Positions 1 through 64,000 of a stretch of 64,000 nt of DNA are shown here, in pieces (the first letter of the stretch is position 1; each line of letters begins with the position of its first letter). The position numbers were made by a program, and so were the translations under genes. Below the pieces are notes generated by a model. It was not told the DNA's origin. It was given only the letters and a program-made list of their open reading frames with translations, and made no database searches. The stretch covers positions 1,860,001 to 1,924,000 of the forward strand of contig NZ_CP015732.1 of NCBI RefSeq assembly GCF_001750145.1, read 5' to 3'. The stretch is from Arthrobacter sp. U41 (GTDB lineage Bacteria; Actinomycetota; Actinomycetes; Actinomycetales; Micrococcaceae).

Positions 1-1672
1 CGAGCTGGGCCTGCTGGAGCGCTCGCTCCGCAACCACCATGCCGCGCTCGCCGCCGACGGCGCCCTGGCCCGGGTCCGGCGCGCCATCGCCTCCTTCGGC
101 CTGCACCTGGCCACGCTCGACATCCGCGAACACGCCGACCACCACCACGACGCCGTCGGGCAGCTGATGGACCGCCTCGGCGGGCCAGGCGTCCGGTACG
201 GGGAACTCAGCCGTTCCGAGCGGCTCGAGGTGCTCGGTTCCGAGCTCGCCTCCCGCCGCCCGCTCTCCGGCCACCCGATCAAGCTCGACGGCGTCGCCGA
301 CGGCACCTACGACGTCTTCCGCGAGATCCGGCGGGCCCTGCGCACCTACGGCCCGGACGTCATCGAGACGTACATCATTTCGATGACCCGCGGCGCGGAC
401 GACGTCCTGGCCGCGGCGGTGCTGGCCCGCGAGGCGGGGCTGGTCAACCTCTTCGGCGAGACCCCCTATGCCAGGATCGGCTTCGCGCCGCTCCTGGAAA
501 CCGTGGAGGAGCTGCGGGCCTCGGCCGAAATCGTGGACCAGCTGCTCTCGGATGCCTCCTACCGCGAGCTGGTCCGGCTGCGCGGGGACGTGCAGGAAAT
601 CATGCTCGGCTATTCGGACTCCAACAAGGAGTCCGGCGTCATGACCAGCCAGTGGGAGATCCACAAAACCCAGCGCAAGCTCCGGGACATCGCGGCGAAG
701 CACGGGGTGCGGGTGCGCCTGTTCCACGGCCGCGGCGGCTCCGTGGGCCGCGGCGGCGGGCCGACCTACGATGCCATCATGGCGCAGCCGAACGGGGTGC
801 TGGAAGGCGAGATCAAGTTCACCGAACAGGGCGAGGTCATTTCGGACAAGTACTCGCTGCCGGAACTCGCCCGCGAGAACCTCGAACTCTCGCTCGCGGC
901 GGTCATGCAGGGCTCCGCGCTGCACCGCACCCCGCGCACCTCGGAGGACCAGCGCGAACGCTACGGCCACGTGATGGAGACCATTTCCGACGCCGCCTTC
1001 GCCCGGTACCGGACACTGATCGATGACCCGGACCTGCCGGCCTATTTCATGGCGTCCACCCCGGTGGAACAGCTGGGGTCCCTCAACATCGGCTCCCGGC
1101 CGTCCAAACGGCCCGATTCCGGCGCAGGGCTCGAAGGCCTGCGGGCGATCCCTTGGGTGTTTGGCTGGACGCAGTCGCGGCAGATCGTTCCCGGCTGGTT
1201 CGGTGTGGGCTCCGGGCTCAAGGCCGCCCGCGAAGCCGGCCACTCGGCCCAGCTGGTGGAGATGATGGACGGCTGGCATTTCTTCCGCTCGGTGCTCTCC
1301 AACGTGGAAATGACGCTGGCGAAGACGGACATGGACATCGCCGGCTACTACGTCTCCACCCTGGTCCCCGAGGAGCTGCACCACCTGTTCCGTGCCATCA
1401 GGGCCGAATACGAGCTGACCGTCACCGAGATCCAGCTCCTGACCGGCGAGGCACTGCTGCTCGACGCGCAGCCGACGTTGAAGCGCTCACTGGAGATCCG
1501 GGACCAGTACCTCGACCCGATCAGCTACCTCCAGGTGGAACTGCTGCGCCGCATCCGCTCCGAGTCCGCGGCCGGGGAGAGCATGCCCAATGCCGAGATC
1601 GACGAACGCCTCCAGCGTGCCATGCTCATCACGGTCAACGGCGTGGCGGCGGGCCTGCGCAACACGGGCTGA
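1..1672 (+). CDS. ppc: Phosphoenolpyruvate carboxylase, C-terminal part (5' end outside window)
   Basis: Carboxylates PEP to oxaloacetate, the anaplerotic reaction that refills the TCA cycle. The reading frame is open from the window edge (first full codon at base 2) to the TGA at 1672, so about 557 residues are present out of the roughly 900 usual for the family. Visible family features are the segment [10 protein letters not shown], the glycine-rich catalytic loop [14 protein letters not shown], the VFGWTQSR block, and a C-terminus ending in NTG, the normal end of bacterial PEPC. A Met codon at 167 lies inside the conserved protein and is not the start. The gene is followed by an unrelated small gene after about 40 bp. 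Confidence 0.97.
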
Positions 1673-1715
1673 CCCCCGGAGGGGGCCCGGAGACCCGTCC
1701 CGATAGGGTGGTTGC

Positions 1716-2021
1716 ATGCCGTCGTTCCAGACCAGACTGAAGATCACCGGGCTCAAGCCGGGCAACCCGCCCGAGGCCGTGATGGCCGCGGCCGTCGAGG
1801 CGCTGGAGACCCGGCACCACGTCGAAGCGAACCAGCTCGACCTGGCCGGCGGGGTTCCGCAACTGAACCTGCGCTTCCTCGTCGAGCCGACCTCCTACAG
1901 CGGCGAGAACCGCCAGGCGCTGGAGTCGGCAGCAATGATGCGCGACGCCGTCGAACGCGTTGCGGTGACCGGCAGCCTGCTGGTGCTCCGCCGCAACCGC
2001 GGCCGCTGGGCGCCCGTGTAG
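1716..2021 (+). CDS. Small hypothetical protein (101 aa)
   Basis: I do not recognise a named family. The protein is soluble, without signal peptide or membrane segment, mixed alpha/beta in character, with a basic C-terminus (LRRNRGRW). It starts at ATG 1716, 44 bp after ppc on the same strand, and ends just before the convergent DedA gene. Codon use (GC-rich third positions) matches the neighbouring core genes, which supports real coding. There is no clear ribosome binding site, so the start is less certain than the frame. Confidence 0.65.
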   Translation: MPSFQTRLKITGLKPGNPPEAVMAAAVEALETRHHVEANQLDLAGGVPQLNLRFLVEPTSYSGENRQALESAAMMRDAVERVAVTGSLLVLRRNRGRWAPV

Positions 2022-2037
2022 CTGCCGGGGGCCCGGC

Positions 2038-2667
2038 TCAGAAGTCCAGTTCCTCCTCGGGCCCGTCCACGGCAGGGGAACGGCCTCGCCGCCGGGTGAC
2101 AATCACGCCCACGACGACGCCGATCACGACTCCGATTACGACGCCGATTACCGAGCTCATCCAGAAGGGCAGCCCGGTGGCAGCGCCCGTGACGTAGCCC
2201 AGACCGACGGACCAGACCGCCCAGAGGAGGCCGCCGAGTGCTGCGCAGAGGCTGAAACCGCGGGTGGAGACGTTGGCGATCCCGGCCGCCGCAGTCGTCG
2301 CCAGGCGTCCGCCGGGGATGAAGCGGATCCCGATGATCGCACCGTAGGTCGTTGACCGGCCCGCCTTCCCGATCGCTGTATGCACGGCCTGGTGGAACCA
2401 GCGGCCCCACCGCCAGCGGTCCAGGGCACGGCTCAGGCGCCTTTTGAAGAGCTGGAACACCAGGATGTCGCCGAGCCAGGACGCCGCCGTGGCGAGAAGG
2501 ACCACCAGGAAGGCGTTGGCGCGCCCGACGGCGGACATGGCGCCGCCGGTGATCACGACCACTTCGGACGGCAGGGGCGGAAAAATGGCGTCGCCCATGA
2601 CAACCGGGATGATCCAGAAATAGATCATGTCCCGCCAGCTGTCCGCGTTGCCGAAGTCCATGGGCAC
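2038..2667 (-). CDS. DedA-family membrane protein (VTT domain)
   Basis: Integral membrane protein of the DedA/SNARE-associated (VTT) family. Family members are implicated in membrane-lipid scrambling and envelope homeostasis; the substrate here is unknown. Recognisable marks are the N-terminal entry helix, the acidic PPLPSEVVVI segment (about residues 31-40, family E-(x)-P motif), and the GRFIPGG-like signature seen as IGIRFIPGGRLA in the second half. Four or five hydrophobic segments follow, the last very Val/Ile/Gly rich, with a cytoplasmic basic/acidic tail. Length 209 aa is normal for the family. It is convergent with the small gene to its left. Confidence 0.88.
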   Translation of the reverse strand: MPMDFGNADSWRDMIYFWIIPVVMGDAIFPPLPSEVVVITGGAMSAVGRANAFLVVLLATAASWLGDILVFQLFKRRLSRALDRWRWGRWFHQAVHTAIGKAGRSTTYGAIIGIRFIPGGRLATTAAAGIANVSTRGFSLCAALGGLLWAVWSVGLGYVTGAATGLPFWMSSVIGVVIGVVIGVVVGVIVTRRRGRSPAVDGPEEELDF

Positions 2668-2771
2668 AAGCTACCTCATTTCCGGCCGGAAACCCGTCCG
2701 TGACGGGGCGCTGGCCGGCGGGAAGCCCGTCACGGACGGGCACCGGCCTGCCCGGTTCCGGGACTCTCTGC

Positions 2772-3776
2772 CTAGCGGGCCTCGCTGAGTTCCAGCCCGC
2801 TGCGGTATTCCACCGGCACCCCGGTGATGGGGTCCACGAAGCGGATCCCGCGGGCGAGGAGCTGGAGCGGCTTCGAGTAATCGTCCGGCGCCTTGTCCAG
2901 CAGTTCGGGGTAGAAGGCGTCGTTGACGATCCCCAGCCCCAGCGAGGCCATGTGCACCCGGAGCTGGTGGGTCTTGCCCGAGTGCGGTTCCAGCCGATAC
3001 AGCGCCCGGCGCGGGGTGGCGCCGTCGGATCCGGTGTTGGCACCGGCGGGCGTTTCCGGTGCGGGAACGTCGACGCCGCGCGGTGTTGACTCGGGCCCAT
3101 CAAGGGTCCGCAGCCGCTCGATCCGGGTCTCGGCGTTGGGCTCGCCGTCGATCACCTCGGCGAGCAGGTAGCTGCGGGACTTGGTCATCCGGTTCCGGAC
3201 CACCGCGGGGAATTCGAGGGCGGGGTGCCCGGGCGCGGGCTCGGCCGCGGCCACACACTCGTATTCCTTCTGGACCTGGCGCTTCTCGAAGAGCACCTGG
3301 TACCTGCCCCGGGTCTCGGGATTTGTGGAGAGCAGCAGGATTCCGGCGGTCATGCGGTCCAGCCGGTGCATGGGAATGAGGTCCGGCAGGTCCAGCTGGT
3401 TCCGGAGCCGCACCAGCGCCGACTCCTGGATGTAGGTGCCGCCGGGGGTGGTGGGCAGGAAGTGCGGTTTGTCCACCACGAGGAGGTGCTCGTCCTGGTG
3501 CAGGATGTTCAGTTCCAACGGGATCCGGATTTCCGGCGGCAGCGTGCGGTAGTACCAGATGAAGGTGTGGTTCCGCAGCGGGGTGGCCCGGTCCAGCGGA
3601 ATGCCGGCCTCGCCCACGATCTCTCCGGCGTCAAAGCGGTCCTCGATACCCTGCGGGTCGATGTGGCCCCAGCGGTGCATCATATAGTCCATCGCGGTGT
3701 CCCACGGGCCCTCGTCCGGGAGGCGGAGGCGGGTCGCGTTGACTCCGTCGCGCACGGGGAGGGGGGATTGCATCAC
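2772..3776 (-). CDS. RluA-family pseudouridine synthase
   Basis: Predicted RNA uridine isomerase. Motif II with the catalytic Asp is clear as MHRLDRMTAGILL, followed by the downstream family blocks KEYE and the C-terminal SGKTHQLRVHMASLGLGI motif with the usual Arg. The N-terminal about 80 residues (aligned RFDAGEIVGEAG, LRNHTFIWYYR) resemble the S4-like lead-in of this subfamily. Length 334 aa. Two adjacent Met codons open the frame (MMQS). It could modify 23S rRNA or tRNA; the sequence alone does not tell which. Codon use is core-like. Confidence 0.9.
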   Translation of the reverse strand: MMQSPLPVRDGVNATRLRLPDEGPWDTAMDYMMHRWGHIDPQGIEDRFDAGEIVGEAGIPLDRATPLRNHTFIWYYRTLPPEIRIPLELNILHQDEHLLVVDKPHFLPTTPGGTYIQESALVRLRNQLDLPDLIPMHRLDRMTAGILLLSTNPETRGRYQVLFEKRQVQKEYECVAAAEPAPGHPALEFPAVVRNRMTKSRSYLLAEVIDGEPNAETRIERLRTLDGPESTPRGVDVPAPETPAGANTGSDGATPRRALYRLEPHSGKTHQLRVHMASLGLGIVNDAFYPELLDKAPDDYSKPLQLLARGIRFVDPITGVPVEYRSGLELSEAR

Positions 3777-3938
3777 CGGTCCATTCTACTTTGCCGGTCC
3801 CGCCGCGCTCTTCGCCCCGGCCGAGGGGGGGTGGCCGCGCCGCGTGGGTTGGTCCGGGGTAGCCGGAAACTTGCCGGCTCGCCGAAAGCTTCCTCGCGAT
3901 CCCGACGTCTTCCGGCGATCTCGGCGCAGGGGCTCCCA

Positions 3939-3986
3939 ACCGACGGTAAAAAAGTTCTTGACAAATAAAATCGTCGGTAGCGACAC
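3939..3986 (+). promoter_or_regulatory. Promoter with flanking dyad upstream of the ArsR-type gene
   Basis: A 7-bp perfect inverted repeat, ACCGACG at 3939-3945 and CGTCGGT at 3972-3978, brackets a consensus -35 hexamer TTGACA at 3958-3963. The -10 position falls near 3978-3986 (weak match). The ATG of the downstream regulator is at 3994 with no Shine-Dalgarno sequence, so the transcript is probably leaderless. The dyad placement over the promoter would suit autorepression by the encoded ArsR-type protein. Inference only. Confidence 0.45.
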
Positions 3987-3993
3987 TTAAAGC

Positions 3994-4645
<652 letters not shown>

Positions 4646-4653
<8 letters not shown>

Positions 4654-5338
4654 CAAGCGGAACTTCGAAATCACCGTGGACACGGAACTTCCCGCCACCC
4701 CGGAGCGCGTCTGGGAGGCGGTCACCAAGAACGAAGCCGGGTGGATGTTCCCCACGGACCAGTGGCCTGCCGTGCGGCCAGTGGAAGACTACCCCCGCCA
4801 CGTGGTGTCCCGGATGGAGGGGGCGGACGGCTGGTTCAACCAGCTGGAGCACGTGCTGGAGCCGCTCGACGGTGGACGCGCCCGGCTGCACTACGTCCAC
4901 AGCGGCATTTTCGCCGAGAACTGGGACCAGCAGTATGACGGCGCCAGCAAGCACACCGAGTTCTACCTGCACACCCTCGGCCAGTACCTGAAGTACTTCG
5001 ACGGCAAGCCGGTGGTCTTCACCGATGTCCAGGCTCCTCCCGCGTCGGCGACGCCCGACGGGTTCATCCGGCTCAAGAAGGCCATGGGCGTTGAGGGGGC
5101 AGCGCCGGGCAGCACCGTGGAGCTGGAGCTCGACGGCGTCGGGAGGCTCTCGGGCGAGGTGGACTTCGCCAACGAGAACTTCCTGGGCCTGCGCAGCGCG
5201 GATACGCTGTACCGGTTCTTCGGGCGCAATGCCTTCGGCGCCACGGTCGGCATGACGGTCCACGACTTCAGCGGCAGCGGGAACTCCGAAGCCACGGCGA
5301 AGGCTTGGGGCGGCTTCCTCGAGAAGGTTTACGCCTAG
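4646..5338 (+). CDS. SRPBCC (AHSA1-like) domain protein
   Basis: Soluble START/Bet v 1-like ligand-binding protein, 230 aa. The opening FEITVDTELPATPERVWEAV is the typical first strand and helix of the fold, followed by strands ending near HTLGQYLKYFDGKP (about residue 117). The C-terminal half is an additional domain ending GGFLEKVYA. A good ribosome binding site (AGGGAGCAGG, 4632-4641) precedes ATG 4646, and the start lies inside the end of the ArsR-type gene. The pair probably forms one operon controlled by the promoter near 3960. Function in the cell is unknown. Confidence 0.82.
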
Positions 5339-5360
5339 GAAGTCCTTCAGCGCTGTCTGG

Positions 5361-6875
5361 TCAGGCGATGGCCGCTGCGGGCGGGGCTCCGAGGCTGCGC
5401 CGCAACTGCGGGGAAGCCTCCAGCCTGTCCTGGGCAGACCGCAGCGCCGCCACCGCGGTTTCGAGCTGCTCCGGGGGCAGTGTGAACGGCACCCGGAGGT
5501 GGTGCTCGAAGGCGCCGCCGGTGCCGAACCGGGGCCCGGCTGCGAGCCGGATGCCGAAGTCCGGTGCCACCACGGCAAGTGCAGTGCTGATCGGCGCCGG
5601 AAGGCGGCACCACACGGACAGGCCGCCCGCGGGCCGTTCGACCTGCCAGCCCGGCAACCGTCCCGCAATAAGACCCAGCAGTGCGTCCCGGTTGTCCCGC
5701 AGGCCGGCCAGCCGCCCAGGGAGCGGCTCGGAAAGCGCGTTGACCAGGTGGGCCGCGGCAAGCTGTTCCACCACCGGACCGCCGAGATCCATGGTGGTGC
5801 GGGCGGCGGCGAAACGCTGGATGAGGGATTCCTCGGCCCGGATCCAGCCCGTCCGCAAACCGGCCCAGTGGGACTTGCTGAGGGAACCGATGGAGACGAT
5901 GGCGGGGCTGAAGGCGGCCATCGGCGCGGAGGCGACGCCGTCGAGGTTCAGCTCCCGCAGTGTCTCGTCAACGACGAGGACGGTGCCCGCAGCGGCGGCG
6001 GCGCGGACCAGCCGGCGCCGCTGGGAATCGGACATCAGCCTCCCGGTGGGATTGTGGAAGTCCGGGACCACGTAGGCCACTGCCGGCCGCTGCTGCGCCA
6101 GTGCGGCTTCGATTGCCTCCAGGTCCCAGCCCGGACGGGTCCCGGTTCGGGCGCCCGAGCGTGCGTCCGCGGGGGCTGCGGGCATGGCCACCGGCACCAG
6201 CCGGCAGCCCGCGGCCCGGATGGCGTCGATCGCGTTGGGGTAGCTGGGATGCTCCACGAGGACCTTGTCGGACCGGCCGGCCAGGGTGCGCAGCACGATG
6301 TTCAGGGCGTGCTGTGCGCCGGAGGTCACGAGGATCTGCTGCGCCGTTGTCGGCACTCCGGCCGCCGAATAGTGGCCCGCGACGGCCTGCCTCAGAGCGT
6401 TCACGCCCAGCGCGTCGTAGCCGAAGCCGGGCAGCAGCGCCGGCAGCTCGGTCAGGGCGGAGGCGAACGCCCGGTGCACCACCTCACCGCTTGCCGGCAG
6501 CGAGGCATAGGCAAGGTCGAGGATTCCGTCCGGAGCGGCCAGGCCCGGAGCCCCGCTGAGATCCGCCCCGGCATTGCCTCCCCGGCCGCCGCGCGGACTG
6601 GTCTGCGGGATCCGCGTCCGGCCGCGGCTGCCCTGGCCGCTGCTGAGGAAACCCTCGTCGCGCAGCAAGGAGTAGGCGGCGGTGACGGTCGTCCGGCTGA
6701 TGCCGAGCGTCGCGGCCAGCGCCCGTTCGCTGGGCAGTGCAACCTCCAGCGGCACGCGGCCGTCAAGGATCAGGAGGCGGACGACGTCGGCGAGCTCCCG
6801 GTAGGCGGGGGCGGCACCAAGGTTCCATTCGCCGAGCAGCCGGGCGAGCGAACTGGGATTCAGGGATCCGGACAT
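5361..6875 (-). CDS. MocR-type regulator: GntR winged helix fused to PLP aminotransferase fold (YczR-like)
   Basis: A 504-aa fusion. The N-terminal GntR domain (about residues 20-90) contains PSERALAATLGISRTTV, the recognition region. A linker of about 50 Gly/Arg-rich residues leads to a class I aminotransferase fold with the PLP-binding Lys in SLSKSHWAGLRTGW. MocR proteins generally use the aminotransferase domain as a PLP or amino-compound sensor. The gene is divergent from a YczE-like membrane protein, the partner seen for YczR in Firmicutes and Actinobacteria. Short repeats resembling operators lie in the intergenic gap, so it probably regulates itself and the neighbour. Confidence 0.9.
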   Translation of the reverse strand: MSGSLNPSSLARLLGEWNLGAAPAYRELADVVRLLILDGRVPLEVALPSERALAATLGISRTTVTAAYSLLRDEGFLSSGQGSRGRTRIPQTSPRGGRGGNAGADLSGAPGLAAPDGILDLAYASLPASGEVVHRAFASALTELPALLPGFGYDALGVNALRQAVAGHYSAAGVPTTAQQILVTSGAQHALNIVLRTLAGRSDKVLVEHPSYPNAIDAIRAAGCRLVPVAMPAAPADARSGARTGTRPGWDLEAIEAALAQQRPAVAYVVPDFHNPTGRLMSDSQRRRLVRAAAAAGTVLVVDETLRELNLDGVASAPMAAFSPAIVSIGSLSKSHWAGLRTGWIRAEESLIQRFAAARTTMDLGGPVVEQLAAAHLVNALSEPLPGRLAGLRDNRDALLGLIAGRLPGWQVERPAGGLSVWCRLPAPISTALAVVAPDFGIRLAAGPRFGTGGAFEHHLRVPFTLPPEQLETAVAALRSAQDRLEASPQLRRSLGAPPAAAIA

Positions 6876-6877
6876 GT

Positions 6878-6916
6878 GGCCAGTATTTCAAACTGGCTAT
6901 GGGATGCAAGGCCAGT
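6878..6916. promoter_or_regulatory. Putative MocR operator repeats
   Basis: GGCCAGT at 6878-6884 and ACTGGCT at 6892-6898 form a near-perfect dyad (arms 7 bp, 7-bp spacer). A further direct copy GGCCAGT lies at 6910-6916, 32 bp (three helical turns) from the first. All three sit between the divergent starts at 6875 and 6937. MocR-class regulators typically bind direct and inverted repeats in such positions. Confidence 0.6.
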
Positions 6917-6936
6917 TTTCCGGGAGGATGGGGGCC

Positions 6937-7569
6937 ATGATGACCCGCAGGCTCCTTCAGCTCCTTATCGGCCTCGCCATGTACGGCGTATCCCTGGCCA
7001 TGTTCATCCGCGCCGGACTCGGCCTGGACCCGTGGGACGTGTTCCACCAGGGACTCGCGGTCAAGACCGGGCTGAGCATCGGCACCGTTGTGGTGATCGT
7101 CAGTTTCCTGGTCCTGCTGCTGTGGATCCCGCTGCGGCAGTGGCCGGGCATCGGAACGCTCTGCAACGCCGTGCTGGTGGGCGTCTTCGCCGACGTCGGT
7201 CTGGCCCTGATCCCCGAGATCTCCCACCTCGGCGGGCAGGCCGGCATGCTTGTCGGGGCCATCCTGCTCAACGGAATCGCCTCCGCCTGCTATATCGGGG
7301 CCCGGCTGGGACCGGGTGCCCGGGACGGGCTGATGACCGGGCTGGCACGCCGCACGGGCTGGTCCGTCCGGACGTCCCGGACCGGCATTGAAATCGTGGT
7401 GCTGGGCGCGGGATGGCTGCTCGGCGGCTCCGTCGGCATCGGGACGGTGTTCTACGCCCTGGCGATCGGTCCGCTGGTGCAGCACCTGCTGCCGCGCTTC
7501 ACCGTTCCGGAGCCGAACAAGCCCGAACTCCCGGTGGCGGCAGCCGATCCGGTCGCCGCCGCACCCTGA
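6937..7569 (+). CDS. YczE/YyaS/YitT-type integral membrane protein
   Basis: About 210 aa, five hydrophobic segments starting with RLLQLLIGLAMYGVSLAMF and including ATGxG-like GLGLDPWDVFHQGLA, a hallmark of the YczE family, and RRTGWSVRTSRTGIEI later in the chain. The family role is poorly defined; it is often next to MocR regulators. ATG 6937 (followed by a second ATG at 6940) is preferred over an upstream Met because the GGGAGG ribosome site lies at 6922-6927 and the upstream part would overlap the operator. The Pro/Ala-rich C-terminal tail is cytoplasmic. Divergent from, and probably controlled by, the MocR-type regulator. Confidence 0.82.
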   Translation: MMTRRLLQLLIGLAMYGVSLAMFIRAGLGLDPWDVFHQGLAVKTGLSIGTVVVIVSFLVLLLWIPLRQWPGIGTLCNAVLVGVFADVGLALIPEISHLGGQAGMLVGAILLNGIASACYIGARLGPGARDGLMTGLARRTGWSVRTSRTGIEIVVLGAGWLLGGSVGIGTVFYALAIGPLVQHLLPRFTVPEPNKPELPVAAADPVAAAP

Positions 7570-7605
7570 ACCGCCGCACGCTCAGCCGGAGACCGCGCCG
7601 CGCCC

Positions 7606-8484
7606 TTAGCCGCCGCCTTCACCCTTAGCCGGGCCCGGCGGCTGGCACGTGGGGCAGTAGTAGATGTCCCGTTCTTCCGCACCGGTGGCCCGGGCGAGGA
7701 CTCCGCGCCGCACCGGCGTTCCGCACTTCAGGCACGGCTGGTGTTCGCGCCGGTAGACCCAGTAGCCGGGCAGCCCCGAGGTCCGGCCCACGGCCATGCC
7801 TCGCGGATTCAGGACGGTGGTCCGGCGCCCCGCCCCCAGGTTGGCCTCGAGCAGGACTTTGGCGTCGGTGATGATGGCCGCCACATCCGGCACGGCCGAG
7901 ACGGGCGCGGCCGGGTGCACTCCGGAGAGGAAACAGGCCTCGCAGCGGTAGATATTGCCGATCCCCGCGAGGTTGCGCTGGTCCAGCAGGGCGATGCCGA
8001 TCGGGACCTCCGGCGCGGCACGGATCCGCCGTTCCGCCTCGGCCAGGTCCCAGCCAGGGCCCAGCAGGTCCGGACCAAGGTAGCCGACGATGGAGTTTTC
8101 CTCCGAGGTGCGGACCACTTCGAGGATGCCGAGGGAGAACCCGACAGCGTCTGCCGCGGCGGTGCGCAGCACGCAGCGGGCGGTGAAGCCCGGCTTCCGC
8201 CAGCGGCCGCCCGGAGGGTAGACCTGCCAGGTGCCTTCCATCTTGAGGTGGGAATGGATCGTCAGCCGGTCCGGTTCAGCAGGGCTGCCGTCACCGGGCC
8301 GTGCCGGGCCCTCCAGCCGCATGAGCAGGTGTTTACCCCGCGGAACGACCTCGGTCACCGTCCAGCCGCCCAGATTGAGGGTGGCGAACCGCGGCACCCG
8401 GAAGTCGGAGAAGATGAGCTGCTGGCCGGCCAGTGCGGCATGCAGCTGGGCGGCCGCGCGGAAGACCGAATCGCCCTCAGGCAC
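7606..8484 (-). CDS. nei: Endonuclease VIII-like DNA glycosylase (Nei2/Fpg family)
   Basis: Base-excision repair glycosylase/AP lyase for oxidised bases. The N-terminus MPEGDS gives the catalytic Pro2 and Glu3; H2TH region at about residues 170-215 with RNLAGIGNIYRCEACF; C-terminal zinc finger with two Cys pairs in PCLKCG and YYCPTCQ. The MPEGDS (not MPELPE) start places it with endonuclease VIII rather than MutM. The start overlaps the last 8 bases of lhr, so both are likely co-translated. The lhr-nei arrangement is also known in mycobacteria. Length 292 aa is normal. Confidence 0.92.
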   Translation of the reverse strand: MPEGDSVFRAAAQLHAALAGQQLIFSDFRVPRFATLNLGGWTVTEVVPRGKHLLMRLEGPARPGDGSPAEPDRLTIHSHLKMEGTWQVYPPGGRWRKPGFTARCVLRTAAADAVGFSLGILEVVRTSEENSIVGYLGPDLLGPGWDLAEAERRIRAAPEVPIGIALLDQRNLAGIGNIYRCEACFLSGVHPAAPVSAVPDVAAIITDAKVLLEANLGAGRRTTVLNPRGMAVGRTSGLPGYWVYRREHQPCLKCGTPVRRGVLARATGAEERDIYYCPTCQPPGPAKGEGGG

Positions 8485-11400
8485 GGATCCTCAGCCCCTT
8501 GGGTGTGGAGTAGGCCCCGGCGTGGGCCAGGGCGGCGGCGACCGGCGTGTCGAGGATGCCGTGGCCGTTGACCTTCTCCATGATCAGTTTGTCGACCGCG
8601 CCCCGGGTGACGACTCCGACCAGGGCCGCGCCGGCCGCGGCGAGGACCTCCGGGTCCTCGCTGAAGGCCAGCAGGGTCTTGCCGCCGCGTTCCACATACA
8701 GGACCAGGGCGCCGTCGACCAGCACCACCAGGGCCCCGGCCTTCCGGCCCGGGCGGTGGCCTGTTCCCGCTTCGACATTCAGGGCCGGCCACGGCAGGGC
8801 GGCGCCGTAGGGGTTGGCGGGGTCCGTCGCGGCAAGGGCCAGCGCCACGGGTTCGGGTTTGTGCAGCTGGGTGTCCTCGGCGTAGGAGCGCAGCCGGTCC
8901 ACGGTCGCGGGGACGGCAAATTGTGCCGCGCCAAGGTGTTCGATGAAGTAACCGCGCCGGCACCCTCCCGCCTCCTCGAGCCGGGCCAGGACTTTGTACA
9001 TCAGGCCGAAACCGCCCAGGATGTTCTCCGCCATGACCGAACCGCGGGTGACCACGCCGTACCGGTCCAGCAGGAGTTCCGCGGTGGCCCGGGCATGGAT
9101 GGTGGCATCCAGTTCGGGTGCGGGCAGGGCGGACCAGCGCCCGGCGGCCAGCGGGGGAGTGGGCGCCGTTCCGGTGCCGGAGCCGTACCGCCCGCCGGTC
9201 AGCCCGGGGGATCCGAGCAGACCGGTCCCGTGGGAGCGCCCCAGCCGGCTCAACCGGGGGGCCCGCGCCCGCGGCGCGCGGGCAACCTGCCGGTGCGCCG
9301 TGTGGCCGCCGGCAATCATCGCCCGGACCGGGGCGAAGGTGTCGCCCGTGATCCGGCCCGCCCAGGCGAGGTCCCAGAGCGCGGACACGACGTCCTGGTC
9401 GCTGAGTACGGAGTCCATGCCGCCGGCGACCGCTGTCAGTTGCCGGAAGAAGTAGCCGCCGCCGTTGTTGCGCAGGTGGTCCAGCAGCCGCTGCTGCGCG
9501 TCGCCGGGCTCGAAGTCGATTGCCGGGTTCAGTGTCAGCTCGGCCGAATCGGCCAGATGCAGGCTGACCCAGCCGTCGTTGCCGGGGAGGGCGCCTGCGC
9601 CGGACCAGAGCACTTCGCCGGCAGCCATGAGTTCATCGAGCATGGCGGGCTGGTAGTCGGCCACCCGGCTAGCGAGGATCAGCGGTTCCCAGGCGGAGGC
9701 CGGAACGGGCACCCCGGAGAGCTGGTCGACGGCCGTGATGATCCCGTCCAGTCCGCGCAGCGCCGACTGCCCGCGTTTGCCAGGGACCCGGACGTTCTGC
9801 CAGGCCGGCAGGAAGCGGCCGTAGGCGGCGGCATCCACGGGTTCGACCTCGGCGCGCAGCGCGGCCAGCGAGCGCCGGCGGAGTTTGCGCAGGACTTCGG
9901 CATCGCACCACTCACTGGCCCCGGCCAGCGTCGGGGCTGCGGGGACGGCGTTGGCCTGCGGCGCGCCGGAGCCTGCGTCGCCGTCGTCGGTGTCCGGAGC
10001 GGGGGCCGGCGGAGGTGAGGCATGCGGGCGGAACTCGCCCTCCACCACCCGGCCGTCCGCGGCGAGCCGCTTCAGCGCGGTGCCGACGACGGCGACGCCC
10101 AGACCCAGCCGGGCGGCCGCCTCGGCGGAGGTGAAGGGCCCATGGGTGCGGGCGTAGCGCGAGACGAGGTCGCCGAGCGGATCAGCGACCGGTTCAATGA
10201 AGGCCAGCGGCACACCCATCGGCAGCGGGACGCCGAGGGCATCGCGCAGGCGGGCGGCATCCTCCACCGCGGCGTAACGCTCGGCACCGCCGACGTTGAC
10301 CTTGATGGCGCGGTTGGCGCGCTGCAGCGCCACCAGGTGCGCGGTGGCATCGGCGACGGGGGCTTCGCCCCCGGGCGCCGGCGCGGCATCCGGAGCCTCG
10401 ACAAGCCCGGCCGCCGGTGCGGTCTCGGCTGCCAGTTCCAGCCGGGCGGCGACTTCCTCCGGGGTCAGCGGGCCGAGCAGGCGGAGCAGGTCCGCGACGC
10501 CTTCGAGCCCGCGCACCTTCCGGTCCGGGGCGAGCCGCTGCAGCTCCTGCTCGGTGGCGTCAATGACCTTGGCGTCGAGCAGTTCGCGCAGCTCGACCCG
10601 GCCCAGGAGCTCGTTGAGCAGGGTCGAATCCAGCGCCAGCGCGGCGGCCCGGCGCTCGGCCAGCGGGGAGTCGCCCTCATAGAGGAACTGCGCGACGTAG
10701 CCGAAGAGCAGGGACTTGGCGAACGGCGAGGGCTGCTGGGTGGTGGTCTGCAGGATCCGCAGCTCGCGGCGCTCGATGGACGCTGCGATGTCCTTGAGCG
10801 CCGGAAGGTCGTAGACATCCTGCAGGCATTCGCGGACAGTCTCAAGGACGATCGGGAAGGTGGGGTACTTCCGGGCGACGTCCAGCAGCTGGGCGGAGCG
10901 CTGGCGCTGCTGCCAGAGGGGCTGCCGTTTGCCGGGGTGCTGCCGGGGCAGGAGCAGGGCCCGGGCGGCGCACTCGCGGAACCGGGAGGCGAACAGCGCG
11001 CTGCCGCCGACCTCCGCCGTCACGATCTGTTCGAGTTCCTCCGGGTCGAACATAAACAGTTCGGCCCCGGGCGGCTCGTCCTCCATCATGGGCACGCGCA
11101 GCACGATGCCGTCGTCGGCGGCCATCGCGGAGCCGTCCATGCCGAAACGCTGATGCAGCCGCTGCCCGACGGCGAGGGCCCACGGCGCGTGCACCGGCAT
11201 GCCGAACGGGCTGTGCAGCACCACCCGCCAGTCGCCGAGTTCGTCGTGGAAGCGCTCCACCACAAGGGTGGTGTCGCTGGGGACCACCTCGGTGGCCAGC
11301 TTCTGCTCCGCAAGGTACTGGATCAGGTTGTTCGCGGCAAAATCGTCCAGGCCGCTGGCTTTGCAGCGTTCCGCGGCCGGCCCGACGTCGGACGCGGACA

Positions 11401-13546
11401 GCTCGCGCACGAACGCCCCCAGGGCGCGGCCCAGATCCACCGGCCGGCCGAGCGAGTCGCCCTTCCAGAACGGGAGTTTGCCCGGCTGGCCGAAAGCGGG
11501 GGAGACCAGGACCCGGTCGTGCGTGATGTCCTCGATCTTCCAGCTGGTCGCGCCCAGCGCGAACACGTCACCGACCCTGGATTCGTACACCATTTCCTCG
11601 TCAAGCTCGCCGACCCGGCGCCCGCCCTTCGCCGCGGCAGCGGCCGGGCTGGCCGCCCGGCCCTCGCCGCTGGCGGAGCCCGCGGATCCTGAGCTGCCGG
11701 TGCCTTCGGTCTCGGTGCCGATGATGTAGACGCCGAAGAGCCCGCGGTCCGGGATGGTGCCGCCGGAGGTGACGGCCAGCCGCTGCGCGCCGGGGCGGCC
11801 CTCGATGGTGCCGGCGTTGCGGTCCCAGATGATCCGGGGCCGCAGTTCCGCGAACTCGTCGGAGGGGTAGCGGCCGGCGAGCAGGTCCAGGGTTGCCTCG
11901 AAGGCGGAGCGGGGGAGCGAGGCGAACGGTGCGGACCGCCGCACGGTGGAGAACCAGTCCTCCACATCGATGGAACCCAGTGCCGTGGCCGCGACGGTCT
12001 GCTGGGCGAGGATGTCCAGGGGATTCGCGGGGACATAGAGCCGTTCGATTTTGCCGGCGAGCATCCGTTCCACCGTGATGGCGGTGTGCACCAGATCCGC
12101 GCGGTGCTTGGGGAACAGTACGCCCTGGGAGACCTCGCCGACCTGGTGACCGGCGCGGCCCACCCGCTGCAGCCCGCTGGCCACCGAGGGCGGGGATTCC
12201 ACCTGCACCACGAGGTCCACGGCGCCCATGTCGATGCCCAGTTCCAGCGAGGACGTGGCCACGACGCAGCGCAGCCGCCCGGACTTCAGGTCGTCCTCGA
12301 TCAGGGCCCGCTGGTCCTTGGAGACCGAGCCGTGGTGGGCCCGGGCCAGGACCGGATCGGCGCCGGCGGCGCTTCCGGCCTGGGCCATCATGTGTGCCGG
12401 AGTCGCGGTGGACGTCGGCAGCGTGGAGCCGGGCAGCGCGGTCGCGCCGCCGGCCGGGGCTCCCGCCGGCACAGGCTCGAAGTCGGGAGCCCCGGCGCCA
12501 GTTTCGCCCCAGCCGCCGCCTGCGGCCATGAGCTGGCGCTCGGCGTAGATCTCGTTGAGCCGGGCAGTCAGGCGTTCGGCGAGCCGGCGGGAATTGGCGA
12601 ACACAATCGTGGACTGGTTGGCCAGCACCAGGTCCACGATCTTCTCCTCCACGTGCGGCCAGATCGACGCCTGCGGCTGCAGCCCGGACGCCGGACCGGA
12701 GTCGAACGCGCCGGCCGCGCCCTGCAGATCGGACATGTCCTCCACCGGGACGGAGACCGTCAGGTCCCAGGTCTTCTTCGATGGCGGCGCCACGATTTCC
12801 ACCGGCGCGGAGCCGGCGAGGAACTGCGCCACCAGCTCCTTGGGCTCGACGGTGGCCGAGAGCCCGATCCGCTGGGCGGGCTGGGGGAGCAGTGCATCGA
12901 GGCGTTCCAGGGACACGGCCAGATGGGCGCCGCGTTTGGTGCCTGCGACGGCGTGGACCTCATCGACGATGATGGTGTCCACCTCGCTCAGCGTCTCCCG
13001 CGCCTTGGAGGTCAGCATCAGGAAGAGCGATTCCGGCGTGGTGATCAGGATGTCCGGCGGGTGGCTCAGCAGCGCGCGGCGGTCCGACGCCGGGGTGTCA
13101 CCGGAGCGGACACCCACGGTGATCAGCGGCGCGGGCAGGCCGAGGCGTTTGGCGGTCTGGGTGATCCCAATCAGCGGGGCGCGAAGGTTGCGTTCGACGT
13201 CCACGCCCAGCGCTTTAAGCGGCGAAATATAGAGCACCCGGGTCTGGCGCTTGGGCGCCTTCCGCCGCGTACCCTTCACGGCGTCCAGGCCGGGCAGCCC
13301 CTCGGGCTCGGCGGGGGCAGAGACGAGCAGCCGGTCGAGCGCCCAGAGGAAGGCGGCGAGCGTTTTGCCGGAGCCGGTGGGGGCGACCACAAGCGCGTGC
13401 GCGCCGGAAGAGATCGCGTTCCAAGCGCCGTTCTGGGCCGGGGTGGGCGCAGCGAAGGCACCCAGGAACCAGTCCCGGGTCGGCCGGCTGAACCGGTCCA
13501 TGGCGTCGGCCGCGAGTGTCCCGCCGGCGAGTTCCTGCCCCTTCAT
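8477..13546 (-). CDS. lhr: Large ATP-dependent DNA helicase Lhr
   Basis: Superfamily 2 3'-5' helicase of 1689 aa, full-length type (core plus long C-terminal region). Walker A is PTGSGKT at about residues 56-62; motif Ia region VLYISPLKALGVD; DEVH box; SAT motif III; motif V/VI region with ATSSLELGIDMG and QRVGRAGH. Winged-helix and Lhr-specific domains follow, with a low-complexity Ala/Pro/Gly linker near the middle of the C-terminal part. Compared with mycobacterial Lhr (about 1500 aa) it carries extra linker sequence. Overlap with nei suggests coupled expression and a joint role in DNA damage repair. Confidence 0.95.
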   Translation of the reverse strand: MKGQELAGGTLAADAMDRFSRPTRDWFLGAFAAPTPAQNGAWNAISSGAHALVVAPTGSGKTLAAFLWALDRLLVSAPAEPEGLPGLDAVKGTRRKAPKRQTRVLYISPLKALGVDVERNLRAPLIGITQTAKRLGLPAPLITVGVRSGDTPASDRRALLSHPPDILITTPESLFLMLTSKARETLSEVDTIIVDEVHAVAGTKRGAHLAVSLERLDALLPQPAQRIGLSATVEPKELVAQFLAGSAPVEIVAPPSKKTWDLTVSVPVEDMSDLQGAAGAFDSGPASGLQPQASIWPHVEEKIVDLVLANQSTIVFANSRRLAERLTARLNEIYAERQLMAAGGGWGETGAGAPDFEPVPAGAPAGGATALPGSTLPTSTATPAHMMAQAGSAAGADPVLARAHHGSVSKDQRALIEDDLKSGRLRCVVATSSLELGIDMGAVDLVVQVESPPSVASGLQRVGRAGHQVGEVSQGVLFPKHRADLVHTAITVERMLAGKIERLYVPANPLDILAQQTVAATALGSIDVEDWFSTVRRSAPFASLPRSAFEATLDLLAGRYPSDEFAELRPRIIWDRNAGTIEGRPGAQRLAVTSGGTIPDRGLFGVYIIGTETEGTGSSGSAGSASGEGRAASPAAAAAKGGRRVGELDEEMVYESRVGDVFALGATSWKIEDITHDRVLVSPAFGQPGKLPFWKGDSLGRPVDLGRALGAFVRELSASDVGPAAERCKASGLDDFAANNLIQYLAEQKLATEVVPSDTTLVVERFHDELGDWRVVLHSPFGMPVHAPWALAVGQRLHQRFGMDGSAMAADDGIVLRVPMMEDEPPGAELFMFDPEELEQIVTAEVGGSALFASRFRECAARALLLPRQHPGKRQPLWQQRQRSAQLLDVARKYPTFPIVLETVRECLQDVYDLPALKDIAASIERRELRILQTTTQQPSPFAKSLLFGYVAQFLYEGDSPLAERRAAALALDSTLLNELLGRVELRELLDAKVIDATEQELQRLAPDRKVRGLEGVADLLRLLGPLTPEEVAARLELAAETAPAAGLVEAPDAAPAPGGEAPVADATAHLVALQRANRAIKVNVGGAERYAAVEDAARLRDALGVPLPMGVPLAFIEPVADPLGDLVSRYARTHGPFTSAEAAARLGLGVAVVGTALKRLAADGRVVEGEFRPHASPPPAPAPDTDDGDAGSGAPQANAVPAAPTLAGASEWCDAEVLRKLRRRSLAALRAEVEPVDAAAYGRFLPAWQNVRVPGKRGQSALRGLDGIITAVDQLSGVPVPASAWEPLILASRVADYQPAMLDELMAAGEVLWSGAGALPGNDGWVSLHLADSAELTLNPAIDFEPGDAQQRLLDHLRNNGGGYFFRQLTAVAGGMDSVLSDQDVVSALWDLAWAGRITGDTFAPVRAMIAGGHTAHRQVARAPRARAPRLSRLGRSHGTGLLGSPGLTGGRYGSGTGTAPTPPLAAGRWSALPAPELDATIHARATAELLLDRYGVVTRGSVMAENILGGFGLMYKVLARLEEAGGCRRGYFIEHLGAAQFAVPATVDRLRSYAEDTQLHKPEPVALALAATDPANPYGAALPWPALNVEAGTGHRPGRKAGALVVLVDGALVLYVERGGKTLLAFSEDPEVLAAAGAALVGVVTRGAVDKLIMEKVNGHGILDTPVAAALAHAGAYSTPKGLRIRA

Positions 13547-13623
13547 TCCTCCATCATGCCTTAAGCCGCCGACAGGAAATGGCGGGCCGTGCGCGGGTCA
13601 GGAGCGGGTGATCGCGGCTGGCG

Positions 13624-14259
13624 TTACGAGGCCTGGAACACGCTAATGGTGAGCAGCTTGGTGCCGGCGTCGCTGCAGGCGTCCCTGGGCTGGGCTATAA
13701 ACAGCGAAGCGGTGTCCTCCGGCGGGTAGATCCGGAAGCCGGCCGCCGGTACAACGGCACAGTCCGGGTAGTTGCGGGCCTGGGTGTACCGCAGCGTGGC
13801 GGTTCCGGCCTGGCCCGGTGCGAGCAGCACGTCGACGGCGGGGGCGGCCTCATCACGTGCCGCGGGGGCCCCGATCGGTTCGCCGTTCGCGTCGGCCGTG
13901 AGGGAGACGCCGGGATAACCCCGCAACAGGCACGGCTCAGCGCCGGAGTTTGTCAGGATCAGCGTCATGTAGACGCTTCCGGCAGCCCCGCCGCCAGTGG
14001 AATCGATGGTGCCCGTCAGGCCCGCGGCCTTGCACAATCCGGGGCCGGCCGGCGTGGACTGCGCCGGCGCGGGGGCCAGGGAACTGGGGGCACCGGTTGC
14101 GGTGGTGGCCGGCTGGCTCGACGTGGTTGCCAGCGGGGACGCCGCGGTGCTGGACGTCTGGGCCTGCGGCGTGCCGCCGCCGCAGCCGGCGAGGAAGAGC
14201 GCTGCCGCGGCTGCCGCCGTCGTGAGTACCAGTCTGTTCGTGATTCGCTGAGCCGTCAT
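13624..14259 (-). CDS. Secreted lipoprotein with DUF4232-like domain
   Basis: The N-terminus shows a Sec signal with lipobox LAGC (Cys about residue 26), followed by a long Thr/Ser/Ala/Pro linker to about residue 70. The remaining 140 residues (from CKAAGLTGTI onward) match the character of DUF4232: an all-beta module with conserved Cys pairs (CLLRGYPGVSL, CAVVPAAG, DAC) and a GYPGV motif. Membrane-anchored on the outer face; function unknown. It stands alone downstream of ppsA, separated by that gene's terminator. ATG 14259 is preceded by an AAGGTGG-type ribosome site. Confidence 0.85.
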   Translation of the reverse strand: MTAQRITNRLVLTTAAAAAALFLAGCGGGTPQAQTSSTAASPLATTSSQPATTATGAPSSLAPAPAQSTPAGPGLCKAAGLTGTIDSTGGGAAGSVYMTLILTNSGAEPCLLRGYPGVSLTADANGEPIGAPAARDEAAPAVDVLLAPGQAGTATLRYTQARNYPDCAVVPAAGFRIYPPEDTASLFIAQPRDACSDAGTKLLTISVFQAS

Positions 14260-14417
14260 GGCACCACCTTCGTGCCCGCGGTGCCCTGAGTCAACGACGC
14301 CACGACGGCAGCGCCGGATTGATGCCCGGATTGTGATTTCCGGGCATCAATCGAGGTCAGCTACTCCTTGGGTGCGGAACCGGGAGTAGGCTCCGCCGCC
14401 CGGCCGCCGGGCAAGAA

Positions 14418-14449
14418 GAAGCACCCCGGTCCGAAGACCGGGGTGCTTC
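14418..14449 (-). terminator. Hairpin terminator downstream of ppsA
   Basis: Perfect 13-bp stem, GAAGCACCCCGGT at 14418-14430 with its complement at 14437-14449, 6-nt loop. Read on the minus strand the stem is followed by TTCTTGCCC, a weak T-rich tail. It lies 68 bases past the ppsA stop and in front of the lipoprotein gene, separating the two units. Confidence 0.75.
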
Positions 14450-14516
14450 CAACTTTCGAAGTGGTTCCAAAGTGTGCTTCAGCACACCGCGTCAGGTCGC
14501 CGTCAGGTCAACCGGA

Positions 14517-16916
14517 TTAGACGGCGGCGGCCGTTGCGGCCGCGCTGGCACCGGCGAGCCGGAGCCAGGTGTCCACCACGGTGTCGGGGTTCAGCGAGAC
14601 GGAATCGACGCCCTCTTCGACCAGCCATTCGGCGAAGTCCGGGTGGTCGCTGGGGCCCTGGCCGCAGATGCCCACGTACTTGCCGCGCGCCTTGCACGCC
14701 TTGATCGCCATGCTCAGGAGCTTTTTGACGGCAGGGTTCCGCTCGTCGAAGCTGCCGGCGACGATGGCGGAATCGCGGTCCAGGCCCAGGGTCAGCTGGG
14801 TCATGTCGTTGGAACCGATGGAGAAGCCGTCAAAGTAGTCCAGGAACTCGTCGGCCAGCAGCGCGTTGGAGGGCAGCTCGCACATCATGACGACCTCAAG
14901 GCCGTTCTCGCCGCGGCGCAGGCCGTTCTCGGCGAGCAGGCCGATGACGCCGCTGGCCTCGTCCAGGGTGCGCACAAACGGGATCATCAGCTTGACGTTG
15001 GTCAGGCCCATCTCGTTGCGGACGAAGGACAGTGCCTCGCACTCCAGGTCGAAGCAGTCCCGGAAGGACGGCTCGAGGTACCGCGAGGCGCCGCGGAAGC
15101 CGATCATCGGGTTCTCTTCGTGCGGCTCGTAGGCGGGTCCGCCAAGGAGGTTGGCGTATTCGTTGGACTTGAAGTCGGACATCCGCACAATCACCGGCTC
15201 GGGCGCGAACGCCGCGGCGATGGTCGCCACGCCTTCCGCCAGGCGCTTGATGTAGTACTCGCGGGGGCTGTCGTAGGCGGCGATCCGCTCGCGGATCTCT
15301 GCCTTGACCTCATCAGGCTGGTCATCCAGGTTCAGCAGCGCCTTGGGGTGGATGCCGATCTGGCGGTTGATGATGAATTCCAGCCGGGCCAGGCCCACGC
15401 CGTGGTTGGGCAGCTGAGCGAAGGTGAAAGCCTGCTCGGGCGTGCCGACGTTCATCATGACCTTTACCGGCGCCTCGGGCAGCTGGGTGATTTCGGTTTC
15501 CTCGACGCTGAAGTCGATGAGACCCTCGTAGATGACGCCGGTCTCGCCGTCGGCGCAGGAGACAGTCACGTCGAGCCCGTCGGAGAGGATATCCGTGGCG
15601 GACCCTGTGCCGACGACGGCAGGAATCCCCAGTTCCCGGGCGATGATGGCCGCGTGGCAGGTGCGTCCGCCGCGGTTGGTCACGATCGCCGAGGCACGCT
15701 TCATGATCGGTTCCCAGTCCGGGTCGGTCATGTCCGCGACGAGGACGTCGCCGGTTTTGAAGGCTGCCATCTGGTCAATCGAGGTGAGGATGCGGACGCT
15801 GCCGGCGCCGATGCGCTGGCCGATGGCGCGGCCCTCGACGAGCACCTTGCTGGTCCCGTTCAGCCGGAAACGGCTCAGGCTGCCGGAGGTCCGGCGGGAC
15901 TGCACGGTCTCGGGGCGTGCCTGCAGAATGTACAGGCCGCCGTCGATCCCGTCCTTGCCCCACTCGATGTCCATGGGACGTCCGTAGTGGTTCTCGATGG
16001 CGACGGCGTGGCGGGCGAGCTGCTCGACGTCGTCGTCCGTGAGGCTGAAGCGGTTCCGCAGCGAGGCCTCAACCGGAACAAAGTCAATGGTGTGGCCGAT
16101 TTCGCGGTTGCTCGTGTAGGTCATCTGCAGAGCCTTCTCGCCCAGTCCCCGCTTGAGGATGGCGGGGCGGCCGGCCTGGAGGGCCGGCTTGTAGACGTAG
16201 AACTCGTCCGGGTTCACGGCGCCCTGGACCACGGCCTCGCCGAGGCCGTAGGAGGAGGTGACGAAGACGGCGTCCTGGAACCCGGATTCGGTGTCCATCG
16301 TGAACATCACGCCGGAAGCGCCGACGTCGGAACGCACCATGCGCTGGACGCCCGCCGAGAGTGCGACCTCGGCGTGCTCGAACTTGTGGTGCACCCGGTA
16401 GGCGATCGCCCGGTCGTTGTAGAGGGACGCGAAGACATCCTTGATGGCCACGAGGATGTTCTCGATGCCGCGGACGTTCAGGAAGGTTTCCTGCTGTCCG
16501 GCGAAGGAGGCGTCGGGGAGATCTTCCGCGGTCGCGCTCGAGCGGACGGCCCAGGAGAGGTCATCGGAGCCCCCGTGCTTTTCCACCAGCTTCTGGTATG
16601 AGGCCCGGATCTGCGCTTCGAAGTCCGGCAGGAAGGGCGTCTCGCGCATCAGCGTGCGGATCTCCTTGCCCGCTGCTGCCAGGGCGGTCACATCGTCGGT
16701 GTCCAGGCCGACCAGCCGGTCGGCGATTTTCTGGTCCAGGCCCGAGTCAGCCAGGAAGCTGCGGTAGGCGTCGGCGGTTGTGGCGAAGCCGTCCGGAACC
16801 TGGACGCCGGCCGAGGTCAGGTTCTGCACCATCTCGCCGAGGGAGGCATTCTTACCGCCCACCCGATCCAGATCCTTGAGGCCGAGTTCTGAGAACCACA
16901 GGATGTCTGTCGTCAT
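14517..16916 (-). CDS. ppsA: Phosphoenolpyruvate synthase
   Basis: Converts pyruvate and ATP to PEP, AMP and phosphate, for gluconeogenesis. ATP-grasp N-terminal domain begins [10 protein letters not shown]; phosphohistidine domain has the catalytic His in [13 protein letters not shown]; the C-terminal TIM barrel contains the SIGSNDMTQ block and catalytic Cys in [13 protein letters not shown]. Start at ATG 16916 (799 aa) is chosen over the longer frame because AAGGAG sits 10 bases upstream and the [12 protein letters not shown] start fits the family. The gene for its regulator lies 150 bp upstream on the same strand. Confidence 0.96.
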
Positions 16917-17066
16917 GGTTGCTGCTCCTTTGCAGATGATGGCATGGGGTATCACCGCCCCACGCGGGGCGGTCGCCGGTTGAGGGCGCGATTCCTGTCC
17001 ACAGTGACATGTCTGCGCCGGTGTTTCCACCTGATGTGGTCCACGCAACACTTGTGAACCTTGCCC

Positions 17067-17885
17067 CTAATGCTTGAGGTTCATCTTCTGCAGGATCGTG
17101 GCCGCCATTTCCTCCACGGAGACGCTGGCCGAATTGAGGTATGGGATCCCGTGAGACACGTACAGCCGCTCGGCGCTGCGCAGCTCGAAGCCGCACTGCC
17201 GCAGCGAGGCGTAGGGCGAGCCCCGGCGGCGTTCGGTGCGGACCTGGCTGAGGCGCAAAGGGTTGGTGGTGAGGCCGAAACACTTCGAAACGAACGGCCG
17301 CAGCGGCTTGGGGAGTCCTTCGCGTTCAAAGTCCTCGTCCACGAGCGGGAAGTTGGCGGCGAAGATGCCGTGCTGCAGTGCCAGATACATGGTGGTGGGC
17401 GTTTTGCCGCAGCGGGACGGGGCCACCAGGATCACCTGGGCCTTTTCGAGCGCACGGAGGCTCTGGCCGTCGTCGTGCTCCATGGCGTATTCGACGGCGG
17501 CCATCCGGGACTGGTAACGGGCCGCATTGCCGAGGCCATGCGCCCGCCCCGGTTCCCCGCTGGCCTGCGTGCCCAAGGCACTCTCCAACACTCCGACGTG
17601 GGTCCCGATGAGATCCACGATGATCCCCTTGCAGGTGCCCAGCGTCTGGCGGATGTCGCTGCCGACGGCGGTGGAAAAGACGATCGGCTGCAGACCGGCG
17701 GCGGCCCGGTTGTCGATCACCTTAACAACGGCCCGCGCCTGGTCGACGGTGGTGATGAAGGGGACCGTGATGCGGTCAAAATCGTTTGCGGGGAACTGCG
17801 TCAGCAGGGTGTTGCCGAGCGTTTCTGCGGTGATGCCCGTACTGTCCGAAAGGAAGTAGACCGGGCGGGGAGCGTTATTGGTCAT
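17067..17885 (-). CDS. ppsR: PEP synthase regulatory protein (bifunctional kinase/pyrophosphorylase, DUF299)
   Basis: 272 aa. Family members switch PEP synthase off by ADP-dependent Thr phosphorylation and on by Pi-dependent dephosphorylation. Seen: opening RPVYFLSDSTGITAETLG, P-loop VAPSRCGKTPTTMYLA, and the C-terminal block ending IPYLNSASVSVEEMA. Start at ATG 17885 (MTNNAPRP) is preferred because the longer frame adds 36 residues with no homology and crosses into the divergent promoter region. It lies directly upstream of ppsA, so regulator and target are expressed together or side by side. Confidence 0.94.
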   Translation of the reverse strand: MTNNAPRPVYFLSDSTGITAETLGNTLLTQFPANDFDRITVPFITTVDQARAVVKVIDNRAAAGLQPIVFSTAVGSDIRQTLGTCKGIIVDLIGTHVGVLESALGTQASGEPGRAHGLGNAARYQSRMAAVEYAMEHDDGQSLRALEKAQVILVAPSRCGKTPTTMYLALQHGIFAANFPLVDEDFEREGLPKPLRPFVSKCFGLTTNPLRLSQVRTERRRGSPYASLRQCGFELRSAERLYVSHGIPYLNSASVSVEEMAATILQKMNLKH

Positions 17886-17994
17886 GAACGCATTGTGCAC
17901 CAGTGCGGGCTCCGCGGTCTTCCGTGACGTGCGCGCCCGCAGGGGCTGGACAGCGAGGAGTAGGCTGTGTCCCACGTCACCAAAGGAGCCCAAA

Positions 17995-18198
17995 ATGAGC
18001 TACAAATACCGGACCGTCAGGGTCCGCGGCACGGACCTGGTCGGAACCATTGCCCGCCGGCACGGGGGTGCGCCGGAAATCTACGAAACCTCGAAGGACC
18101 CGAGTACTTCCGTCGTTCCCGTGTTTTTTCCGGAAACCGGAGAGATCCGCTTCTTCGACCGGTCGGTGCTTGAAGACGTGGTGAGCCCGGCCGGCTAG
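17995..18198 (+). CDS. Small conserved-type hypothetical protein (67 aa)
   Basis: Starts at ATG 17995, 7 bases after a strong AAAGGAG site (17982-17988), which decides the start against the longer open frame. The product MSYKYRTVRVRGTD... is small, basic in the first half and soluble, with a predicted beta-rich fold. No family recognised. It is divergent from ppsR across a 110-bp gap. Codon use is core-like. This gene marks the last clear core gene before the rearranged region. Confidence 0.7.
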   Translation: MSYKYRTVRVRGTDLVGTIARRHGGAPEIYETSKDPSTSVVPVFFPETGEIRFFDRSVLEDVVSPAG

Positions 18199-18548
18199 GG
18201 ACCTTTCAGGCGGGCCCAAAGTGCGAAAAGCGGGAACGAATAAACCACAGGAAAAAAGAATGTTCAAGTCAAATTGAATCCTCTTGCCCGCCAAAGCTAA
18301 GCCGTTTAGTCTTGCGTTGGGATCTGGCCCGGGCATCTTTCTGGGGAGAGACCATTTCGGTGTTCCGATCGAGCCGGATTCCGCAAAGGCTGGCTCCATG
18401 GTCTCAAAACGATGGAGCCAGCTGCAGGAATCCTCGGCCCCGGCCGGAACCTTCCCCTAAACCCTTCGATGGGGAGCTGCCCGCCGTTCCCGCCGCATTC
18501 TCATCGGCCGTCACATAACGTTCAGGCGTTACGCCGGGGGGACGCCAC
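18199..18548. other. Gene-free stretch with one strong hairpin
   Basis: No supported gene. It holds a perfect 11-bp inverted repeat, GCTGGCTCCAT at 18389-18399 with its complement at 18412-18422 (12-nt loop), without a T-run, and a smaller dyad TTCAA/TTGAA at 18263-18278 in an AT-richer patch. Neither is assigned. Confidence 0.5.
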
Positions 18549-18728
18549 TTAGTCGGGACTGCACCACTCCAGGCCGTGCTGAAGACGGTCGCTATTGGGA
18601 CACCGGGGGTCGCTGCACTTTGCCGGGACTGTTATAAATTGCTTTGCCCGATCACCCAACGACGTGGATTCCACTTTTCGGTTGATGGTCTTGGCACCGC
18701 AGTGGTCGCACGTCCACGCATCCGGCAT
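18549..18728 (-). CDS. Small zinc-ribbon-like protein (59 aa)
   Basis: ATG at 18728, TAA at 18549-18551. The product carries two Cys clusters: CDHC (residues 7-10) and CSDPRC (residues 38-43), with a further Cys near the C-terminus (EWCSPD), consistent with a zinc ribbon or treble-clef mini-protein. A G-rich site (GGGGGA) lies just 5 bases before the ATG. No partner is obvious; the divergent neighbour encodes a DJ-1/PfpI protein. Function unknown. The opposite strand is also open over much of this stretch, but the regular Cys spacing favours this strand. Confidence 0.55.
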   Translation of the reverse strand: MPDAWTCDHCGAKTINRKVESTSLGDRAKQFITVPAKCSDPRCPNSDRLQHGLEWCSPD

Positions 18729-18945
18729 TTTTCCCCCGTTTTTGATTAGAGGCAGCTGCCCCGGATTGAAAGCCTAGGGTCGCCATGCCTGCTAGGGAAT
18801 GGCTGGCACCCGGTGATTCAAAAAAACTGCAGAACCCTCATGCGGTTGTGAAGATAGTTCCTGAGTTGAAGGAACCCAAATATTTCCGCAGGGAGGGCCC
18901 GAATTGGGCTGGCGTAGGGTGGAAGTTAGACGAAAGGAACACTTC

Positions 18946-19725
18946 ATGAAGAAAATCCTCATGGTACTGACCAGCGTTTCCGAGATCGGCGACACGGGAG
19001 AGAAGACCGGCTACAACGTGGCCGAGGCTGCACATCCCTGGAAGGTCTTCAAGGATTCCGGGCACTTCGTCGACTTCGCGTCCATCCAGGGCGGCCAGCC
19101 CCCGCGCGACGAGGTGGACTCAGAAGATCCCATCCAGGTCGCCTTCACGGAGGACGAGACCACGCGCGCCGGCCTCTACAACACTGCCCGCGTCGACGTC
19201 GTTGATCCCGACCAGTACGACGCCGTCTTCCTCGTGGGCGGCCACGGCACCATGTGGGACTTCCCGGACAGCGAAGGCTTGCAGAACCTCCTAGCCAGCG
19301 TCTACAACGCCGGCGGCGTTGTCGGCGCGGTCTGCCACGGGCCGGCCGGCCTGCTGAACGTCGAGTTGGCCAACGGCTTTCGCCTCGTCGAGGGCCGGAA
19401 GGTGGCCGCCTTCACCAACGACGAAGAGGTTGCCGCAGGGAAGGACAAGGTCATCCCGTTCTTTTTGGCAGACCGGCTTGAGGAACAGGGCGCCACCCAC
19501 GTCTCCGCTGATGTCTTTGAGGAGAAGGTCGTGGTCGACGAGCGGCTGGTGACCGGCCAGAACCCGGCCTCGGCCGCCGGCGTGGCCAAGGAGATGGAGA
19601 AACTCCTGGCAGAGGCCATCCACCACGAAAAAGCCGAGGAGCAGCACGAGGCGGAGGCGCTGCGCGCCGAGAAGGACGCCGAAAAGGACGCCAAGAAGAA
19701 GGCTGCCGCAGAGGCCGAGCACTAG
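18946..19725 (+). CDS. Type 1 glutamine amidotransferase-like protein (DJ-1/PfpI, Hsp31-like)
   Basis: Likely chaperone/deglycase or glyoxalase III-type protein. The nucleophile elbow is AVCHGPAG (Cys about residue 127), the acidic partner region VFLVGGHGTMWDF precedes it. ATG 18946 is chosen because GAAAGGA sits 8 bases upstream (18932-18938). The C-terminal about 35 residues are a charged Lys/Glu/Ala coiled-coil-like tail (EEQHEAEALRAEKDAEKDAK), unusual for the family. A GTTCCT/AGGAAC dyad lies upstream at 18857-18875. A hairpin follows the gene. Stress-related role is inferred from family only. Confidence 0.88.
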   Translation: MKKILMVLTSVSEIGDTGEKTGYNVAEAAHPWKVFKDSGHFVDFASIQGGQPPRDEVDSEDPIQVAFTEDETTRAGLYNTARVDVVDPDQYDAVFLVGGHGTMWDFPDSEGLQNLLASVYNAGGVVGAVCHGPAGLLNVELANGFRLVEGRKVAAFTNDEEVAAGKDKVIPFFLADRLEEQGATHVSADVFEEKVVVDERLVTGQNPASAAGVAKEMEKLLAEAIHHEKAEEQHEAEALRAEKDAEKDAKKKAAAEAEH

Positions 19726-19746
19726 CACCAATAACACGAACGAAAA

Positions 19747-19780
19747 CTGGCGGCCACCCCGACGACGGGGCGGCCGTCAG
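19747..19780 (+). terminator. Possible terminator after the DJ-1/PfpI gene
   Basis: 15-base arms (19747-19761 and 19766-19780) pair at 13 of 15 positions around a 4-nt loop. There is no T-run, so intrinsic termination is uncertain. Confidence 0.4.
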
Positions 19781-19929
19781 CTGTCGTACGTGCTCCGGCA
19801 ACCACACTGTGTGCCGGGCCGGACACCGTGAAAGGCCTTGAGTTCGGTTTCGATCTGCTAGGGAGAGGGACCGGACTATTGCCTGGGAGCGCCCGCGTTC
19901 GTGCCTGCAGCCTTCTGCAGCGCGGCGCC

Positions 19930-20220
19930 CTCCTCGCCGCCGGGACCGATCCTGAGGCCATGTACGAAGACAAGGCCTCGGGAAAGGACGACGACCGGCC
20001 ACCGCTGGTCTCCTGCCTCAAAGCCCTGCGCCACGGCGACACCCTGATCGTCTGGAAACTTGACCGGCTCGGCAGTGACCTCCGCCACCTGGTCAACATC
20101 GTCCACGACCTGACCGAACGCGGCATCGGCTTGAAAGTCCTCACCGGCCAGGGCGCGGCCATCGACGCCACCGCCGCATCCGGCAAGCTCGTCTTCGGAA
20201 TCTTCGCCGCCCTCAGATAG
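19930..20220 (+). pseudogene. Serine resolvase/invertase, 5' fragment
   Basis: Encodes the middle of a resolvase catalytic domain: EDKASGKDDDRPPL, LRHGDTLIVWKLDRLG, and GKLVFGIFAAL, the standard order for small serine recombinases. The catalytic Ser region (YARVS) is not recognisable, and the frame stops right after FAAL where the family continues with an E-F-E-R block, so the fragment is cut at both ends. The 3' junction runs directly into a thiC remnant on the other strand. A C-terminal resolvase fragment lies 3 kb further on (23228-23385). Confidence 0.8.
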
Positions 20221-20445
20221 ACCTTCCCGCCGGATTCGCGGAACTCGGTGGACTTGGCCTCCATTCCTGCGATGGCTTCCTGTTCGGACATGCCCCCGAA
20301 CTGGTCGCGGATGTCCTGGGAGAGCCGCTGGAGCAGAACTTCGGTCCGCACATCGAGCAGAAGTGCGCGGTCTTCGCCGGCTCGGCGCTTGGCCAATTCG
20401 GCCAGGGTGTCCAGTTCGGCAAACTGGGCGGCGTCGTTGGCGCCC
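20216..20445 (-). pseudogene. thiC remnant (phosphomethylpyrimidine synthase), rearranged
   Basis: Reading the minus strand gives ANDAAQFAELDTLAELAK, a middle segment of ThiC, joined directly to AEPAKTAHFCSMCGPKFCS, which is the C-terminal iron-sulfur motif CxxCxxxxC. About 150 residues between these blocks are missing. Just after the last Cys the frame shifts by the loss of one base, and the normal ThiC end (SQDIRDQFGGMSEQEA through ESGGKVYL) continues in another frame. The piece then stops at the junction with the resolvase fragment. It cannot encode active ThiC. Confidence 0.78.
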
Positions 20446-20572
20446 CTTGAGTCCGCCCATAAATAGGTCGAACGCTGCCAGGCAAGGAGGGCCGTCCTCG
20501 TCTGGGGGATCCCGCCGACCCTCAACTAGCGGCACCAGATAATTACGCAAAGTTTTTGTAGCTCAATTTTGC

Positions 20573-20591
20573 TTAGGTGATCCTAATCTAA
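20573..20591. promoter_or_regulatory. DtxR/IdeR-type iron box
   Basis: TTAGGTGATCCTAATCTAA matches the actinobacterial iron-box consensus TTAGGTTAGGCTAACCTAA at about 16 of 19 positions (counting the central C/G as equivalent) and keeps the half-sites TTAGGT and CTAA. It ends 13 bases before the GTG start of the fusion gene, where bound repressor would block transcription. Strongly suggests iron-dependent repression by a DtxR/IdeR protein. Confidence 0.72.
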
Positions 20592-20604
20592 TACCATCGT
20601 CCGG

Positions 20605-23175
20605 GTGACCACGCAGCTTGATTTCTTGCGGGTGCCCTTTGCCGCGGATCTTGCGAGCCACGGGGACAGTCCCGCCATTCTCACCGACAACGTCGCAGTG
20701 ACCTACCGGGAGCTGGCGGAGCGCGTCGACGATCTTGCCGTCCGGCTCGGCACCGAACGGCGCCTCGTCGCGCTGACGGCAGCCAACAACCTCGAGTCGC
20801 TCGTGGCCTATCTGGCGGCACTGGCAGGCGGGCACCCCCTTATCCTCCTGCCCGAGGACAAACCTGCAGCCCTGGAATCCCTTGTTGCTGCCTATGACCC
20901 CGATGTGATTGTGCGGTCAGGGAACGGGCGCACTGTCCTCGAGGAACGCCGGCCGGGCACCCGCCACGAGCTGCACCCGGATCTTGCCCTTTTGCTTAGC
21001 ACGTCCGGGTCCACGGGCTCGCCGAAGCTTGTTCGTCTCTCGCATGCGAACCTGCAATCCAACGCCGAGTCTATTTCCGAGTACCTGAACATCGGCCCGG
21101 ACGACCGTGCTGCGACGACCCTGCCGATGTCCTATTGTTACGGGCTGTCGGTAATCAACAGCCACCTGCTCCGAGGTGCGGGACTGGTCCTCACCGACCT
21201 TTCCGTCGTCGATCCGTGCTTCTGGGAGCTTTTCCGGAACCGCGGTGCGACAGCATTCGCCGCCGTTCCCTACACCTTTGAACTCCTGGAACGGGTGGGG
21301 TTCGCGGGTATGGAGTTGCCCAGCCTGCGCTACGTCACCCAGGCCGGAGGCCGGCTCGCACCGGAGATGGTGCGACAGTACGCCGGGCTCGGGCGCCGGC
21401 AGGGCTGGGATCTTTTCGTGATGTACGGCCAGACGGAGGCCACGGCCCGGATGGCTTATCTGCCTCCTGAACTCGCGGCCACAGTTCCCGGGGCCATTGG
21501 CATCCCCGTCCCCGGAGGCTCACTGCGCATCGACCCTGTTCCCGGCCTGGAGCATGGTGAGCTTGTGTTCACGGGCCCAAACGTCATGCTCGGCTATGCC
21601 GAGACGGCCGAGGACCTCGGAAAGGGCCGGAGCATCGATGAGCTCCGCACCGGCGATCTGGCCCGGCAGCACCCCACAGGAGTCTACGAAGTGGTCGGGC
21701 GCCGCAGCAGGTTCGTCAAAATCGTCGGCCTGCGCGTTGACCTCGGGCAGGTGGAGCGGATCCTGGCCGACCTCGGCGTGCAGGCAGCCAGCGCCGGGAC
21801 CGACGACGGCCTCGTCGTCGCGGTCGAGGGCGACCACGACACTCGGCTGCTGGGCAAGGTTCTGTCCCAGGGATTGGGTCTGCCCCGTGCCGCTCTGCAG
21901 GTTCACGCCGTCGAACATCTGCCGCGTCTGGCCACGGGTAAACTGGACTATCAGGCTGTCCTGGCGCTGTCCCGGCCCGAACCCGTGCACGCGCCTGCGG
22001 ACGGGGCCGCCGCCGGCCCCGGCAGCGTCCGAAGGATTTTTGAGGACGCTCTGGAGGTCGCCGACATTGCCGACGGGGACACTTTTGTCTCGCTGGGCGG
22101 GGACTCGCTGTCCTACGTGGCAGCATCGGTCAGATTGGAACAAGCCTTAGGCCATCTCCCGCCGGGTTGGCACGTGACGCCTGTCCGGGACCTGGAACCG
22201 CGGCCCCGCACTGCTCCGGCCCGGAAGCGGCGGCGGTTCTTTGCGCCGCTCGAAACGAGCATCGTGCTGCGGGCCGTGGGGATCGTCCTGATCGTCAGTA
22301 CACACGTCGGTTTATTCAGTTGGCAGGGCGCGGCGCACGTGCTCATGGCCGTGGCCGGGTACAACTTCGCCCGCTTCCAGCTCTCGGGGGAGCGTTTCCA
22401 GCGCCTGCGGCGGCAGCTGAACAGCCTAGCCAGAATCGTCGTCCCCAGCATGGCGTTTATCGTTGTCGCTTATCTGATCACCGACAACTACACGCCTGCC
22501 AATATCCTGCTCCTAAACGCCATAGTTGGGCCGGAGACAGTGACCACACAGTGGCACTTCTGGTTCATCGAAATACTTGTCTACCTGCTCCTGGGAATGA
22601 CAGCCCTGCTGGCCGTTCCGTGGGCGGACCGCGCCGAGCGGCGTTTCCCCCTGCTCCTTCCACTGGCCCTGACCGGAGCCGGACTGCTCACCCGCTACGA
22701 ACTGGTGAACCCGGGAGTGCCGCACACGGCGCCGGCCCTCTGGCTCTTCGCGCTGGGCTGGGCCATTGCACGGTCCCGGACGGTAGCCCAACGATGTGTA
22801 GTCTCAGCCATTGCGGTACTCACCGTACCCGGGTTCTTCGAAAACGTGACCAGGGAATGCACGCTCCTAGCCGGGATCCTGGTGCTCATCTGGCTGCCCA
22901 GCATCCCGGTGCCGAAGGGCCTCCGCCGACTCACCGTGGTGTTAGCCAGTGCCTCCCTCTACGCGTACTTGGTCCACTGGCTGGTCTACCCGCCCCTGGC
23001 CGGGATAAGCCCGGCACTGGCCGTTGGGGCCTCGCTCGCTGCAGGGGCAGCGTACTGGGCGCTGTGCATGTGCGTGGTGAACGCAGCCACCCGCCGACTG
23101 ACCCCGTCTAAGAAATCCCACAAACGAGTTCCCCCCAGCCTTCTCCCGAACCGCTTGACCGGTTCACAGGGCTAG
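20605..23175 (+). CDS. NRPS-like fusion: adenylation domain, carrier domain, membrane acyltransferase domain
   Basis: 856 aa. Residues 1-470: AMP-forming adenylation domain with A3 motif LLLSTSGSTGSPK (129-141), YGQTE, the TGDL motif, and the A10 Lys in TGKLDY (Lys446). Residues about 475-535: peptidyl-carrier domain with phosphopantetheine Ser501 in GGDSLS. Residues about 545-840: roughly ten hydrophobic segments resembling acyltransferase family 3, including LRAVGIVLIVSTHVG and WHFWFIEILVYLL. It would activate an acid, load it on its carrier and pass it to an acceptor at the membrane. GTG start with no ribosome site, so possibly leaderless. An iron box sits just upstream. Stand-alone gene; substrate unknown. 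Confidence 0.85.
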   Translation: MTTQLDFLRVPFAADLASHGDSPAILTDNVAVTYRELAERVDDLAVRLGTERRLVALTAANNLESLVAYLAALAGGHPLILLPEDKPAALESLVAAYDPDVIVRSGNGRTVLEERRPGTRHELHPDLALLLSTSGSTGSPKLVRLSHANLQSNAESISEYLNIGPDDRAATTLPMSYCYGLSVINSHLLRGAGLVLTDLSVVDPCFWELFRNRGATAFAAVPYTFELLERVGFAGMELPSLRYVTQAGGRLAPEMVRQYAGLGRRQGWDLFVMYGQTEATARMAYLPPELAATVPGAIGIPVPGGSLRIDPVPGLEHGELVFTGPNVMLGYAETAEDLGKGRSIDELRTGDLARQHPTGVYEVVGRRSRFVKIVGLRVDLGQVERILADLGVQAASAGTDDGLVVAVEGDHDTRLLGKVLSQGLGLPRAALQVHAVEHLPRLATGKLDYQAVLALSRPEPVHAPADGAAAGPGSVRRIFEDALEVADIADGDTFVSLGGDSLSYVAASVRLEQALGHLPPGWHVTPVRDLEPRPRTAPARKRRRFFAPLETSIVLRAVGIVLIVSTHVGLFSWQGAAHVLMAVAGYNFARFQLSGERFQRLRRQLNSLARIVVPSMAFIVVAYLITDNYTPANILLLNAIVGPETVTTQWHFWFIEILVYLLLGMTALLAVPWADRAERRFPLLLPLALTGAGLLTRYELVNPGVPHTAPALWLFALGWAIARSRTVAQRCVVSAIAVLTVPGFFENVTRECTLLAGILVLIWLPSIPVPKGLRRLTVVLASASLYAYLVHWLVYPPLAGISPALAVGASLAAGAAYWALCMCVVNAATRRLTPSKKSHKRVPPSLLPNRLTGSQG

Positions 23176-23227
23176 TGCTCAAAGTCATCGTCCCGGAGTG
23201 CAAGGAAGCTAATATCTCTCTGTATAC

Positions 23228-23385
23228 AGCACCCTGAAGCGGACGGCACAGACAGTCGTCGATCCGACGAAACTTTCCTACGCCGCGCACCTGCGTGACC
23301 AGGGGCTCTCCATCTCGCAGATCGGTAGGCAACCGGCATCACCCGCTCCAGTCTCTACCGTCATCTGCCGCTCCGGCCACCAGCG
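23228..23385 (+). pseudogene. Serine resolvase, C-terminal helix-turn-helix fragment
   Basis: Reads VVDPTKLSYAAHLRDQGLSISQIGR, the usual DNA-binding tail of a small serine recombinase, then shifts frame and continues TGITRSSLYRHLPLRPPAT. Same strand as the catalytic fragment at 19930-20220, and the two together cover most of one resolvase except its ends and the E-helix, so they may be the two ends of one broken gene. Confidence 0.68.
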
Positions 23386-23815
23386 ACGTTGTCGCCGAGA
23401 ACCGGCAGAACGCCTGAGGGAACGGCCTCGGCGTGGCCTCCGTTTGCCCAGAAGCCGAGCGAGAGATCCAGCAGGATGAAGTTTCCGTCGTCAAGGCCGT
23501 TCCTGGCCACCCGGCGCAGAAAGTTGACGTCCATCAATTTCCTCCCGTACCGGGTGTCCTTCCCGGTACCGCGAGCACAGACGATGGCGCAAGCCGGTTC
23601 AGCCAACCGGCTTGCCCTGGCTTCGCGCTAATGGTGTTCGTGCTTTCCCTCTGAATCCCGGCGGCGCTGGCCCACCGTGCGTATCTTCTGCCAGGAAGGT
23701 GCTGCTTGGGGGGCCAAGATCACGCGCAGCTGTAAGGTCTTCCCTGGAAAAACCGTCCGGGAACGGGGGCTTCCGGCCCATGACAAGTCAACCGCGGGTT
23801 GGGAGACTCGGCTAA
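23386..23815. other. Gene-free stretch between resolvase remnant and SRPBCC gene
   Basis: Open frames exist on both strands at 23361-23631 (about 80 codons each) but none has a ribosome site or recognisable family. The minus-strand frame (containing GLDDGNFILLDLSLGFW) looks the more protein-like and may be a remnant. No RNA gene seen. Confidence 0.4.
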
Positions 23816-24520
23816 ATGATGCCAGCACGAAACCTGGGCCGACTCTCTGCCCCCGCAGCGCTCACTTGCGTTGTGGGCTGCGGATTCGCATTCCGGCACC
23901 TCCAGCTCCGCTGGGGTTCCACCCCTGAGGAGCTGGGCGGCCGGCATCCGGGTGACGACTTCATCACTCATGCGGGCCTGCAGGCAACACGGTCCATCAC
24001 CATTCATGCTCCGGCTGAAAAGGTGTGGCCCTGGCTGGCGCAGATGGGCCAGCGCCGGGGCGGGCTCTACAGCTACGACTTCCTGGAGAACCTCGCCGGT
24101 CTGGACATCCATAGCGCGGACCGGATACACCCTGAGTGGCAGGACATCAAAGTGGGGGACCCGGTTCATCTGGCACCCACGGACTCCTCGAACCTCGAGG
24201 TGGGGCTCCTTGAACCGGGAAGGACGCTTGTCCTGCGCATTCCCCCGAGTCCAGCACCCGGCCCCTTCGACTTCACCTGGGCCTTCGTCCTCCAGCCAAA
24301 GCCAGACGGAACCACCCGCCTCGTTGTCCGTGAGCGGTACGCCTATCGGCGGTGGTGGGCCCCGTTCCTGGTCGAAACCGTGGAAGTTGCCAGTTTCGTC
24401 ATGTCCCTGCGGATGCTCCACGGGATCAGGAGCCGGGCCGAGGCAAACATTGAAGGGAACAAGCGCGCCGCCCAAGATGAAGCGGCGGAAGACGAACCCG
24501 TGCGCGCGGTAAAGCCCTAG
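23816..24520 (+). CDS. SRPBCC-family protein with N-terminal hydrophobic segment (paralogue A)
   Basis: 234 aa. A weak N-terminal hydrophobic stretch is followed by RWGSTPEELGGRHPGDD and the lipid/ligand-binding-like fold: ITIHAPAEKVWPWLAQMGQRRGGLYSYDFLENLAG is very close to the corresponding part of the protein at 30313-30972. The C-terminal region around SLRMLHGIRSRAE forms the last helix. Start ATG 23816 (second ATG at 23819) has GGGAG about 12 bases upstream. Function unknown; related proteins are common and often multicopy in actinobacteria. A 3' remnant of a third copy lies convergent and abuts its stop. Confidence 0.8.
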   Translation: MMPARNLGRLSAPAALTCVVGCGFAFRHLQLRWGSTPEELGGRHPGDDFITHAGLQATRSITIHAPAEKVWPWLAQMGQRRGGLYSYDFLENLAGLDIHSADRIHPEWQDIKVGDPVHLAPTDSSNLEVGLLEPGRTLVLRIPPSPAPGPFDFTWAFVLQPKPDGTTRLVVRERYAYRRWWAPFLVETVEVASFVMSLRMLHGIRSRAEANIEGNKRAAQDEAAEDEPVRAVKP

Positions 24521-24601
24521 GCAGATCCCTTCTCATCACGTTCCTTCACCCCGAGCAACATCCGGCGCTCCATCAGACTGCTCAGGAACCAGAAGCCCGC
24601 T
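24517..24601 (-). pseudogene. 3' remnant of a third SRPBCC paralogue
   Basis: The minus strand reads GFWFLSSLMERRMLLGVKER and ends in a TAG that overlaps the stop of the plus-strand paralogue. It matches the C-terminus of the protein at 30313-30972 (CWFIMERRMLKGIRQR). Everything upstream of this last helix is missing. Too short for an annotated gene, but the match is specific. Confidence 0.68.
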
Positions 24602-25374
24602 AGCGCTGACCCGACTGGCCGCTGGGGACAACGGTGCAGTGGCGTCCTATCAGCCGGGGTCGGCCGCCTGCCCCGGTTCAAGAACGAGGGACCAGCACCG
24701 ATGGGTTCCGGGTCCCGGAACGAGGCGTCCTGTCACCGCTTGAGTTGGCTGTCGTCGCCAAACTGATGCACGGGTTTGTTCAACGGCAGGATTCCCGAGG
24801 ACAAGGGATAAGGGCCGGTGCCAGGCAAATGCCGCTGGGCGCACCGCGGGGTCAATTTCTTCTCCGGTGCGCATCAGGGGTATCCCACAGCCCGGACAAC
24901 CACCCCCACGGCCGGCCCGACTGCCGAAGCAGGACCGGAACCGCGACCCCGCTGGACGAACCACAAACTCCCCAGCAGCCCGCCGAATTCGTTGCCCTGC
25001 CCGGGGCCGCCGGCGAACTGCCCAGCCGCTACCGCGAACCATATTCCGTCTTCGCAGACTGACCCACCCCTTAGCCCAGGGCTCGCACCCATAAGGGCGT
25101 CCGCTGGCGCGTTGATTTCAACCGTTTCTACAATGCTGGTGATAGATTCCCGGTTCTGGTGGCTAACTTTCCCCGATGCTCTGGTTCCTTGCCGCCGGCA
25201 CGGCCCTATCCATAAACCCCCGCAACAGACGGGCCTAATGGCTCTGGCCCTTCCTCGGGTGAGGGGCCAAGCTAAACCTCAGGCGGCCTCCCTACGTGTC
25301 AGGCTGGAACGGTGCCACTGGGTCATAGCAAGTCCGCTTAATCGCGTGGGGCGAGAACCAGGAATCCAGTAATC
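24602..25374. other. Unassigned stretch before the IS3-family element
   Basis: About 770 bp without a supported gene. Three forward frames are open in parts of 24634-25372, none with a good start site or a recognisable domain, and the Pro/Arg-rich translations look like GC-rich chance frames. Sequence near 25345 (GGGGCGAGAACCAGGAA) resembles bases flanking the second orfA copy at 34.2 kb and may mark the left end of the IS element. Confidence 0.4.
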
Positions 25375-25416
25375 ATGTCCAGTCCAGTTTTGAGTGCCGT
25401 AGGCCAAGATGGTCCT

Positions 25417-25809
25417 ATGAACAGTCCCGGACCGCGTTCCGGTGGACCGACCCCTCGACGGTCGTTCACCCCAGTGCAGAAGCTTGAATATTTGGCCTCG
25501 TACGAGGCGGCGTGCCAAGGCAACGAAGGCGGCGCGTTCCTGCGCCGCGAAGGCCTGTATTCATCCCAGATGACTGAATGGCGCCGGCTCCGTGACGCTG
25601 GCGTTTTGGCGGGCAAGAAGCCCGGGGAAACAATCGGGAAACTGTCGGCGGACCAGGCTGAGATCGCGCGGTTGCGCCGCCAGCTGGGGGTGAGTGAGAG
25701 CCGGTTGAAACGATCCGAGGCAGCCCTGGGAATCATGGAGAAACTCTCGGCGTTCTTAGAGAACGCCATTCAGGAATCACCGGACGAGCCGAAGTCCAAG
25801 AAGAACTGA
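25417..25809 (+). CDS. IS3-family transposase OrfA
   Basis: 130 aa from ATG 25417 (an upstream in-frame ATG at 25375 is possible). RRSFTPVQKLEYLASYEAA is the HTH_Tnp_1-type DNA-binding start, followed by LRREGLYSSQMTEWRRLRDAG and a leucine-zipper-like stretch IARLRRQLGVSESRLKRSE. The stop TGA overlaps the ATG of orfB (TGATG), the usual IS3 layout in which a frameshift or reinitiation joins A and B. The gene itself appears intact. Confidence 0.85.
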   Translation: MNSPGPRSGGPTPRRSFTPVQKLEYLASYEAACQGNEGGAFLRREGLYSSQMTEWRRLRDAGVLAGKKPGETIGKLSADQAEIARLRRQLGVSESRLKRSEAALGIMEKLSAFLENAIQESPDEPKSKKN

Positions 25810-26176
25810 TGGCCGCCTACCACGGCCTGCGCCAACAACAGGTCCCCACCCGGCGGGCGGCCTCCCTGACCGGCGTCTCACGCACCACGGTTTACCGCAA
25901 GATCTCACCGCCCCGGGAGGCGGCGGCGGTGACGCCACCGAACAAGCTCAGCCCTGCCGAGCGGGCTGCGGTGTTGGCGGTGTTGAACGCCCCCGAGTTC
26001 GTGGACCTGGCCCCGATGCAGGTCTATGCGAAGCTCCTGGATGCGGGCGTCTATCTGGGCTCATTGTCAACGTTCTACCGGGTGTTGGAGGAGAACAAAC
26101 AGGTCAAGGAACGCCGCCGCCTGGCCAAGCACCCTCCCCGAACTCGTGGCCACCGCCCCGGGCCAGGTGCTGACGT
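25809..26176 (+). pseudogene. IS3-family transposase OrfB, 5' part
   Basis: Begins MAAYHGLRQQQVPTRRAASL, with the HTH_21-type region APMQVYAKLLDAGVYLGSLSTFYR. Near 26143-26149 an extra base in a C-run shifts the frame: the expected HPPELVATAPGQVLT is found one frame over. At 26176 the gene is cut by the RIT element. Removing 26177-29570 joins it exactly to the downstream part (VLT-WDITKL). Two independent lesions make the transposase inactive. Confidence 0.85.
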
Positions 26177-26263
26177 GTTATGCCGACGTTGTGATTATGC
26201 CGATGTTGGTCTGCGATCCCAGGTTCCAGGCGGTGGACGGGGTGAAAAGGTCGGCATAATCAC
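26177..26263. repeat. Left terminal inverted repeat of the RIT element (87 bp)
   Basis: Identical over 87 bp to the reverse complement of 29454-29540. It begins GTTATGCCGACG and contains an internal pair, GTGATTATGCCGA near its start and TCGGCATAATCAC at its inner end, which look like recombinase core sites. The last codons of the third recombinase gene overlap its inner edge. Confidence 0.92.
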
Positions 26264-27252
26264 AGCATCGCGAGGAAGGCCAGGACGGTGTCGGGGGGCT
26301 GGTAGCGCACCGTAGCCGCGATGCCGGGTGGGGTGACTTTCGCGATCGCTTCCTCCTTCACGGTCATGTCGGCGTGGAGGTAGATGTTTGTCGTGAAGAT
26401 CTGTTCGTGGCCGAGCCAGAGAGCGATGACGGTGGTATCGACGCCGGCGTGCAGCAGCCGCATCGCGGCGGTGTGGCGCAGCGTATGCATGGTCACGTGT
26501 TTTCCGACCAGCGAGGGGCAGGACGTTGCAGCCGTGGTGATGGTGTGGTGGATGCGGTGCTCGATCGCGTCACGGCTGAGACGTCGGCCAGTGCTGGTGG
26601 TGAACAGCGCGGCATCGGCGGGGCCACTGTGTTCGACGATCCATTCATTCATGACGGTGACGGTGGCTGGCAGCAGCGGTGTGCGGCGTTCTTTGCGGCC
26701 CTTGCCGAGGCAGTGGACGTGCGCGCCGACACCGGTGTGGACGTCTGCGATGGTGAGCCCGATGATCTCGCTGATGCGCAGTCCGGTCTGGATCGCCAGG
26801 GTGAACATTGCATGGTCGCGGCGGCCGGTGCGGGTGTCTTGGTCGCAGGCGCGCAGCAGTGCATCGGCTTCGCTGGGGTCAAGCCAGGTGACGATGTTGC
26901 GGTGCATTCTCGCGGTCGGGATCGCCAGGACGCGTTGGATCACTTCGGCATGCTCGTGGTGGCGCAATGCGGCGTAACCGAACAAGGAGTGAATCGCGGC
27001 TAGGCGGGCGTTGCGGGTGCGGAGGCTGTTGCCCCGAACTTCCTCCAGATAGTGGAGGAACCCGGTGATGGTGTCGGCATCAAGATCGCTGATTTCCACC
27101 AGTGAGGGCGTCTTGTCTTTCAGATCGCAGACGTAGCCGAGAAGCAACGTGAACGTATCGCGGTAGGCCGCGATTGTGTTGCCGCTGGCCTGGCGCTGGG
27201 TGACCAGCCGGTCGGTGAAGAACGCTTGCAGCAGCGGGGCGAGACTGCTCAT
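26260..27252 (-). CDS. RIT element tyrosine recombinase, third gene
   Basis: 330 aa integrase-type protein. N-terminal SAM-like core-binding domain to about residue 110; catalytic domain with Arg I in TGLRISEIIGL, Lys in GKGRKERR, the H-x-x-R box HTLRHTAAMRLL, and the final LGHEQIFTTNIYLH with the Tyr nucleophile. The start overlaps the end of the second gene by 4 bases (ATGA). The position as third gene and the size fit RitC of RIT elements. Confidence 0.88.
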   Translation of the reverse strand: MSSLAPLLQAFFTDRLVTQRQASGNTIAAYRDTFTLLLGYVCDLKDKTPSLVEISDLDADTITGFLHYLEEVRGNSLRTRNARLAAIHSLFGYAALRHHEHAEVIQRVLAIPTARMHRNIVTWLDPSEADALLRACDQDTRTGRRDHAMFTLAIQTGLRISEIIGLTIADVHTGVGAHVHCLGKGRKERRTPLLPATVTVMNEWIVEHSGPADAALFTTSTGRRLSRDAIEHRIHHTITTAATSCPSLVGKHVTMHTLRHTAAMRLLHAGVDTTVIALWLGHEQIFTTNIYLHADMTVKEEAIAKVTPPGIAATVRYQPPDTVLAFLAML

Positions 27253-28184
27253 GATTCTGCCTGTTCCCGGGTGTTCGCGGCATCAAGGCGGGCGGCAGCG
27301 TGAGCGAGCAGTTCGGGAACGGCGCTCAGATACCAGTAGGTATTCGCCGGATCGGAATGGCCCAGATAGATCGACAGGGCGGGCATCTTCGCGGCAACAT
27401 CGGCCCCGTCGCGATACCAGCCCAGCAGCGTGTTCACCGCGAACGTATGCCGCAGGTCGTGCATCCGTGGCTGCCGCGCCGCAGTGCGTAGTCCTGCGGC
27501 AGTAGAAGCGTGCACCCAGTTATCGCGAACAGTTGCGTATTTCAACCGTTCGCCGTCTGCGTCGGTGAAGAACGCTGGCCTGCGACCGTGGTGCTGGTCA
27601 TCGCGCCAGTGAGCATAGCGTTCGAGTGCGGCAGTGGCGGTCGGGTGGAGCGGAACCAGCCGTGGGTCGCGCCCCTTTCCCCGACTGATCAGCAGCACTC
27701 CGGCATCCAAATCGGCGCTGTCCCTGTCCAGTGCGAGGGCCTCCCCGACCCGTAGTCCTGTGGCCGCCAGCAGCGCGAACAACACCGGGTAAGTCTGCGC
27801 CCGACTCCTGCCCTCCAGGGTGGCGGCTGCGCGGATCACCGCCGTGATTTCAGCGGAACAATATATGTAGGGACCCTGACGATGCACGGGGCCGGCGAAG
27901 ATCCCGCGGGGCGGAACCTCGTGGATCGGGTTCAGGGCGTGCATGTAGTCGGCGAACCCACGGACGGCGGTCATCCGACTCGACGCCCGGGTCCTCGGCG
28001 CGGCCGTCACCCCGGCCGGCGGGAGACTGCACCAAGTGATTGCCTCGGTGACGGTGATAACCTCGATGCCCGCGGCCGTGAGGTGTGTGGCGAACTGGTG
28101 CAGCAGGTGTTCAGGCCAGGTAAGGCGGGCGCCGAGCTGGCGGCGCAGGCGCAGATAATCGGTGACTTTCTCGTTCCAGGTCAT
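27249..28184 (-). CDS. RIT element tyrosine recombinase, second gene
   Basis: 311 aa. N-terminal region RQLGARLTWPEHLLHQFATHL is the core-binding domain; catalytic residues seen in TGLRVGEALALD (Arg I), GKGRDPRLVPL (Lys), HDLRHTFAVNTLL (His/Arg II) and LGHSDPANTYWYLS (His III and Tyr). Overlaps both neighbours by 4 bases, so the trio is one translationally coupled operon. Corresponds to RitB. Confidence 0.88.
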   Translation of the reverse strand: MTWNEKVTDYLRLRRQLGARLTWPEHLLHQFATHLTAAGIEVITVTEAITWCSLPPAGVTAAPRTRASSRMTAVRGFADYMHALNPIHEVPPRGIFAGPVHRQGPYIYCSAEITAVIRAAATLEGRSRAQTYPVLFALLAATGLRVGEALALDRDSADLDAGVLLISRGKGRDPRLVPLHPTATAALERYAHWRDDQHHGRRPAFFTDADGERLKYATVRDNWVHASTAAGLRTAARQPRMHDLRHTFAVNTLLGWYRDGADVAAKMPALSIYLGHSDPANTYWYLSAVPELLAHAAARLDAANTREQAES

Positions 28185-29401
28185 GACAGTTCACCCCCGG
28201 CCGGCCAGGGCCGGGCCAGCTCTCGTAACCGGATCACGTCCACCCGGGCGTAGTTCGCCGTCGTCGCGGGATCCTCGTGGCGGAGTACTTGCCCGATCGC
28301 GGCCAACGGCACTTCGGCGGCAACCATCGCCTCGGCCAAACTGTGGCGCAGCTGGTGGGGCCCGAATGTCTCCAAATCCGCGCGGGTGCAGGCACGGGTC
28401 ACGATCGCCCAAACCCCCGGAGAGCTTAGCCGTCGTCGCGGAGCACGGATGGTGCAGAACACTTCCCGCAAGTCCGCATCGGCCGGACGGGCATGCATCA
28501 GATAGTCCACCACCGCGGCGCCGACCTCGGCTGGCAGCGGAAGGCACTCGAGTTTGGCGCCCTTGCCGCGGATGAGGACCTCGCCGTGGCGCCAGTGAAT
28601 GTCTTCCAGCTGCATTCCGGCCACTTCCCCGGCGCGGAGGCCGAGCCGGGCTAGCAGGAGGATTACCGCATATTCGCGCCGCCCCGCAGCTGTGGTCCGG
28701 TCACAGCCCTGCAGGAGGGTGTCGATCTGTTCCGCGCTGGCGCCCAGCGGAAGAAGGGAGGGCAACGGTTCCCGAATCACCAGCGTCGCTCCGGTCAGAT
28801 CACGGTCGAGCTCGCCGGTGATGAAACAGAACCGCAGAAAGGCCCGCAGCGCATAGCCGAACTTTTTCACCGACGCAGGTGCCCGCCCCACTCCCTCCTC
28901 CAGCAACGCGCGCGTGACGTCGGCACCGCTCAACCCGGCGAACCCCTCGGACGGACAATGTGTCTTCAGGAACCGCCGGACCCGCACCACATAAGCTGAC
29001 GTGGTGCGCGCCCCGATACGACGCTCCGTCAGAAGGTAGCGCTCGAACCGGACCAGCACCGCCGGATCCTCCGGCGGCCGGGGTGGAGACGCTGCCTCCG
29101 CGGTGATCATCCCTGACTCAGCCAGCCAGCCCAGCAACGGGCGCAGCGCCTTGCGGGTGAACAACGCGGTATGTGTCGCTTTGCGTTCGGCGAGGAATGC
29201 ATCGACCTGCACCACCGTCAGATCGCCAAGGCGCATGCTTCCCGCCTCGAGCCACCGGCTCAGATGTGCCAGCAGATGGAACTGATTCACAATCGATGCC
29301 GGGGTGAATCCCAGCCGCAATAGTTCGGCCTTGAATCCCTCGGCGTGTTTCTGCAGCGGACCGTGGATCTGGACCCGGTCCGCTCGTGTTGTCGCTGTCA
29401 T
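28181..29401 (-). CDS. RIT element tyrosine recombinase, first gene
   Basis: 406 aa, the largest of the trio. It has an extra N-terminal domain of about 110 residues before the core-binding domain (PAVLVRFERYLLTERR). Catalytic residues: Arg I in LGLRAGEVAGM, Lys in RGKGAKLE, His/Arg in HQLRHSLAEAM, and LRHEDPATTANYARVD with the presumed Tyr. Transcription must start in the 52 bp between this ATG (29401) and the right inverted repeat. Corresponds to RitA. Confidence 0.88.
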   Translation of the reverse strand: MTATTRADRVQIHGPLQKHAEGFKAELLRLGFTPASIVNQFHLLAHLSRWLEAGSMRLGDLTVVQVDAFLAERKATHTALFTRKALRPLLGWLAESGMITAEAASPPRPPEDPAVLVRFERYLLTERRIGARTTSAYVVRVRRFLKTHCPSEGFAGLSGADVTRALLEEGVGRAPASVKKFGYALRAFLRFCFITGELDRDLTGATLVIREPLPSLLPLGASAEQIDTLLQGCDRTTAAGRREYAVILLLARLGLRAGEVAGMQLEDIHWRHGEVLIRGKGAKLECLPLPAEVGAAVVDYLMHARPADADLREVFCTIRAPRRRLSSPGVWAIVTRACTRADLETFGPHQLRHSLAEAMVAAEVPLAAIGQVLRHEDPATTANYARVDVIRLRELARPWPAGGELS

Positions 29402-29453
29402 CGTGTGCTCCTTGTCTGCCCAATAGTTGAGAAGACAAGCCGATCACCACAGC

Positions 29454-29540
29454 GTGATTATGCCGACCTTTTCACCCCGTCCACCGCCTGGAACCTGGGA
29501 TCGCAGACCAACATCGGCATAATCACAACGTCGGCATAAC
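29454..29540. repeat. Right terminal inverted repeat of the RIT element (87 bp)
   Basis: Perfect reverse complement of 26177-26263. Unlike the left side, it is not the outermost sequence: 26 further bases, including a perfect palindrome, separate it from the interrupted orfB. Confidence 0.92.
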
Positions 29541-29544
29541 AGGT

Positions 29545-29566
29545 GTTATGCCGACGTCGGCATAAC
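29545..29566. repeat. 22-bp perfect palindrome at the right end of the RIT element
   Basis: Arms GTTATGCCGAC (29545-29555) and GTCGGCATAAC (29556-29566) abut without spacer. Each arm equals the outermost 11 bases of the element, so this looks like two element ends joined head to head. It is separated from the 87-bp repeat by AGGT and is absent on the left side. Confidence 0.9.
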
Positions 29567-30184
29567 ACGTGGGACATTACGAAGCTGGCCGGGACCGTGA
29601 AGGGCAGATACTACGACTGCTACATGATGGTCGACATCCACTCCCGCTTCATTGTCGGCGCGCACGTGCACGCCAGCGAATCCGCGGTTCTAGCGGTGGA
29701 GATGATGAAGGAAATCTTCGGTATCCACGGCATCCCGCAGGTGGTCCACGCGGATCGGGGGACCTCGATGACGTCCAAGACTGTGGCCGCGCTGCTCTCG
29801 GACTTGGAGGTCACCCGGTCACATTCCCGGCCCCGGGTGAGCAACGATAATCCGTACTCAGAAAGCCTCTTCAAGACCATGAAATACGGGCCCATGTTTC
29901 CCGAACGCTTCGCTTCACTTGGCGATGCCAGGGCCTTTATCAGCGAGTTTGTGGACTGGTACAACCATCACCACCAGCATTCCGGGATCGGCTTCCACAC
30001 GCCCGCGAACGTCCACTACAGGCTCGCCGCCGGCGTCGCCAAGGAACGCTCCGCAACCCTCGCAGCAGCACGGGCGAAACATCCCAACCGCTTCACCAAA
30101 ACCACCGACCCCAAAATCCTGGCCCTGCCCGGGCCCGCATGGATCAACCAACCCAAGGAAAACACCGAACAGTCAGCCGCCTAA
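29567..30184 (+). pseudogene. IS3-family transposase OrfB, 3' part
   Basis: Integrase core (rve) with the first Asp in MMVDIHSRF, the second in VVHADRGTS and the Glu in NPYSESLFKTMKY, so the DDE triad is complete in this part. Ends with the typical FVDWYNHHHQHSGIGFHTPANVHY. It lacks its own start; the open frame would begin with bases from the RIT palindrome. Joined to 25809-26176 before insertion. Confidence 0.85.
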
Positions 30185-30312
30185 CTCCCGTTGGTACCGT
30201 TCAGCTTGAAAAATTCCGCCTTGGCGCACAGCCGGCGCTGCTGAACGGGCGCCCCCAAGAGCCTGCCGGGAAACCCCTGGGATGGCATTCACGGTATGGA
30301 GAGGGCTCTACC

Positions 30313-30972
30313 ATGGAAGATCCCGGGCATTTAGCTCAATTGCCTCCAAGGATCCTCCGGACTGTCGGGGCAATACTGGCCGCGGTGGCTGCCTACCATC
30401 GCTTCCTTCGCCCGCTCCACCTCCACTGGGGAACCAGCAGAGAGGAGGGTGAACGTTCAATGCCCGGTGACGAGCTCGTGAACGGCCCGTACATAACGAC
30501 AACCAGGGCCGTGTCCATCAAGGCGGGCCCAGGCAGCATCTGGCCCTGGCTTGTGCAAATGGGCGACCGGCGCGGGGGCCTGTACAGCTACGACTTCCTA
30601 GACCGGGCCTTCGGTATCCTGAGCGGCCCAAGCGCCGACAGGATACTTCCCGAGTTCCAACGGCTTGCCGCAGGTGACGTGATCCCCTTGGGCAAAGGCC
30701 CGAACTGGCCGGTTGTGGTCCTTGACTCCGAACGAGCCATGGTGCTGGAACCGCTCTCCGGCCGCGTCAGCTGGTGTTTCGCGCTATACCCGAACGGAGA
30801 CAGTACACGTTTGGTGAGCCGGGTGCGGATCCGGATCTACACCAGGACCGTCCTCTGGTTTCTGGCGCCGTTGATCGATACGTGCTGGTTCATCATGGAG
30901 CGAAGGATGCTAAAGGGAATCCGGCAACGTGCCGAGAAACTGCCGCCCGTTGCAGTTCCTCTGGCGACTTGA
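30313..30972 (+). CDS. SRPBCC-family membrane-associated protein (paralogue B)
   Basis: 219 aa from ATG 30313, preceded by GGAGAGGG. N-terminal hydrophobic segment RTVGAILAAVAAYHRFLRPL, then HLHWGTSREEGERSMPGDE and the SRPBCC fold: SIWPWLVQMGDRRGGLYSYDFLDRAFG. The end carries a second hydrophobic helix (LWFLAPLIDTCWFIMERRML). Clearly paralogous to 23816-24520 but with better preserved membrane ends. The IS3-RIT block lies between the two copies. Function unknown. Confidence 0.8.
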   Translation: MEDPGHLAQLPPRILRTVGAILAAVAAYHRFLRPLHLHWGTSREEGERSMPGDELVNGPYITTTRAVSIKAGPGSIWPWLVQMGDRRGGLYSYDFLDRAFGILSGPSADRILPEFQRLAAGDVIPLGKGPNWPVVVLDSERAMVLEPLSGRVSWCFALYPNGDSTRLVSRVRIRIYTRTVLWFLAPLIDTCWFIMERRMLKGIRQRAEKLPPVAVPLAT

Positions 30973-31190
30973 CCATGCCCGGAGCCCATTCCTCCCGGGG
31001 GGAAATCGAACTGCCCGAGCGTGCTACTGGAAAGGTTTAGCTCCTTTCGCTGCTGCCTGCTTCCGTACTGAGACCCGAGGGCCGTTAGATCACCCGCCCA
31101 CAGTGAGGTCCGCCCACATCTTCTTGGGCGATGGTGAACTTCTTGGCAGGCAATGTCTTGGGGCGGGCCGGCGCAGCCCGACTGCCGGAG

Positions 31191-32190
31191 CATGGGTATC
31201 GACGCCGGCAAAGCCCATCACCACTGTGTTGTGATCGACGCCGACGGAAACCGGCTGCTTTCACAGAAAATCCCCAACGACGAACCAGCCCTGCTCGGGC
31301 TAATCGCCAACTTACTCAAACTCGGGGACGGGGACGTGGTCCTCTGGGCAGGCCACAGACCTGAATCACGGGGGCCCGGCGCTGCTGATCGCGATGCTCG
31401 TCGCCCACGGCCAAAACGTCCTCTACATCCCGGGCCGGATTGTCCACCATGCCTCCCGCCTCTACGGCGGCGAGGGCAAAACCGACGCGAAAGACGCTGC
31501 CGTGATCGCCGACTAGGCCCGAATGCGCAAAGACCTCCAGCTACTGCGGCCAGGGGACGAGATCAGCACCGGCCTGCGGATCCTCACCGCACGGAGAGCC
31601 GATAAAGCCCCGGACCGGGTCCGGGCGATCAAACGACTGCAGGCCCAGCTGCTCGAATACTTCCCCGCGCTGGAGCGGGCCTTCGACTACAGCCGCTCCA
31701 AAGCCGCTCTGCTGCTGCTGACCAAACACCGGAGCCCGGACGGGATCCGCCGGACTGGCCAGACCAGGCTCCATGCCTGGCTGAAGAAACACGGCACCCG
31801 CTCGTCCGCCGCCGTCGCCAAGGCCGCCGTCGATGCCGCGTAATCCCAGCACACCACCGTCCCCGCCCAACACCTCGGGGAGATGATCGTCGCCGCCCTC
31901 GCACAGGAAATCATCACCCTCGACCAGGAACTCGCCGAGCTCGCTGCACTGGTCAGCGAGAAGGTCACCGAATACCGAGACGCCCAGACCCTGCTCAGCA
32001 TGCCGGGCTTCGGACCCGTCCTGGCCGCGGAGTTTCTGGACGCCACCGGCGGCGACCTCACCGTCTTCGGACTGCTGACCGGTTTGCAGGGGTCGCCGGA
32101 CTGGCCCCGGTGCCCCGGGACACCGGCAACCACCACCGCCCCCGGCGCTACGACAGGCGCCTGCTGCGCGCCTGATCCGCCTCGGGCAGC
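31191..32190 (+). pseudogene. IS110-family transposase, decayed
   Basis: Starts GIDAGKAHHHCVVIDADGNRLL, the DEDD-domain opening of IS110-family transposases. The frame is lost near 31355 (WAIDLNHGG expected), resumes as LLIAMLVAHGQNVLYIPGR, meets an in-frame TAG at 31514-31516 and a TAA near 31842, continues through SMPGFGPVLAAEFLDATGGD, and is shifted again near 32075. At least four lesions make it inactive. The non-coding bases upstream (31040-31190) could have held the bridge RNA of the element. Confidence 0.85.
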
Positions 32191-32514
32191 AAACCTCATT
32201 GGGGATCATCGGCGCTCGTACGTGCCCGCTCCACTGGCTTAGCCGTCCTGCGGACGGCACCGCACCGGATGCCCTGTGTCGGCGCTGCGCTTATTTCCTC
32301 CCACAATCCATCCGCTGCTTGCCCTTCGGGCTGCCCCCGGCTCCGTCGGCCACAGCTACGCGAAGCTCCGCCAACAGGACAACGGGGTGCCCCTATGTTT
32401 TTTGTCAAGCAGACTGTAGCGAGGGCCCTCTACCCCTCAGCGTCCGCGCCCCCAGCGCTATCAGGGCTTAGAATCCTCTGGTCCTGCTGCCATGTATAGG
32501 CGTATATTCCGTCC
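32191..32514. other. Gene-free stretch
   Basis: No gene, RNA or repeat recognised. Short open frames here lack start signals. AT-richer bases near 32490-32514 (TATAGGCGTATATT) are a plausible promoter for the cupin gene that starts at 32515. Confidence 0.4.
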
Positions 32515-32862
32515 ATGGCGGAGGATCCTGTTGAGACGAACCCGATGAATTACCGGGTGGCTTTTGAAAATGAACGCGTCCGCGTGCTTGAGTACACCGA
32601 CTCACCCGGGCATACGACCACAGAGCATAGTCACCCCGACAGCGTGATGGTTACAGTCAGTGCTTTCCGTCGCCGCATTTCTTCCAACGGAAAGTCCGTG
32701 GATGTGGAGCTACCCGCCGGAGTCGCCCGGTGGTTGCCGGCCCAGCACCATTCCGGAGAAAACATTGGGGAAACAGACACGCATACGTTCTTTGTGGAGC
32801 TCAAGGAGACCCCGTTGCCCACGGACGATGAGGCGGAGCATCTGGGACCAAGCGAGTCCTAG
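32515..32862 (+). CDS. Small cupin-like protein
   Basis: 115 aa. Single-domain beta-barrel character: YRVAFENERVRVLEYTDSPGHTTTEHSHPDSVMVTVS carries the first cupin motif (H-x-H followed by downstream Asp), and GENIGETDTHTFFVELKE the second (His and Glu), suggesting one metal site. Close relatives are small stress- or repair-associated cupins of unknown substrate. No ribosome site is visible, so the mRNA may be leaderless. Followed at 78 bp by a monooxygenase-fold gene, possibly in the same unit. Confidence 0.78.
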   Translation: MAEDPVETNPMNYRVAFENERVRVLEYTDSPGHTTTEHSHPDSVMVTVSAFRRRISSNGKSVDVELPAGVARWLPAQHHSGENIGETDTHTFFVELKETPLPTDDEAEHLGPSES

Positions 32863-32939
32863 GAGTTCCCCGCGCGCCCAATTGGTTCCGTGATTTCGTT
32901 CACTCCCGCTATCCCTTTGACGAGCAGAAGGAACACTTG

Positions 32940-33347
32940 ATGACTGTGCCACCACCGATGAGCGATGACCTGCCCCTGGATTCCGATGTGCCGACTCCTG
33001 GCCGCGGTGTTGCCGCAGGGATCTTCTATACCTCCGGCCGCTGGTCGGTGAAGCCGGGCCATGAGGAGGCATTCGCACGGGCGTTCGCGGAATCGGGAGT
33101 AAAGGATGTGGATCCTCCAATTCGTGGCCTTCTTCAGCGTCCACGGCTACTTCGCGATCTCAATCAGCCCTCGAGTTATCTCAGCTACGCCGTGTGGGAG
33201 AGCCGGGAAGCGATCGAGGAGTTCAGGTCACGGCCAGATTTCCAGGCAATGATCGCACGGATGAAAGAACATCTGGATGACATGCAAATCTCCACACTGG
33301 AACTGGTTCTGGGTCAGGAACTGACGGCCATAGGGCTGGATTCCTAA
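32940..33347 (+). CDS. Antibiotic biosynthesis monooxygenase (ABM)-fold protein
   Basis: 135 aa from ATG 32940 with GAAGGAAC 5 bases upstream (an in-frame TTG precedes it). The dimeric alpha/beta-barrel pattern is visible in YTSGRWSVKPGHEEAFARAFAE, then LRDLNQPSSYLSYAVWESREAIEEFRSRPDFQAMIARM. Family members are small cofactor-less oxygenases or heme-binding proteins; no catalytic assignment is possible here. An N-terminal Pro-rich extension of about 25 residues is unusual. Confidence 0.75.
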   Translation: MTVPPPMSDDLPLDSDVPTPGRGVAAGIFYTSGRWSVKPGHEEAFARAFAESGVKDVDPPIRGLLQRPRLLRDLNQPSSYLSYAVWESREAIEEFRSRPDFQAMIARMKEHLDDMQISTLELVLGQELTAIGLDS

Positions 33348-33604
33348 CAACTACGGCAGGTGTAACCCGCTCCTGACTGAGTCCGACGAATGTCGGAAGA
33401 CCTGCCAGTGCATAGCCCCCGGCGTCCACTCATGGCAGGGCTCTGACAGGTCCTGTCCGACTAGGACGGCAGTCGGAAGCTGTGCAGACAACGTCGAACA
33501 TTCCGGGAAGATGACTCCGGAAATCGACATTGTGGCTGAAGAAAGCCGGCTTTCTTATGTTTCGGAAACGCGTCTCACCATAAATGGTCTCCCGGGGGTG
33601 CATC

Positions 33605-33709
33605 ATGGATGCCCGTGCGAAGGGACGCACCGCGGAAGTCGCCCGGCTCGTCGGCTGGAGCCGCGCAACGCTCTACCGCCATCTCGCCGAAGACGGCCGC
33701 CGGGCGTGA
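33605..33709 (+). pseudogene. Serine resolvase helix-turn-helix remnant
   Basis: 34 codons: DARAKGRTAEVARLVGWSR then ATLYRHLAEDG, the C-terminal DNA-binding tail of a Tn3-type resolvase, and a TGA at 33707-33709. The catalytic domain is absent. Dyads of the form TCCGAC/GTCGGA at about 33382-33400 and 33457-33478 lie upstream and could be the last trace of a res site. Confidence 0.6.
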
Positions 33710-33819
33710 CTGAGACCCTCGTTTCCTAGCGTCGGCTGGGTAGCGGCCCAGGAGGTCCATCAGTCCTCACTTCGCTCGGGCTGTAAAGACCTTTTTCTTT
33801 TTTGCTGCTACTGGAGGCT

Positions 33820-33975
33820 GTTTTGGCGAAATTGTGGGCCGGTATCGATGCCGGCAAAGCGCCCCTGCTCAGCATGCCCGGCTTCGGACCCGTCCTCGCC
33901 GCCGAGTTCCTCGGCGCCACCGGCGGAGACCTCACGGTCTTTGAAACCGGGGACCGGTTCGCCGGCGTCGCGGAG
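33820..33975 (+). pseudogene. Internally deleted IS110-family transposase
   Basis: LWAGIDAGK, the first residues of an IS110-type transposase, is joined in frame to LLSMPGFGPVLAAEFLGATG, which lies about 270 residues later in the family. The rest of the 3' end is replaced by part of an IS3-family orfA on the other strand. It resembles the 31191-32190 copy at DNA level but is a distinct copy. Confidence 0.75.
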
Positions 33976-34149
33976 CTTGCGCCACTCGGTGATTTGGGAG
34001 GAATACAGGCCCTCAGCGCGCAGGTATGCCCCGCCGCCGGTGCCGTCGTCGCAGGCCCGCTGGTAGGCGTCCAGATGGGCCAGTTTTTGTGCCGGGGTGA
34101 AGGACCTGCGAGGGGTCGGGCCGCCGGCGCGGGGGCCAGAATTGCTCAT
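33955..34149 (-). pseudogene. IS3-family orfA, 5' fragment
   Basis: SGPRAGGPTPRRSFTPAQKLAHLDAYQ and LRAEGLYSSQITEWRKLRDAGE match the first half of OrfA at 25417-25809, then the similarity ends at the junction with the IS110 remnant. Bases upstream (34150-34215) resemble those upstream of the intact copy, indicating that the left end of the element is retained. Confidence 0.8.
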
Positions 34150-34370
34150 GGACCCATCTTCCCGCACCGGGGAAATCGTGGAGATAGACATTGGTGATGT
34201 TCCTGATTCTCGCCCTACAGATTAAGCGAAGTTGCTATGAGCCACAGGCCTCATCCAACCCTGACGCGTAGGGGATGTGCCCGGGCCGAGTGCGAAGTCA
34301 CTCTTGTCCTCCGGCCTGTTCGTTCATGTTTTTTGTCCTTTGCTGAGGAGTTTTTGGTGGGTGGTGGATG

Positions 34371-34733
34371 TCAGGCCGCGGGTTGGATCGCTCCGAGGCG
34401 GGTGTCGAAGAGTGCTTCGGCGCGGTGGATCAGATGCTCGGGGACGTCGGCGTCGTAGTCATGCTCTGCCCGTCCGAGGAACACGGCGGTTCCGGCGACG
34501 TCGGGCAGGTCGAGCCCGGTGTCGTGGAGCAGCTGCGCGGCCCGGATGTTCGGCCCCAGCTCAGCGGGAAGCTGGTCAGCGTTCAGGTACACGTGCCAGT
34601 CGCCCTGGGCGATACATTCCAGACGGCCCGAAAGGAGGACTTCTAGGCTGCCGTGCCGTGCATCGAGGTTTGCAACGGTGACCGCCCCGCTGAGCCGCGC
34701 GGGGACGATCAGCGCAAAGCATTTGTGAATCAT
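34371..34733 (-). CDS. Hypothetical protein (120 aa)
   Basis: No family recognised. Acidic soluble protein with QGDWHVYLNADQLPAELGPNIRAAQLLHDTGLDL in the middle; no signal or membrane segment. The ATG overlaps the TGA of the upstream gene (ATGA) and AAAGGA lies 7 bases before it, so it is translationally coupled. Downstream of its stop the same leader (TCCTCAGCAAAGGACA) is repeated at about 34333-34348 in front of a 9-codon stub, MNEQAGGQE, suggesting that a further gene of this series was lost. Confidence 0.6.
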   Translation of the reverse strand: MIHKCFALIVPARLSGAVTVANLDARHGSLEVLLSGRLECIAQGDWHVYLNADQLPAELGPNIRAAQLLHDTGLDLPDVAGTAVFLGRAEHDYDADVPEHLIHRAEALFDTRLGAIQPAA

Positions 34734-34942
34734 GGTTCTGTCCTTTGCTGAGGATCTGGTGAGGGAGCGGCGTTACCCGGCCAGCGACTTCCTTTCCAAC
34801 CCCGTTGCTTGCGGGCTTGTCTGATCGCGGCAGCACCCGTGCGGATCGCCCGCACGTCGAATCCCTCCTGGGTCAGGATGATGGTGTTGAGACCGGCGAT
34901 GTCCTCGTCATTTTCAATGACGAGACAGGTTCCCCTAGACAT
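34730..34942 (-). CDS. Truncated response-regulator receiver fragment (70 aa)
   Basis: CLVIENDEDIAGLNTIILTQEGFDV resembles the first strand and helix of a receiver domain (the acidic pair appears as END/ED). The expected phospho-acceptor Asp and switch residues never follow: after about 45 residues the sequence becomes basic and Pro-rich. It overlaps the aldo/keto reductase stop by 8 bases and the next gene's start by 4. Either a broken gene or a small protein derived from one. Confidence 0.45.
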   Translation of the reverse strand: MSRGTCLVIENDEDIAGLNTIILTQEGFDVRAIRTGAAAIRQARKQRGWKGSRWPGNAAPSPDPQQRTEP

Positions 34943-36005
34943 GTCCGCTCCCGATCTGCCGATCCACCGGGTCCATGACGCCGCTACCTACTAGCGCCCG
35001 GGCGTGCGGAATCGGCCACGCTGGTTCAGGGCCCGGCGCGGGGACCGGCACGTCGGCTCCGCGGGCTGCCCTCCACAGGGCATACCATTCGTGTCTGGTC
35101 ATGAGGGTGGCCTGATACTCTGCGTCCTGGCTCGCCAGGATCCGCTTGGGGTCCCTCGTCCCGATGACGGGTTCGATCCCGGCAGGGTGTTTCATCAGCC
35201 ATGCCAGGACGATGGCTTCGGGCGTGGTGTCTCTGCCGTGGGCAAGGGAGAAGACCAGCTTGGCCGTGGCGGCCTCTTCCGGCGTGCTGGTCGTGGATGC
35301 ACGGCCCGAGTAGACACCCCTGGCGAGTGGGGCCCAGGCCTGGAGCCTGACGGAGTTGCCCAGGCAGTATTCGATGGTTCCCTCGGGGAAGCTGTACCTA
35401 TTTCCATCCGGGTGGTTGACGAGGACACCGGTCTCGATCCAGTCCCTCTTGCCCAGGCTCATTTCCATCTGATTGACGACGATAGGTGTGTCAAGATGCT
35501 TCTGGAGCGAAGCGATCTGGGCGCCGGACATGTTGGAGACGCCCAGATACCGGACCTTGCCGGACGACCTCAGAAACTCGAAGGCCGAAGCGATCTGTCC
35601 TGGTTCCAGGAGCGGGTCAGCCCGGTTGAGCAGGAGCGTATCGATGTAGTCTGTTTTCAGCCGCGTCAGGCTGCGCCCTACACTCTCAATGATCGCGGCG
35701 CCATCCAAGTCATAGTGCGGCACTTCACCTCTGCCGTTGCTGGGTCCGCAATGCGTGTTGATTTGGATGCGTTCCCGGAGGCTCCCCGAACGGGAAAGGA
35801 CCTCACCAAAGACGGCTTCGGACTTACCAAATCGATAGGCCTCCGCTTGGTCGAAGACCGCGATTCCCGCGTCCAGCGCAGCCTCGACGGCGGCTTCTGC
35901 CTCGTCAATCTCGGCCAGCCCGTACGGTGCAGATGACCAATCGCCGCCAAGACCCATGCACCCATAGACAACATGGCCTAAGCCCATGATTTTTTCACCA
36001 TTCAT
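34935..36005 (-). CDS. Aldo/keto reductase family protein with altered active site
   Basis: 356 aa, closest in pattern to the YdhF-type branch: GLGHVVYGCMGLGGDW, DAGIAVFDQAEAYRFGKSEAVFGEVL, RLKTDYIDTLLLNRADPLLEP, SGKVRYLGVSNMS, EPVIGTRDPKRI (NADPH-binding). Asp and Tyr of the catalytic tetrad are present (FDQAEAY), but the usual Lys (TKCG) reads THCG and the usual His (LLLHRPDP) reads LLLNRADP. It may not catalyse a standard reduction. First gene of a three-gene overlapping chain with the receiver fragment and the 120-aa protein. Confidence 0.85.
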   Translation of the reverse strand: MNGEKIMGLGHVVYGCMGLGGDWSSAPYGLAEIDEAEAAVEAALDAGIAVFDQAEAYRFGKSEAVFGEVLSRSGSLRERIQINTHCGPSNGRGEVPHYDLDGAAIIESVGRSLTRLKTDYIDTLLLNRADPLLEPGQIASAFEFLRSSGKVRYLGVSNMSGAQIASLQKHLDTPIVVNQMEMSLGKRDWIETGVLVNHPDGNRYSFPEGTIEYCLGNSVRLQAWAPLARGVYSGRASTTSTPEEAATAKLVFSLAHGRDTTPEAIVLAWLMKHPAGIEPVIGTRDPKRILASQDAEYQATLMTRHEWYALWRAARGADVPVPAPGPEPAWPIPHARALVGSGVMDPVDRQIGSGHV

Positions 36006-36416
36006 GATTCTCTTCTTTCCAGCGCTCTTCGAGCTATGAGGTCGAGCGTGCGTGAATAGGTGCCGAAACCTCTGAGGCGTTCGCCCCAGAGGTTTCTGGC
36101 AGACTCCCCACAGGCTGCCGGTTGAGAGGGTTGATGCCTAGAGGAGTTCGGAGAGGTCGTCCACGACGTAGCTCGCGCCGGCTAGGGAGGCGAGGCAGCA
36201 TCGACCCCACGAAAACAGCTGAATAGACGGCGGGGCACCTGGTAGAGCTCCTTGAGGGCTGCTCCGTGCGGCAAACGGGGCTGTGAAAAAGCCGCCGTTT
36301 TTCGTTGGCGCCACCTCACTGTCTCGCGAACGGTCGTTCACGAAGCTGGGAGGGGATGCCTCTTCGGTCCCTCATTCATTGGTGGCGGGGCCGTCGACAT
36401 CCGGTATGGCGCCGCG
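36006..36416. other. Stretch with weak gene remnants
   Basis: No intact gene. A minus-strand frame at 36138-36341 ends in LAGASYVVDDLSELL, which resembles the C-terminus of a HAD-type hydrolase but has no matching upstream part. I regard it as debris. Confidence 0.35.
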
Positions 36417-36632
36417 TTATGGCGATTCCCACTTGTAGTTGATCCATACATGGAAGCCCTGTGCGCGGTCGATGATGCGCCGATTCTTGAGGCCATCAGG
36501 GGCCAGCCAGAGGAGTCCGTCGTCGGGGGTCACTGCATCGACCGTTCCGGCGTCCACGGCGTCTTTGCCGAGGCGGATCTCGACGCGCTCACCGGCGAGT
36601 GGGAGCCACGATTGTTGCGGATGTAATGCCAA
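36417..36632 (-). CDS. Small hypothetical protein (71 aa)
   Basis: Frame read from TTG 36632, with GAAGGGA placed 7 bases upstream; an ATG start is not available without running into a poor Arg-rich leader. Product HPQQSWLPLAGERVEIRLGKD...WINYKWESP looks like a compact beta-rich domain with aromatic C-terminus. No family recognised. The opposite strand is also open over much of this stretch, so the call is tentative. Confidence 0.45.
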   Translation of the reverse strand: MALHPQQSWLPLAGERVEIRLGKDAVDAGTVDAVTPDDGLLWLAPDGLKNRRIIDRAQGFHVWINYKWESP

Positions 36633-36751
36633 GGGCCCATCCCTTCTCGAAGATACTGGTGCGCGTGATGGAATGCCTAGCTTCGCTCTCCCGGCATGGA
36701 GGCGGCTGCAATGTTGGAAGAGGCTGAGCGCAACCGCCTCCGGTCCGGGTG

Positions 36752-37774
36752 TTAGAGGGCGAGCGTGGTGCCGATGCGCTGGGCGATGGCGCGGTCGTAG
36801 ATGGCGCGGCCGACTACGACGTCGCACACGGCCATACCGATATTGCTGTTGACAATGAGCTGGTCCGAGTTCTCACGGCCGAGTTTGACGTCGGCAATCA
36901 CTTCACCGATTTCAGCGACGATGGTCGGGAGCCCGCCGGGGAAGTAGCCCATGTTGGCGAACAACTCGTGCTCTTCGATGCTGTCGACGATGTACTTATC
37001 GGCGCGCTTGGTGGTCTTCGGGTCCCAGAAGGTGTTCAGGTCGCAGGGCAGGATGGTCTGGCCGGCGCTGACCCATTTGTCCTTTACCGCGGCCAGCGGT
37101 TCCTTGAGGATCACCGTCGCGGAACTGAGCACTTCCGAGCTCTTGACCACCGCTTCGATGGATTCGCCCTTGACGAGGGTAAACGGCACCTGGCCCTGGA
37201 GCTCGGCGATCAGGGCATCGGCTGCGGCTTCCCGGTTGTCGTATACGTACACGGTCTTCAGGTCCGGAAGCGCCTCGGCCGCGTAGCGGACGTGTTCCTT
37301 GCCCTGGACGCCGCATCCGAACATGCCGAATGTCTCGGCACCCGGGTGCAGCTTCGCGGCGGCAAGAACCGTCACGGCCGGGGTGCGCATCGCGGTTACC
37401 CAGGTTGAGTCCATGATCGCGACGGGGACACCGGACTCAACATCGTTGATGACCATCAGGCCGGTGGTCTGGGGCAGCCCGAACTTGGCCGGGTTATTGG
37501 GGTAACACTCGATCCACTTGCACCCAACGGCGTTCTTGCCCGGGACGTAGGCGGGCATGGCGTGGAAGAACACCTCAGGGTAGGGGTGGACGCCGATCTT
37601 GGCCGGCATCTCGTAGCGCTGGTGGCCATGTTCCACGAGTGCATCGCGGGTGTAGCCGATGATCTCGGCGCGGCTGATGGCAAGATCGAGGACATTCTGC
37701 TTGCTGAGGTACAGGACGTCGCTGCCCAGGTTCAGGCCTGGCGTGCGGGCGTCCAGTTCGGTTGTGGTTGTCAT
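36752..37774 (-). CDS. Ornithine cyclodeaminase/mu-crystallin family protein
   Basis: 340 aa NAD(P)-binding protein. Substrate region with Lys in AVGCKWIECYP; active-site-like MDSTWVTAMRTPAVTVLAAA with conserved Arg; Rossmann motif FGMFGCGVQGKEH (GxGxxG). Members act as ornithine cyclodeaminase, imine reductase or amino-acid dehydrogenase, so the substrate is not fixed by sequence. It follows the PucR-type regulator by 103 bp on the same strand and an MFS transporter lies upstream of that, suggesting uptake and breakdown of an amino acid or related amine. Confidence 0.87.
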   Translation of the reverse strand: MTTTTELDARTPGLNLGSDVLYLSKQNVLDLAISRAEIIGYTRDALVEHGHQRYEMPAKIGVHPYPEVFFHAMPAYVPGKNAVGCKWIECYPNNPAKFGLPQTTGLMVINDVESGVPVAIMDSTWVTAMRTPAVTVLAAAKLHPGAETFGMFGCGVQGKEHVRYAAEALPDLKTVYVYDNREAAADALIAELQGQVPFTLVKGESIEAVVKSSEVLSSATVILKEPLAAVKDKWVSAGQTILPCDLNTFWDPKTTKRADKYIVDSIEEHELFANMGYFPGGLPTIVAEIGEVIADVKLGRENSDQLIVNSNIGMAVCDVVVGRAIYDRAIAQRIGTTLAL

Positions 37775-37877
37775 GATGGTCCTTTCACACCAAGTTTGTC
37801 TTTGCAGAGGAATTGCTTCCCTGTGTTCAATCTTGCTCCGCCGACGTGAACCGGATCATGCACATTTGCAACGATCT

Positions 37878-39074
37878 TTAGACGGAATCTTCCTCATTTT
37901 GAAGGAGAGCAGCGACTCCACTGCCGGCGATGCGCTGCAGCTTGATCGCTATCTGCAGAGCGAGCTGGCTGCGGCCGTTGGCCGGGTCCAGTCCGGTGAG
38001 CTTCTGGACCTGGCTCAGGCGGTAGTACAGCGTGCTGCGGTGGATAAAGAGGGCTTCAGCACTAGCCGTTCTGTCCCCGCCGTGGTCGAGATACGCCTCG
38101 ACCGTCTCCAGCAGGACAGCATTGGCGGGGTCAAACAGGGCGGCCATTCCTTCCGGGGGAAGGGAGCTTTGCGGGAAGGCAAGGGCCATTTCCATGAGGA
38201 CGCGGTGGGGGAACATCTCGGTCCAGGAGTTGACGTGACCAAGTTCGCCGAAGATGTGTCCTGCGTAAGCCGCCAGCAGCGCTTGTCGCAGTAGTGCCCG
38301 GGATTCCAGGAGTTTCCCGGGGGCACTCATCCCGATTCGAACTCCGGATTCGTTCAGATCGGCGGCGAGGCGAGTGATCAGCCGGTCCAGGCCTTCATCG
38401 GCATCGCCAGCGCGCCGGGCGCAGATCAGCACTGCTGCGGCGTCGAGGTCGACCTCGATCATGTCCCGTCCTGGACGCATCCATTCGCGCGCCGGCCCTG
38501 ACGTTCGCAACACCGGGAACCTCACACTCCTGGCCCGGTGCAGAGGCTGGGCGACGGCGACGACGCGAACAAGAGAGTCCACCGAGGCGAACCCGTTCTC
38601 CGTCAGAGCCGTGGCGACGTGGTTCGCGTCGTAGGCGGTAGAGAGTAACTGCCGTCCCAGCTCAGTTAGCCGATGAGTGTCGGCTTCGGCCGAGTCCTCC
38701 TGCTGGCCGAGGGCTTCAGCGATCTGGTCGGCATAGGGGCGGACGACGTCGTCGGGTGCGCAGTCGTCAATGAGCCAGATAAACCCCAGGAGTCTGCGGT
38801 GGTGGCGCAGCGGATAGCAGCACCGGGCTTTGAGGCCGAGCTCCGGCTTGGCCGGTATCAGCACGTTTTCGCTGGCCGAGCGTATTCCGAAGCTGAAGAG
38901 GTACTTGGCGACGCGCGGCTCGAGATCGCGTGAAAGGACCACATTGATCCGGGGTGTGTCCTCGTCGCCGAAGTGTTTGCTGGAGGCAATGAGGTGACCG
39001 CGGGGGGTGTCGACGGCTACTGATCTCTGTAGTCGCTCGGCCAGTTGATCGACCAGCTGTTGTACGTCTGCCAT
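37878..39074 (-). CDS. PucR-family transcriptional regulator
   Basis: 398 aa. N-terminal sensor region (about 1-250) of unknown ligand, with a GAF-like feel around YPLRHHRRLLGFIWLIDD. C-terminal PucR helix-turn-helix is textbook: LLETVEAYLDHGGDRTASAEALFIHRSTLYYRLSQVQKLTGLD. Start ATG 39074 follows AGGAAGAG. PucR regulators commonly sense purine degradation products or amino acids and activate adjacent catabolic genes; here the neighbours are the cyclodeaminase-family gene and the MFS transporter. Confidence 0.88.
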   Translation of the reverse strand: MADVQQLVDQLAERLQRSVAVDTPRGHLIASSKHFGDEDTPRINVVLSRDLEPRVAKYLFSFGIRSASENVLIPAKPELGLKARCCYPLRHHRRLLGFIWLIDDCAPDDVVRPYADQIAEALGQQEDSAEADTHRLTELGRQLLSTAYDANHVATALTENGFASVDSLVRVVAVAQPLHRARSVRFPVLRTSGPAREWMRPGRDMIEVDLDAAAVLICARRAGDADEGLDRLITRLAADLNESGVRIGMSAPGKLLESRALLRQALLAAYAGHIFGELGHVNSWTEMFPHRVLMEMALAFPQSSLPPEGMAALFDPANAVLLETVEAYLDHGGDRTASAEALFIHRSTLYYRLSQVQKLTGLDPANGRSQLALQIAIKLQRIAGSGVAALLQNEEDSV

Positions 39075-39572
39075 GGCTCTTCCTGCTTGCGGCCTTCCCC
39101 AGTGGCCTGTTTGTCCATGCGGTATAGGCTTCCATTCCTGATTTGAGTATCCACCAGGACCGGAACCCTTTGCCGCGATTGTTGATGTTCGAGGCGCGCC
39201 TATCGCCGACAGACCTCACTAAGTGAGATCAGCCTCATTGGGTCCAAAGCACTTCGCACGGCCGGCGACGACCCGTCATAATAAACGATCTCGAATGAGA
39301 ACGGATAGGCCTCTCCTGATCGGAATCTGCGAAGAGCATCCTGGGACGCTTCATCGCCCGGAAGTGTGCCGAAGAAGCCTTGCGCGAATCCTTCGTCATT
39401 GCCTGGCATTGACTAGACGGCCGAGGTCCGCGACGGGCCCGGTGATTGCGTTCAACCGGCCAAGGTTCTGCAGGCTGGCCGATACTCCATTTCTGGGGGT
39501 TATCGCACGGCGACGCCCGTTCTCCCACAATGTCTGTTCCGGGACATTGTGGGCGAACGGGCGTGGGGTTCG
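39075..39572. other. Stretch between transporter and regulator, with a long hairpin
   Basis: Contains a 22-bp stem (39513-39534 with 39543-39564, one mismatch, 8-nt loop) directly after the MFS stop, likely an RNA hairpin acting as terminator or 3' stabiliser for the transporter mRNA. A minus-strand frame at 39200-39409 (69 codons, containing EAYPFSFEIVYYDGSSPAV) looks protein-like but has no ribosome site and no known family; it may be a gene remnant. Confidence 0.45.
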
Positions 39573-40907
39573 TCAGTGGATCGCGGCCTTACTTGTTTCG
39601 GGGGCCCACGCGATGGAAGCGAGGAACCCGATCAGGGGGAACAGCGCGAGAATAAGCAGCGAGAGATTGATGCCCACGCTGGCAATCAGGACGGGCAACA
39701 AGTAGGTGGCAAGCGCCGCGCCCACGCGGCTCATCGATGCCGCGAAGCCTACGCCAGAGGAGCGAAGCCGGGTTGGGAACATCTCTGACGGGTAGACGAA
39801 CTCCAAGTTGGCGGACCCTGCGGCGACAAAGAGGTAGACGCCGGTCGCGATCGCCAGTACCGCGAGGGGTGCGTCCGGGAAAACGCCAAGGACCAGGAGC
39901 GCGGCGAAGGTGACGCCGAATGTCCAGATCGCGAGGGAACGGCGCCGGCTCGCAGCCAGGATCCAGATGAAAATAACCGCGCCGCCCAGTTGCAGCATGT
40001 TCATGATGAAGTCGCGCTCGAACCCGGAAGGCAGGCCCAAGTCGTCCAGGACCGGGGTGATGAACGTGAAAATCGCGAAGAGCGGACCAACCTGGCATGC
40101 CCAAAAGATGCCGCTGTACGCGGACCGGCGCCAGTGTTCCTTGTTGAACAGCTCGCGGAACCTGCCGGCCCCACCCCCTGGCTCGACCTCGGGCAGCGTG
40201 GTTCCGGCCGGGAAGTGCTTGTCAACTATCGCCTGGGCCTCTGCCCGTCGCCCCTGTGATACAAGCCATCGCGGGGATTCCGGAAGCCGGATGCGGGCGA
40301 TGGCAATGATGAGAGCAGGAACAGCGCTGCTTGCAAGGACAAGCCGCCAGTTGGTGTTTGCCCAGGCAAGGGCGACGAAGTTCGCCCCTACGAAGCCCAG
40401 GAACCACGAGGCCTGCAGGGAAGCGAGAAGGGGACCGCGCGTTCGACGAGGTACCAGCTCGGACAAAAGAGCCGCGCCGACGGCGTACTCGACACCAATG
40501 GCGACACCCAACAGGACCCGATACGCCGTCAGGTCCCAAGTGTTCATCGTGAACAACTGGAGAACTGAAAGTACGACGAAGAAGACCAGATTCCAGCGGA
40601 ACACGACCCGCCGGCCCCACCGGTCCGCCGCGCGCCCGAAAACAAGCCCGCCAATGAAGATGCCGATCAGGGCACTCGCACCAACGAGCCCCTGGCTCAA
40701 GGGCGAGAAGTGCATCTCGTCCGTTGCCGCGCCAATCGAACCGCCGACGACTCCGAGAATGTACCCGTCCAACGCGGTTCCACCGAGGGTGCAGAACGCC
40801 GCCAACGTGTGCAGGCGAGTCCATTTAGCATCGTCCATCGACGTACCAGTGGTCTGGGATGTCATTGGGTCCGCTGGCGGTCTCTTAGAACTAGATATCG
40901 ACACCAT
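39573..40907 (-). CDS. MFS transporter (metabolite:H+ symporter type)
   Basis: About 444 aa with twelve hydrophobic segments. Signature loop between TM2 and TM3: GRAADRWGRRVVF; sugar-porter-like LPESPRWLVSQGR after TM6 and the central cytoplasmic loop; FVYPSEMFPTRLRSSGVGFA in the second half is typical of the MHS/SP group. Start ATG 40907 with GAGAGG just upstream is preferred over an ATG 12 codons earlier. Probably supplies the substrate for the downstream ornithine-cyclodeaminase-like enzyme; substrate unknown. Confidence 0.88.
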   Translation of the reverse strand: MVSISSSKRPPADPMTSQTTGTSMDDAKWTRLHTLAAFCTLGGTALDGYILGVVGGSIGAATDEMHFSPLSQGLVGASALIGIFIGGLVFGRAADRWGRRVVFRWNLVFFVVLSVLQLFTMNTWDLTAYRVLLGVAIGVEYAVGAALLSELVPRRTRGPLLASLQASWFLGFVGANFVALAWANTNWRLVLASSAVPALIIAIARIRLPESPRWLVSQGRRAEAQAIVDKHFPAGTTLPEVEPGGGAGRFRELFNKEHWRRSAYSGIFWACQVGPLFAIFTFITPVLDDLGLPSGFERDFIMNMLQLGGAVIFIWILAASRRRSLAIWTFGVTFAALLVLGVFPDAPLAVLAIATGVYLFVAAGSANLEFVYPSEMFPTRLRSSGVGFAASMSRVGAALATYLLPVLIASVGINLSLLILALFPLIGFLASIAWAPETSKAAIH

Positions 40908-41409
40908 GCGCTCCTCTCGCGCCCGCACCGTCGCGGGCTGCATAAGTCTGAATCCTCTGATTCCGAGGCTTTATTCAGTATGAGGAGGATCACATGGCAT
41001 GGTCATGAGGCGGGCTGTGGAAAAGAAGTCCCGGCTTTACGACATTCTGTTGAGAGGGATGACGATCGTCCTGACGCTGCGCGACTTGTCAATCAACTGC
41101 AGGAACATTCGACGATGCCTAGCGCCGATCGGGCGCAAGCATGACCCGGACCGGCGGCATTGTTTTCAGCGACCCGGGCTGGCCTGCATCTGCTGGAACA
41201 GTCATAGCAGCTGTCAGGGCTGAATTGCCCGCCACGGCTGACTGCACGTACCTTTTTGCACCTCGTCGGGTTGGGTCATCGATGCTGCCAGGGCGATGAA
41301 CTTGTGGAACCACACCCTGTCCTGCGCGTTGCCCCGGTGTGGCTGAACGTTGAGCGTTGCGGGAATTTCGTTACTGCTACGTTACCGCTGGCTCTTTCCA
41401 GACAAAGCA
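40908..41409. other. Gene-free stretch at the right edge of the accessory region
   Basis: About 500 bp without recognised gene or RNA. Open frames (for example 40999-41223 plus) have no family and poor codon bias. This is the stretch that adjoins the 3' end of tRNA-Ser, where an integration junction would be expected, but I did not find a copy of the tRNA end elsewhere in the window. Confidence 0.4.
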
Positions 41410-41452
41410 AAAGGCCCCACTTCCCTTTGTTTACAAGGGAAACAGGGCCTTT
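41410..41452 (-). terminator. Terminator of tRNA-Ser
   Basis: Long hairpin: outer stem AAAGGCCC (41410-41417) with GGGCCTTT (41445-41452), inner stem TTCCCTT (41421-41427) with AAGGGAA (41435-41441). On the minus strand the stem ends in GGCCTTTTGCTTT, a T-rich tail. It lies directly downstream of the tRNA. Confidence 0.85.
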
Positions 41453-41457
41453 CTCAT

Positions 41458-41545
41458 TGGCGGTGACGGTGGGATTTGAACCCACGTTGGCTTTCACCAA
41501 ACAACATTTCGAGTGTTGCACCTTCGGCCGCTCGGACACGTCACC
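41458..41545 (-). tRNA. tRNA-Ser (anticodon CGA), with encoded CCA
   Basis: Acceptor stem GGTGACG/CGTCACC, discriminator G, and CCA encoded at 41460-41458. Anticodon loop CTCGAAA gives anticodon CGA (reads UCG). A long variable arm follows, as expected for a type II tRNA, and the T-loop GGTTCAAATCC is canonical. Its 3' end faces the accessory region. Confidence 0.95.
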
Positions 41546-41692
41546 AACCTGACTAGGGTACCGGAGCGAAGCGCTCATCCACAAAACGGCGCGCCAAAAC
41601 ACCGCGAATGCAGCACCCTGGAGCGCCCGCGGCGCGCCCGGGTGCGCCGGCACTTCCCCGCGAACGGGCAGGGGACTAGATTCGTCAGCAAG

Positions 41693-42766
41693 ATGAGCAA
41701 TTCAGACAAGCATCCGCCGCACACAACCCGGCACACCACAGCCACCGCCTACTGGACCGTCGGCCCCGGGAAGGGGGAACTCCGGCGCGGGGCCCTGCCC
41801 CTCCCCGGCCCCGGTGAAGCGCTCGTGCGCACCCTCTACTCCGGCATCAGCAAAGGCACCGAGCTCGTCGTCCACAATGCCCGCGTCCCGCAGTGCGTGG
41901 CCGAGGAGATGGCCGCCCCGAACCAGGAGGGCTCCTTTCCGTCCCCGGTGAAATTCGGCTACCTCTCCGTCGGCGTGGTCGAGGACGGCCCGGCTAACTG
42001 GATGGGCAAGATGGTCTTCTGCCTGTACCCGCACCAGGACCGCTACGTCGTCCCGGTGGAATCCCTCACCGTGGTTCCGGACGATGTCCCCGCCCGCCGC
42101 GCCGTGCTCACCGGCACCGTCGAAACGGCCATCAACGGGATCTGGGAGGCCGGTCCCCGGCTCGGCGACCGCGTCGCCGTGATCGGCGCCGGCCTTGTCG
42201 GCGGCATGGTGGCCAAGCTCCTGGGCTCCTTCCCGCTCGGACGGCTGCAGTTGGTCGACGTCGACCCGGCCAAGCGGGCGTTCGCGGCAGCCCTCGGCGT
42301 CGAGTTCAGCCATCCCGACGACGCCCTGCCGGACTGCGACATCGTGATCCACTGCTCCGCCTCGGAAGCGGGCCTCGCGCGGGCCCTGCAGCTCGCGGGA
42401 GACGACGCCGACGTCATCGAAATGTCCTGGTACGCAGACCGGAAGGTCACCGTGCCGCTGGGGGAGGACTTCCACGCGCGCCGGCTGTCCATCCGCGCCA
42501 GCCAGGTCGGCGTGGTGGCCCGTGCGCGCCGCCACCGCCGCACCAACGCCGACCGGCTGCAGCTCGCCGTCTCGCTGCTGCGCGATCCCGGGTTTGACGT
42601 CTTCCTGACCGGCTCCTCCACCCTCGGCGAGCTGCCCGACATCGTCCAGCAGCTCTCCGACGGCACCCTGGACGCTCTCTGCCACGTCATTGACTACGCG
42701 GCCAGTAGGAATCCGGCCGGTGCAGACCCCGCCACCGAATCAGCCCCAACAGAAGCCACGAGGTAA
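41693..42766 (+). CDS. Medium-chain dehydrogenase/reductase-like protein (BchC-like)
   Basis: About 357 aa from ATG 41693. The catalytic-domain start reads RTLYSGISKGTELVVHNARVP, in the style of BchC-like proteins and without the zinc-binding Cys of classic alcohol dehydrogenases (SGICGTD). Rossmann motif GDRVAVIGAGLVGGMVAKLL follows, then a VDVDPAKR dinucleotide-binding Asp. C-terminal 25 residues are low complexity. First gene of a tight trio with the pterin-synthase-like gene (5-bp gap) and a glycosyltransferase. No ribosome site seen. Substrate unknown. Confidence 0.8.
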   Translation: MSNSDKHPPHTTRHTTATAYWTVGPGKGELRRGALPLPGPGEALVRTLYSGISKGTELVVHNARVPQCVAEEMAAPNQEGSFPSPVKFGYLSVGVVEDGPANWMGKMVFCLYPHQDRYVVPVESLTVVPDDVPARRAVLTGTVETAINGIWEAGPRLGDRVAVIGAGLVGGMVAKLLGSFPLGRLQLVDVDPAKRAFAAALGVEFSHPDDALPDCDIVIHCSASEAGLARALQLAGDDADVIEMSWYADRKVTVPLGEDFHARRLSIRASQVGVVARARRHRRTNADRLQLAVSLLRDPGFDVFLTGSSTLGELPDIVQQLSDGTLDALCHVIDYAASRNPAGADPATESAPTEATR

Positions 42767-42770
42767 ATCC

Positions 42771-43169
42771 GTGTTCAGCCTGACCGTCCGCCGCAACTTC
42801 ATGATCGCCCACAGCCTCCCGCGCCCGGCCTTCGGCCCCGCCCAGGGCATGCACGGCGCCACCTTCGTCACGGAAGTGACCTTCCGCCGCAGGAGCCTGA
42901 ACGACGACTCGATCGTCCTGGACATCGGCGAGGCCGGGGAGGTGCTGGATTCGATCCTCGAAGGCCTGAACTTCAAAAACCTCGACGAGCACCCGGACTT
43001 CGCCGGCAGGCTCAGCACCACCGAGGCCCTGGCCCAGTACGTCGCCGACGCCGTGGCGGCCAGGATCCGCCCGGGCGCGGACGGGCGCGAACTGGCCGGG
43101 CTGGACGTCACTCTGCGCGAGACCCCCGACGCGTGGGCCAGCTACTCGCTCGACTTTGAGGCCAGCTAG
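42771..43169 (+). CDS. 6-pyruvoyl/6-carboxytetrahydropterin synthase-like protein
   Basis: 132 aa from GTG 42771 with GAGG 8 bases upstream, overlapping the previous gene's ribosome-site region. Fold signature: FSLTVRRNFMIAHSLP, GMHGATFVTEVTF, LNDDSIVLDIGEAGEVLDSIL, STTEALAQYVADAV, TLRETPDAWASYSL. Compared with QueD/PTPS it keeps the first zinc His (IAHS), the HG of the HGH pair and the Glu (RETPDAW), but the second His of HGH reads Ala and the catalytic Cys before it is missing. So a different reaction or a binding role is possible. Confidence 0.8.
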   Translation: MFSLTVRRNFMIAHSLPRPAFGPAQGMHGATFVTEVTFRRRSLNDDSIVLDIGEAGEVLDSILEGLNFKNLDEHPDFAGRLSTTEALAQYVADAVAARIRPGADGRELAGLDVTLRETPDAWASYSLDFEAS

Positions 43170-43176
43170 GACTCTG

Positions 43177-44445
43177 GTGCCAGTCAGGAACGCCGTGCAG
43201 CCGGACGGCCTCCGCGTCCGGTTTGTGGTGCCCGGCAACGTGCGCCACAACTCCGGCGGCAACGTCTACAACGCAGCCCTCGCCCGCGAGCTTGCCGCAC
43301 TGGGAGTGGCGGTGGAGACCTGCCCGCTCGACGGCGACTGGCCGGTGGGTAGTGCCGAGGACCGGAGCCGGCTTGGCGGCCTGCTGCTCGCCGACTGGGT
43401 CGACGGGGCCGACGGCGGCAACGGCGCCCGCGCCGGACGCACGGTGACCCTCGTTGACGGGCTCCTCGCCTGCGGGGCGCCGGAGGAACTCGCGGCTGCC
43501 GCGGCCGCCGGACGGCCGGCCTGGATCCTCGTGCACATGCCGCTGGACGACACCGGGCATGACGACGCCGGGCTGGAACGCCGGGCGCTGCGGGCCGCGG
43601 CCGGGGTGATCTGCACCAGCGGCTCGGCGGCAGCCGGCATCCGGGCCAGGCACGGGGTAAGCGGTATCCGGGTTGCCCTGCCCGGCACGGAGACGGCCGC
43701 GCTGGCCGCCGGATCGGAACCGCCGCACCTCCTGGCCGTGGCCGCCCTGCTGCCGAACAAGGACCAGACGCTGCTGCTCGCCGCACTGTCAGCCCTGACG
43801 GACCAGCCGTGGACCGCCTCCCTGGTTGGCTCGGACACCGCTGATCCTGGCTATGCCGCGCTCCTCCGGGACACGGTGCAGCGGCTGGCGCTGCAGGACC
43901 GCATCCGGATCCCTGGGGAGCTCCGGGGCGGGGCGCTTGAGGCGGAATGGGCCGCGGCGGACCTGAGCCTGCTCATCTCACAGGCCGAGACCTACGGCCT
44001 GGTGGTCACGGAGTCGATTGCGCGGGGTGTGCCGGTGATTGTCCGGGCCGGCACCGGCGCCGTCGAGGCGCTCGCAGCGGGCACCCCCGGGTCCCGGACG
44101 GCGCCACTGACGGCGCCACTGACGGCGCCATCGGAGGAGCCCCGGACGGAGCCGCCGGAGGCGGCGGGCGGTGCGGCCGCCCTGCCGGGAACCGCCGTCG
44201 CCCTTGGTGCGGACCCGGCTCCCCTCGCCGAAGTGCTGCGGCGCTGGCTGGGAGATCCGGGAGTCCGCGCCCGCTGGCGGGCTGCGGCGGTTGACGCCCG
44301 GGACCGTCTGCCCGGCTGGGATGCCACGGCCCGGACCGTGCTGGAGGCCCTGAACCCGGGTCATCCGGCCGGTCAGCCGCCGGCTGTCCCGCCGGAAACG
44401 CCCTTCGCGGAAGATTCCCCTGCCGCGCAAGCTGGTGGACAATGA
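43177..44445 (+). CDS. GT4-type glycosyltransferase
   Basis: About 422 aa, start taken at GTG 43177 (TTG 43156 and GTG 43195 are alternatives). GT-B pattern: FVVPGNVRHNSGGNVYNAALARELAALGV for the acceptor side, SGIRVALPGTE, LLAVAALLPNKDQTLLLAAL, and AETYGLVVTESIARGVPVIV as the nucleotide-sugar E-x7-E block. Before the last domain is a Thr/Ala/Pro repeat (TAPLTAP) from three 12-bp tandem repeats near 44100-44130. Immediately follows the pterin-synthase-like gene, so a glycosylated pterin-like or related compound is conceivable. Confidence 0.85.
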   Translation: MPVRNAVQPDGLRVRFVVPGNVRHNSGGNVYNAALARELAALGVAVETCPLDGDWPVGSAEDRSRLGGLLLADWVDGADGGNGARAGRTVTLVDGLLACGAPEELAAAAAAGRPAWILVHMPLDDTGHDDAGLERRALRAAAGVICTSGSAAAGIRARHGVSGIRVALPGTETAALAAGSEPPHLLAVAALLPNKDQTLLLAALSALTDQPWTASLVGSDTADPGYAALLRDTVQRLALQDRIRIPGELRGGALEAEWAAADLSLLISQAETYGLVVTESIARGVPVIVRAGTGAVEALAAGTPGSRTAPLTAPLTAPSEEPRTEPPEAAGGAAALPGTAVALGADPAPLAEVLRRWLGDPGVRARWRAAAVDARDRLPGWDATARTVLEALNPGHPAGQPPAVPPETPFAEDSPAAQAGGQ

Positions 44446-44449
44446 CCCC

Positions 44450-45706
44450 ATGACGCCCCAGCCCCTGACCACGCAGCCCCTGACGGCGAACGCGCCGCCT
44501 GCCCGGACCCTCACCCCGGAACGGCTCCGCGCCTGGGCCTGGCACAAACAGGGCCTGGACGGCTCGCTGGCCGGCTGCACCTCGGAACAGGTGTTCGCCC
44601 GGGGAGGCTGGGCCCGGTCCGTCGGCGGCGCCAACCCCTACCTCACGCTCTTCGCCCGCGCCGGCATCCGCCGGGAACAAGTGGACGCCGACGTCCTGGC
44701 GCACCGGATCCTGGAACTTCCGACGGCGCGCGGCTGCACCTACGTCCTGGGCCGTGACGACTACGCCTGGTCGCTGCAGCTCGGGCGGGACGCCGCGGAG
44801 AACGCCGTCAAGGTGGTCGGCAGGCTCGGCGTGGACCGCGGCGAAATCGCCCTGCTGGAGGAGCAGGTGCTGCATACGCTCGCCGAAGCCGCCGTCCCGC
44901 TGGACCCGCGGCAGCTCAAGGAGGAACTCGGTGAGTCCGTGCGGAACCTCGGCGAGGAAGGCAGGAAGAAAGGCGCCACCACCACGCTGCCCACGGCCCT
45001 GGGCATCCTGCAGTCCCAGGGGCGGATCCGCCGGGTCCCGGCCAACGGCCGCCTCGACCAGCAGCGCTACGCCTACGAACTGTGGGACCTGCCGCCGAGC
45101 CCGCTGGACGAGGATGAGGCCCGCACCGAACTGATCCGCCGCTACCTTGGCTGGACCGGAGGGGCCACCTTCAAACAGTCGCAGTGGTTCACGGCCTTCA
45201 CCGTCGCCCAGAGCAAGGCGTCGCTGGCCGAGGCGGGCGCGGTGGAGGTTCCCACCGCCGCCGGGGAGACGCTGTGGATGCTGCCCGACGACGTCGAACG
45301 GCTCGCCGCGTTCCACGAACCTGCCGGCGAGCAGATCCAACTGCTCGCCGGAACGGACTCCCTCGCACTGCTGCGGCGCAATGCCGCCGACCTGCTGGAC
45401 GAGGAGGACCGGCATACGCACGCCCTGGGCTCGCTGGCGCTGCAGGCGGACCTCCCGGACCATCCCATCGTCGACCGGGGCCGGATCATCGGGCTGTGGC
45501 AGTACGATCCCGGCAGGGAACGGATCGTGCCCTGGCTGTTCCATGGCCGCACGCCTGCGGTGACCCGGCGGATCACCGAGGTCGAGGACTGGATCCGCGA
45601 GGACCTGGGCGATTTCCGGGCCTTCAGCCTCGACTCACCGGCCACCCGGCAAAAGCGGATCGACAACCTCGAGGCAGCCGCAGCGGGCTCCGCCTCCGGC
45701 AGCTAG
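44450..45706 (+). CDS. Winged-helix DNA-binding protein of the HTH_42/AlkZ type
   Basis: 418 aa from ATG 44450 (an in-frame GTG at 44435 is possible and overlaps the previous stop). HTH_42 proteins include the DNA glycosylases AlkZ/AlkX that open interstrand crosslinks. Seen: LTPERLRAWAWHKQGLDG at the start, LAHRILELPTARGCTYVL, winged-helix repeats, and the central YLGWTGGATFKQSQWFTAF. The Q-x-Q-type residues of AlkZ may correspond to the KQSQ part, but I cannot confirm that. The C-terminal GRIIGLWQYDPGRERIV is typical of the family. Confidence 0.82.
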   Translation: MTPQPLTTQPLTANAPPARTLTPERLRAWAWHKQGLDGSLAGCTSEQVFARGGWARSVGGANPYLTLFARAGIRREQVDADVLAHRILELPTARGCTYVLGRDDYAWSLQLGRDAAENAVKVVGRLGVDRGEIALLEEQVLHTLAEAAVPLDPRQLKEELGESVRNLGEEGRKKGATTTLPTALGILQSQGRIRRVPANGRLDQQRYAYELWDLPPSPLDEDEARTELIRRYLGWTGGATFKQSQWFTAFTVAQSKASLAEAGAVEVPTAAGETLWMLPDDVERLAAFHEPAGEQIQLLAGTDSLALLRRNAADLLDEEDRHTHALGSLALQADLPDHPIVDRGRIIGLWQYDPGRERIVPWLFHGRTPAVTRRITEVEDWIREDLGDFRAFSLDSPATRQKRIDNLEAAAAGSASGS

Positions 45707-45748
45707 CGCGGCAGGGACGCCGCAAGGGGGCCGGCGATGACCTTGGGC

Positions 45749-46252
45749 TCAGGCGCCGCGGTGCCCGGCAAAGAAGTCCCGCAACAGCGCCGCGCACTCC
45801 TGCTCCCTGACCCCGCCGTACACTTCCACCCAGTGGTTGAGCCGGCGCTCGCGGAGGATGTCGAACACGGAGCCGGCGGCCCCGGCTTTCTCATCCCACG
45901 CGCCGAAGACCACCCGTGGAATCCGGGCCAGCACGACGGCCCCGGCGCACATGGCGCAGGGCTCCAGCGTCACCACCAGGGTGCAGTCGGCCAGACGCCA
46001 GCCGTCGCCGGCCTGCCCGCCACGGGCGCTGAGTTCCTGCAGACGCGCGGCGGCCTCGCGGATGGCCACCATCTCCGCGTGCGCCGTCGGGTCCCCGAGG
46101 GCTTCCCGTTCGTTGCGCCCGCTGCCGAGCACGGTGCCGTTGGGGCCGATGACGACGGCGCCGATCGGCACGTCCGCCGTGGCCAGCGCGGCACGCGCCT
46201 CGGTGAGGGCAAGGCCCATCCATTCGGCATGGCGCGGCTCAGGGGAAGTCAT
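45749..46252 (-). CDS. tadA: tRNA-specific adenosine deaminase TadA
   Basis: Deaminates A34 to inosine in tRNA-Arg(ACG). Zinc site: HAEMVAI (catalytic His/Glu) and PCAMCAGA (two Cys), in the canonical spacing. DVPIGAVVI and FGAWDEKAGAAGS are further TadA blocks. 167 aa, normal length. The substrate tRNA-Arg(ACG) is at 62366-62439 in this window. Divergent from the PAP2 gene. Confidence 0.95.
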   Translation of the reverse strand: MTSPEPRHAEWMGLALTEARAALATADVPIGAVVIGPNGTVLGSGRNEREALGDPTAHAEMVAIREAAARLQELSARGGQAGDGWRLADCTLVVTLEPCAMCAGAVVLARIPRVVFGAWDEKAGAAGSVFDILRERRLNHWVEVYGGVREQECAALLRDFFAGHRGA

Positions 46253-46313
46253 GGCTCAATGATAGTTTCGGTACTAAGCAAGCTGTGCAGCAAAGAGGAG
46301 TCAGGAGACAGCA

Positions 46314-47186
46314 GTGAGTGCCTTCACTGATCGCTGGGGCAAGTGGGTTGTCCCTTACGCGGCCCTCTGGATCACCATGCTCGTGGGCGGCGTGATCGTG
46401 ATCGTTCTGGCGCTCCTGGGCGCTGAAGTGTACGACAGCGTCGTGGACGAGGCTGGATTGGCGAACCTGGACAAACCGGCACTCGCCCTGGCGGAGGACC
46501 TGCGCAACCCTGAGCTGAACGTGGCCGTCACCGGCTTCACGAACGTCGGCGGGAGTATCGGCATGCCGATTCTGGCAAGCATCCTCACCGCGTGGCTCAC
46601 CTGGGTGAACCGCACCTGGCGGCCGATCATCCTGGTCTGCGGGGCCGCCGCCGTGTCCATCACGGCCACGACGTTCGGCAAGAACCTCGTGGGCCGCGCG
46701 CGTCCCGATTTCATCAACGCCGTCCCGCCGTACGAGACCTCTCCGTCGTTCCCCAGCGGACACGCCCTTAACTCCACGGTGGTCATCGGCGTGCTGGTGT
46801 ACCTGACCTGCCTGCAGTTGAAAAAGACCTGGGCACGCGTCGCCGTGATCACGGCGGGACTGATCTTCGTCCTGGCGATGGGCCTGAGCAGGGTCTTCCT
46901 GGGGCACCACTGGATGACCGACGTCATCGCCGCGTGGCTGCTGGGCCTGGCCTGGCTGGGCATCGTGATCCTCGCCCACCGGCTCTTCCATGTGATCCGC
47001 CACCGGGAACACGCGGGCCCCGCGCCCACCTTCGATAACCCGGCGCACCTCCACGATGGCCGCGCCGATCCTCCGGCGGGCAGCGCCGCCGGCAGCGAGG
47101 GGGCGGACGCCGCGGGGAGCGGTGCCACCACCAAGGACGACGTCGGCGCCCGCGGTCCCACGGGCGGGCCGCCGGCCGCCGGGTGA
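46314..47186 (+). CDS. PAP2-family membrane phosphatase
   Basis: 290 aa from GTG 46314 with AGGAG about 8 bases before. Membrane protein with six hydrophobic segments and the three-part phosphatase signature: KNLVGRARPDF, PSFPSGHALNS, and SRVFLGHHWMTDV with the nucleophilic His. Likely dephosphorylates a lipid phosphate or undecaprenyl pyrophosphate on the outer face. The last 55 residues are an Ala/Gly-rich tail. Ends 12 bp before upp. Confidence 0.92.
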   Translation: MSAFTDRWGKWVVPYAALWITMLVGGVIVIVLALLGAEVYDSVVDEAGLANLDKPALALAEDLRNPELNVAVTGFTNVGGSIGMPILASILTAWLTWVNRTWRPIILVCGAAAVSITATTFGKNLVGRARPDFINAVPPYETSPSFPSGHALNSTVVIGVLVYLTCLQLKKTWARVAVITAGLIFVLAMGLSRVFLGHHWMTDVIAAWLLGLAWLGIVILAHRLFHVIRHREHAGPAPTFDNPAHLHDGRADPPAGSAAGSEGADAAGSGATTKDDVGARGPTGGPPAAG

Positions 47187-47198
47187 TAGTTTTGACCC

Positions 47199-47834
47199 AT
47201 GCGCACTCTCGTTGTGGACCACCCGCTGGTCGCCCATAAGCTCACCGTTCTGCGGGACAAGAACACCCCGTCCCCGGTCTTCCGCCAGCTCACCGAGGAA
47301 CTCGTCACGCTCCTGGCGTACGAGGCAACCCGCGAAGTCCGCACCGAACCGGTGACCATCGAGACCCCGGTCAGCACCACCATCGGCACCGCGTTCACCA
47401 AGCCCACCCCGCTGGTGGTGCCGATCCTGCGCGCCGGACTGGGCATGCTTGAGGGTATGACCAAGCTGGTCCCCACGGCCGAGGTCGGTTTCCTGGGGAT
47501 GGCCCGCGACGAAGAGACGCTGGACATCATCACGTACGCCGAGCGCCTCCCCGAGGACCTTACGGACCGCCAGATCTTCGTCCTGGACCCCATGCTCGCC
47601 ACCGGCGGCACCCTGCGCGAGGCCATCAAGTTCCTCTTCAAGCGCGGCGCTTCCGACGTCACCTGCATCTGCCTGCTGGCCGCCCCGGAAGGCCTCGCGA
47701 AGCTGGAGGAAGAGCTCGCCGACGCCAACGTGACCATTGTGCTCGCCTCGATCGACGAGAAGCTCAACGAAAAGTCCTACATCGTGCCGGGCCTGGGCGA
47801 CGCCGGAGACCGGCTCTACGGCGTGGCCGGCTAA
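47199..47834 (+). CDS. upp: Uracil phosphoribosyltransferase
   Basis: Salvages uracil with PRPP to UMP. 211 aa, normal length. Family blocks: [15 protein letters not shown] at the start, [14 protein letters not shown]-binding loop [15 protein letters not shown], and the C-terminal [24 protein letters not shown] uracil-binding region. All expected residues present. Confidence 0.97.
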
Positions 47835-47930
47835 CCCGGCCGCCTGGTGCGGAACCTGCCCTCGGGGCCGGTTCCACACGCTTGAGATTTTCCTTCCGGA
47901 AGAGACCCCCCGGAACTAGCCTGAGCCCCA

Positions 47931-48168
47931 TGGACTGGAAACTTGAACTTGTCTTTGTCCCGGTGTCCGATGTGGACCGCGCGAAGGATTTCTACGTCAA
48001 CAAGGTGGGCTTCAACGCCGACTTCGACGAGCGGCCCACAAGCAGCTCAAGGACAGCGGCGTGGAGGTCAGCGGCGTGGATGTCCAGGGCTGGGGGCATT
48101 TCGTCTATTTCGCCGATCCCGACGGCAACAAGTGGGCGGTGCAGTACTTCCCCCACCGACCCGGCTAG
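47931..48168 (+). pseudogene. VOC/glyoxalase-fold protein, internally deleted
   Basis: MDWKLELVFVPVSDVDRAKDFY begins a standard VOC protein. After FNADFDER about 50 residues are missing and the frame changes; the C-terminus continues one frame over as HKQLKDSGVEVSGVDVQGW and FADPDGNKWAVQYF, ending at TAG 48166-48168. Start signal is present upstream. The deletion removes the middle of the fold. Confidence 0.82.
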
Positions 48169-48205
48169 ACGCGCCGGGGGGAGGGGCCGCAGGCCGTGCC
48201 GGCGG

Positions 48206-48958
48206 TTAGTACCAGTTGTTGGCGTAGTGGAAGTTCAGGGCGCCGCACGGTGAGCCGTAGCGCTCCTTGACGTAGTTCAGGCCCCAGTTGATCTGGGTCC
48301 GGTAGTTGGTCCGGTAGTCCGCGCCCGCGCTGGCCATCTTCTCGGCCGGCAGGGACTGGACCACACCGTAGGCGCCGCTGCTCGGGTTGGTGGCAGTCGT
48401 CTCCCAGTCCGACTCCTTGGTCCACAGCGTCATCAGGCACTGCATCTGGCCGGGGGCCCAGCCATAGGCGCCAAGCTGGCTGGCCGCGTAAGCCTGCGCG
48501 CCGGCCGGGTCATCGATGGCAACGGGAGCCGGCGCGGGCTCGGGAGCGGGAGCGGCAGCCGGTGCAGGAGCAGGAGCAGGGGCGGGTGCTTCGGCAGGCT
48601 TCTCCTCGGCCGCGGGGGCCGCGGGGGTGCCGGCGGGGATCACGGCCTGGTTAGCGACCCGGACGCGTTCGAAATCGAGGTGCGTCAACGGGTCCGCCGT
48701 CGTGGCTGCCTGCGTGGAAGCTTCCGCGCTGGCCTTGTGGGCGGCTGTCTCGGACGCCTGGCCCGCTGCGCCGGCCCCCACGAGGACCGTGCAGGCGGCA
48801 AGAACAACCGGGGCCCGGCGGCCGGTGGAGCCTACGCTGCCGGCAATCCGGGACAGCGCCGAAGCGGGCTGGGCCGGTTGAGCGCGGTGGCGCGATGGCT
48901 TGGTGCGGGTCGGATGTGCGGCGCCGTCGGGGCGCGTTTGTGGCTTGGAATCAGTCAT
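48206..48958 (-). CDS. Secreted lytic-transglycosylase-like protein (SLT-type C-terminal domain)
   Basis: 250 aa. Basic N-terminus then hydrophobic segment (APVVLAACTVLVGAGAAG, about residues 49-66) as signal/anchor, a long Ala/Pro linker (PAPAPAPAPAAAPAPEP), then a C-terminal domain from about residue 155: LMTLWTKESDWETTATNPSSGAYGVVQSLP with the catalytic-type Glu, and YRTQINWGLNYVKERYGSP. This resembles cell-wall hydrolases of the resuscitation/SLT type. Its 5' leader carries a c-di-AMP riboswitch, so expression is tied to osmotic/cell-wall signalling. Confidence 0.88.
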   Translation of the reverse strand: MTDSKPQTRPDGAAHPTRTKPSRHRAQPAQPASALSRIAGSVGSTGRRAPVVLAACTVLVGAGAAGQASETAAHKASAEASTQAATTADPLTHLDFERVRVANQAVIPAGTPAAPAAEEKPAEAPAPAPAPAPAAAPAPEPAPAPVAIDDPAGAQAYAASQLGAYGWAPGQMQCLMTLWTKESDWETTATNPSSGAYGVVQSLPAEKMASAGADYRTNYRTQINWGLNYVKERYGSPCGALNFHYANNWY

Positions 48959-48971
48959 GATCGCCTCTCAA

Positions 48972-49125
48972 CGCCTGCGGAGTTAGCTGTCGGGTTCGGA
49001 TGAGGTCACCCGGCCGCACGGAAATTCACGTGTCGGCTTCACCCCAAGGGCGCAAGATGCAAATGCCCGGGAACTCTGGGTCCCCCGCCTCTGCCTGGTG
49101 CAGCGGAATCCGGGAGGCGGCAGAG
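48972..49125 (-). promoter_or_regulatory. c-di-AMP riboswitch (ydaO/yuaA type)
   Basis: On the minus strand, the leader contains the conserved blocks of this RNA in order: CAGGCAGAGGCGGGGGAC, TTGGGGTGAAGCCG, GCCGGGTGACC, and CCGAACCCGACAGCTAAC followed by GCAGGCGT. It ends about 14 bases before the ATG of the transglycosylase-like gene. Class members bind c-di-AMP and usually turn the downstream gene off. Boundaries are approximate. Confidence 0.88.
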
Positions 49126-49219
49126 CTTGGCGTACATCCGGATATGCGGCCCCAGTGATGGACGCACCCTAAAAACCGTACAGGACTTGGACGCCTAAGT
49201 CACATTTCGATAACAGAGA

Positions 49220-50854
49220 TCACGACGGCGGGGCGGCGCCTTGCGCACCGACCCGCAGCCGTGCCGCATCCGCGGCGGGCGGGGCCGCCGGCAGCCGCAC
49301 CGTGAACTCCGTCCGGCCCGGGACCGACGTCACGCTGACAGTCCCGCCATGGGCCGCGACAATTGACTGCACGATGGACAATCCCAGCCCGCTGGTTCCC
49401 TCGGAGGATGCACCCGTGGCGGCGGCAGCGGCCTCGGAGGCGGCCAGGGGAGGCCGCGGCGGGTGCAGCGGAAGGCGGGGAAGCGGCCGCCGTCCGTGTG
49501 CCGCCGTCGTGGCTGCCACCGGATTCTTCCGGGACGCGTCCGCACGCGTGAACCGCGCAAAGACGCGGTCCACGAACTCGGGGGCGATGCCCGGGCCGTT
49601 GTCCGTCACGGTCACCACGGCGCTGCCGTCCGCGGTGCGCTTCACTCCGGTCACGACCGTGGTGCCGGGTCCGGTGTGCTTTCGCGCGTTGGAAAGCAGG
49701 TTGGCCAGCACCTGGTGGAGCTGGGTCGCGTCGCCGCGAACCACCACCGGCTCCTCCGGGAGCTCCAGGTGCCAGATCCGGTCCGGGGCAATCACCTTCT
49801 CGTCGCTCACCGTCTCGACGGCCAGTTGGGTCAGGTCCACGTCGCTGAGCTTCAGCGGCTGGCCCTCGTCCAGCCGGGCGAGCAGGAGCAGGTCCTCCAC
49901 CAGGGTGGTCATCCGTTCGGACTGGCTCTGCACGCGGGCGAGGGACTTCTGGCCGTCGGGGGTGAAATGTTCGGTCATCCGCATCAGCTCCGTGTAGCCG
50001 CGGATGGCGGTCAGGGGAGTGCGCAACTCATGCGAGGCGTCCGCCACGAACTGGCGGACCTTCATCTCGCTCGTCTGCCGGGCCTCCAGCGCGTTGGAGA
50101 CGTTGTCCAGCATCAGGTTCAGGGCATGGCCGACGCTGCCCACTTCGGTTCCCGGATGTGCTGCCGCCGCCGGCACCCGCACGGCGAGTCCGACTTCTCC
50201 GGCATCGAGCGGGAGCCGGGAGACCTTCGTCGCCACCTCGGAGAGCTGATCGAGCGGCTTCATGGTCCGGCGGATCAGCGCCGTGCCGGCCAGGCCGATT
50301 ACCACGAGTCCGCCGGCGGACACGATCACCATGGTCCAGACCAGGGAGGCCAGCGTGTTCTGTTTTTCCGCGAGCGGCAGCCCGGTCACGATCACGTCGC
50401 CGTCCGGGGTCTCCGCGGCAACCAGCCGGTACGCTCCGGCGGACAGGGTCCGGTCAACCGGCTCGCTCCACGGGGTGAGCTCAAGGAGAACCTCGTCATC
50501 CTCGTCGGTGAGGGATTCCCGGGAGGCGTCCTCGGCGAGGAAGCCGGCGCTGCGGACCGAGTCGTCGTGGATCCTCGCGTTCAGCGTGCCGATGCCCTGG
50601 CCCCGTGCCTCAAGGGGATCGGAGCGGCCGGAGCGGCCAAACTCGCGGGCGCGGGCCTCGGCCTGCTCAAGCTGCGTGTCGAGCTGCCTGGTCAGGAAGA
50701 AGTCCATCGAGGCGTAGCTGACGACGCCGACGGCCCCGCAGATCGCCACGAGCAGGGCCATGGTGACGAGGACAAGCCGGGTGCGCAGGTGCCACGTGGA
50801 GGGGTCGCGCCAGTTGGGCCCGGAGGGGCGGATCTCGCCGGAGCGTTCGGGCAC
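49220..50854 (-). CDS. Sensor histidine kinase
   Basis: 544 aa. TM1 about residues 25-48, extracytoplasmic domain 50-165, TM2 about 168-194, HAMP, HisKA with the phospho-His275 in DASHELRTPLTAIRGY, HATPase with NLLSNARKH (N box), DNGPGI (G1), EGTSGLGLSIV (G2). Between the F-box side (FTRADASRK) and the G2 box is a 40-residue Ala/Pro/Arg-rich insertion (about 442-485) in the ATP-lid position. The partner response regulator gene lies 3 bp upstream, in one operon. OmpR-type pairs like this often sense envelope stress; the signal is unknown. Confidence 0.93.
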   Translation of the reverse strand: MPERSGEIRPSGPNWRDPSTWHLRTRLVLVTMALLVAICGAVGVVSYASMDFFLTRQLDTQLEQAEARAREFGRSGRSDPLEARGQGIGTLNARIHDDSVRSAGFLAEDASRESLTDEDDEVLLELTPWSEPVDRTLSAGAYRLVAAETPDGDVIVTGLPLAEKQNTLASLVWTMVIVSAGGLVVIGLAGTALIRRTMKPLDQLSEVATKVSRLPLDAGEVGLAVRVPAAAAHPGTEVGSVGHALNLMLDNVSNALEARQTSEMKVRQFVADASHELRTPLTAIRGYTELMRMTEHFTPDGQKSLARVQSQSERMTTLVEDLLLLARLDEGQPLKLSDVDLTQLAVETVSDEKVIAPDRIWHLELPEEPVVVRGDATQLHQVLANLLSNARKHTGPGTTVVTGVKRTADGSAVVTVTDNGPGIAPEFVDRVFARFTRADASRKNPVAATTAAHGRRPLPRLPLHPPRPPLAASEAAAAATGASSEGTSGLGLSIVQSIVAAHGGTVSVTSVPGRTEFTVRLPAAPPAADAARLRVGAQGAAPPS

Positions 50855-50857
50855 GGA

Positions 50858-51598
50858 TCAGTCCACCGGTTTCAGGACGTAGCCGGCCCCGCGCACCGTG
50901 TGGATCATGGGCGGGTGGTTGGCATCGACTTTTTTGCGGAGGTAGGAGATGTAGAGCTCCACGATGTTCGCCTGCCCGCCAAAGTCGTAGTCCCAGACCC
51001 GGTCCAGGATCTGGGCTTTGCTGACGACTCGCTTCGGGTTTTCCATGAGGTAGCGCAGCAGCTCGAACTGGGTGGCCGTGAGGTGGAGTTCTTCCCCGGC
51101 CCGCCGTACTTCCCGCGTGTCGATGTTCAGGACGAGATCCCCGACGACGAGTTCGGCCGTGTCCATCGCAGCCACTCCGGAGCGCTGGACCAGCCGGTGC
51201 AGCCGCAGCAGCACTTCCTCCATGCTGAACGGTTTGGTCACGTAGTCGTCCCCGCCGGCAGCCAGTCCGGTGATCCGGTCCTGGACGGCGTCCTTGGCTG
51301 TCAGGAACAAGGCCGGCACCTCCGGCGCGAAGGCGCGGATCCTGCCCAGCAGCTCAACGCCGTCGAACCCGGGAAGCATCACGTCGAGCACTAGCACGTC
51401 AGGGCGGAACTCCTTGGCAAGCCTCACTGCCTCGGGGCCGTCTGCGGCGACGGCAACCGACCAGCCCGCCATCCGCAGTCCCATGCTCATGAGCTCGGAG
51501 AGGCTGGGTTCATCGTCCACGACCAGGGCACGGATGGGGGAGCCATCCGGATGGGTGAGCTGGGGGAGGTTGTTGGTCATGGAGTGCGAAGTGGCCAT
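50858..51598 (-). CDS. OmpR/PhoB-type response regulator
   Basis: 246 aa. Receiver domain with acidic pair DD (28-29), phospho-acceptor Asp72 in LVLDVMLPG, Thr and Lys switch residues (LTAKDA, YVTKPF). C-terminal winged helix with LTATQFELLRYLMENPKRVVSKAQILDRVWD and the final HTVRGAGYVLKP. First gene of the two-component operon; the kinase follows after 3 bp. Start at ATG 51598, with a second in-frame ATG at codon 7. Confidence 0.95.
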   Translation of the reverse strand: MATSHSMTNNLPQLTHPDGSPIRALVVDDEPSLSELMSMGLRMAGWSVAVAADGPEAVRLAKEFRPDVLVLDVMLPGFDGVELLGRIRAFAPEVPALFLTAKDAVQDRITGLAAGGDDYVTKPFSMEEVLLRLHRLVQRSGVAAMDTAELVVGDLVLNIDTREVRRAGEELHLTATQFELLRYLMENPKRVVSKAQILDRVWDYDFGGQANIVELYISYLRKKVDANHPPMIHTVRGAGYVLKPVD

Positions 51599-52221
51599 GG
51601 GACAACTCTCCGATCTGACGGTTAGGCGCGCCTTTGGGGATCCTGTGCGGCACCTGTGAATCCCACCCTAGCGAGCTGGGCATCCCCGAAGCGGTCCGGG
51701 GGCAGCAATTTTCCGGAATGCGGGGTCCACTCTGTGGGACGGTAGACAACCATTGATAAGTAGGCGAACGGTTTTGCCATTCCGATTTACAGTGAATGAA
51801 AGCGGTGATAAGGCCCCCGGTAGCGAAGAATATTCGACCATCGCCCTGCTGGTGGCCCAATCGCAAGGAAGTGTTGTTTTTTGGCCGCCCTGCCAGAATT
51901 GTGATCTGCACTACAATTCCGAGCTTCGTCTCACATTGTGGACTTTTTGAGCCATTGTTACTTGCAAGTTTTCATTGTTACGTTGCACACTTCAATTGTG
52001 AACAAGAACTCAACAGCACCTGCAGCCGCAGTTTTTTGGATCAGCCCACCCGCTGATACCGAGAAGCGCTGTTGTCGAATGCACGCCTAACTTTTACACC
52101 CCAAAGGTTTCTAGGCATTCGCCCCCAGCCCAGCGTCGGGCGCCCCTCCCCAAGTTTTCATTGCGGGGAAAAGTAGCATTCGAGCCGCGATGACGGCCAT
52201 TCACATTGAGGTAAGCATTCC
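51599..52221. other. Intergenic region between divergent regulators, lower G+C
   Basis: 623 bp with visibly lower G+C than the surroundings (AATTGTGA and ATTGTTA stretches around 51895-51985), between the two-component operon and the orphan winged-helix gene. No gene of its own is supported. The promoters of both flanking genes must lie here; I do not see a known riboswitch. Confidence 0.5.
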
Positions 52222-53085
52222 ATGTCAGTTGCATCCGGATACGTCCATATCTCCGTCCGTAACGCCAGCAAGCCCGGCCAGGCCTCCGGCATCCGCCAGG
52301 GCTTCGGCGGCCGAGCCTCCTTCGCCCCCGCCGGATCCGGCAACAGCTTCCCCGCCCCGGGCTATGCACCGCAGGGATTCAACCCCAACTCCTACGGACA
52401 GCTCCGCGCTGTTCCGCCGGCGCCGGCCACGGCCCCGACCCCGGTGATTGCGCCGGGCAACAGCAGCCCCGTCCGCCCGGTCCCGAACGACAACGTCGCC
52501 CGCGGATTCGTGCTTTACATGGGTATCGACGAGGAAACCGCGGCGGCCGCCGGCACCTCCATCGCCAAGCTTGCCCAGGAGATCCGGGCCTATGCCCAGT
52601 CCCTGGTCGCCGGCGCCGAGAGCTACGCCGCCGTCGCTGTCGCCCCGGCCAGCGCTCCGGGCTCCGCGCTCGACGTCGTCCGTTCCACCTTCGGTGACCC
52701 CACGGTCGGCGCCCGCCAGCGTTCCGAGAATGCCCGCCTGCAGCAGCCGCAGGACCCGCGTCCGGCCGGCGTCCTGATTGACCTTGCCCGCCGCGAGGTG
52801 GCCCTCGACGGCGAATCCCTGAACCTTACGTTCAAGGAGTTCGAGCTCCTGAACTACCTCGTCGAAAACGGCACCCGCACCGTGGGCCGCGATGAGCTGC
52901 TCGAGGGCCTGTGGCGGAATGCCGAAGAGGTGCCCAACGAGCGCACCATCGACGTCCACATCCGCCGCCTGCGCTCCAAGCTCGGCCGCCTCGCCAACAC
53001 CGTGCGCACGGTCCGCGGCCAGGGCTACCGCTTCTACGAGCACCCCGAAGTTGTTGTCTGGGCCGCTCCGGAATACTCGATCTAG
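52222..53085 (+). CDS. Orphan winged-helix protein (OmpR-type DNA-binding domain, no receiver)
   Basis: 287 aa from ATG 52222 (GAGGTAAG upstream). The C-terminal 100 residues are a normal OmpR/PhoB winged helix: LIDLARREVALDGESLNLTFKEFELLNYLVENG, ERTIDVHIRRLRSKLG, TVRGQGYRF. The N-terminus has no receiver domain: a Gly/Ala/Pro/Ser-rich disordered stretch (1-95) and then a short helical module (GFVLYMGIDEETAAAAGTSI) that I do not recognise. So it cannot be phosphorylated in the usual way. It is followed by a strong terminator. Function unknown. Confidence 0.85.
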   Translation: MSVASGYVHISVRNASKPGQASGIRQGFGGRASFAPAGSGNSFPAPGYAPQGFNPNSYGQLRAVPPAPATAPTPVIAPGNSSPVRPVPNDNVARGFVLYMGIDEETAAAAGTSIAKLAQEIRAYAQSLVAGAESYAAVAVAPASAPGSALDVVRSTFGDPTVGARQRSENARLQQPQDPRPAGVLIDLARREVALDGESLNLTFKEFELLNYLVENGTRTVGRDELLEGLWRNAEEVPNERTIDVHIRRLRSKLGRLANTVRTVRGQGYRFYEHPEVVVWAAPEYSI

Positions 53086-53097
53086 TTTCCACGCCAG

Positions 53098-53136
53098 GCA
53101 AAAGCGTCCGTCCTGAACCGGGGCGGGCGCTTTTGC
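53098..53136 (+). terminator. Intrinsic terminator after the winged-helix gene
   Basis: Stem GCAAAAGCG (53098-53106) with CGCTTTTGC (53128-53136), with additional GC pairing inside (GTCC near 53109 with GGGC near 53121). 12 bases after the stop codon. T-rich run lies within the descending arm. Confidence 0.75.
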
Positions 53137-53306
53137 GTTCTCCCGGAAGCCCCGGCAGCTCCCTTCCGCCGGGAATGTCGCCGCCTTTTGGTGGGCCGGG
53201 TGAGGGGTTTGGGCCTCAGCGGCTGTTGGATGGCTTTTGGGCCCTGTTGTGTTTCCTGCCTTCGGCGTAGTCTCGGACCCGTTGAGCCGACTATTGGGAG
53301 GAAGAT

Positions 53307-53510
53307 ATGTCTGTTGCACGGATTACTACCCTGAGCGCGAATTCCAAGACCTCGTTTGATGCCGCCATCAAGGAGGGCGTCGAACGGGCGAACAAGACCC
53401 TGCGCAATGTCACGGGGGCGTGGGTGAAGGAACAGAAGGTTGAAATCAGCGACGGCGCCGTCGTGGCCTGGCACGTCGTGCTGGAAGTGACCTTTGTCCT
53501 TGACGACTGA
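53307..53510 (+). CDS. Dodecin family flavin-binding protein
   Basis: 67 aa, normal for dodecin, which forms a 12-mer binding flavins or CoA for storage. Sequence ITTLSANSKTSFDAAIKEGV, RNVTGAWVKEQKVEI and HVVLEVTFVLDD match the beta-alpha-beta fold with the flavin-stacking Trp. ATG 53307 with GGGAGGAAG 5 bases before. Not obviously in an operon; the SixA-type gene follows after 55 bp. Confidence 0.92.
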   Translation: MSVARITTLSANSKTSFDAAIKEGVERANKTLRNVTGAWVKEQKVEISDGAVVAWHVVLEVTFVLDD

Positions 53511-53565
53511 GTGAGCGCTGGAGTGATGCGCGCCCGGGGATCAGCCACCGCATTAGGATTGGTCC

Positions 53566-54093
53566 ATGAGCGCGCATCACATCAAACGGCTGGTGATCAT
53601 GCGGCATGCCAAGGCGGATTGGCCCGGCGGCGTCGCGGATCACGACCGGCCGCTCGAAGAACGCGGCCACCGGGACGCCCCGCAGGCCGGAAAATGGCTG
53701 CTGAAGCACGGTGTCATCCCCGATTTCATCCTCTGCTCCAGCGCCTTGCGCACACGGCAGACCTGCACCTGGGTCTGCAGCGAACTCGGAGACAAAGCTC
53801 CGACGCCGAAACTTGAGGACGGTCTCTACGCCGCCCCGGCGTCGCGGATGCTGACGGTCATCAACCACGTGCCGGATACCGTGACCACTCTCATGGTGAT
53901 CTCGCACATGCCCGGCGTGCAGGACCTCGCCATGCACCTTGCCTCCCGCGATTCCAACCACGATGCCTACATGGACGCCGCCACGCGGTACCCCACGAGC
54001 GCGCTGACGGTGATGGAGACGGAGAAACCCTGGGCCGAACTGGACGGCCGGGACGCCCGGATCACGCATTTCAAGGTTCCCCGGGCCAAATAA
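53566..54093 (+). CDS. SixA-like histidine phosphatase
   Basis: 175 aa histidine-phosphatase superfamily member. RHG motif reads VIMRHAKADWPGGVADHDRPLEERG, the catalytic His/Arg segment; later conserved SSALRTRQT and the second His in VISHMPGVQDLA. The closest type is SixA, a phosphohistidine phosphatase for Hpt domains, but in actinobacteria such proteins often have other roles. Start at ATG 53566. Confidence 0.88.
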   Translation: MSAHHIKRLVIMRHAKADWPGGVADHDRPLEERGHRDAPQAGKWLLKHGVIPDFILCSSALRTRQTCTWVCSELGDKAPTPKLEDGLYAAPASRMLTVINHVPDTVTTLMVISHMPGVQDLAMHLASRDSNHDAYMDAATRYPTSALTVMETEKPWAELDGRDARITHFKVPRAK

Positions 54094-54210
54094 CGCCCCG
54101 GCGGTGCCGCCTGCCTGGATCCTGATGCATGGTCATGCAGGCAATTGTGCGGTTTACTGATGCTGTTTACTCGTGGACTTATGGCGACCGAGGGAAAAGG
54201 CGGAATCATC

Positions 54211-54744
54211 GTGGATTCAGGACAGCTCATTGGGATCATTATCGGCGTCGTTGTCGTGCTCGCGATCGTCGTCGTGGCAGTCATGCTCAGCCGCAAGCGC
54301 AAGGTGGAAGCGGACCGCCACAAGGCAGTCGAAATGCGGGAGAAGGCCAAGACCGACGCCATCGGTGCACGGGAGCGCGAGGCGCAGGCAGCCCGGGCTG
54401 AGGCCGACGCGAAGCAAGCCGAAGTCGAGGCCGAGCGCCTGCGGGAGGAAGCCCGCGAACGGCAGCAGGAGGCCGAGCACGTTCGTGCCGGCGCCCAGGA
54501 ACAGCTGCGGAAAGCGGACGAACTGGACCCCGATGTCGTCACCACCAAGCGCGATGCCCACGACCGGGACCAGGCGCCCCGCGAGTCCGCGGGCAATGAA
54601 GAGCTGCGCCGCGACCGCAGCGACCGGAACCCTCCCGCCGCAGACCAGACCCCCAACGCGGAGGGCAGCAGGTCACCCAACACCCAGGCGCCGACCGATC
54701 CCCGCAACGACGGGCCCCGCACTGACAACCCCCGCAACCTCTGA
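54211..54744 (+). CDS. Single-pass membrane protein with long coiled coil
   Basis: About 177 aa from GTG 54211 (ribosome site AAGGCGG 8 bases upstream); a longer start at ATG 54181 is possible. One N-terminal helix LIGIIIGVVVVLAIVVVAVML, then SRKRKVEADRHK and a charged Glu/Ala/Arg coiled coil to about residue 115, then a hydrophilic Pro/Asp/Arg-rich tail. No enzyme domain. Resembles actinobacterial envelope-associated coiled-coil proteins of unknown role. Confidence 0.75.
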   Translation: MDSGQLIGIIIGVVVVLAIVVVAVMLSRKRKVEADRHKAVEMREKAKTDAIGAREREAQAARAEADAKQAEVEAERLREEARERQQEAEHVRAGAQEQLRKADELDPDVVTTKRDAHDRDQAPRESAGNEELRRDRSDRNPPAADQTPNAEGSRSPNTQAPTDPRNDGPRTDNPRNL

Positions 54745-54823
54745 CCGTTCACTTTTTAGCTAACCTCCGGCAGCCAGGGCCGGTTCGGCTGCGGTTCCCG
54801 GCCGGATCCGGCATAGTGGCAGA

Positions 54824-55870
54824 GTGAACCCCCGCCATTCCGCCCTGGCCCTGCTCGTCGCTGTGCTCTGGGGCGTCAACTTCGTAGCGATTGACCTCGG
54901 ACTGCACCCGGACGGGGCGGAGATGCCGCCGCTGTTGTTCGTGGCCATGCGGTTCACCCTGGTGGTCCTCCCCTGCATTTTCTTCATCCGGAAGCCGGAT
55001 GTGAGCTGGAAGGCGATCATCGGCGTCGGGCTGCTGATGAGCGCCGGCCAGTTCGGCCTCCTGTATCTGGCCATGTCCCTGGGCATGCCCGCTGGCCTGG
55101 CCTCGCTGGTCCTGCAGGCGCAGGTGCTGCTGACCGTGCTCCTGGCCGCCGGTTTCCTCGGCGAGCGGCCCAGCCGACGGCAGCTCGCGGGCGTTGTGCT
55201 GGGCGTGGCCGGACTCGCTGTTGTGGCTGTCGGCCGCAGCCTGGTCGCCCCGGTGCTGCCGCTCATGATCGTCCTCGCCGCGGCGCTGTCCTGGGCGGCC
55301 GGAAACATCGTCGCCCGACAGGCCAAGGCAGCATCCGGACTGGGTCTTGTGGTGTGGTCAGGGGCCGTGGTGCCGCTGCCGCTGCTGGGGCTGTCCCTGC
55401 TGGTGGACGGGCCGTCGGCGGTGTCGCAGGCCCTGGTGGAAGTCCAGCCCATCACGCTGCTGAGCGCCCTCTATACGGCCGTCTTCGGTTCCCTGGTGGG
55501 CTACGGAATCTGGAACCGGCTGTTGGGGCTGTACCCATCTTCTGCCGTGGTGCCTTTCACCCTGCTGGTTCCCGTCGTCGGGATGACGACGGCGTGGCTC
55601 GTCCTGAGCGAGGTGCCCACCACCGCCGAGGTCACAGGCGGACTCCTGCTGCTCGCCGGGGTGGCGACGGCGGTGCTGCGCCCCTGGAATTTTGGACGGA
55701 ATAATCGACGGCGGGACCCCCGGTCCCGTGCTCAGCGGCGCGGGGAGGTCCGCGCTGCGGGGCGCGCCGGGGGCTTGGGCGTGGATTTGGCAGCGGAGGA
55801 CCTTCCGGCGGAGGAAGGCCGCTGGAGCCCCGAGGATGCCGCCCGCGGAGCGGGAACACGGGCCGACTGA
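54824..55870 (+). CDS. EamA-family transporter (RhaT/DMT superfamily)
   Basis: GTG 54824. Ten predicted hydrophobic segments in two EamA repeats: LALLVAVLWGVNFVAIDLGL opens the first, LPLMIVLAAALSWAAGNIVAR the second, with conserved GE near FLGERPSRRQL. Likely an amino-acid or metabolite exporter. The C-terminal about 55 residues after TM10 are a basic, Gly/Arg-rich tail; this part overlaps the end of the convergent gene (55732-56403) by 139 bp, which is unusual and may mean that one of the two frames is over-extended. Confidence 0.85.
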   Translation: MNPRHSALALLVAVLWGVNFVAIDLGLHPDGAEMPPLLFVAMRFTLVVLPCIFFIRKPDVSWKAIIGVGLLMSAGQFGLLYLAMSLGMPAGLASLVLQAQVLLTVLLAAGFLGERPSRRQLAGVVLGVAGLAVVAVGRSLVAPVLPLMIVLAAALSWAAGNIVARQAKAASGLGLVVWSGAVVPLPLLGLSLLVDGPSAVSQALVEVQPITLLSALYTAVFGSLVGYGIWNRLLGLYPSSAVVPFTLLVPVVGMTTAWLVLSEVPTTAEVTGGLLLLAGVATAVLRPWNFGRNNRRRDPRSRAQRRGEVRAAGRAGGLGVDLAAEDLPAEEGRWSPEDAARGAGTRAD

Positions 55871-56403
55871 GACTTGGCCGGCTGGCCGGAGGTGGCCCTC
55901 GGCGTCGGGCGCGGGGCGGTCCGGTTCGGTGCGCGGCGGGTGGCCGCCGTCGTCCTGGCTGCCGGGCGTCGCGCGGCGGCCGGACGCCGCCGCGGGGCAC
56001 GGCCGGCGGCGCGCGGGCGCCTGCCCCTGCCCGGCAGGACTGTTCCTGCCACCAGCAGCAGCAGGGTGGCTGCGCCGGACGCCGCGGCGAGGTAGAAATA
56101 CAGGTCCGGCTGTTCGGAATCCACCCGGGTCGACAATGCATCCGGATCAGCGTTGAAGGCCAAACCCCACTGCCGCAGGAACGCGATGCCGAAGGCAATA
56201 AACAGGATGCTCCCGACCCCGCTCGCGGTCAGGGTCCGGTGCCGGCGGCGGATGACCACCTCGGAAACGCAGGCCACGTAGGCTGCCGCGGAGGCCGCCA
56301 GGAACCACAGGAAAACCGTTCCGTGCAGCGTGATGCCGGTCAGCGCCAACAACGCCAGCGCGGCGAGAAACGCACCGATGGCAATCCTGCCGCTGTTACC
56401 CAT
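55732..56403 (-). CDS. Four-helix membrane protein with basic Pro/Arg/Ala tail
   Basis: About 223 aa from ATG 56403. Helices at about RIAIGAFLAALALLALTGI, VFLWFLAASAAAYVACV, SGVGSILFIAFGIAFL and YFYLAAASGAATLLLLVAG; then a 95-residue tail of Arg/Pro/Ala repeats. The ATG overlaps the TetR-type gene's TAA, so it belongs to the TetR-YhgE operon. I do not recognise the family. The tail is antisense to the end of the EamA gene, so its length is uncertain. Confidence 0.7.
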   Translation of the reverse strand: MGNSGRIAIGAFLAALALLALTGITLHGTVFLWFLAASAAAYVACVSEVVIRRRHRTLTASGVGSILFIAFGIAFLRQWGLAFNADPDALSTRVDSEQPDLYFYLAAASGAATLLLLVAGTVLPGRGRRPRAAGRAPRRRPAAARRPAARTTAATRRAPNRTAPRPTPRATSGQPAKSQSARVPAPRAASSGLQRPSSAGRSSAAKSTPKPPARPAARTSPRR

Positions 56404-57121
56404 GTGGCCCATGTGAATAATCATCCCCGAGCGGGGGCTGCTTCACGACGTAGCCGCGCATGGACGCCATAATCGCTGTGACACTTTGTTCCCGGGTCCG
56501 CTCCGGGTTGTAGGTCTGCCGGTCCAGGCCCACCACAAAGCAGGCCCCGAAGATCGCTGTCTCCAGGCTGCCCCGCGACACGCCCGGATCCACCGGGTAA
56601 ACGGCCGCCACCGCATCGATCGCCGCGCCGACCACGGTGAGCAGCCGGCCGCGGAGCTCGGTGAAGGTGTCCTGCCACTCGCTGGGGGTCCGCCAGTTCT
56701 CGCTGACCCACAGCCGGGCGAAGGAGGGGTACTCGTCCATGAAGTCCATGGCCTGGCCGATCATTTCGTCCATCGCAGCGAGCGGGTCCGCCGTATCGTC
56801 CCCAACGCTCAGCAGCCGCGCCAACAGGATGTCCGCCCCGTGGCGCAGCAGTTGGGCGATCAGGTCCGACTTGCTGCCGAAGTTGTAGTACACCGTGCCC
56901 TTGGAGACCCCTGCGGCCGCCGCGATCTCATCGACCGTCACCCCCGCCACGCCGCGTTCGCCGATGAGTTCCATCGAGGCCTCAAACAGCTTCTGCCTGG
57001 TCGCGTTGGTGCGGGCCGGCCGGAGCTTCTTCGCCGCCCCGGACGGGGTTTCCGTATAGGTCTCCGCGTAGGCTTCCGCGTCGCCGGAAGTCGCCATGCT
57101 GCTGTCCGTGCGGCTGCTCAT
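56396..57121 (-). CDS. TetR-family transcriptional regulator
   Basis: 241 aa from ATG 57121, which overlaps the stop of the YhgE-type gene (ATGA). N-terminal HTH at about residues 40-90: RQKLFEASMELIGERGVAGVTVDEIAAAAGVSKGTVYYNFGSK, a textbook TetR domain. C-terminal ligand domain contains MDFMDEYPSFARLWVSENWRTPSEW. Most likely autoregulates the whole operon by binding the 18-bp palindrome at 59852-59869. Confidence 0.92.
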   Translation of the reverse strand: MSSRTDSSMATSGDAEAYAETYTETPSGAAKKLRPARTNATRQKLFEASMELIGERGVAGVTVDEIAAAAGVSKGTVYYNFGSKSDLIAQLLRHGADILLARLLSVGDDTADPLAAMDEMIGQAMDFMDEYPSFARLWVSENWRTPSEWQDTFTELRGRLLTVVGAAIDAVAAVYPVDPGVSRGSLETAIFGACFVVGLDRQTYNPERTREQSVTAIMASMRGYVVKQPPLGDDYSHGPHG

Positions 57122-59178
57122 ACGGTGATCTCCGGTTTCAGGGTCTTCAGGGTCCAGTACTTGTGCTTCCGGACGGCCAGGGTGGACATGGCCGTTCCCA
57201 GCAAAGTGTAGCCAAGCAGCCCCAGCATCGTGGGCAGGATGACGGCAAGGTCTGCCCCGTAAATCAGGTGCCGCATGCCGTTGACCACATACCCCATCGG
57301 CAGCAGTTGGTGCACCACGTGGAGCGGCTGCGGCGTTGTCTGCCAGGGGAAGGTGCCCCCCGAGGAGACCAGCTGCAAAACCAGCAGGATGAGCACCACG
57401 AGCTTGCCGGGGGATCCCAGCAGCGCGACGACGCCCTGGATGATTGCGCTGAACGCCATGGCGGCGGCCAGCATGAGGATCCACATCAGCCAGGGGTGGG
57501 CGGGGTTGAGTCCCAGCCCCGCGTCGACCACCAGGGTGAGCAGGCTCGCCTGGACAGCCGAGACGGCCAGGAACGGAAGCCAGCCGCCGACGGCGATCTT
57601 CCACGCCGGGGCGTTCGACGCCAGCGCCCGCTGGGTCACCGGCCGCATCGCCTGGATCAGCATAAAGACGCCGATCCAGAGGGCCAGCGTAAGGAAGAAC
57701 GGGGCCAGGCCTGCGCCGTAGGAGCCCGCCTTGGCCTGCGAGACGGTGCTGACGGCGACCGGATCCGCCATCACCTTGGCGAGGCCGTCCTTCTGGGTGT
57801 CGTCGGGGTTGGGGACCTGGCCGGCGCCCTTGGCGAGTTCAGCGGAAAGAGTTCCGGCGCCTTCGGAGGCCGTGGCCGCGCCGCTTTCCAGCCGGGCCGC
57901 ACCGTCGTCGAGTTTTTGCGCGCCCGCAGTGAGTTGTGCGGCACCGTCCACGGCGCTCTGCTGCCCGGCGGCGAGCGTGGCGGCACCGCTGGACAGCCGG
58001 TCCGCCCCGGTGGACGCCTGGCCGATGGCGCCGGTGAGGGCCGGAGTGGCTCCCGCCAGCCTTGCCGCCCCGGCGCTGACGGCAGCGGACCCGTCCGCCA
58101 GCTGCTGGACCTGCGCCGCGGATGCCGTGAGGGATGCCGCCGGGCCGGCGGACGACGGCGCGGCGGGGTGGGCGTCGAAGTCCGCCAGGATGGCCTCCGC
58201 CTGGGCCGGGGTGATGGTCCCGGCAGCGACGAGCCGGCTGTTGGACGCGGCCACCCGGCTGTGTTCTGCTTGGGCGGCCCCCTGGGCCGCTGCCTGTTCG
58301 GAGGCGGCCTGCTGGCCGGCCAGGGCCTTCACCTGGGTGTTGAGCGCGGCGTTGCCGGCCGCCACCTTTGCGGCACCGTCCGCCAGCGTCCGGGAATCGG
58401 CCGGCAGCGTGGCGGTTTTGTCCTTGAGCTGGGCCAGTCCGCCGCTGAGCTCGGCTGCCCCGGTACTCAGGGCGTTGGCGCCGTCCCGGAGCTGGAGCTG
58501 GCCGTTGTGTACTTCGGCGGCGCCGTTCTTGAGATCACCGGTGCCCTGGTGGAGGGCGACGGCCCCGTCACGCAGGCCGGCGAGGCCGTCGGCGAGGTTC
58601 CCGGCCCCGTCGGAGGCCTGGAGCATCTGGGCGTGGATGGTCCCGAAGCCGGTGAGGAGCTGGTTGGCGGTCTCCTCGCCGACCTCGGCCGCCACCGTGG
58701 TGTGCACGGCGGTGGTGAGCTTGTCCACGATGGTGCCCAGCAGGTAGTTGTTCGCGTCGTTGGTGGTGACGTTCAGCATGGCCTGGTTGGCGGCGTCGAA
58801 GCTGCCGGGGGAGACGAGGTTCGCCGAGAAGTCCCGGGGGATCTTCAAGGCGAAGGCGTATTTGCCCGTGCTGACGCCCTGGTCCGCTTCCGCCGGCCTG
58901 GTGACCGTCTGCCAGTTGAAGACATGCCCGTCCGCCAGGCTCTCGGCGACTTTCCGGCCGGCCTCGAGCCGGGTGCCGTCGGCGGAGGTGGCGCCGCTGT
59001 CCTCCACCACGAGCGCCGCATCGATCTGGTTCAGGTTTCCGTAGGGGTCCCAGTTGGCGTAGAGGTACACGGCGCCGTAGAGCAGGGGCACCATGGCCAG
59101 CGCCAGAATGGTCAGCTTGGGCAGCACGCCGCCGGTCATGCGCTTGAGTTCGGAACGGGCCAGCCGCAGCACCGTCAC
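57118..59178 (-). CDS. YhgE/Pip-type membrane protein
   Basis: 686 aa from GTG 59178 (overlapping the ATPase-like gene's TGA). One N-terminal helix (LTILALAMVPLLYGAVYLYANW), a large extracytoplasmic domain with many short repeats of the type LxxGAxxLxxGA (for example GAAKVAAGNAAL, GAATLAAGQ, GAARLESGA) predicted as long helical coil, then about five C-terminal helices like an ABC-2 permease (from LAPFFLTLALWIGVFML). Known relatives: phage-infection protein Pip and type VII/ABC-like exporters. Gene order suggests a complex with the degenerate ATPase. Confidence 0.9.
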   Translation of the reverse strand: MTVLRLARSELKRMTGGVLPKLTILALAMVPLLYGAVYLYANWDPYGNLNQIDAALVVEDSGATSADGTRLEAGRKVAESLADGHVFNWQTVTRPAEADQGVSTGKYAFALKIPRDFSANLVSPGSFDAANQAMLNVTTNDANNYLLGTIVDKLTTAVHTTVAAEVGEETANQLLTGFGTIHAQMLQASDGAGNLADGLAGLRDGAVALHQGTGDLKNGAAEVHNGQLQLRDGANALSTGAAELSGGLAQLKDKTATLPADSRTLADGAAKVAAGNAALNTQVKALAGQQAASEQAAAQGAAQAEHSRVAASNSRLVAAGTITPAQAEAILADFDAHPAAPSSAGPAASLTASAAQVQQLADGSAAVSAGAARLAGATPALTGAIGQASTGADRLSSGAATLAAGQQSAVDGAAQLTAGAQKLDDGAARLESGAATASEGAGTLSAELAKGAGQVPNPDDTQKDGLAKVMADPVAVSTVSQAKAGSYGAGLAPFFLTLALWIGVFMLIQAMRPVTQRALASNAPAWKIAVGGWLPFLAVSAVQASLLTLVVDAGLGLNPAHPWLMWILMLAAAMAFSAIIQGVVALLGSPGKLVVLILLVLQLVSSGGTFPWQTTPQPLHVVHQLLPMGYVVNGMRHLIYGADLAVILPTMLGLLGYTLLGTAMSTLAVRKHKYWTLKTLKPEITV

Positions 59179-59810
59179 TGTGCGTTGCCGATCGCGGCGG
59201 TCGGGCCGGTCCAGCCCGCCGGCACGCTCAGTACGGTGGCGACGACGGCGAGCGGTCGCCCGGCGTCGTACGCCAGCTCCTCCAGCCGCGGCAGCCACTC
59301 AGCCGGATCGCCGTGGCGGTCCGGGGAGTCCACGACGAGCAGGTCCGTGTGCGGGTTCGCCAGGGCAAGCGCCGTGAGCAGCTCGATCCGCCGGGCGGCC
59401 GGAAGCTGGTCGGTCCACAGCCCGGCGATGTCCTGGAAGCGGTTGACCTTCAGCCACGGCCTGCCGCGCAGCGATCCCCGGTAGCGGCGCGGGATCAGGG
59501 CAAGGTCCTCGGTAACGAGGTCGCTGACGCTCAAGTGCTGCTCAGGTTCGTTCACGCCGGGGGAGTCCACCACGGCGCTCGCCTCCCGCAGGGTCTTGAT
59601 CCGGGTACTTCCGTCCCACTCCGCCCCGTCCCATTCGAAGCGGCCGCCGGAGGGCTTGAGCCGTCCGCTCAGGGCCAGGGCCAGGGCGGTGCGCTGGGCC
59701 TGGCGTTTGCCGGAAACCAGCAGGAGTTCACCGCGCCGGACCTGCAGGGAGGTCTCCGGCAGCAACTCCTCCCGTCTGCCGCCCACGGAGAGCTGTTGAA
59801 CGCGGAGCAA
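59175..59810 (-). CDS. ABC-ATPase-like protein with degenerate catalytic motifs
   Basis: 211 aa, start of the operon. Overall ABC layout is kept (LRVQQLSVGGR start, RRGELLLVSGKRQAQRTALALALSG for the P-loop, DLLVVDSPD for Walker B), but the Walker A reads GKRQAQRT with Arg where Lys is required, the signature motif LSGGQ is replaced by LPAAR, and the catalytic Glu after Walker B is Ser. It is unlikely to hydrolyse ATP. Coupled to the YhgE-type gene by GTGA overlap. Confidence 0.78.
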   Translation of the reverse strand: MLRVQQLSVGGRREELLPETSLQVRRGELLLVSGKRQAQRTALALALSGRLKPSGGRFEWDGAEWDGSTRIKTLREASAVVDSPGVNEPEQHLSVSDLVTEDLALIPRRYRGSLRGRPWLKVNRFQDIAGLWTDQLPAARRIELLTALALANPHTDLLVVDSPDRHGDPAEWLPRLEELAYDAGRPLAVVATVLSVPAGWTGPTAAIGNAQ

Positions 59811-59851
59811 GGGGAGCCTTTCGCAGAAGAATGTCTACGACCAAGCTAACC

Positions 59852-59869
59852 GAACTGACCGGTCAGTTC
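59852..59869. promoter_or_regulatory. TetR-type operator, 18-bp perfect palindrome
   Basis: GAACTGACCGGTCAGTTC, perfect dyad, 42 bases upstream of the ATPase-like gene's start. TetR-family repressors bind such sites; the operon's own TetR (56396-57121) is the likely ligand-responsive repressor. Confidence 0.8.
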
Positions 59870-59927
59870 AAATAGAAGCGCGTGAATCTGAGCAGGCCGA
59901 CTGTTCCGGCCCGGTCCGCGCGCCGGG

Positions 59928-61385
59928 TCAGAGCCCGTATTCCTCGAGCAGGCGCAGCCAGACCTCGCTGATCGTGGGGTAGGAGGGCACGGCGTGCCAC
60001 AGCCGGTCCAGCGGCACCTCGCCGACGATGGCGATGGTGGCGGCATGGAGCAGCTCGGCCACGTCCGGCCCCGCGAAAGTGGCGCCCAGCAGTACCCGGC
60101 GGTCCTCATCGACCACCAGCTGGACCCAGCCCTCGTACCGCTCGGCGTGCAGTGAGGATCCGGCGACCTGGATGGGCAGTTCCACGGACGACGCCCTGAA
60201 TCCGTCCCGTTCCGCCTGCTGCACCGTCCGGCCCACATTGGCCAGTTCCGGATCGGTGAAGACGACGTTGGGAATGGCATGGTCGTTGGCCGTCCGGGCG
60301 TAGCGGCTCCACGGGGCGGCCTCGCCGTTGAGTTCGCCACTGGCCCGGGCGGCAATGGCGTCGCCCGTGGCGCGCGCCTCATACTTGCCCTGATGGGTCA
60401 GCATGACCCTTCCGGCGGCGTCGCCCGCGGCGTACAGCCACGGATCGACGTCGTTCCCGGTGCCGCCCGCAACCAGGCCCGTGGAGTCGGTGCTGAGCCG
60501 CAGTTCCTTCCCTTCCGCGGCGGCGAGGCCCACACGCTCCAGACCGATTCCTTCGAGCGCGGGATGCCGGCCGGTGGTGACCAGGAGCTTGTCCGCCGTC
60601 ACCGTCCCGCCGCCATCAAGTTCGAGGGTGACGGAGCCCTCGTCGTTCTCGCGAACGTTCCTGGTGCCGGTGCGGAGACGGAGATGGACGCCGTCCGCGC
60701 GCAGCCCGGCGGCAACCAGCGTGGCTGCCTCTTCCGGGAAGGCGCCCAGCAGGCCGCCGCGCGCCACCAGGGTCACCGAGGCGCCGAGTCGGGCGAAAGC
60801 CTGGGCGAGTTCGGTGCCGGCCACCCCGCCGCCGAGGACCGCCAGCCGGCCCGGGATCTCGCGCGCGGACGTCGCTTCCCTCGTGGTCCAGTAGTCCACG
60901 TCGGCCAGTCCGTCGATGGGCGGCGCCGTTGGCGAGGAGCCCGTGGCCAGCACGACGGCGTGCCGGGCCGTGAGCGCGTAGCTGTTCCCGTCCAGGCCCG
61001 CGACCTCAACCTTCCGGGTGTCCGTGATCCAGCCGTGGCCGCGGATCAGCTCTATCCCGGTGTCCTGGACCCACGTGGCCTGGCTGTCGTCCTGCCAGTT
61101 GGACGTGAAGTGGTCGCGGCGTTTGAGTACCGCGGCGGCGTCCAGGGTCCGGGTGACGGCTTCCCTGGCGCCGGGCACTGCCTGTGCGCCGTGGAGTGCG
61201 GTGCCCGGGCGAAGCAGCGCCTTGGAGGGCATGCAGGCCCAGTAGGAGCACTCGCCGCCCACCAGTTCCGCCTCGATCAGCACTGCGGTCAGCCCGCCCT
61301 GCACCACCCGGTCCGCCACATTCTCGCCCACGGCGCCGGCGCCGATCACAATGACATCGAATTCCCGTTCAAGCTGTGCCGTCAT
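59928..61385 (-). CDS. FAD-dependent pyridine nucleotide-disulfide oxidoreductase
   Basis: 485 aa. FAD site FDVIVIGAGAVGENVA; redox-active disulfide GGECSYWACMPSKALL (CxxxxC); NAD(P) site RLAVLGGGVAGTELAQAFARLG; FAD-binding AAGDAAGRVMLTHQG; dimerisation-domain end YPTISEVWLRLLEEYG, where classic members have HPT-x-SE. Similar to dihydrolipoamide dehydrogenase, mycothione reductase and mercuric-reductase-like proteins; the substrate cannot be fixed. Divergent from the FadR-type regulator across about 110 bp, so a regulator-target pair is possible. Confidence 0.9.
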   Translation of the reverse strand: MTAQLEREFDVIVIGAGAVGENVADRVVQGGLTAVLIEAELVGGECSYWACMPSKALLRPGTALHGAQAVPGAREAVTRTLDAAAVLKRRDHFTSNWQDDSQATWVQDTGIELIRGHGWITDTRKVEVAGLDGNSYALTARHAVVLATGSSPTAPPIDGLADVDYWTTREATSAREIPGRLAVLGGGVAGTELAQAFARLGASVTLVARGGLLGAFPEEAATLVAAGLRADGVHLRLRTGTRNVRENDEGSVTLELDGGGTVTADKLLVTTGRHPALEGIGLERVGLAAAEGKELRLSTDSTGLVAGGTGNDVDPWLYAAGDAAGRVMLTHQGKYEARATGDAIAARASGELNGEAAPWSRYARTANDHAIPNVVFTDPELANVGRTVQQAERDGFRASSVELPIQVAGSSLHAERYEGWVQLVVDEDRRVLLGATFAGPDVAELLHAATIAIVGEVPLDRLWHAVPSYPTISEVWLRLLEEYGL

Positions 61386-61492
61386 GGCAAAAGCCTACGC
61401 CCGGGGCCTCGCCGCTGAGCCTCGCCCGAAGCCCTTTGCAGGACGTGGGACCACGGTTACTGTTGGGAACATACTTGGGGGAGGGCAGGGCG

Positions 61493-62278
61493 ATGACGGC
61501 AGGCAACTTGACTGCGGGCAGTGTGGGCGCAGGCGGCACGGCGGGGGGCGCTGCCGGCGGGTCCATGCCGCAGGCGAGATTCAGTGCGCAGGCCAGGCTG
61601 AGGGCGCTTCAGACGGACATCATGGACCTGATCCTGGCGCGGGAGCTGGAAGCAGGGGATCCGCTGCCGACCGAGCATGAGCTCGCCGCCGTGCTGGGCG
61701 TCGGCCGGAACACCTTGCGGGAATCCCTGAAGGTACTCCAGGCACTGGGTGTCATTGAAATCCGTCATGGTTTCGGCATGTTCGTGGCCCCGAGAAATTT
61801 TGACGCCCTCACCGATGGCCTCACGTTCCGTGGCCGGTTGTCGCTGCGCCATCACGGTCAGGAAGCGCTGCAGCTCGTGGGCGTCAGGCAGGCGCTGGAG
61901 GCCGGGCTGATTGCGGGCGCCATGGACCTGATGACCCCGGAGCATCTGATGGCCGTCGAGGAATCCGTGATCCGGATGGAGGCCCTGGCCGGCGCCGGGG
62001 AGAACTTCGTCGAAGCGGACGCCCAGTTCCACCGCAGGCTGTTCGAGCCGCTCAACAACGAGCTGCTGGTCAGTCTGCTCGATGTCTTCTGGCAGGTCTA
62101 CCGCCGGCTCTACGTTGAGCTGGGCGGTGCGGCAGGAATCGACCTCCTTGCAGCAGCCGGCCTGCACCGGGGGATCTACGATGCCGTCTCGACCGGGGAC
62201 AAGGTTCTCGCTGCCCACCGGCTCAACAGCCACTTCGATGCTATGCGGCTCCGGATCAGCCAGGCCGTCTCGCCGTAG
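61493..62278 (+). CDS. FadR-type GntR regulator (FCD domain)
   Basis: 261 aa from ATG 61493, with GGGGGAGGG just upstream; the longer frame has no support. Winged helix about residues 33-90: GDPLPTEHELAAVLGVGRNTLRESLKVLQALGVIEIRHGFGMFV. FCD domain with metal/ligand residues in EADAQFHRRLFE, LHRGIYDAV and HRLNSHFDAM. FCD regulators sense organic acids or sugar acids. A strong bidirectional terminator follows. Confidence 0.9.
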   Translation: MTAGNLTAGSVGAGGTAGGAAGGSMPQARFSAQARLRALQTDIMDLILARELEAGDPLPTEHELAAVLGVGRNTLRESLKVLQALGVIEIRHGFGMFVAPRNFDALTDGLTFRGRLSLRHHGQEALQLVGVRQALEAGLIAGAMDLMTPEHLMAVEESVIRMEALAGAGENFVEADAQFHRRLFEPLNNELLVSLLDVFWQVYRRLYVELGGAAGIDLLAAAGLHRGIYDAVSTGDKVLAAHRLNSHFDAMRLRISQAVSP

Positions 62279-62323
62279 CGGAGTCCGGCCCAATGCCGCC
62301 GTCGGGTGTTCTCCGGGTTAAAC

Positions 62324-62359
62324 AAAAGATCCGCACCGGCGGGCCGGTGCGGATCTTTT
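62324..62359. terminator. Bidirectional terminator between fadR-type gene and tRNA-Arg
   Basis: Perfect 16-bp stem (62324-62339 with 62344-62359), 4-nt loop, followed by TTTTTCT on the plus strand and GATCTTTTGTTT on the minus strand. Works for both converging transcripts. Confidence 0.92.
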
Positions 62360-62365
62360 TCTCTG

Positions 62366-62439
<74 letters not shown>

Positions 62440-62537
62440 ATTCTCGGCTCTTGGAACTTCTCGCTCCCCGAACCTCGAATTACTTTACGCGAGGTGGGGC
62501 CATAGTTACAAATCGAAACGTGTGTAATCTAGCCGAC

Positions 62538-62565
62538 TAGACCGGTCTACGTGACCTTGGTCACA
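62538..62565. promoter_or_regulatory. Operator sites upstream of pckG (palindrome and CRP/GlxR-like site)
   Basis: TAGACCGGTCTA (62538-62549) is a perfect 12-bp palindrome. Directly after it, CGTGACCTTGGTCACA (62550-62565) matches the CRP/GlxR consensus TGTGA-N6-TCACA in 9 of 10 fixed positions. Both lie 150-180 bp before the pckG start, in a gene-free 276-bp leader. Confidence 0.6.
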
Positions 62566-62715
62566 AAAAGGGCCCTGTTCATGCCGCAGATTCCTTGCAT
62601 TTCCGGGGTTTTTGATTTCCAGGTCCCCGGACGTCCCATGTCTGGGCCCGATTTTGGGGGGTGATCTAGCCCTACATTTAGGACACACGACTGAACCCGA
62701 GGAAGGGAACCGTAA

Positions 62716-64000
62716 TGGGAGATCTGGCGCGACTGCCGTTGCTTGAAAAAGCACCCACCACACATGCCGGCCTGCTGGCATGGGTTGAAGAGGTAGCTGG
62801 GCTGACCCAGCCGGACCGGATCCACTGGGTAGACGGCTCTGAGGAAGAGAACACCCGGCTTACGGACGAGCTGGTCGCCGCGGGCACGCTGACCCGCCTC
62901 AACGAGAAGCTGTTCCCCAAGTCTTTCGCTGCATTCTCTGACCCCGCCGATGTGGCCCGCGTCGAGGAGCAGACTTTTATCTGCTCCGAGAACGAACGTG
63001 ATGCCGGTTTCACCAACAACTGGATGGCTCCGGCGGAGATGAAGGAGAAGCTGCGCGGCCTCTTCAGCGGTTCCATGCGCGGCCGCACCATGTATGTCAT
63101 CCCGTTCGTCATGGGCCACCTTGACGCCGAGGATCCCAAATTTGGCGTGGAGATCACGGACAGCGCCTACGTTGTCGCCTCCATGCGCATCATGGCCACG
63201 ATCGGCACCAACGTCCTGGACAAGATCACCGCCACGAACGCATTCTTTGTCCCGGCATTGCACTCCCTGGGCGCACCGCTGGCCCCCGGACAGGCCGACG
63301 TCGCGTGGCCCTGCAACCCGGACAAGTGGATCGTGCACTTCCCCGAAGAGCGCTCCATCTGGTCCTTCGGCTCCGGCTACGGCGGCAACGCCCTGTTGGG
63401 CAAGAAGTGCTACGCCCTGCGCATCGCCTCGGTAATGGCCCGCGACGAGGACTGGCTGGCTGAGCACATGCTGATCCTCAAGCTCACCTCGCCTGAAAAG
63501 AAGGCGTACTACATCTCCGCGGCCTTCCCGTCGGCCTGCGGCAAGACCAACCTCGCCCTGCTGGACCCGGCCATTGAAGGCTGGGAAGTCGAAACCCTCG
63601 GTGACGACATCACCTGGATGCGGATCGGCAAGGAGGGCGAACTGCGCGCCACCAACCCGGAAGCCGGCCTCTTCGGCGTCGCGCCGGGCACCGGCTGGGG
63701 CACCAACCCCAACGCCATGCGCGCCATCGCCAAGGGCCACAGCATCTTCACCAACGTGGCCCTCACGGACGACGGGGGTGTGTGGTGGGAGGGCATGACC
63801 GACGAGACTCCCGCGCACCTGACTGACTGGCAGGGCAACTCCTGGACGCCTGATTCGGACAAGCCCGCAGCCCACCCGAACTCGCGGTTCTGCACGCCGA
63901 TTTCCCAGGTCGACATGCTGGCCGAGGAGTACTACAACCCGGAAGGCGTGGAGCTCTCCGCGATCCTGTTCGGCGGGCGCCGTAAGACCACGGTTCCCCT
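62716..64000 (+). CDS. pckG: Phosphoenolpyruvate carboxykinase (GTP), N-terminal part (3' end outside window)
   Basis: Forms PEP from oxaloacetate and GTP, the first committed step of gluconeogenesis. ATG 62716 with GAGGAAGGG 7 bases before. Open to the window edge, 428 codons out of about 610. Family blocks: [31 protein letters not shown], the kinase-1a P-loop [13 protein letters not shown], the metal-binding GDDITWM, and the [14 protein letters not shown] loop. Together with ppc and ppsA in this window it covers the PEP-oxaloacetate-pyruvate node. Confidence 0.97.

Follow-up and report, generated by a model that had tools for sequence, protein, structure and literature searches.

An iron-boxed adenylation-carrier-acyltransferase fusion gene is a conserved genomic partner of FbpA-type ferric importers in actinobacteria

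The window analysed here, a 64,000-nt stretch of the genome of the soil bacterium Arthrobacter sp. U41 (NZ_CP015732.1, positions 1,860,001 to 1,924,000), carries on its plus strand an ORF with a GTG start (20605-23175) encoding a protein of 856 aa. Pfam returned the domain order AMP-binding, PP-binding and Acyl_transf_3. The AMP-binding match covers residues 14-331 (E 1.7e-47) of an adenylation (A) domain assigned to residues 14-454 (PF00501; 20644..21966, plus strand), the PP-binding match defines a carrier (T) domain at residues 475-516 (PF00550, E 2.8e-6; 22027..22152, plus strand), and the Acyl_transf_3 match (PF01757) covers residues 554-812 and scores 33.3 bits, above the curated cut-off of 31, within a membrane acyltransferase domain of the TmAT/AT3 fold at residues 545-832 (22237..23100, plus strand). 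Residue conservation was assessed in 54 aligned sequences, namely the window's fusion and 53 from 80 relative loci. The signature of an NRPS-like A-T protein is present, with the A3 motif STSGSTGSPK, the A10 lysine (Lys446) and the attachment serine Ser501 (codon at 22105-22107, plus strand) all invariant or nearly so; Lys446 and Ser501 are unchanged in every one of the 54 fusions. An earlier first-pass annotation, made from the letters alone, had described an 856-aa fusion with an intact adenylation domain, an intact carrier site and an AT3-like C-terminal part. The AMP-binding match and Lys446 bear out the first of these, the PP-binding match and Ser501 the second, and the above-cut-off PF01757 match, together with structural matches to HGSNAT and GWT1, the third, so that a complete A-T-acyltransferase chain with an acyltransferase fold is strongly supported. 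For phosphopantetheinyl transferases (ACPS type), the genome gave two matches. As had been claimed, the 20 ORFs scanned between 18904 and 42766 (fusion gene counted in) include no other NRPS gene.

Comparison of the fold of the C-terminal helices gave the acyltransferases HGSNAT and GWT1 as the best matches, and the domain has the ten-helix TmAT fold. An unrelated transporter fold, which had been raised as the alternative, is ruled out by these matches. Other searches returned less: plain Foldseek with the C-terminal part against the PDB gave no match at E <= 0.001, Foldseek against viral models gave one nameless match (E 2.5e-4), the full-length model retrieved adenylation-type proteins only among the 50 matches listed, and NCBIfam gave no match on the C-terminal part. 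The R-x10-H motif of TMH1 (R556 and H567) is present in 54/54 sequences, as are, under the helix assignment made here, the SxxxY motif of TMH9 (S784/Y788) and the conserved Gly of TMH6 (G718). The fusion thus has the fold, R-x10-H and SxxxY in common with AT3/TmAT enzymes such as OafB, OatA, HGSNAT and GWT1, and presumably also acyl transfer at or across the membrane. It differs from them in lacking the Asp of the TMH1 DxxR motif (0/54) and in having Leu for Phe in TMH2 (register assigned here). According to the accessible text of PMC12423673, the AT3 protein OacB can do without this Asp and GWT1 lacks it; its absence was therefore not treated as defining. For the RxxR motif at the start of TMH3, R597 (49/54)-x2-R600 (54/54) and R610 (54/54) are candidates, in a register relative to the AT3 motif that is uncertain.

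A further difference would lie in the donor. In the accessible portion of a review of AT3 enzymes (PMC9558356), the donor reported for known members is acyl-CoA and not an acyl carrier protein, and the fusions covered are to SGNH and alanine-racemase domains, with no A-T fusion among them; the words "AMP-binding" and "non-ribosomal" are both absent from its main text. A carrier fused in cis suggests a donor other than acyl-CoA, which would here be the protein's own carrier-bound thioester.

Prediction of the adenylation pocket, a check proposed in the first-pass annotation, was carried out by distant alignment to LgrA and points to C178, Y179, S182, Y223, T245, A247, M273, A281, R282 and K446, each identical in 54/54 sequences except C178 (53/54). 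The pocket contains an Arg (R282), and the Asp235-type residue that binds alpha-amino acids is absent, its position being taken by C178; hence, we do not class the fusion as an amino-acid NRPS. Such a conserved pocket suggests that the A domain takes one small acid. NCBIfam named no substrate, as all 25 families listed of 81 fell below their own cut-offs.

Upstream of the gene, a pattern scan detected a DtxR/IdeR-type iron box, TTAGGTGATCCTAATCTAA (20573..20591), which agrees with the consensus TWAGGTWAGSCTWACCTWA at 16/19 positions (three mismatches) and ends 13 bp before the GTG, confirming the box proposed from the letters alone. No second match occurs in the window, and none arose in 100 shuffles. 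Genome-wide (4.79 Mb), the pattern occurs at just three sites with <= 3 mismatches (reversed control pattern, 0), and all three precede iron genes, namely the fusion, an SfuA-type operon and a Peripla_BP_2/FecCD/FecCD importer. The same annotation had suggested looking for the A-T-acyltransferase order with iron boxes in other actinobacteria, and for homologues that lack the box. Most of the relatives examined retain it at a similar place: at <= 4 mismatches and within 250 bp upstream of the fusion, it occurs in 58/80 relative loci, against 1.1 % of 2400 random segments from the same 80 loci. A chance match is ruled out by the shuffles, the genome-wide count, the reversed control and this conservation. 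The fusion lies behind an fbp operon in 16 of the 22 loci without a box at the fusion itself, and 14 of these 16 have one before fbpA; the two exceptions are L049, which has no box, and L071, which ends at a contig edge before fbpA. Taking all 18 loci with the fusion behind fbpABC, 16 carry a box before fbpA.

A -10-like element, TACCAT (TANNNT; 20592..20597, plus strand), adjoins the 3' edge of the box and ends 7 nt before the GTG. Of 49 relatives in which both box and start are present, 44 have a TANNNT <= 3 nt from the 3' edge of the box (background 1.2 %) and 34 have a spacer of 12-13 nt, while a Shine-Dalgarno-like core was seen in only 2/39 spacers. A simple sigma-70 consensus scan detected no promoter-like site at 20300-23800. 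This arrangement predicts a leaderless message, with a putative transcript start close to the GTG and a promoter that DtxR could cover. Iron control of the fusion gene is strongly supported by the conserved box and the -10-like element adjoining it. Two genes of the genome encode proteins with a DtxR/MntR-family Fe_dep_repr_C domain.

Full-length relatives occur in many actinobacteria. The protein search gave 6117 matches at E <= 0.001 among 7995 scored candidates, the best 120 of which are 812-879 aa long and at least 78 % identical. In genome contigs, 401 loci were found and the best 80 were analysed as the relative loci. A class-wide sample of 394 genomes contained 71 with a match at E <= 1e-60; five matches over the A domain only (G227, G242, G278, G308 and G460) were set aside, leaving 66 fusion genomes, among which G299 was retained on a match over residues 10-481 in a 958-aa frame. 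A sample of the family contained 20/149 genomes with a match, restricted to the A domain in two cases; for the genus of G436, which may be mycobacterial to judge from its many AMP-ligases, the figure is 54/148 at E <= 1e-150. In one relative (G105:C252:1466-3935), the fusion is split into two overlapping frames, A-T and AT3, which points either to two separate chains or to a frameshift, genuine or introduced by the assembly. Fusion matches with internal stop codons were seen in G050, G196, G260, G443, G560 and G622; these stops may represent decay or a natural end that was read through, the latter because the matches extend to query residues 838-854.

The first-pass annotation had the gene standing alone. 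Physically this is so; however, 27 kb upstream and 6.7 kb beyond the left edge of the window lies a separately iron-boxed ferric importer of the SfuA/FbpA type (minus strand, 6385-10227 of L121, G000:C1:1843000-1862000), making it probable that the fusion gene is not functionally alone. In this operon, genes for an SBP of the ferric-binding type and for a two-domain permease come before an ATPase-like ORF; among solved structures, the SBP best matches SfuA, YfuA and ferric-binding proteins related to them. The remaining iron box in the genome precedes a Peripla_BP_2 gene and two FecCD permease genes (minus strand, 4818-8142 of L122, G000:C1:1001000-1017000); a DUF4194/MksE-like gene lies close to this importer.

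Near the fusion, 24/80 relative loci encode an FbpB-type permease and 23/80 an SBP, upstream on the same strand in 21 and divergently in three; one representative of each upstream gene was annotated, giving a PF13416 SBP, a PF00528 permease and a PF00005/TOBE ATPase. We then fetched 40 of the 71 class-wide loci (hand-chosen, mostly full-length), together with about 8 kb of flanking sequence to either side. Both SBP and permease are in the locus in 29/40, comprising 14 operon-like upstream arrangements, seven divergent, five downstream on the same strand and three convergent. A box precedes the fusion in 24/40 and either the fusion or fbpA in 36/40; the other four, without a box at <= 4 mismatches before either gene, count against the reading proposed below. 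Twenty control regions of 18 kb, drawn from 15 genomes of this set and from three further fusion genomes (the present one included), contained no box, no SBP and no permease, with an ATPase match in two. The fusion appears often as a fourth-gene-like member behind fbpABC, and 15/34 operon loci offer a possible start codon with a 4-bp overlap at the fbpC stop. Clustering of neighbouring ORFs gave no further widespread partner besides FbpABC, with few representatives annotated and a simple gene caller that missed some genes and placed some on the wrong strand.

Co-occurrence was scored as a phylogenetic profile by searching the same 394 genomes with this genome's own SBP (E <= 1e-15; 120 genomes with a match). 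An FbpA/SfuA-type protein is present in 68 of the 71 genomes with any fusion match and in 66/66 once the A-only matches are excluded (Fisher p 4e-39 on all 71, uncorrected for relatedness); SBP matches go down to about 27 % identity, and for some fusions the match falls into two pieces. The best SBP lies <= 10 kb from the fusion in 49/66 genomes and further away or on another contig in 17/66. The reverse does not hold, as 52/394 genomes have the SBP and no fusion match, so that the importer can work without the fusion. Among the 46 genomes whose SBP shares >= 45 % identity with the query, six (G039, G198, G361, G404, G459 and G533) have no A-T-AT3 match, which makes the enzyme an importer accessory that is not needed everywhere.

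The linked SBPs themselves have a ferric character. A tyrosine pair (HYY) is present in 32/33 of them, the exception (L045) being truncated, and for the two SBPs tested, one linked and one from this genome, solved ferric-binding proteins are the best matches. NCBIfam matches for the three SBPs scanned all stayed below the cut-offs and were to phosphonate, thiamine, molybdate and sugar models. The SBP of this genome is 83 % identical to the SBP that shares an operon with the fusion in L060. On comparative-genomic grounds, then, the fusion is shown to be a conserved gene that bears iron boxes and partners ferric importers of the FbpA type. The earlier suggestion of a one-gene route for siderophore tailoring or lipid modification is unsupported as stated, since the fusion goes with these importers, and this link makes it more interesting than a lone tailoring enzyme.

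The links to iron and to the importer come from comparative genomics, whereas what follows on substrate, acceptor and product is inferred. We consider it fairly probable that the fusion is an iron-starvation enzyme acting with an FbpABC/SfuABC-type importer and that its product is a ferric ligand. When iron is low, DtxR would leave the box and the leaderless message would be made. The A domain would adenylate one fixed, common carboxylic acid, probably with a second acidic group, and load it onto the fused carrier at Ser501, whose arm would then reach in cis into the cytosolic mouth of the membrane domain. There, the R556/H567 site would hand the acyl group to an acceptor located at the membrane or on its far side. 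Most likely, this would yield a ferric ligand, either of low molecular weight or held at the surface, that would give up its Fe3+ to FbpA for import by FbpBC. FbpABC importers have been assumed to use free or citrate-bound iron and, to our knowledge, the iron source and ligand of the Gram-positive ones are poorly settled. Classical siderophores are a poor fit, as SBP_bac_6 and SBP_bac_8 account for only 27 and 19 SBP genes in siderophore clusters, against 6,023 for Peripla_BP_2, in the accessible text of PMC13293324. Excerpts of PMC6684656 describe a mycobacterial importer of the FbpABC kind as independent of known siderophores, which fits another ligand and, equally, free or citrate-bound iron. 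The importer in question, msmeg_3633-3635-3636 of Mycobacterium smegmatis, has an SfuB-like permease and is needed for low-iron growth without siderophores (PMC6684656, in part), and two of its genes go up under citrate (PMC10597346, in part). It is described as a three-gene operon, and the excerpts of both papers mention no A-T-AT3 gene.

Among the other explanations, the one that survives best, although we hold it unlikely, is that the iron-starved cell acylates an extracytoplasmic polymer or lipid, for example a cell-wall glycan, so that added acidic groups hold Fe3+ near FbpA or alter the envelope charge (compare D-alanine and DltABCD). The HGSNAT fold match and the coupling with FbpA-type importers are consistent with surface modification, as is the preference of AT3/TmAT enzymes for extracytoplasmic glycans as acceptors in most cases (PMC9558356 and PMC12423673, in part). 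Pairing with a single importer class is, however, tighter than envelope remodelling requires, and no glycan gene turned up among those representatives of recurrent neighbour clusters that were annotated. We regard it as improbable that the enzyme tailors a separately made siderophore, or a lipid. Parts of PMC9833829 report small molecules as targets of some standalone AT3 enzymes, and the genome has both the iron-boxed Peripla_BP_2/FecCD importer and one IucA/IucC-type siderophore synthetase gene (at 1403611). The latter, however, lies 477 kb from the fusion and has no iron box at <= 3 mismatches in the whole-genome scan, and the fusion pairs with FbpA-type importers instead.

It is very improbable that the target of acylation is the FbpA lipoprotein or the importer itself, as an activation step: the adjacency and the presence of FbpA in all fusion genomes would suit this, but the paired FbpA types are merely about 27-38 % identical to one another, so that a shared protein target looks unlikely, and the conserved pocket suggests one small acid. 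Mere iron co-regulation of two unrelated tasks would account for the 17 genomes in which fusion and importer lie far apart or on different contigs, yet it can hardly be reconciled with the 66/66 co-occurrence, the four arrangements, the possible 4-bp overlaps and the pairing with non-orthologous FbpA types.

Several known systems resemble the fusion in part. In DltA-DltC-DltB D-alanylation, an acid is activated, held on a carrier and passed on by a membrane transferase; the fusion would follow the same logic in one polypeptide rather than three proteins, with a TmAT domain where DltB is an MBOAT. Epsilon-poly-lysine synthetase-like proteins likewise have A-T domains followed by a membrane part, but in the fusion the C-terminal part is AT3 and the A domain is missing the amino-acid-binding Asp. 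Its genomic partner belongs to the FbpABC/SfuABC/FutABC class of ferric importers, and we know of no adenylation-carrier-acyltransferase partner gene in the classical systems of this class. Nor do we know of an earlier TmAT-type acyltransferase fed by a cis-fused carrier instead of acyl-CoA; if true, this would be a new donor logic for the TmAT superfamily. A literature search by title or abstract start, with subscription journals mostly outside its scope, found no description of an A-T-AT3 fusion, and none is given in the accessible text of PMC11481915, PMC12161575, PMC13293324, PMC7005843, PMC10597346 or PMC11052289. The iron-box control and the importer pairing point to a step of bacterial iron uptake that is still undescribed. 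More tentatively, this may be a widespread and undescribed actinobacterial mode of iron acquisition, in which the A-T-TmAT protein makes a new kind of ferric ligand, secreted or surface-held, from an acid of central metabolism, dedicated to FbpABC; we rate this bolder version as possible but doubtful. The question is readily testable, the full-length fusion being iron-boxed, often in the same operon as the importer and, in the 394 sampled genomes, never without an FbpA-type protein.

Finally, the surroundings of the gene in the window include recombinase genes and transposase-like pieces. Three adjacent, slightly overlapping tyrosine recombinase genes (26260-29401, minus strand), all with PF00589 matches, are flanked by transposase-like pieces on the plus strand at 25375-26315 (weak Pfam transposase and helix-turn-helix matches) and 29543-30184 (judged by eye); possibly, the trio interrupts an insertion sequence. 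The G+C content drops from about 70 % in the first 14 kb (1-14 kb) to about 58-67 % at 18000-42000, a stretch that holds a resolvase fragment (19828-20220), the recombinases and an IS110-like fragment (31153-31605), ends near a tRNA-Ser(CGA) gene (41458-41545) and is probably a genomic island.
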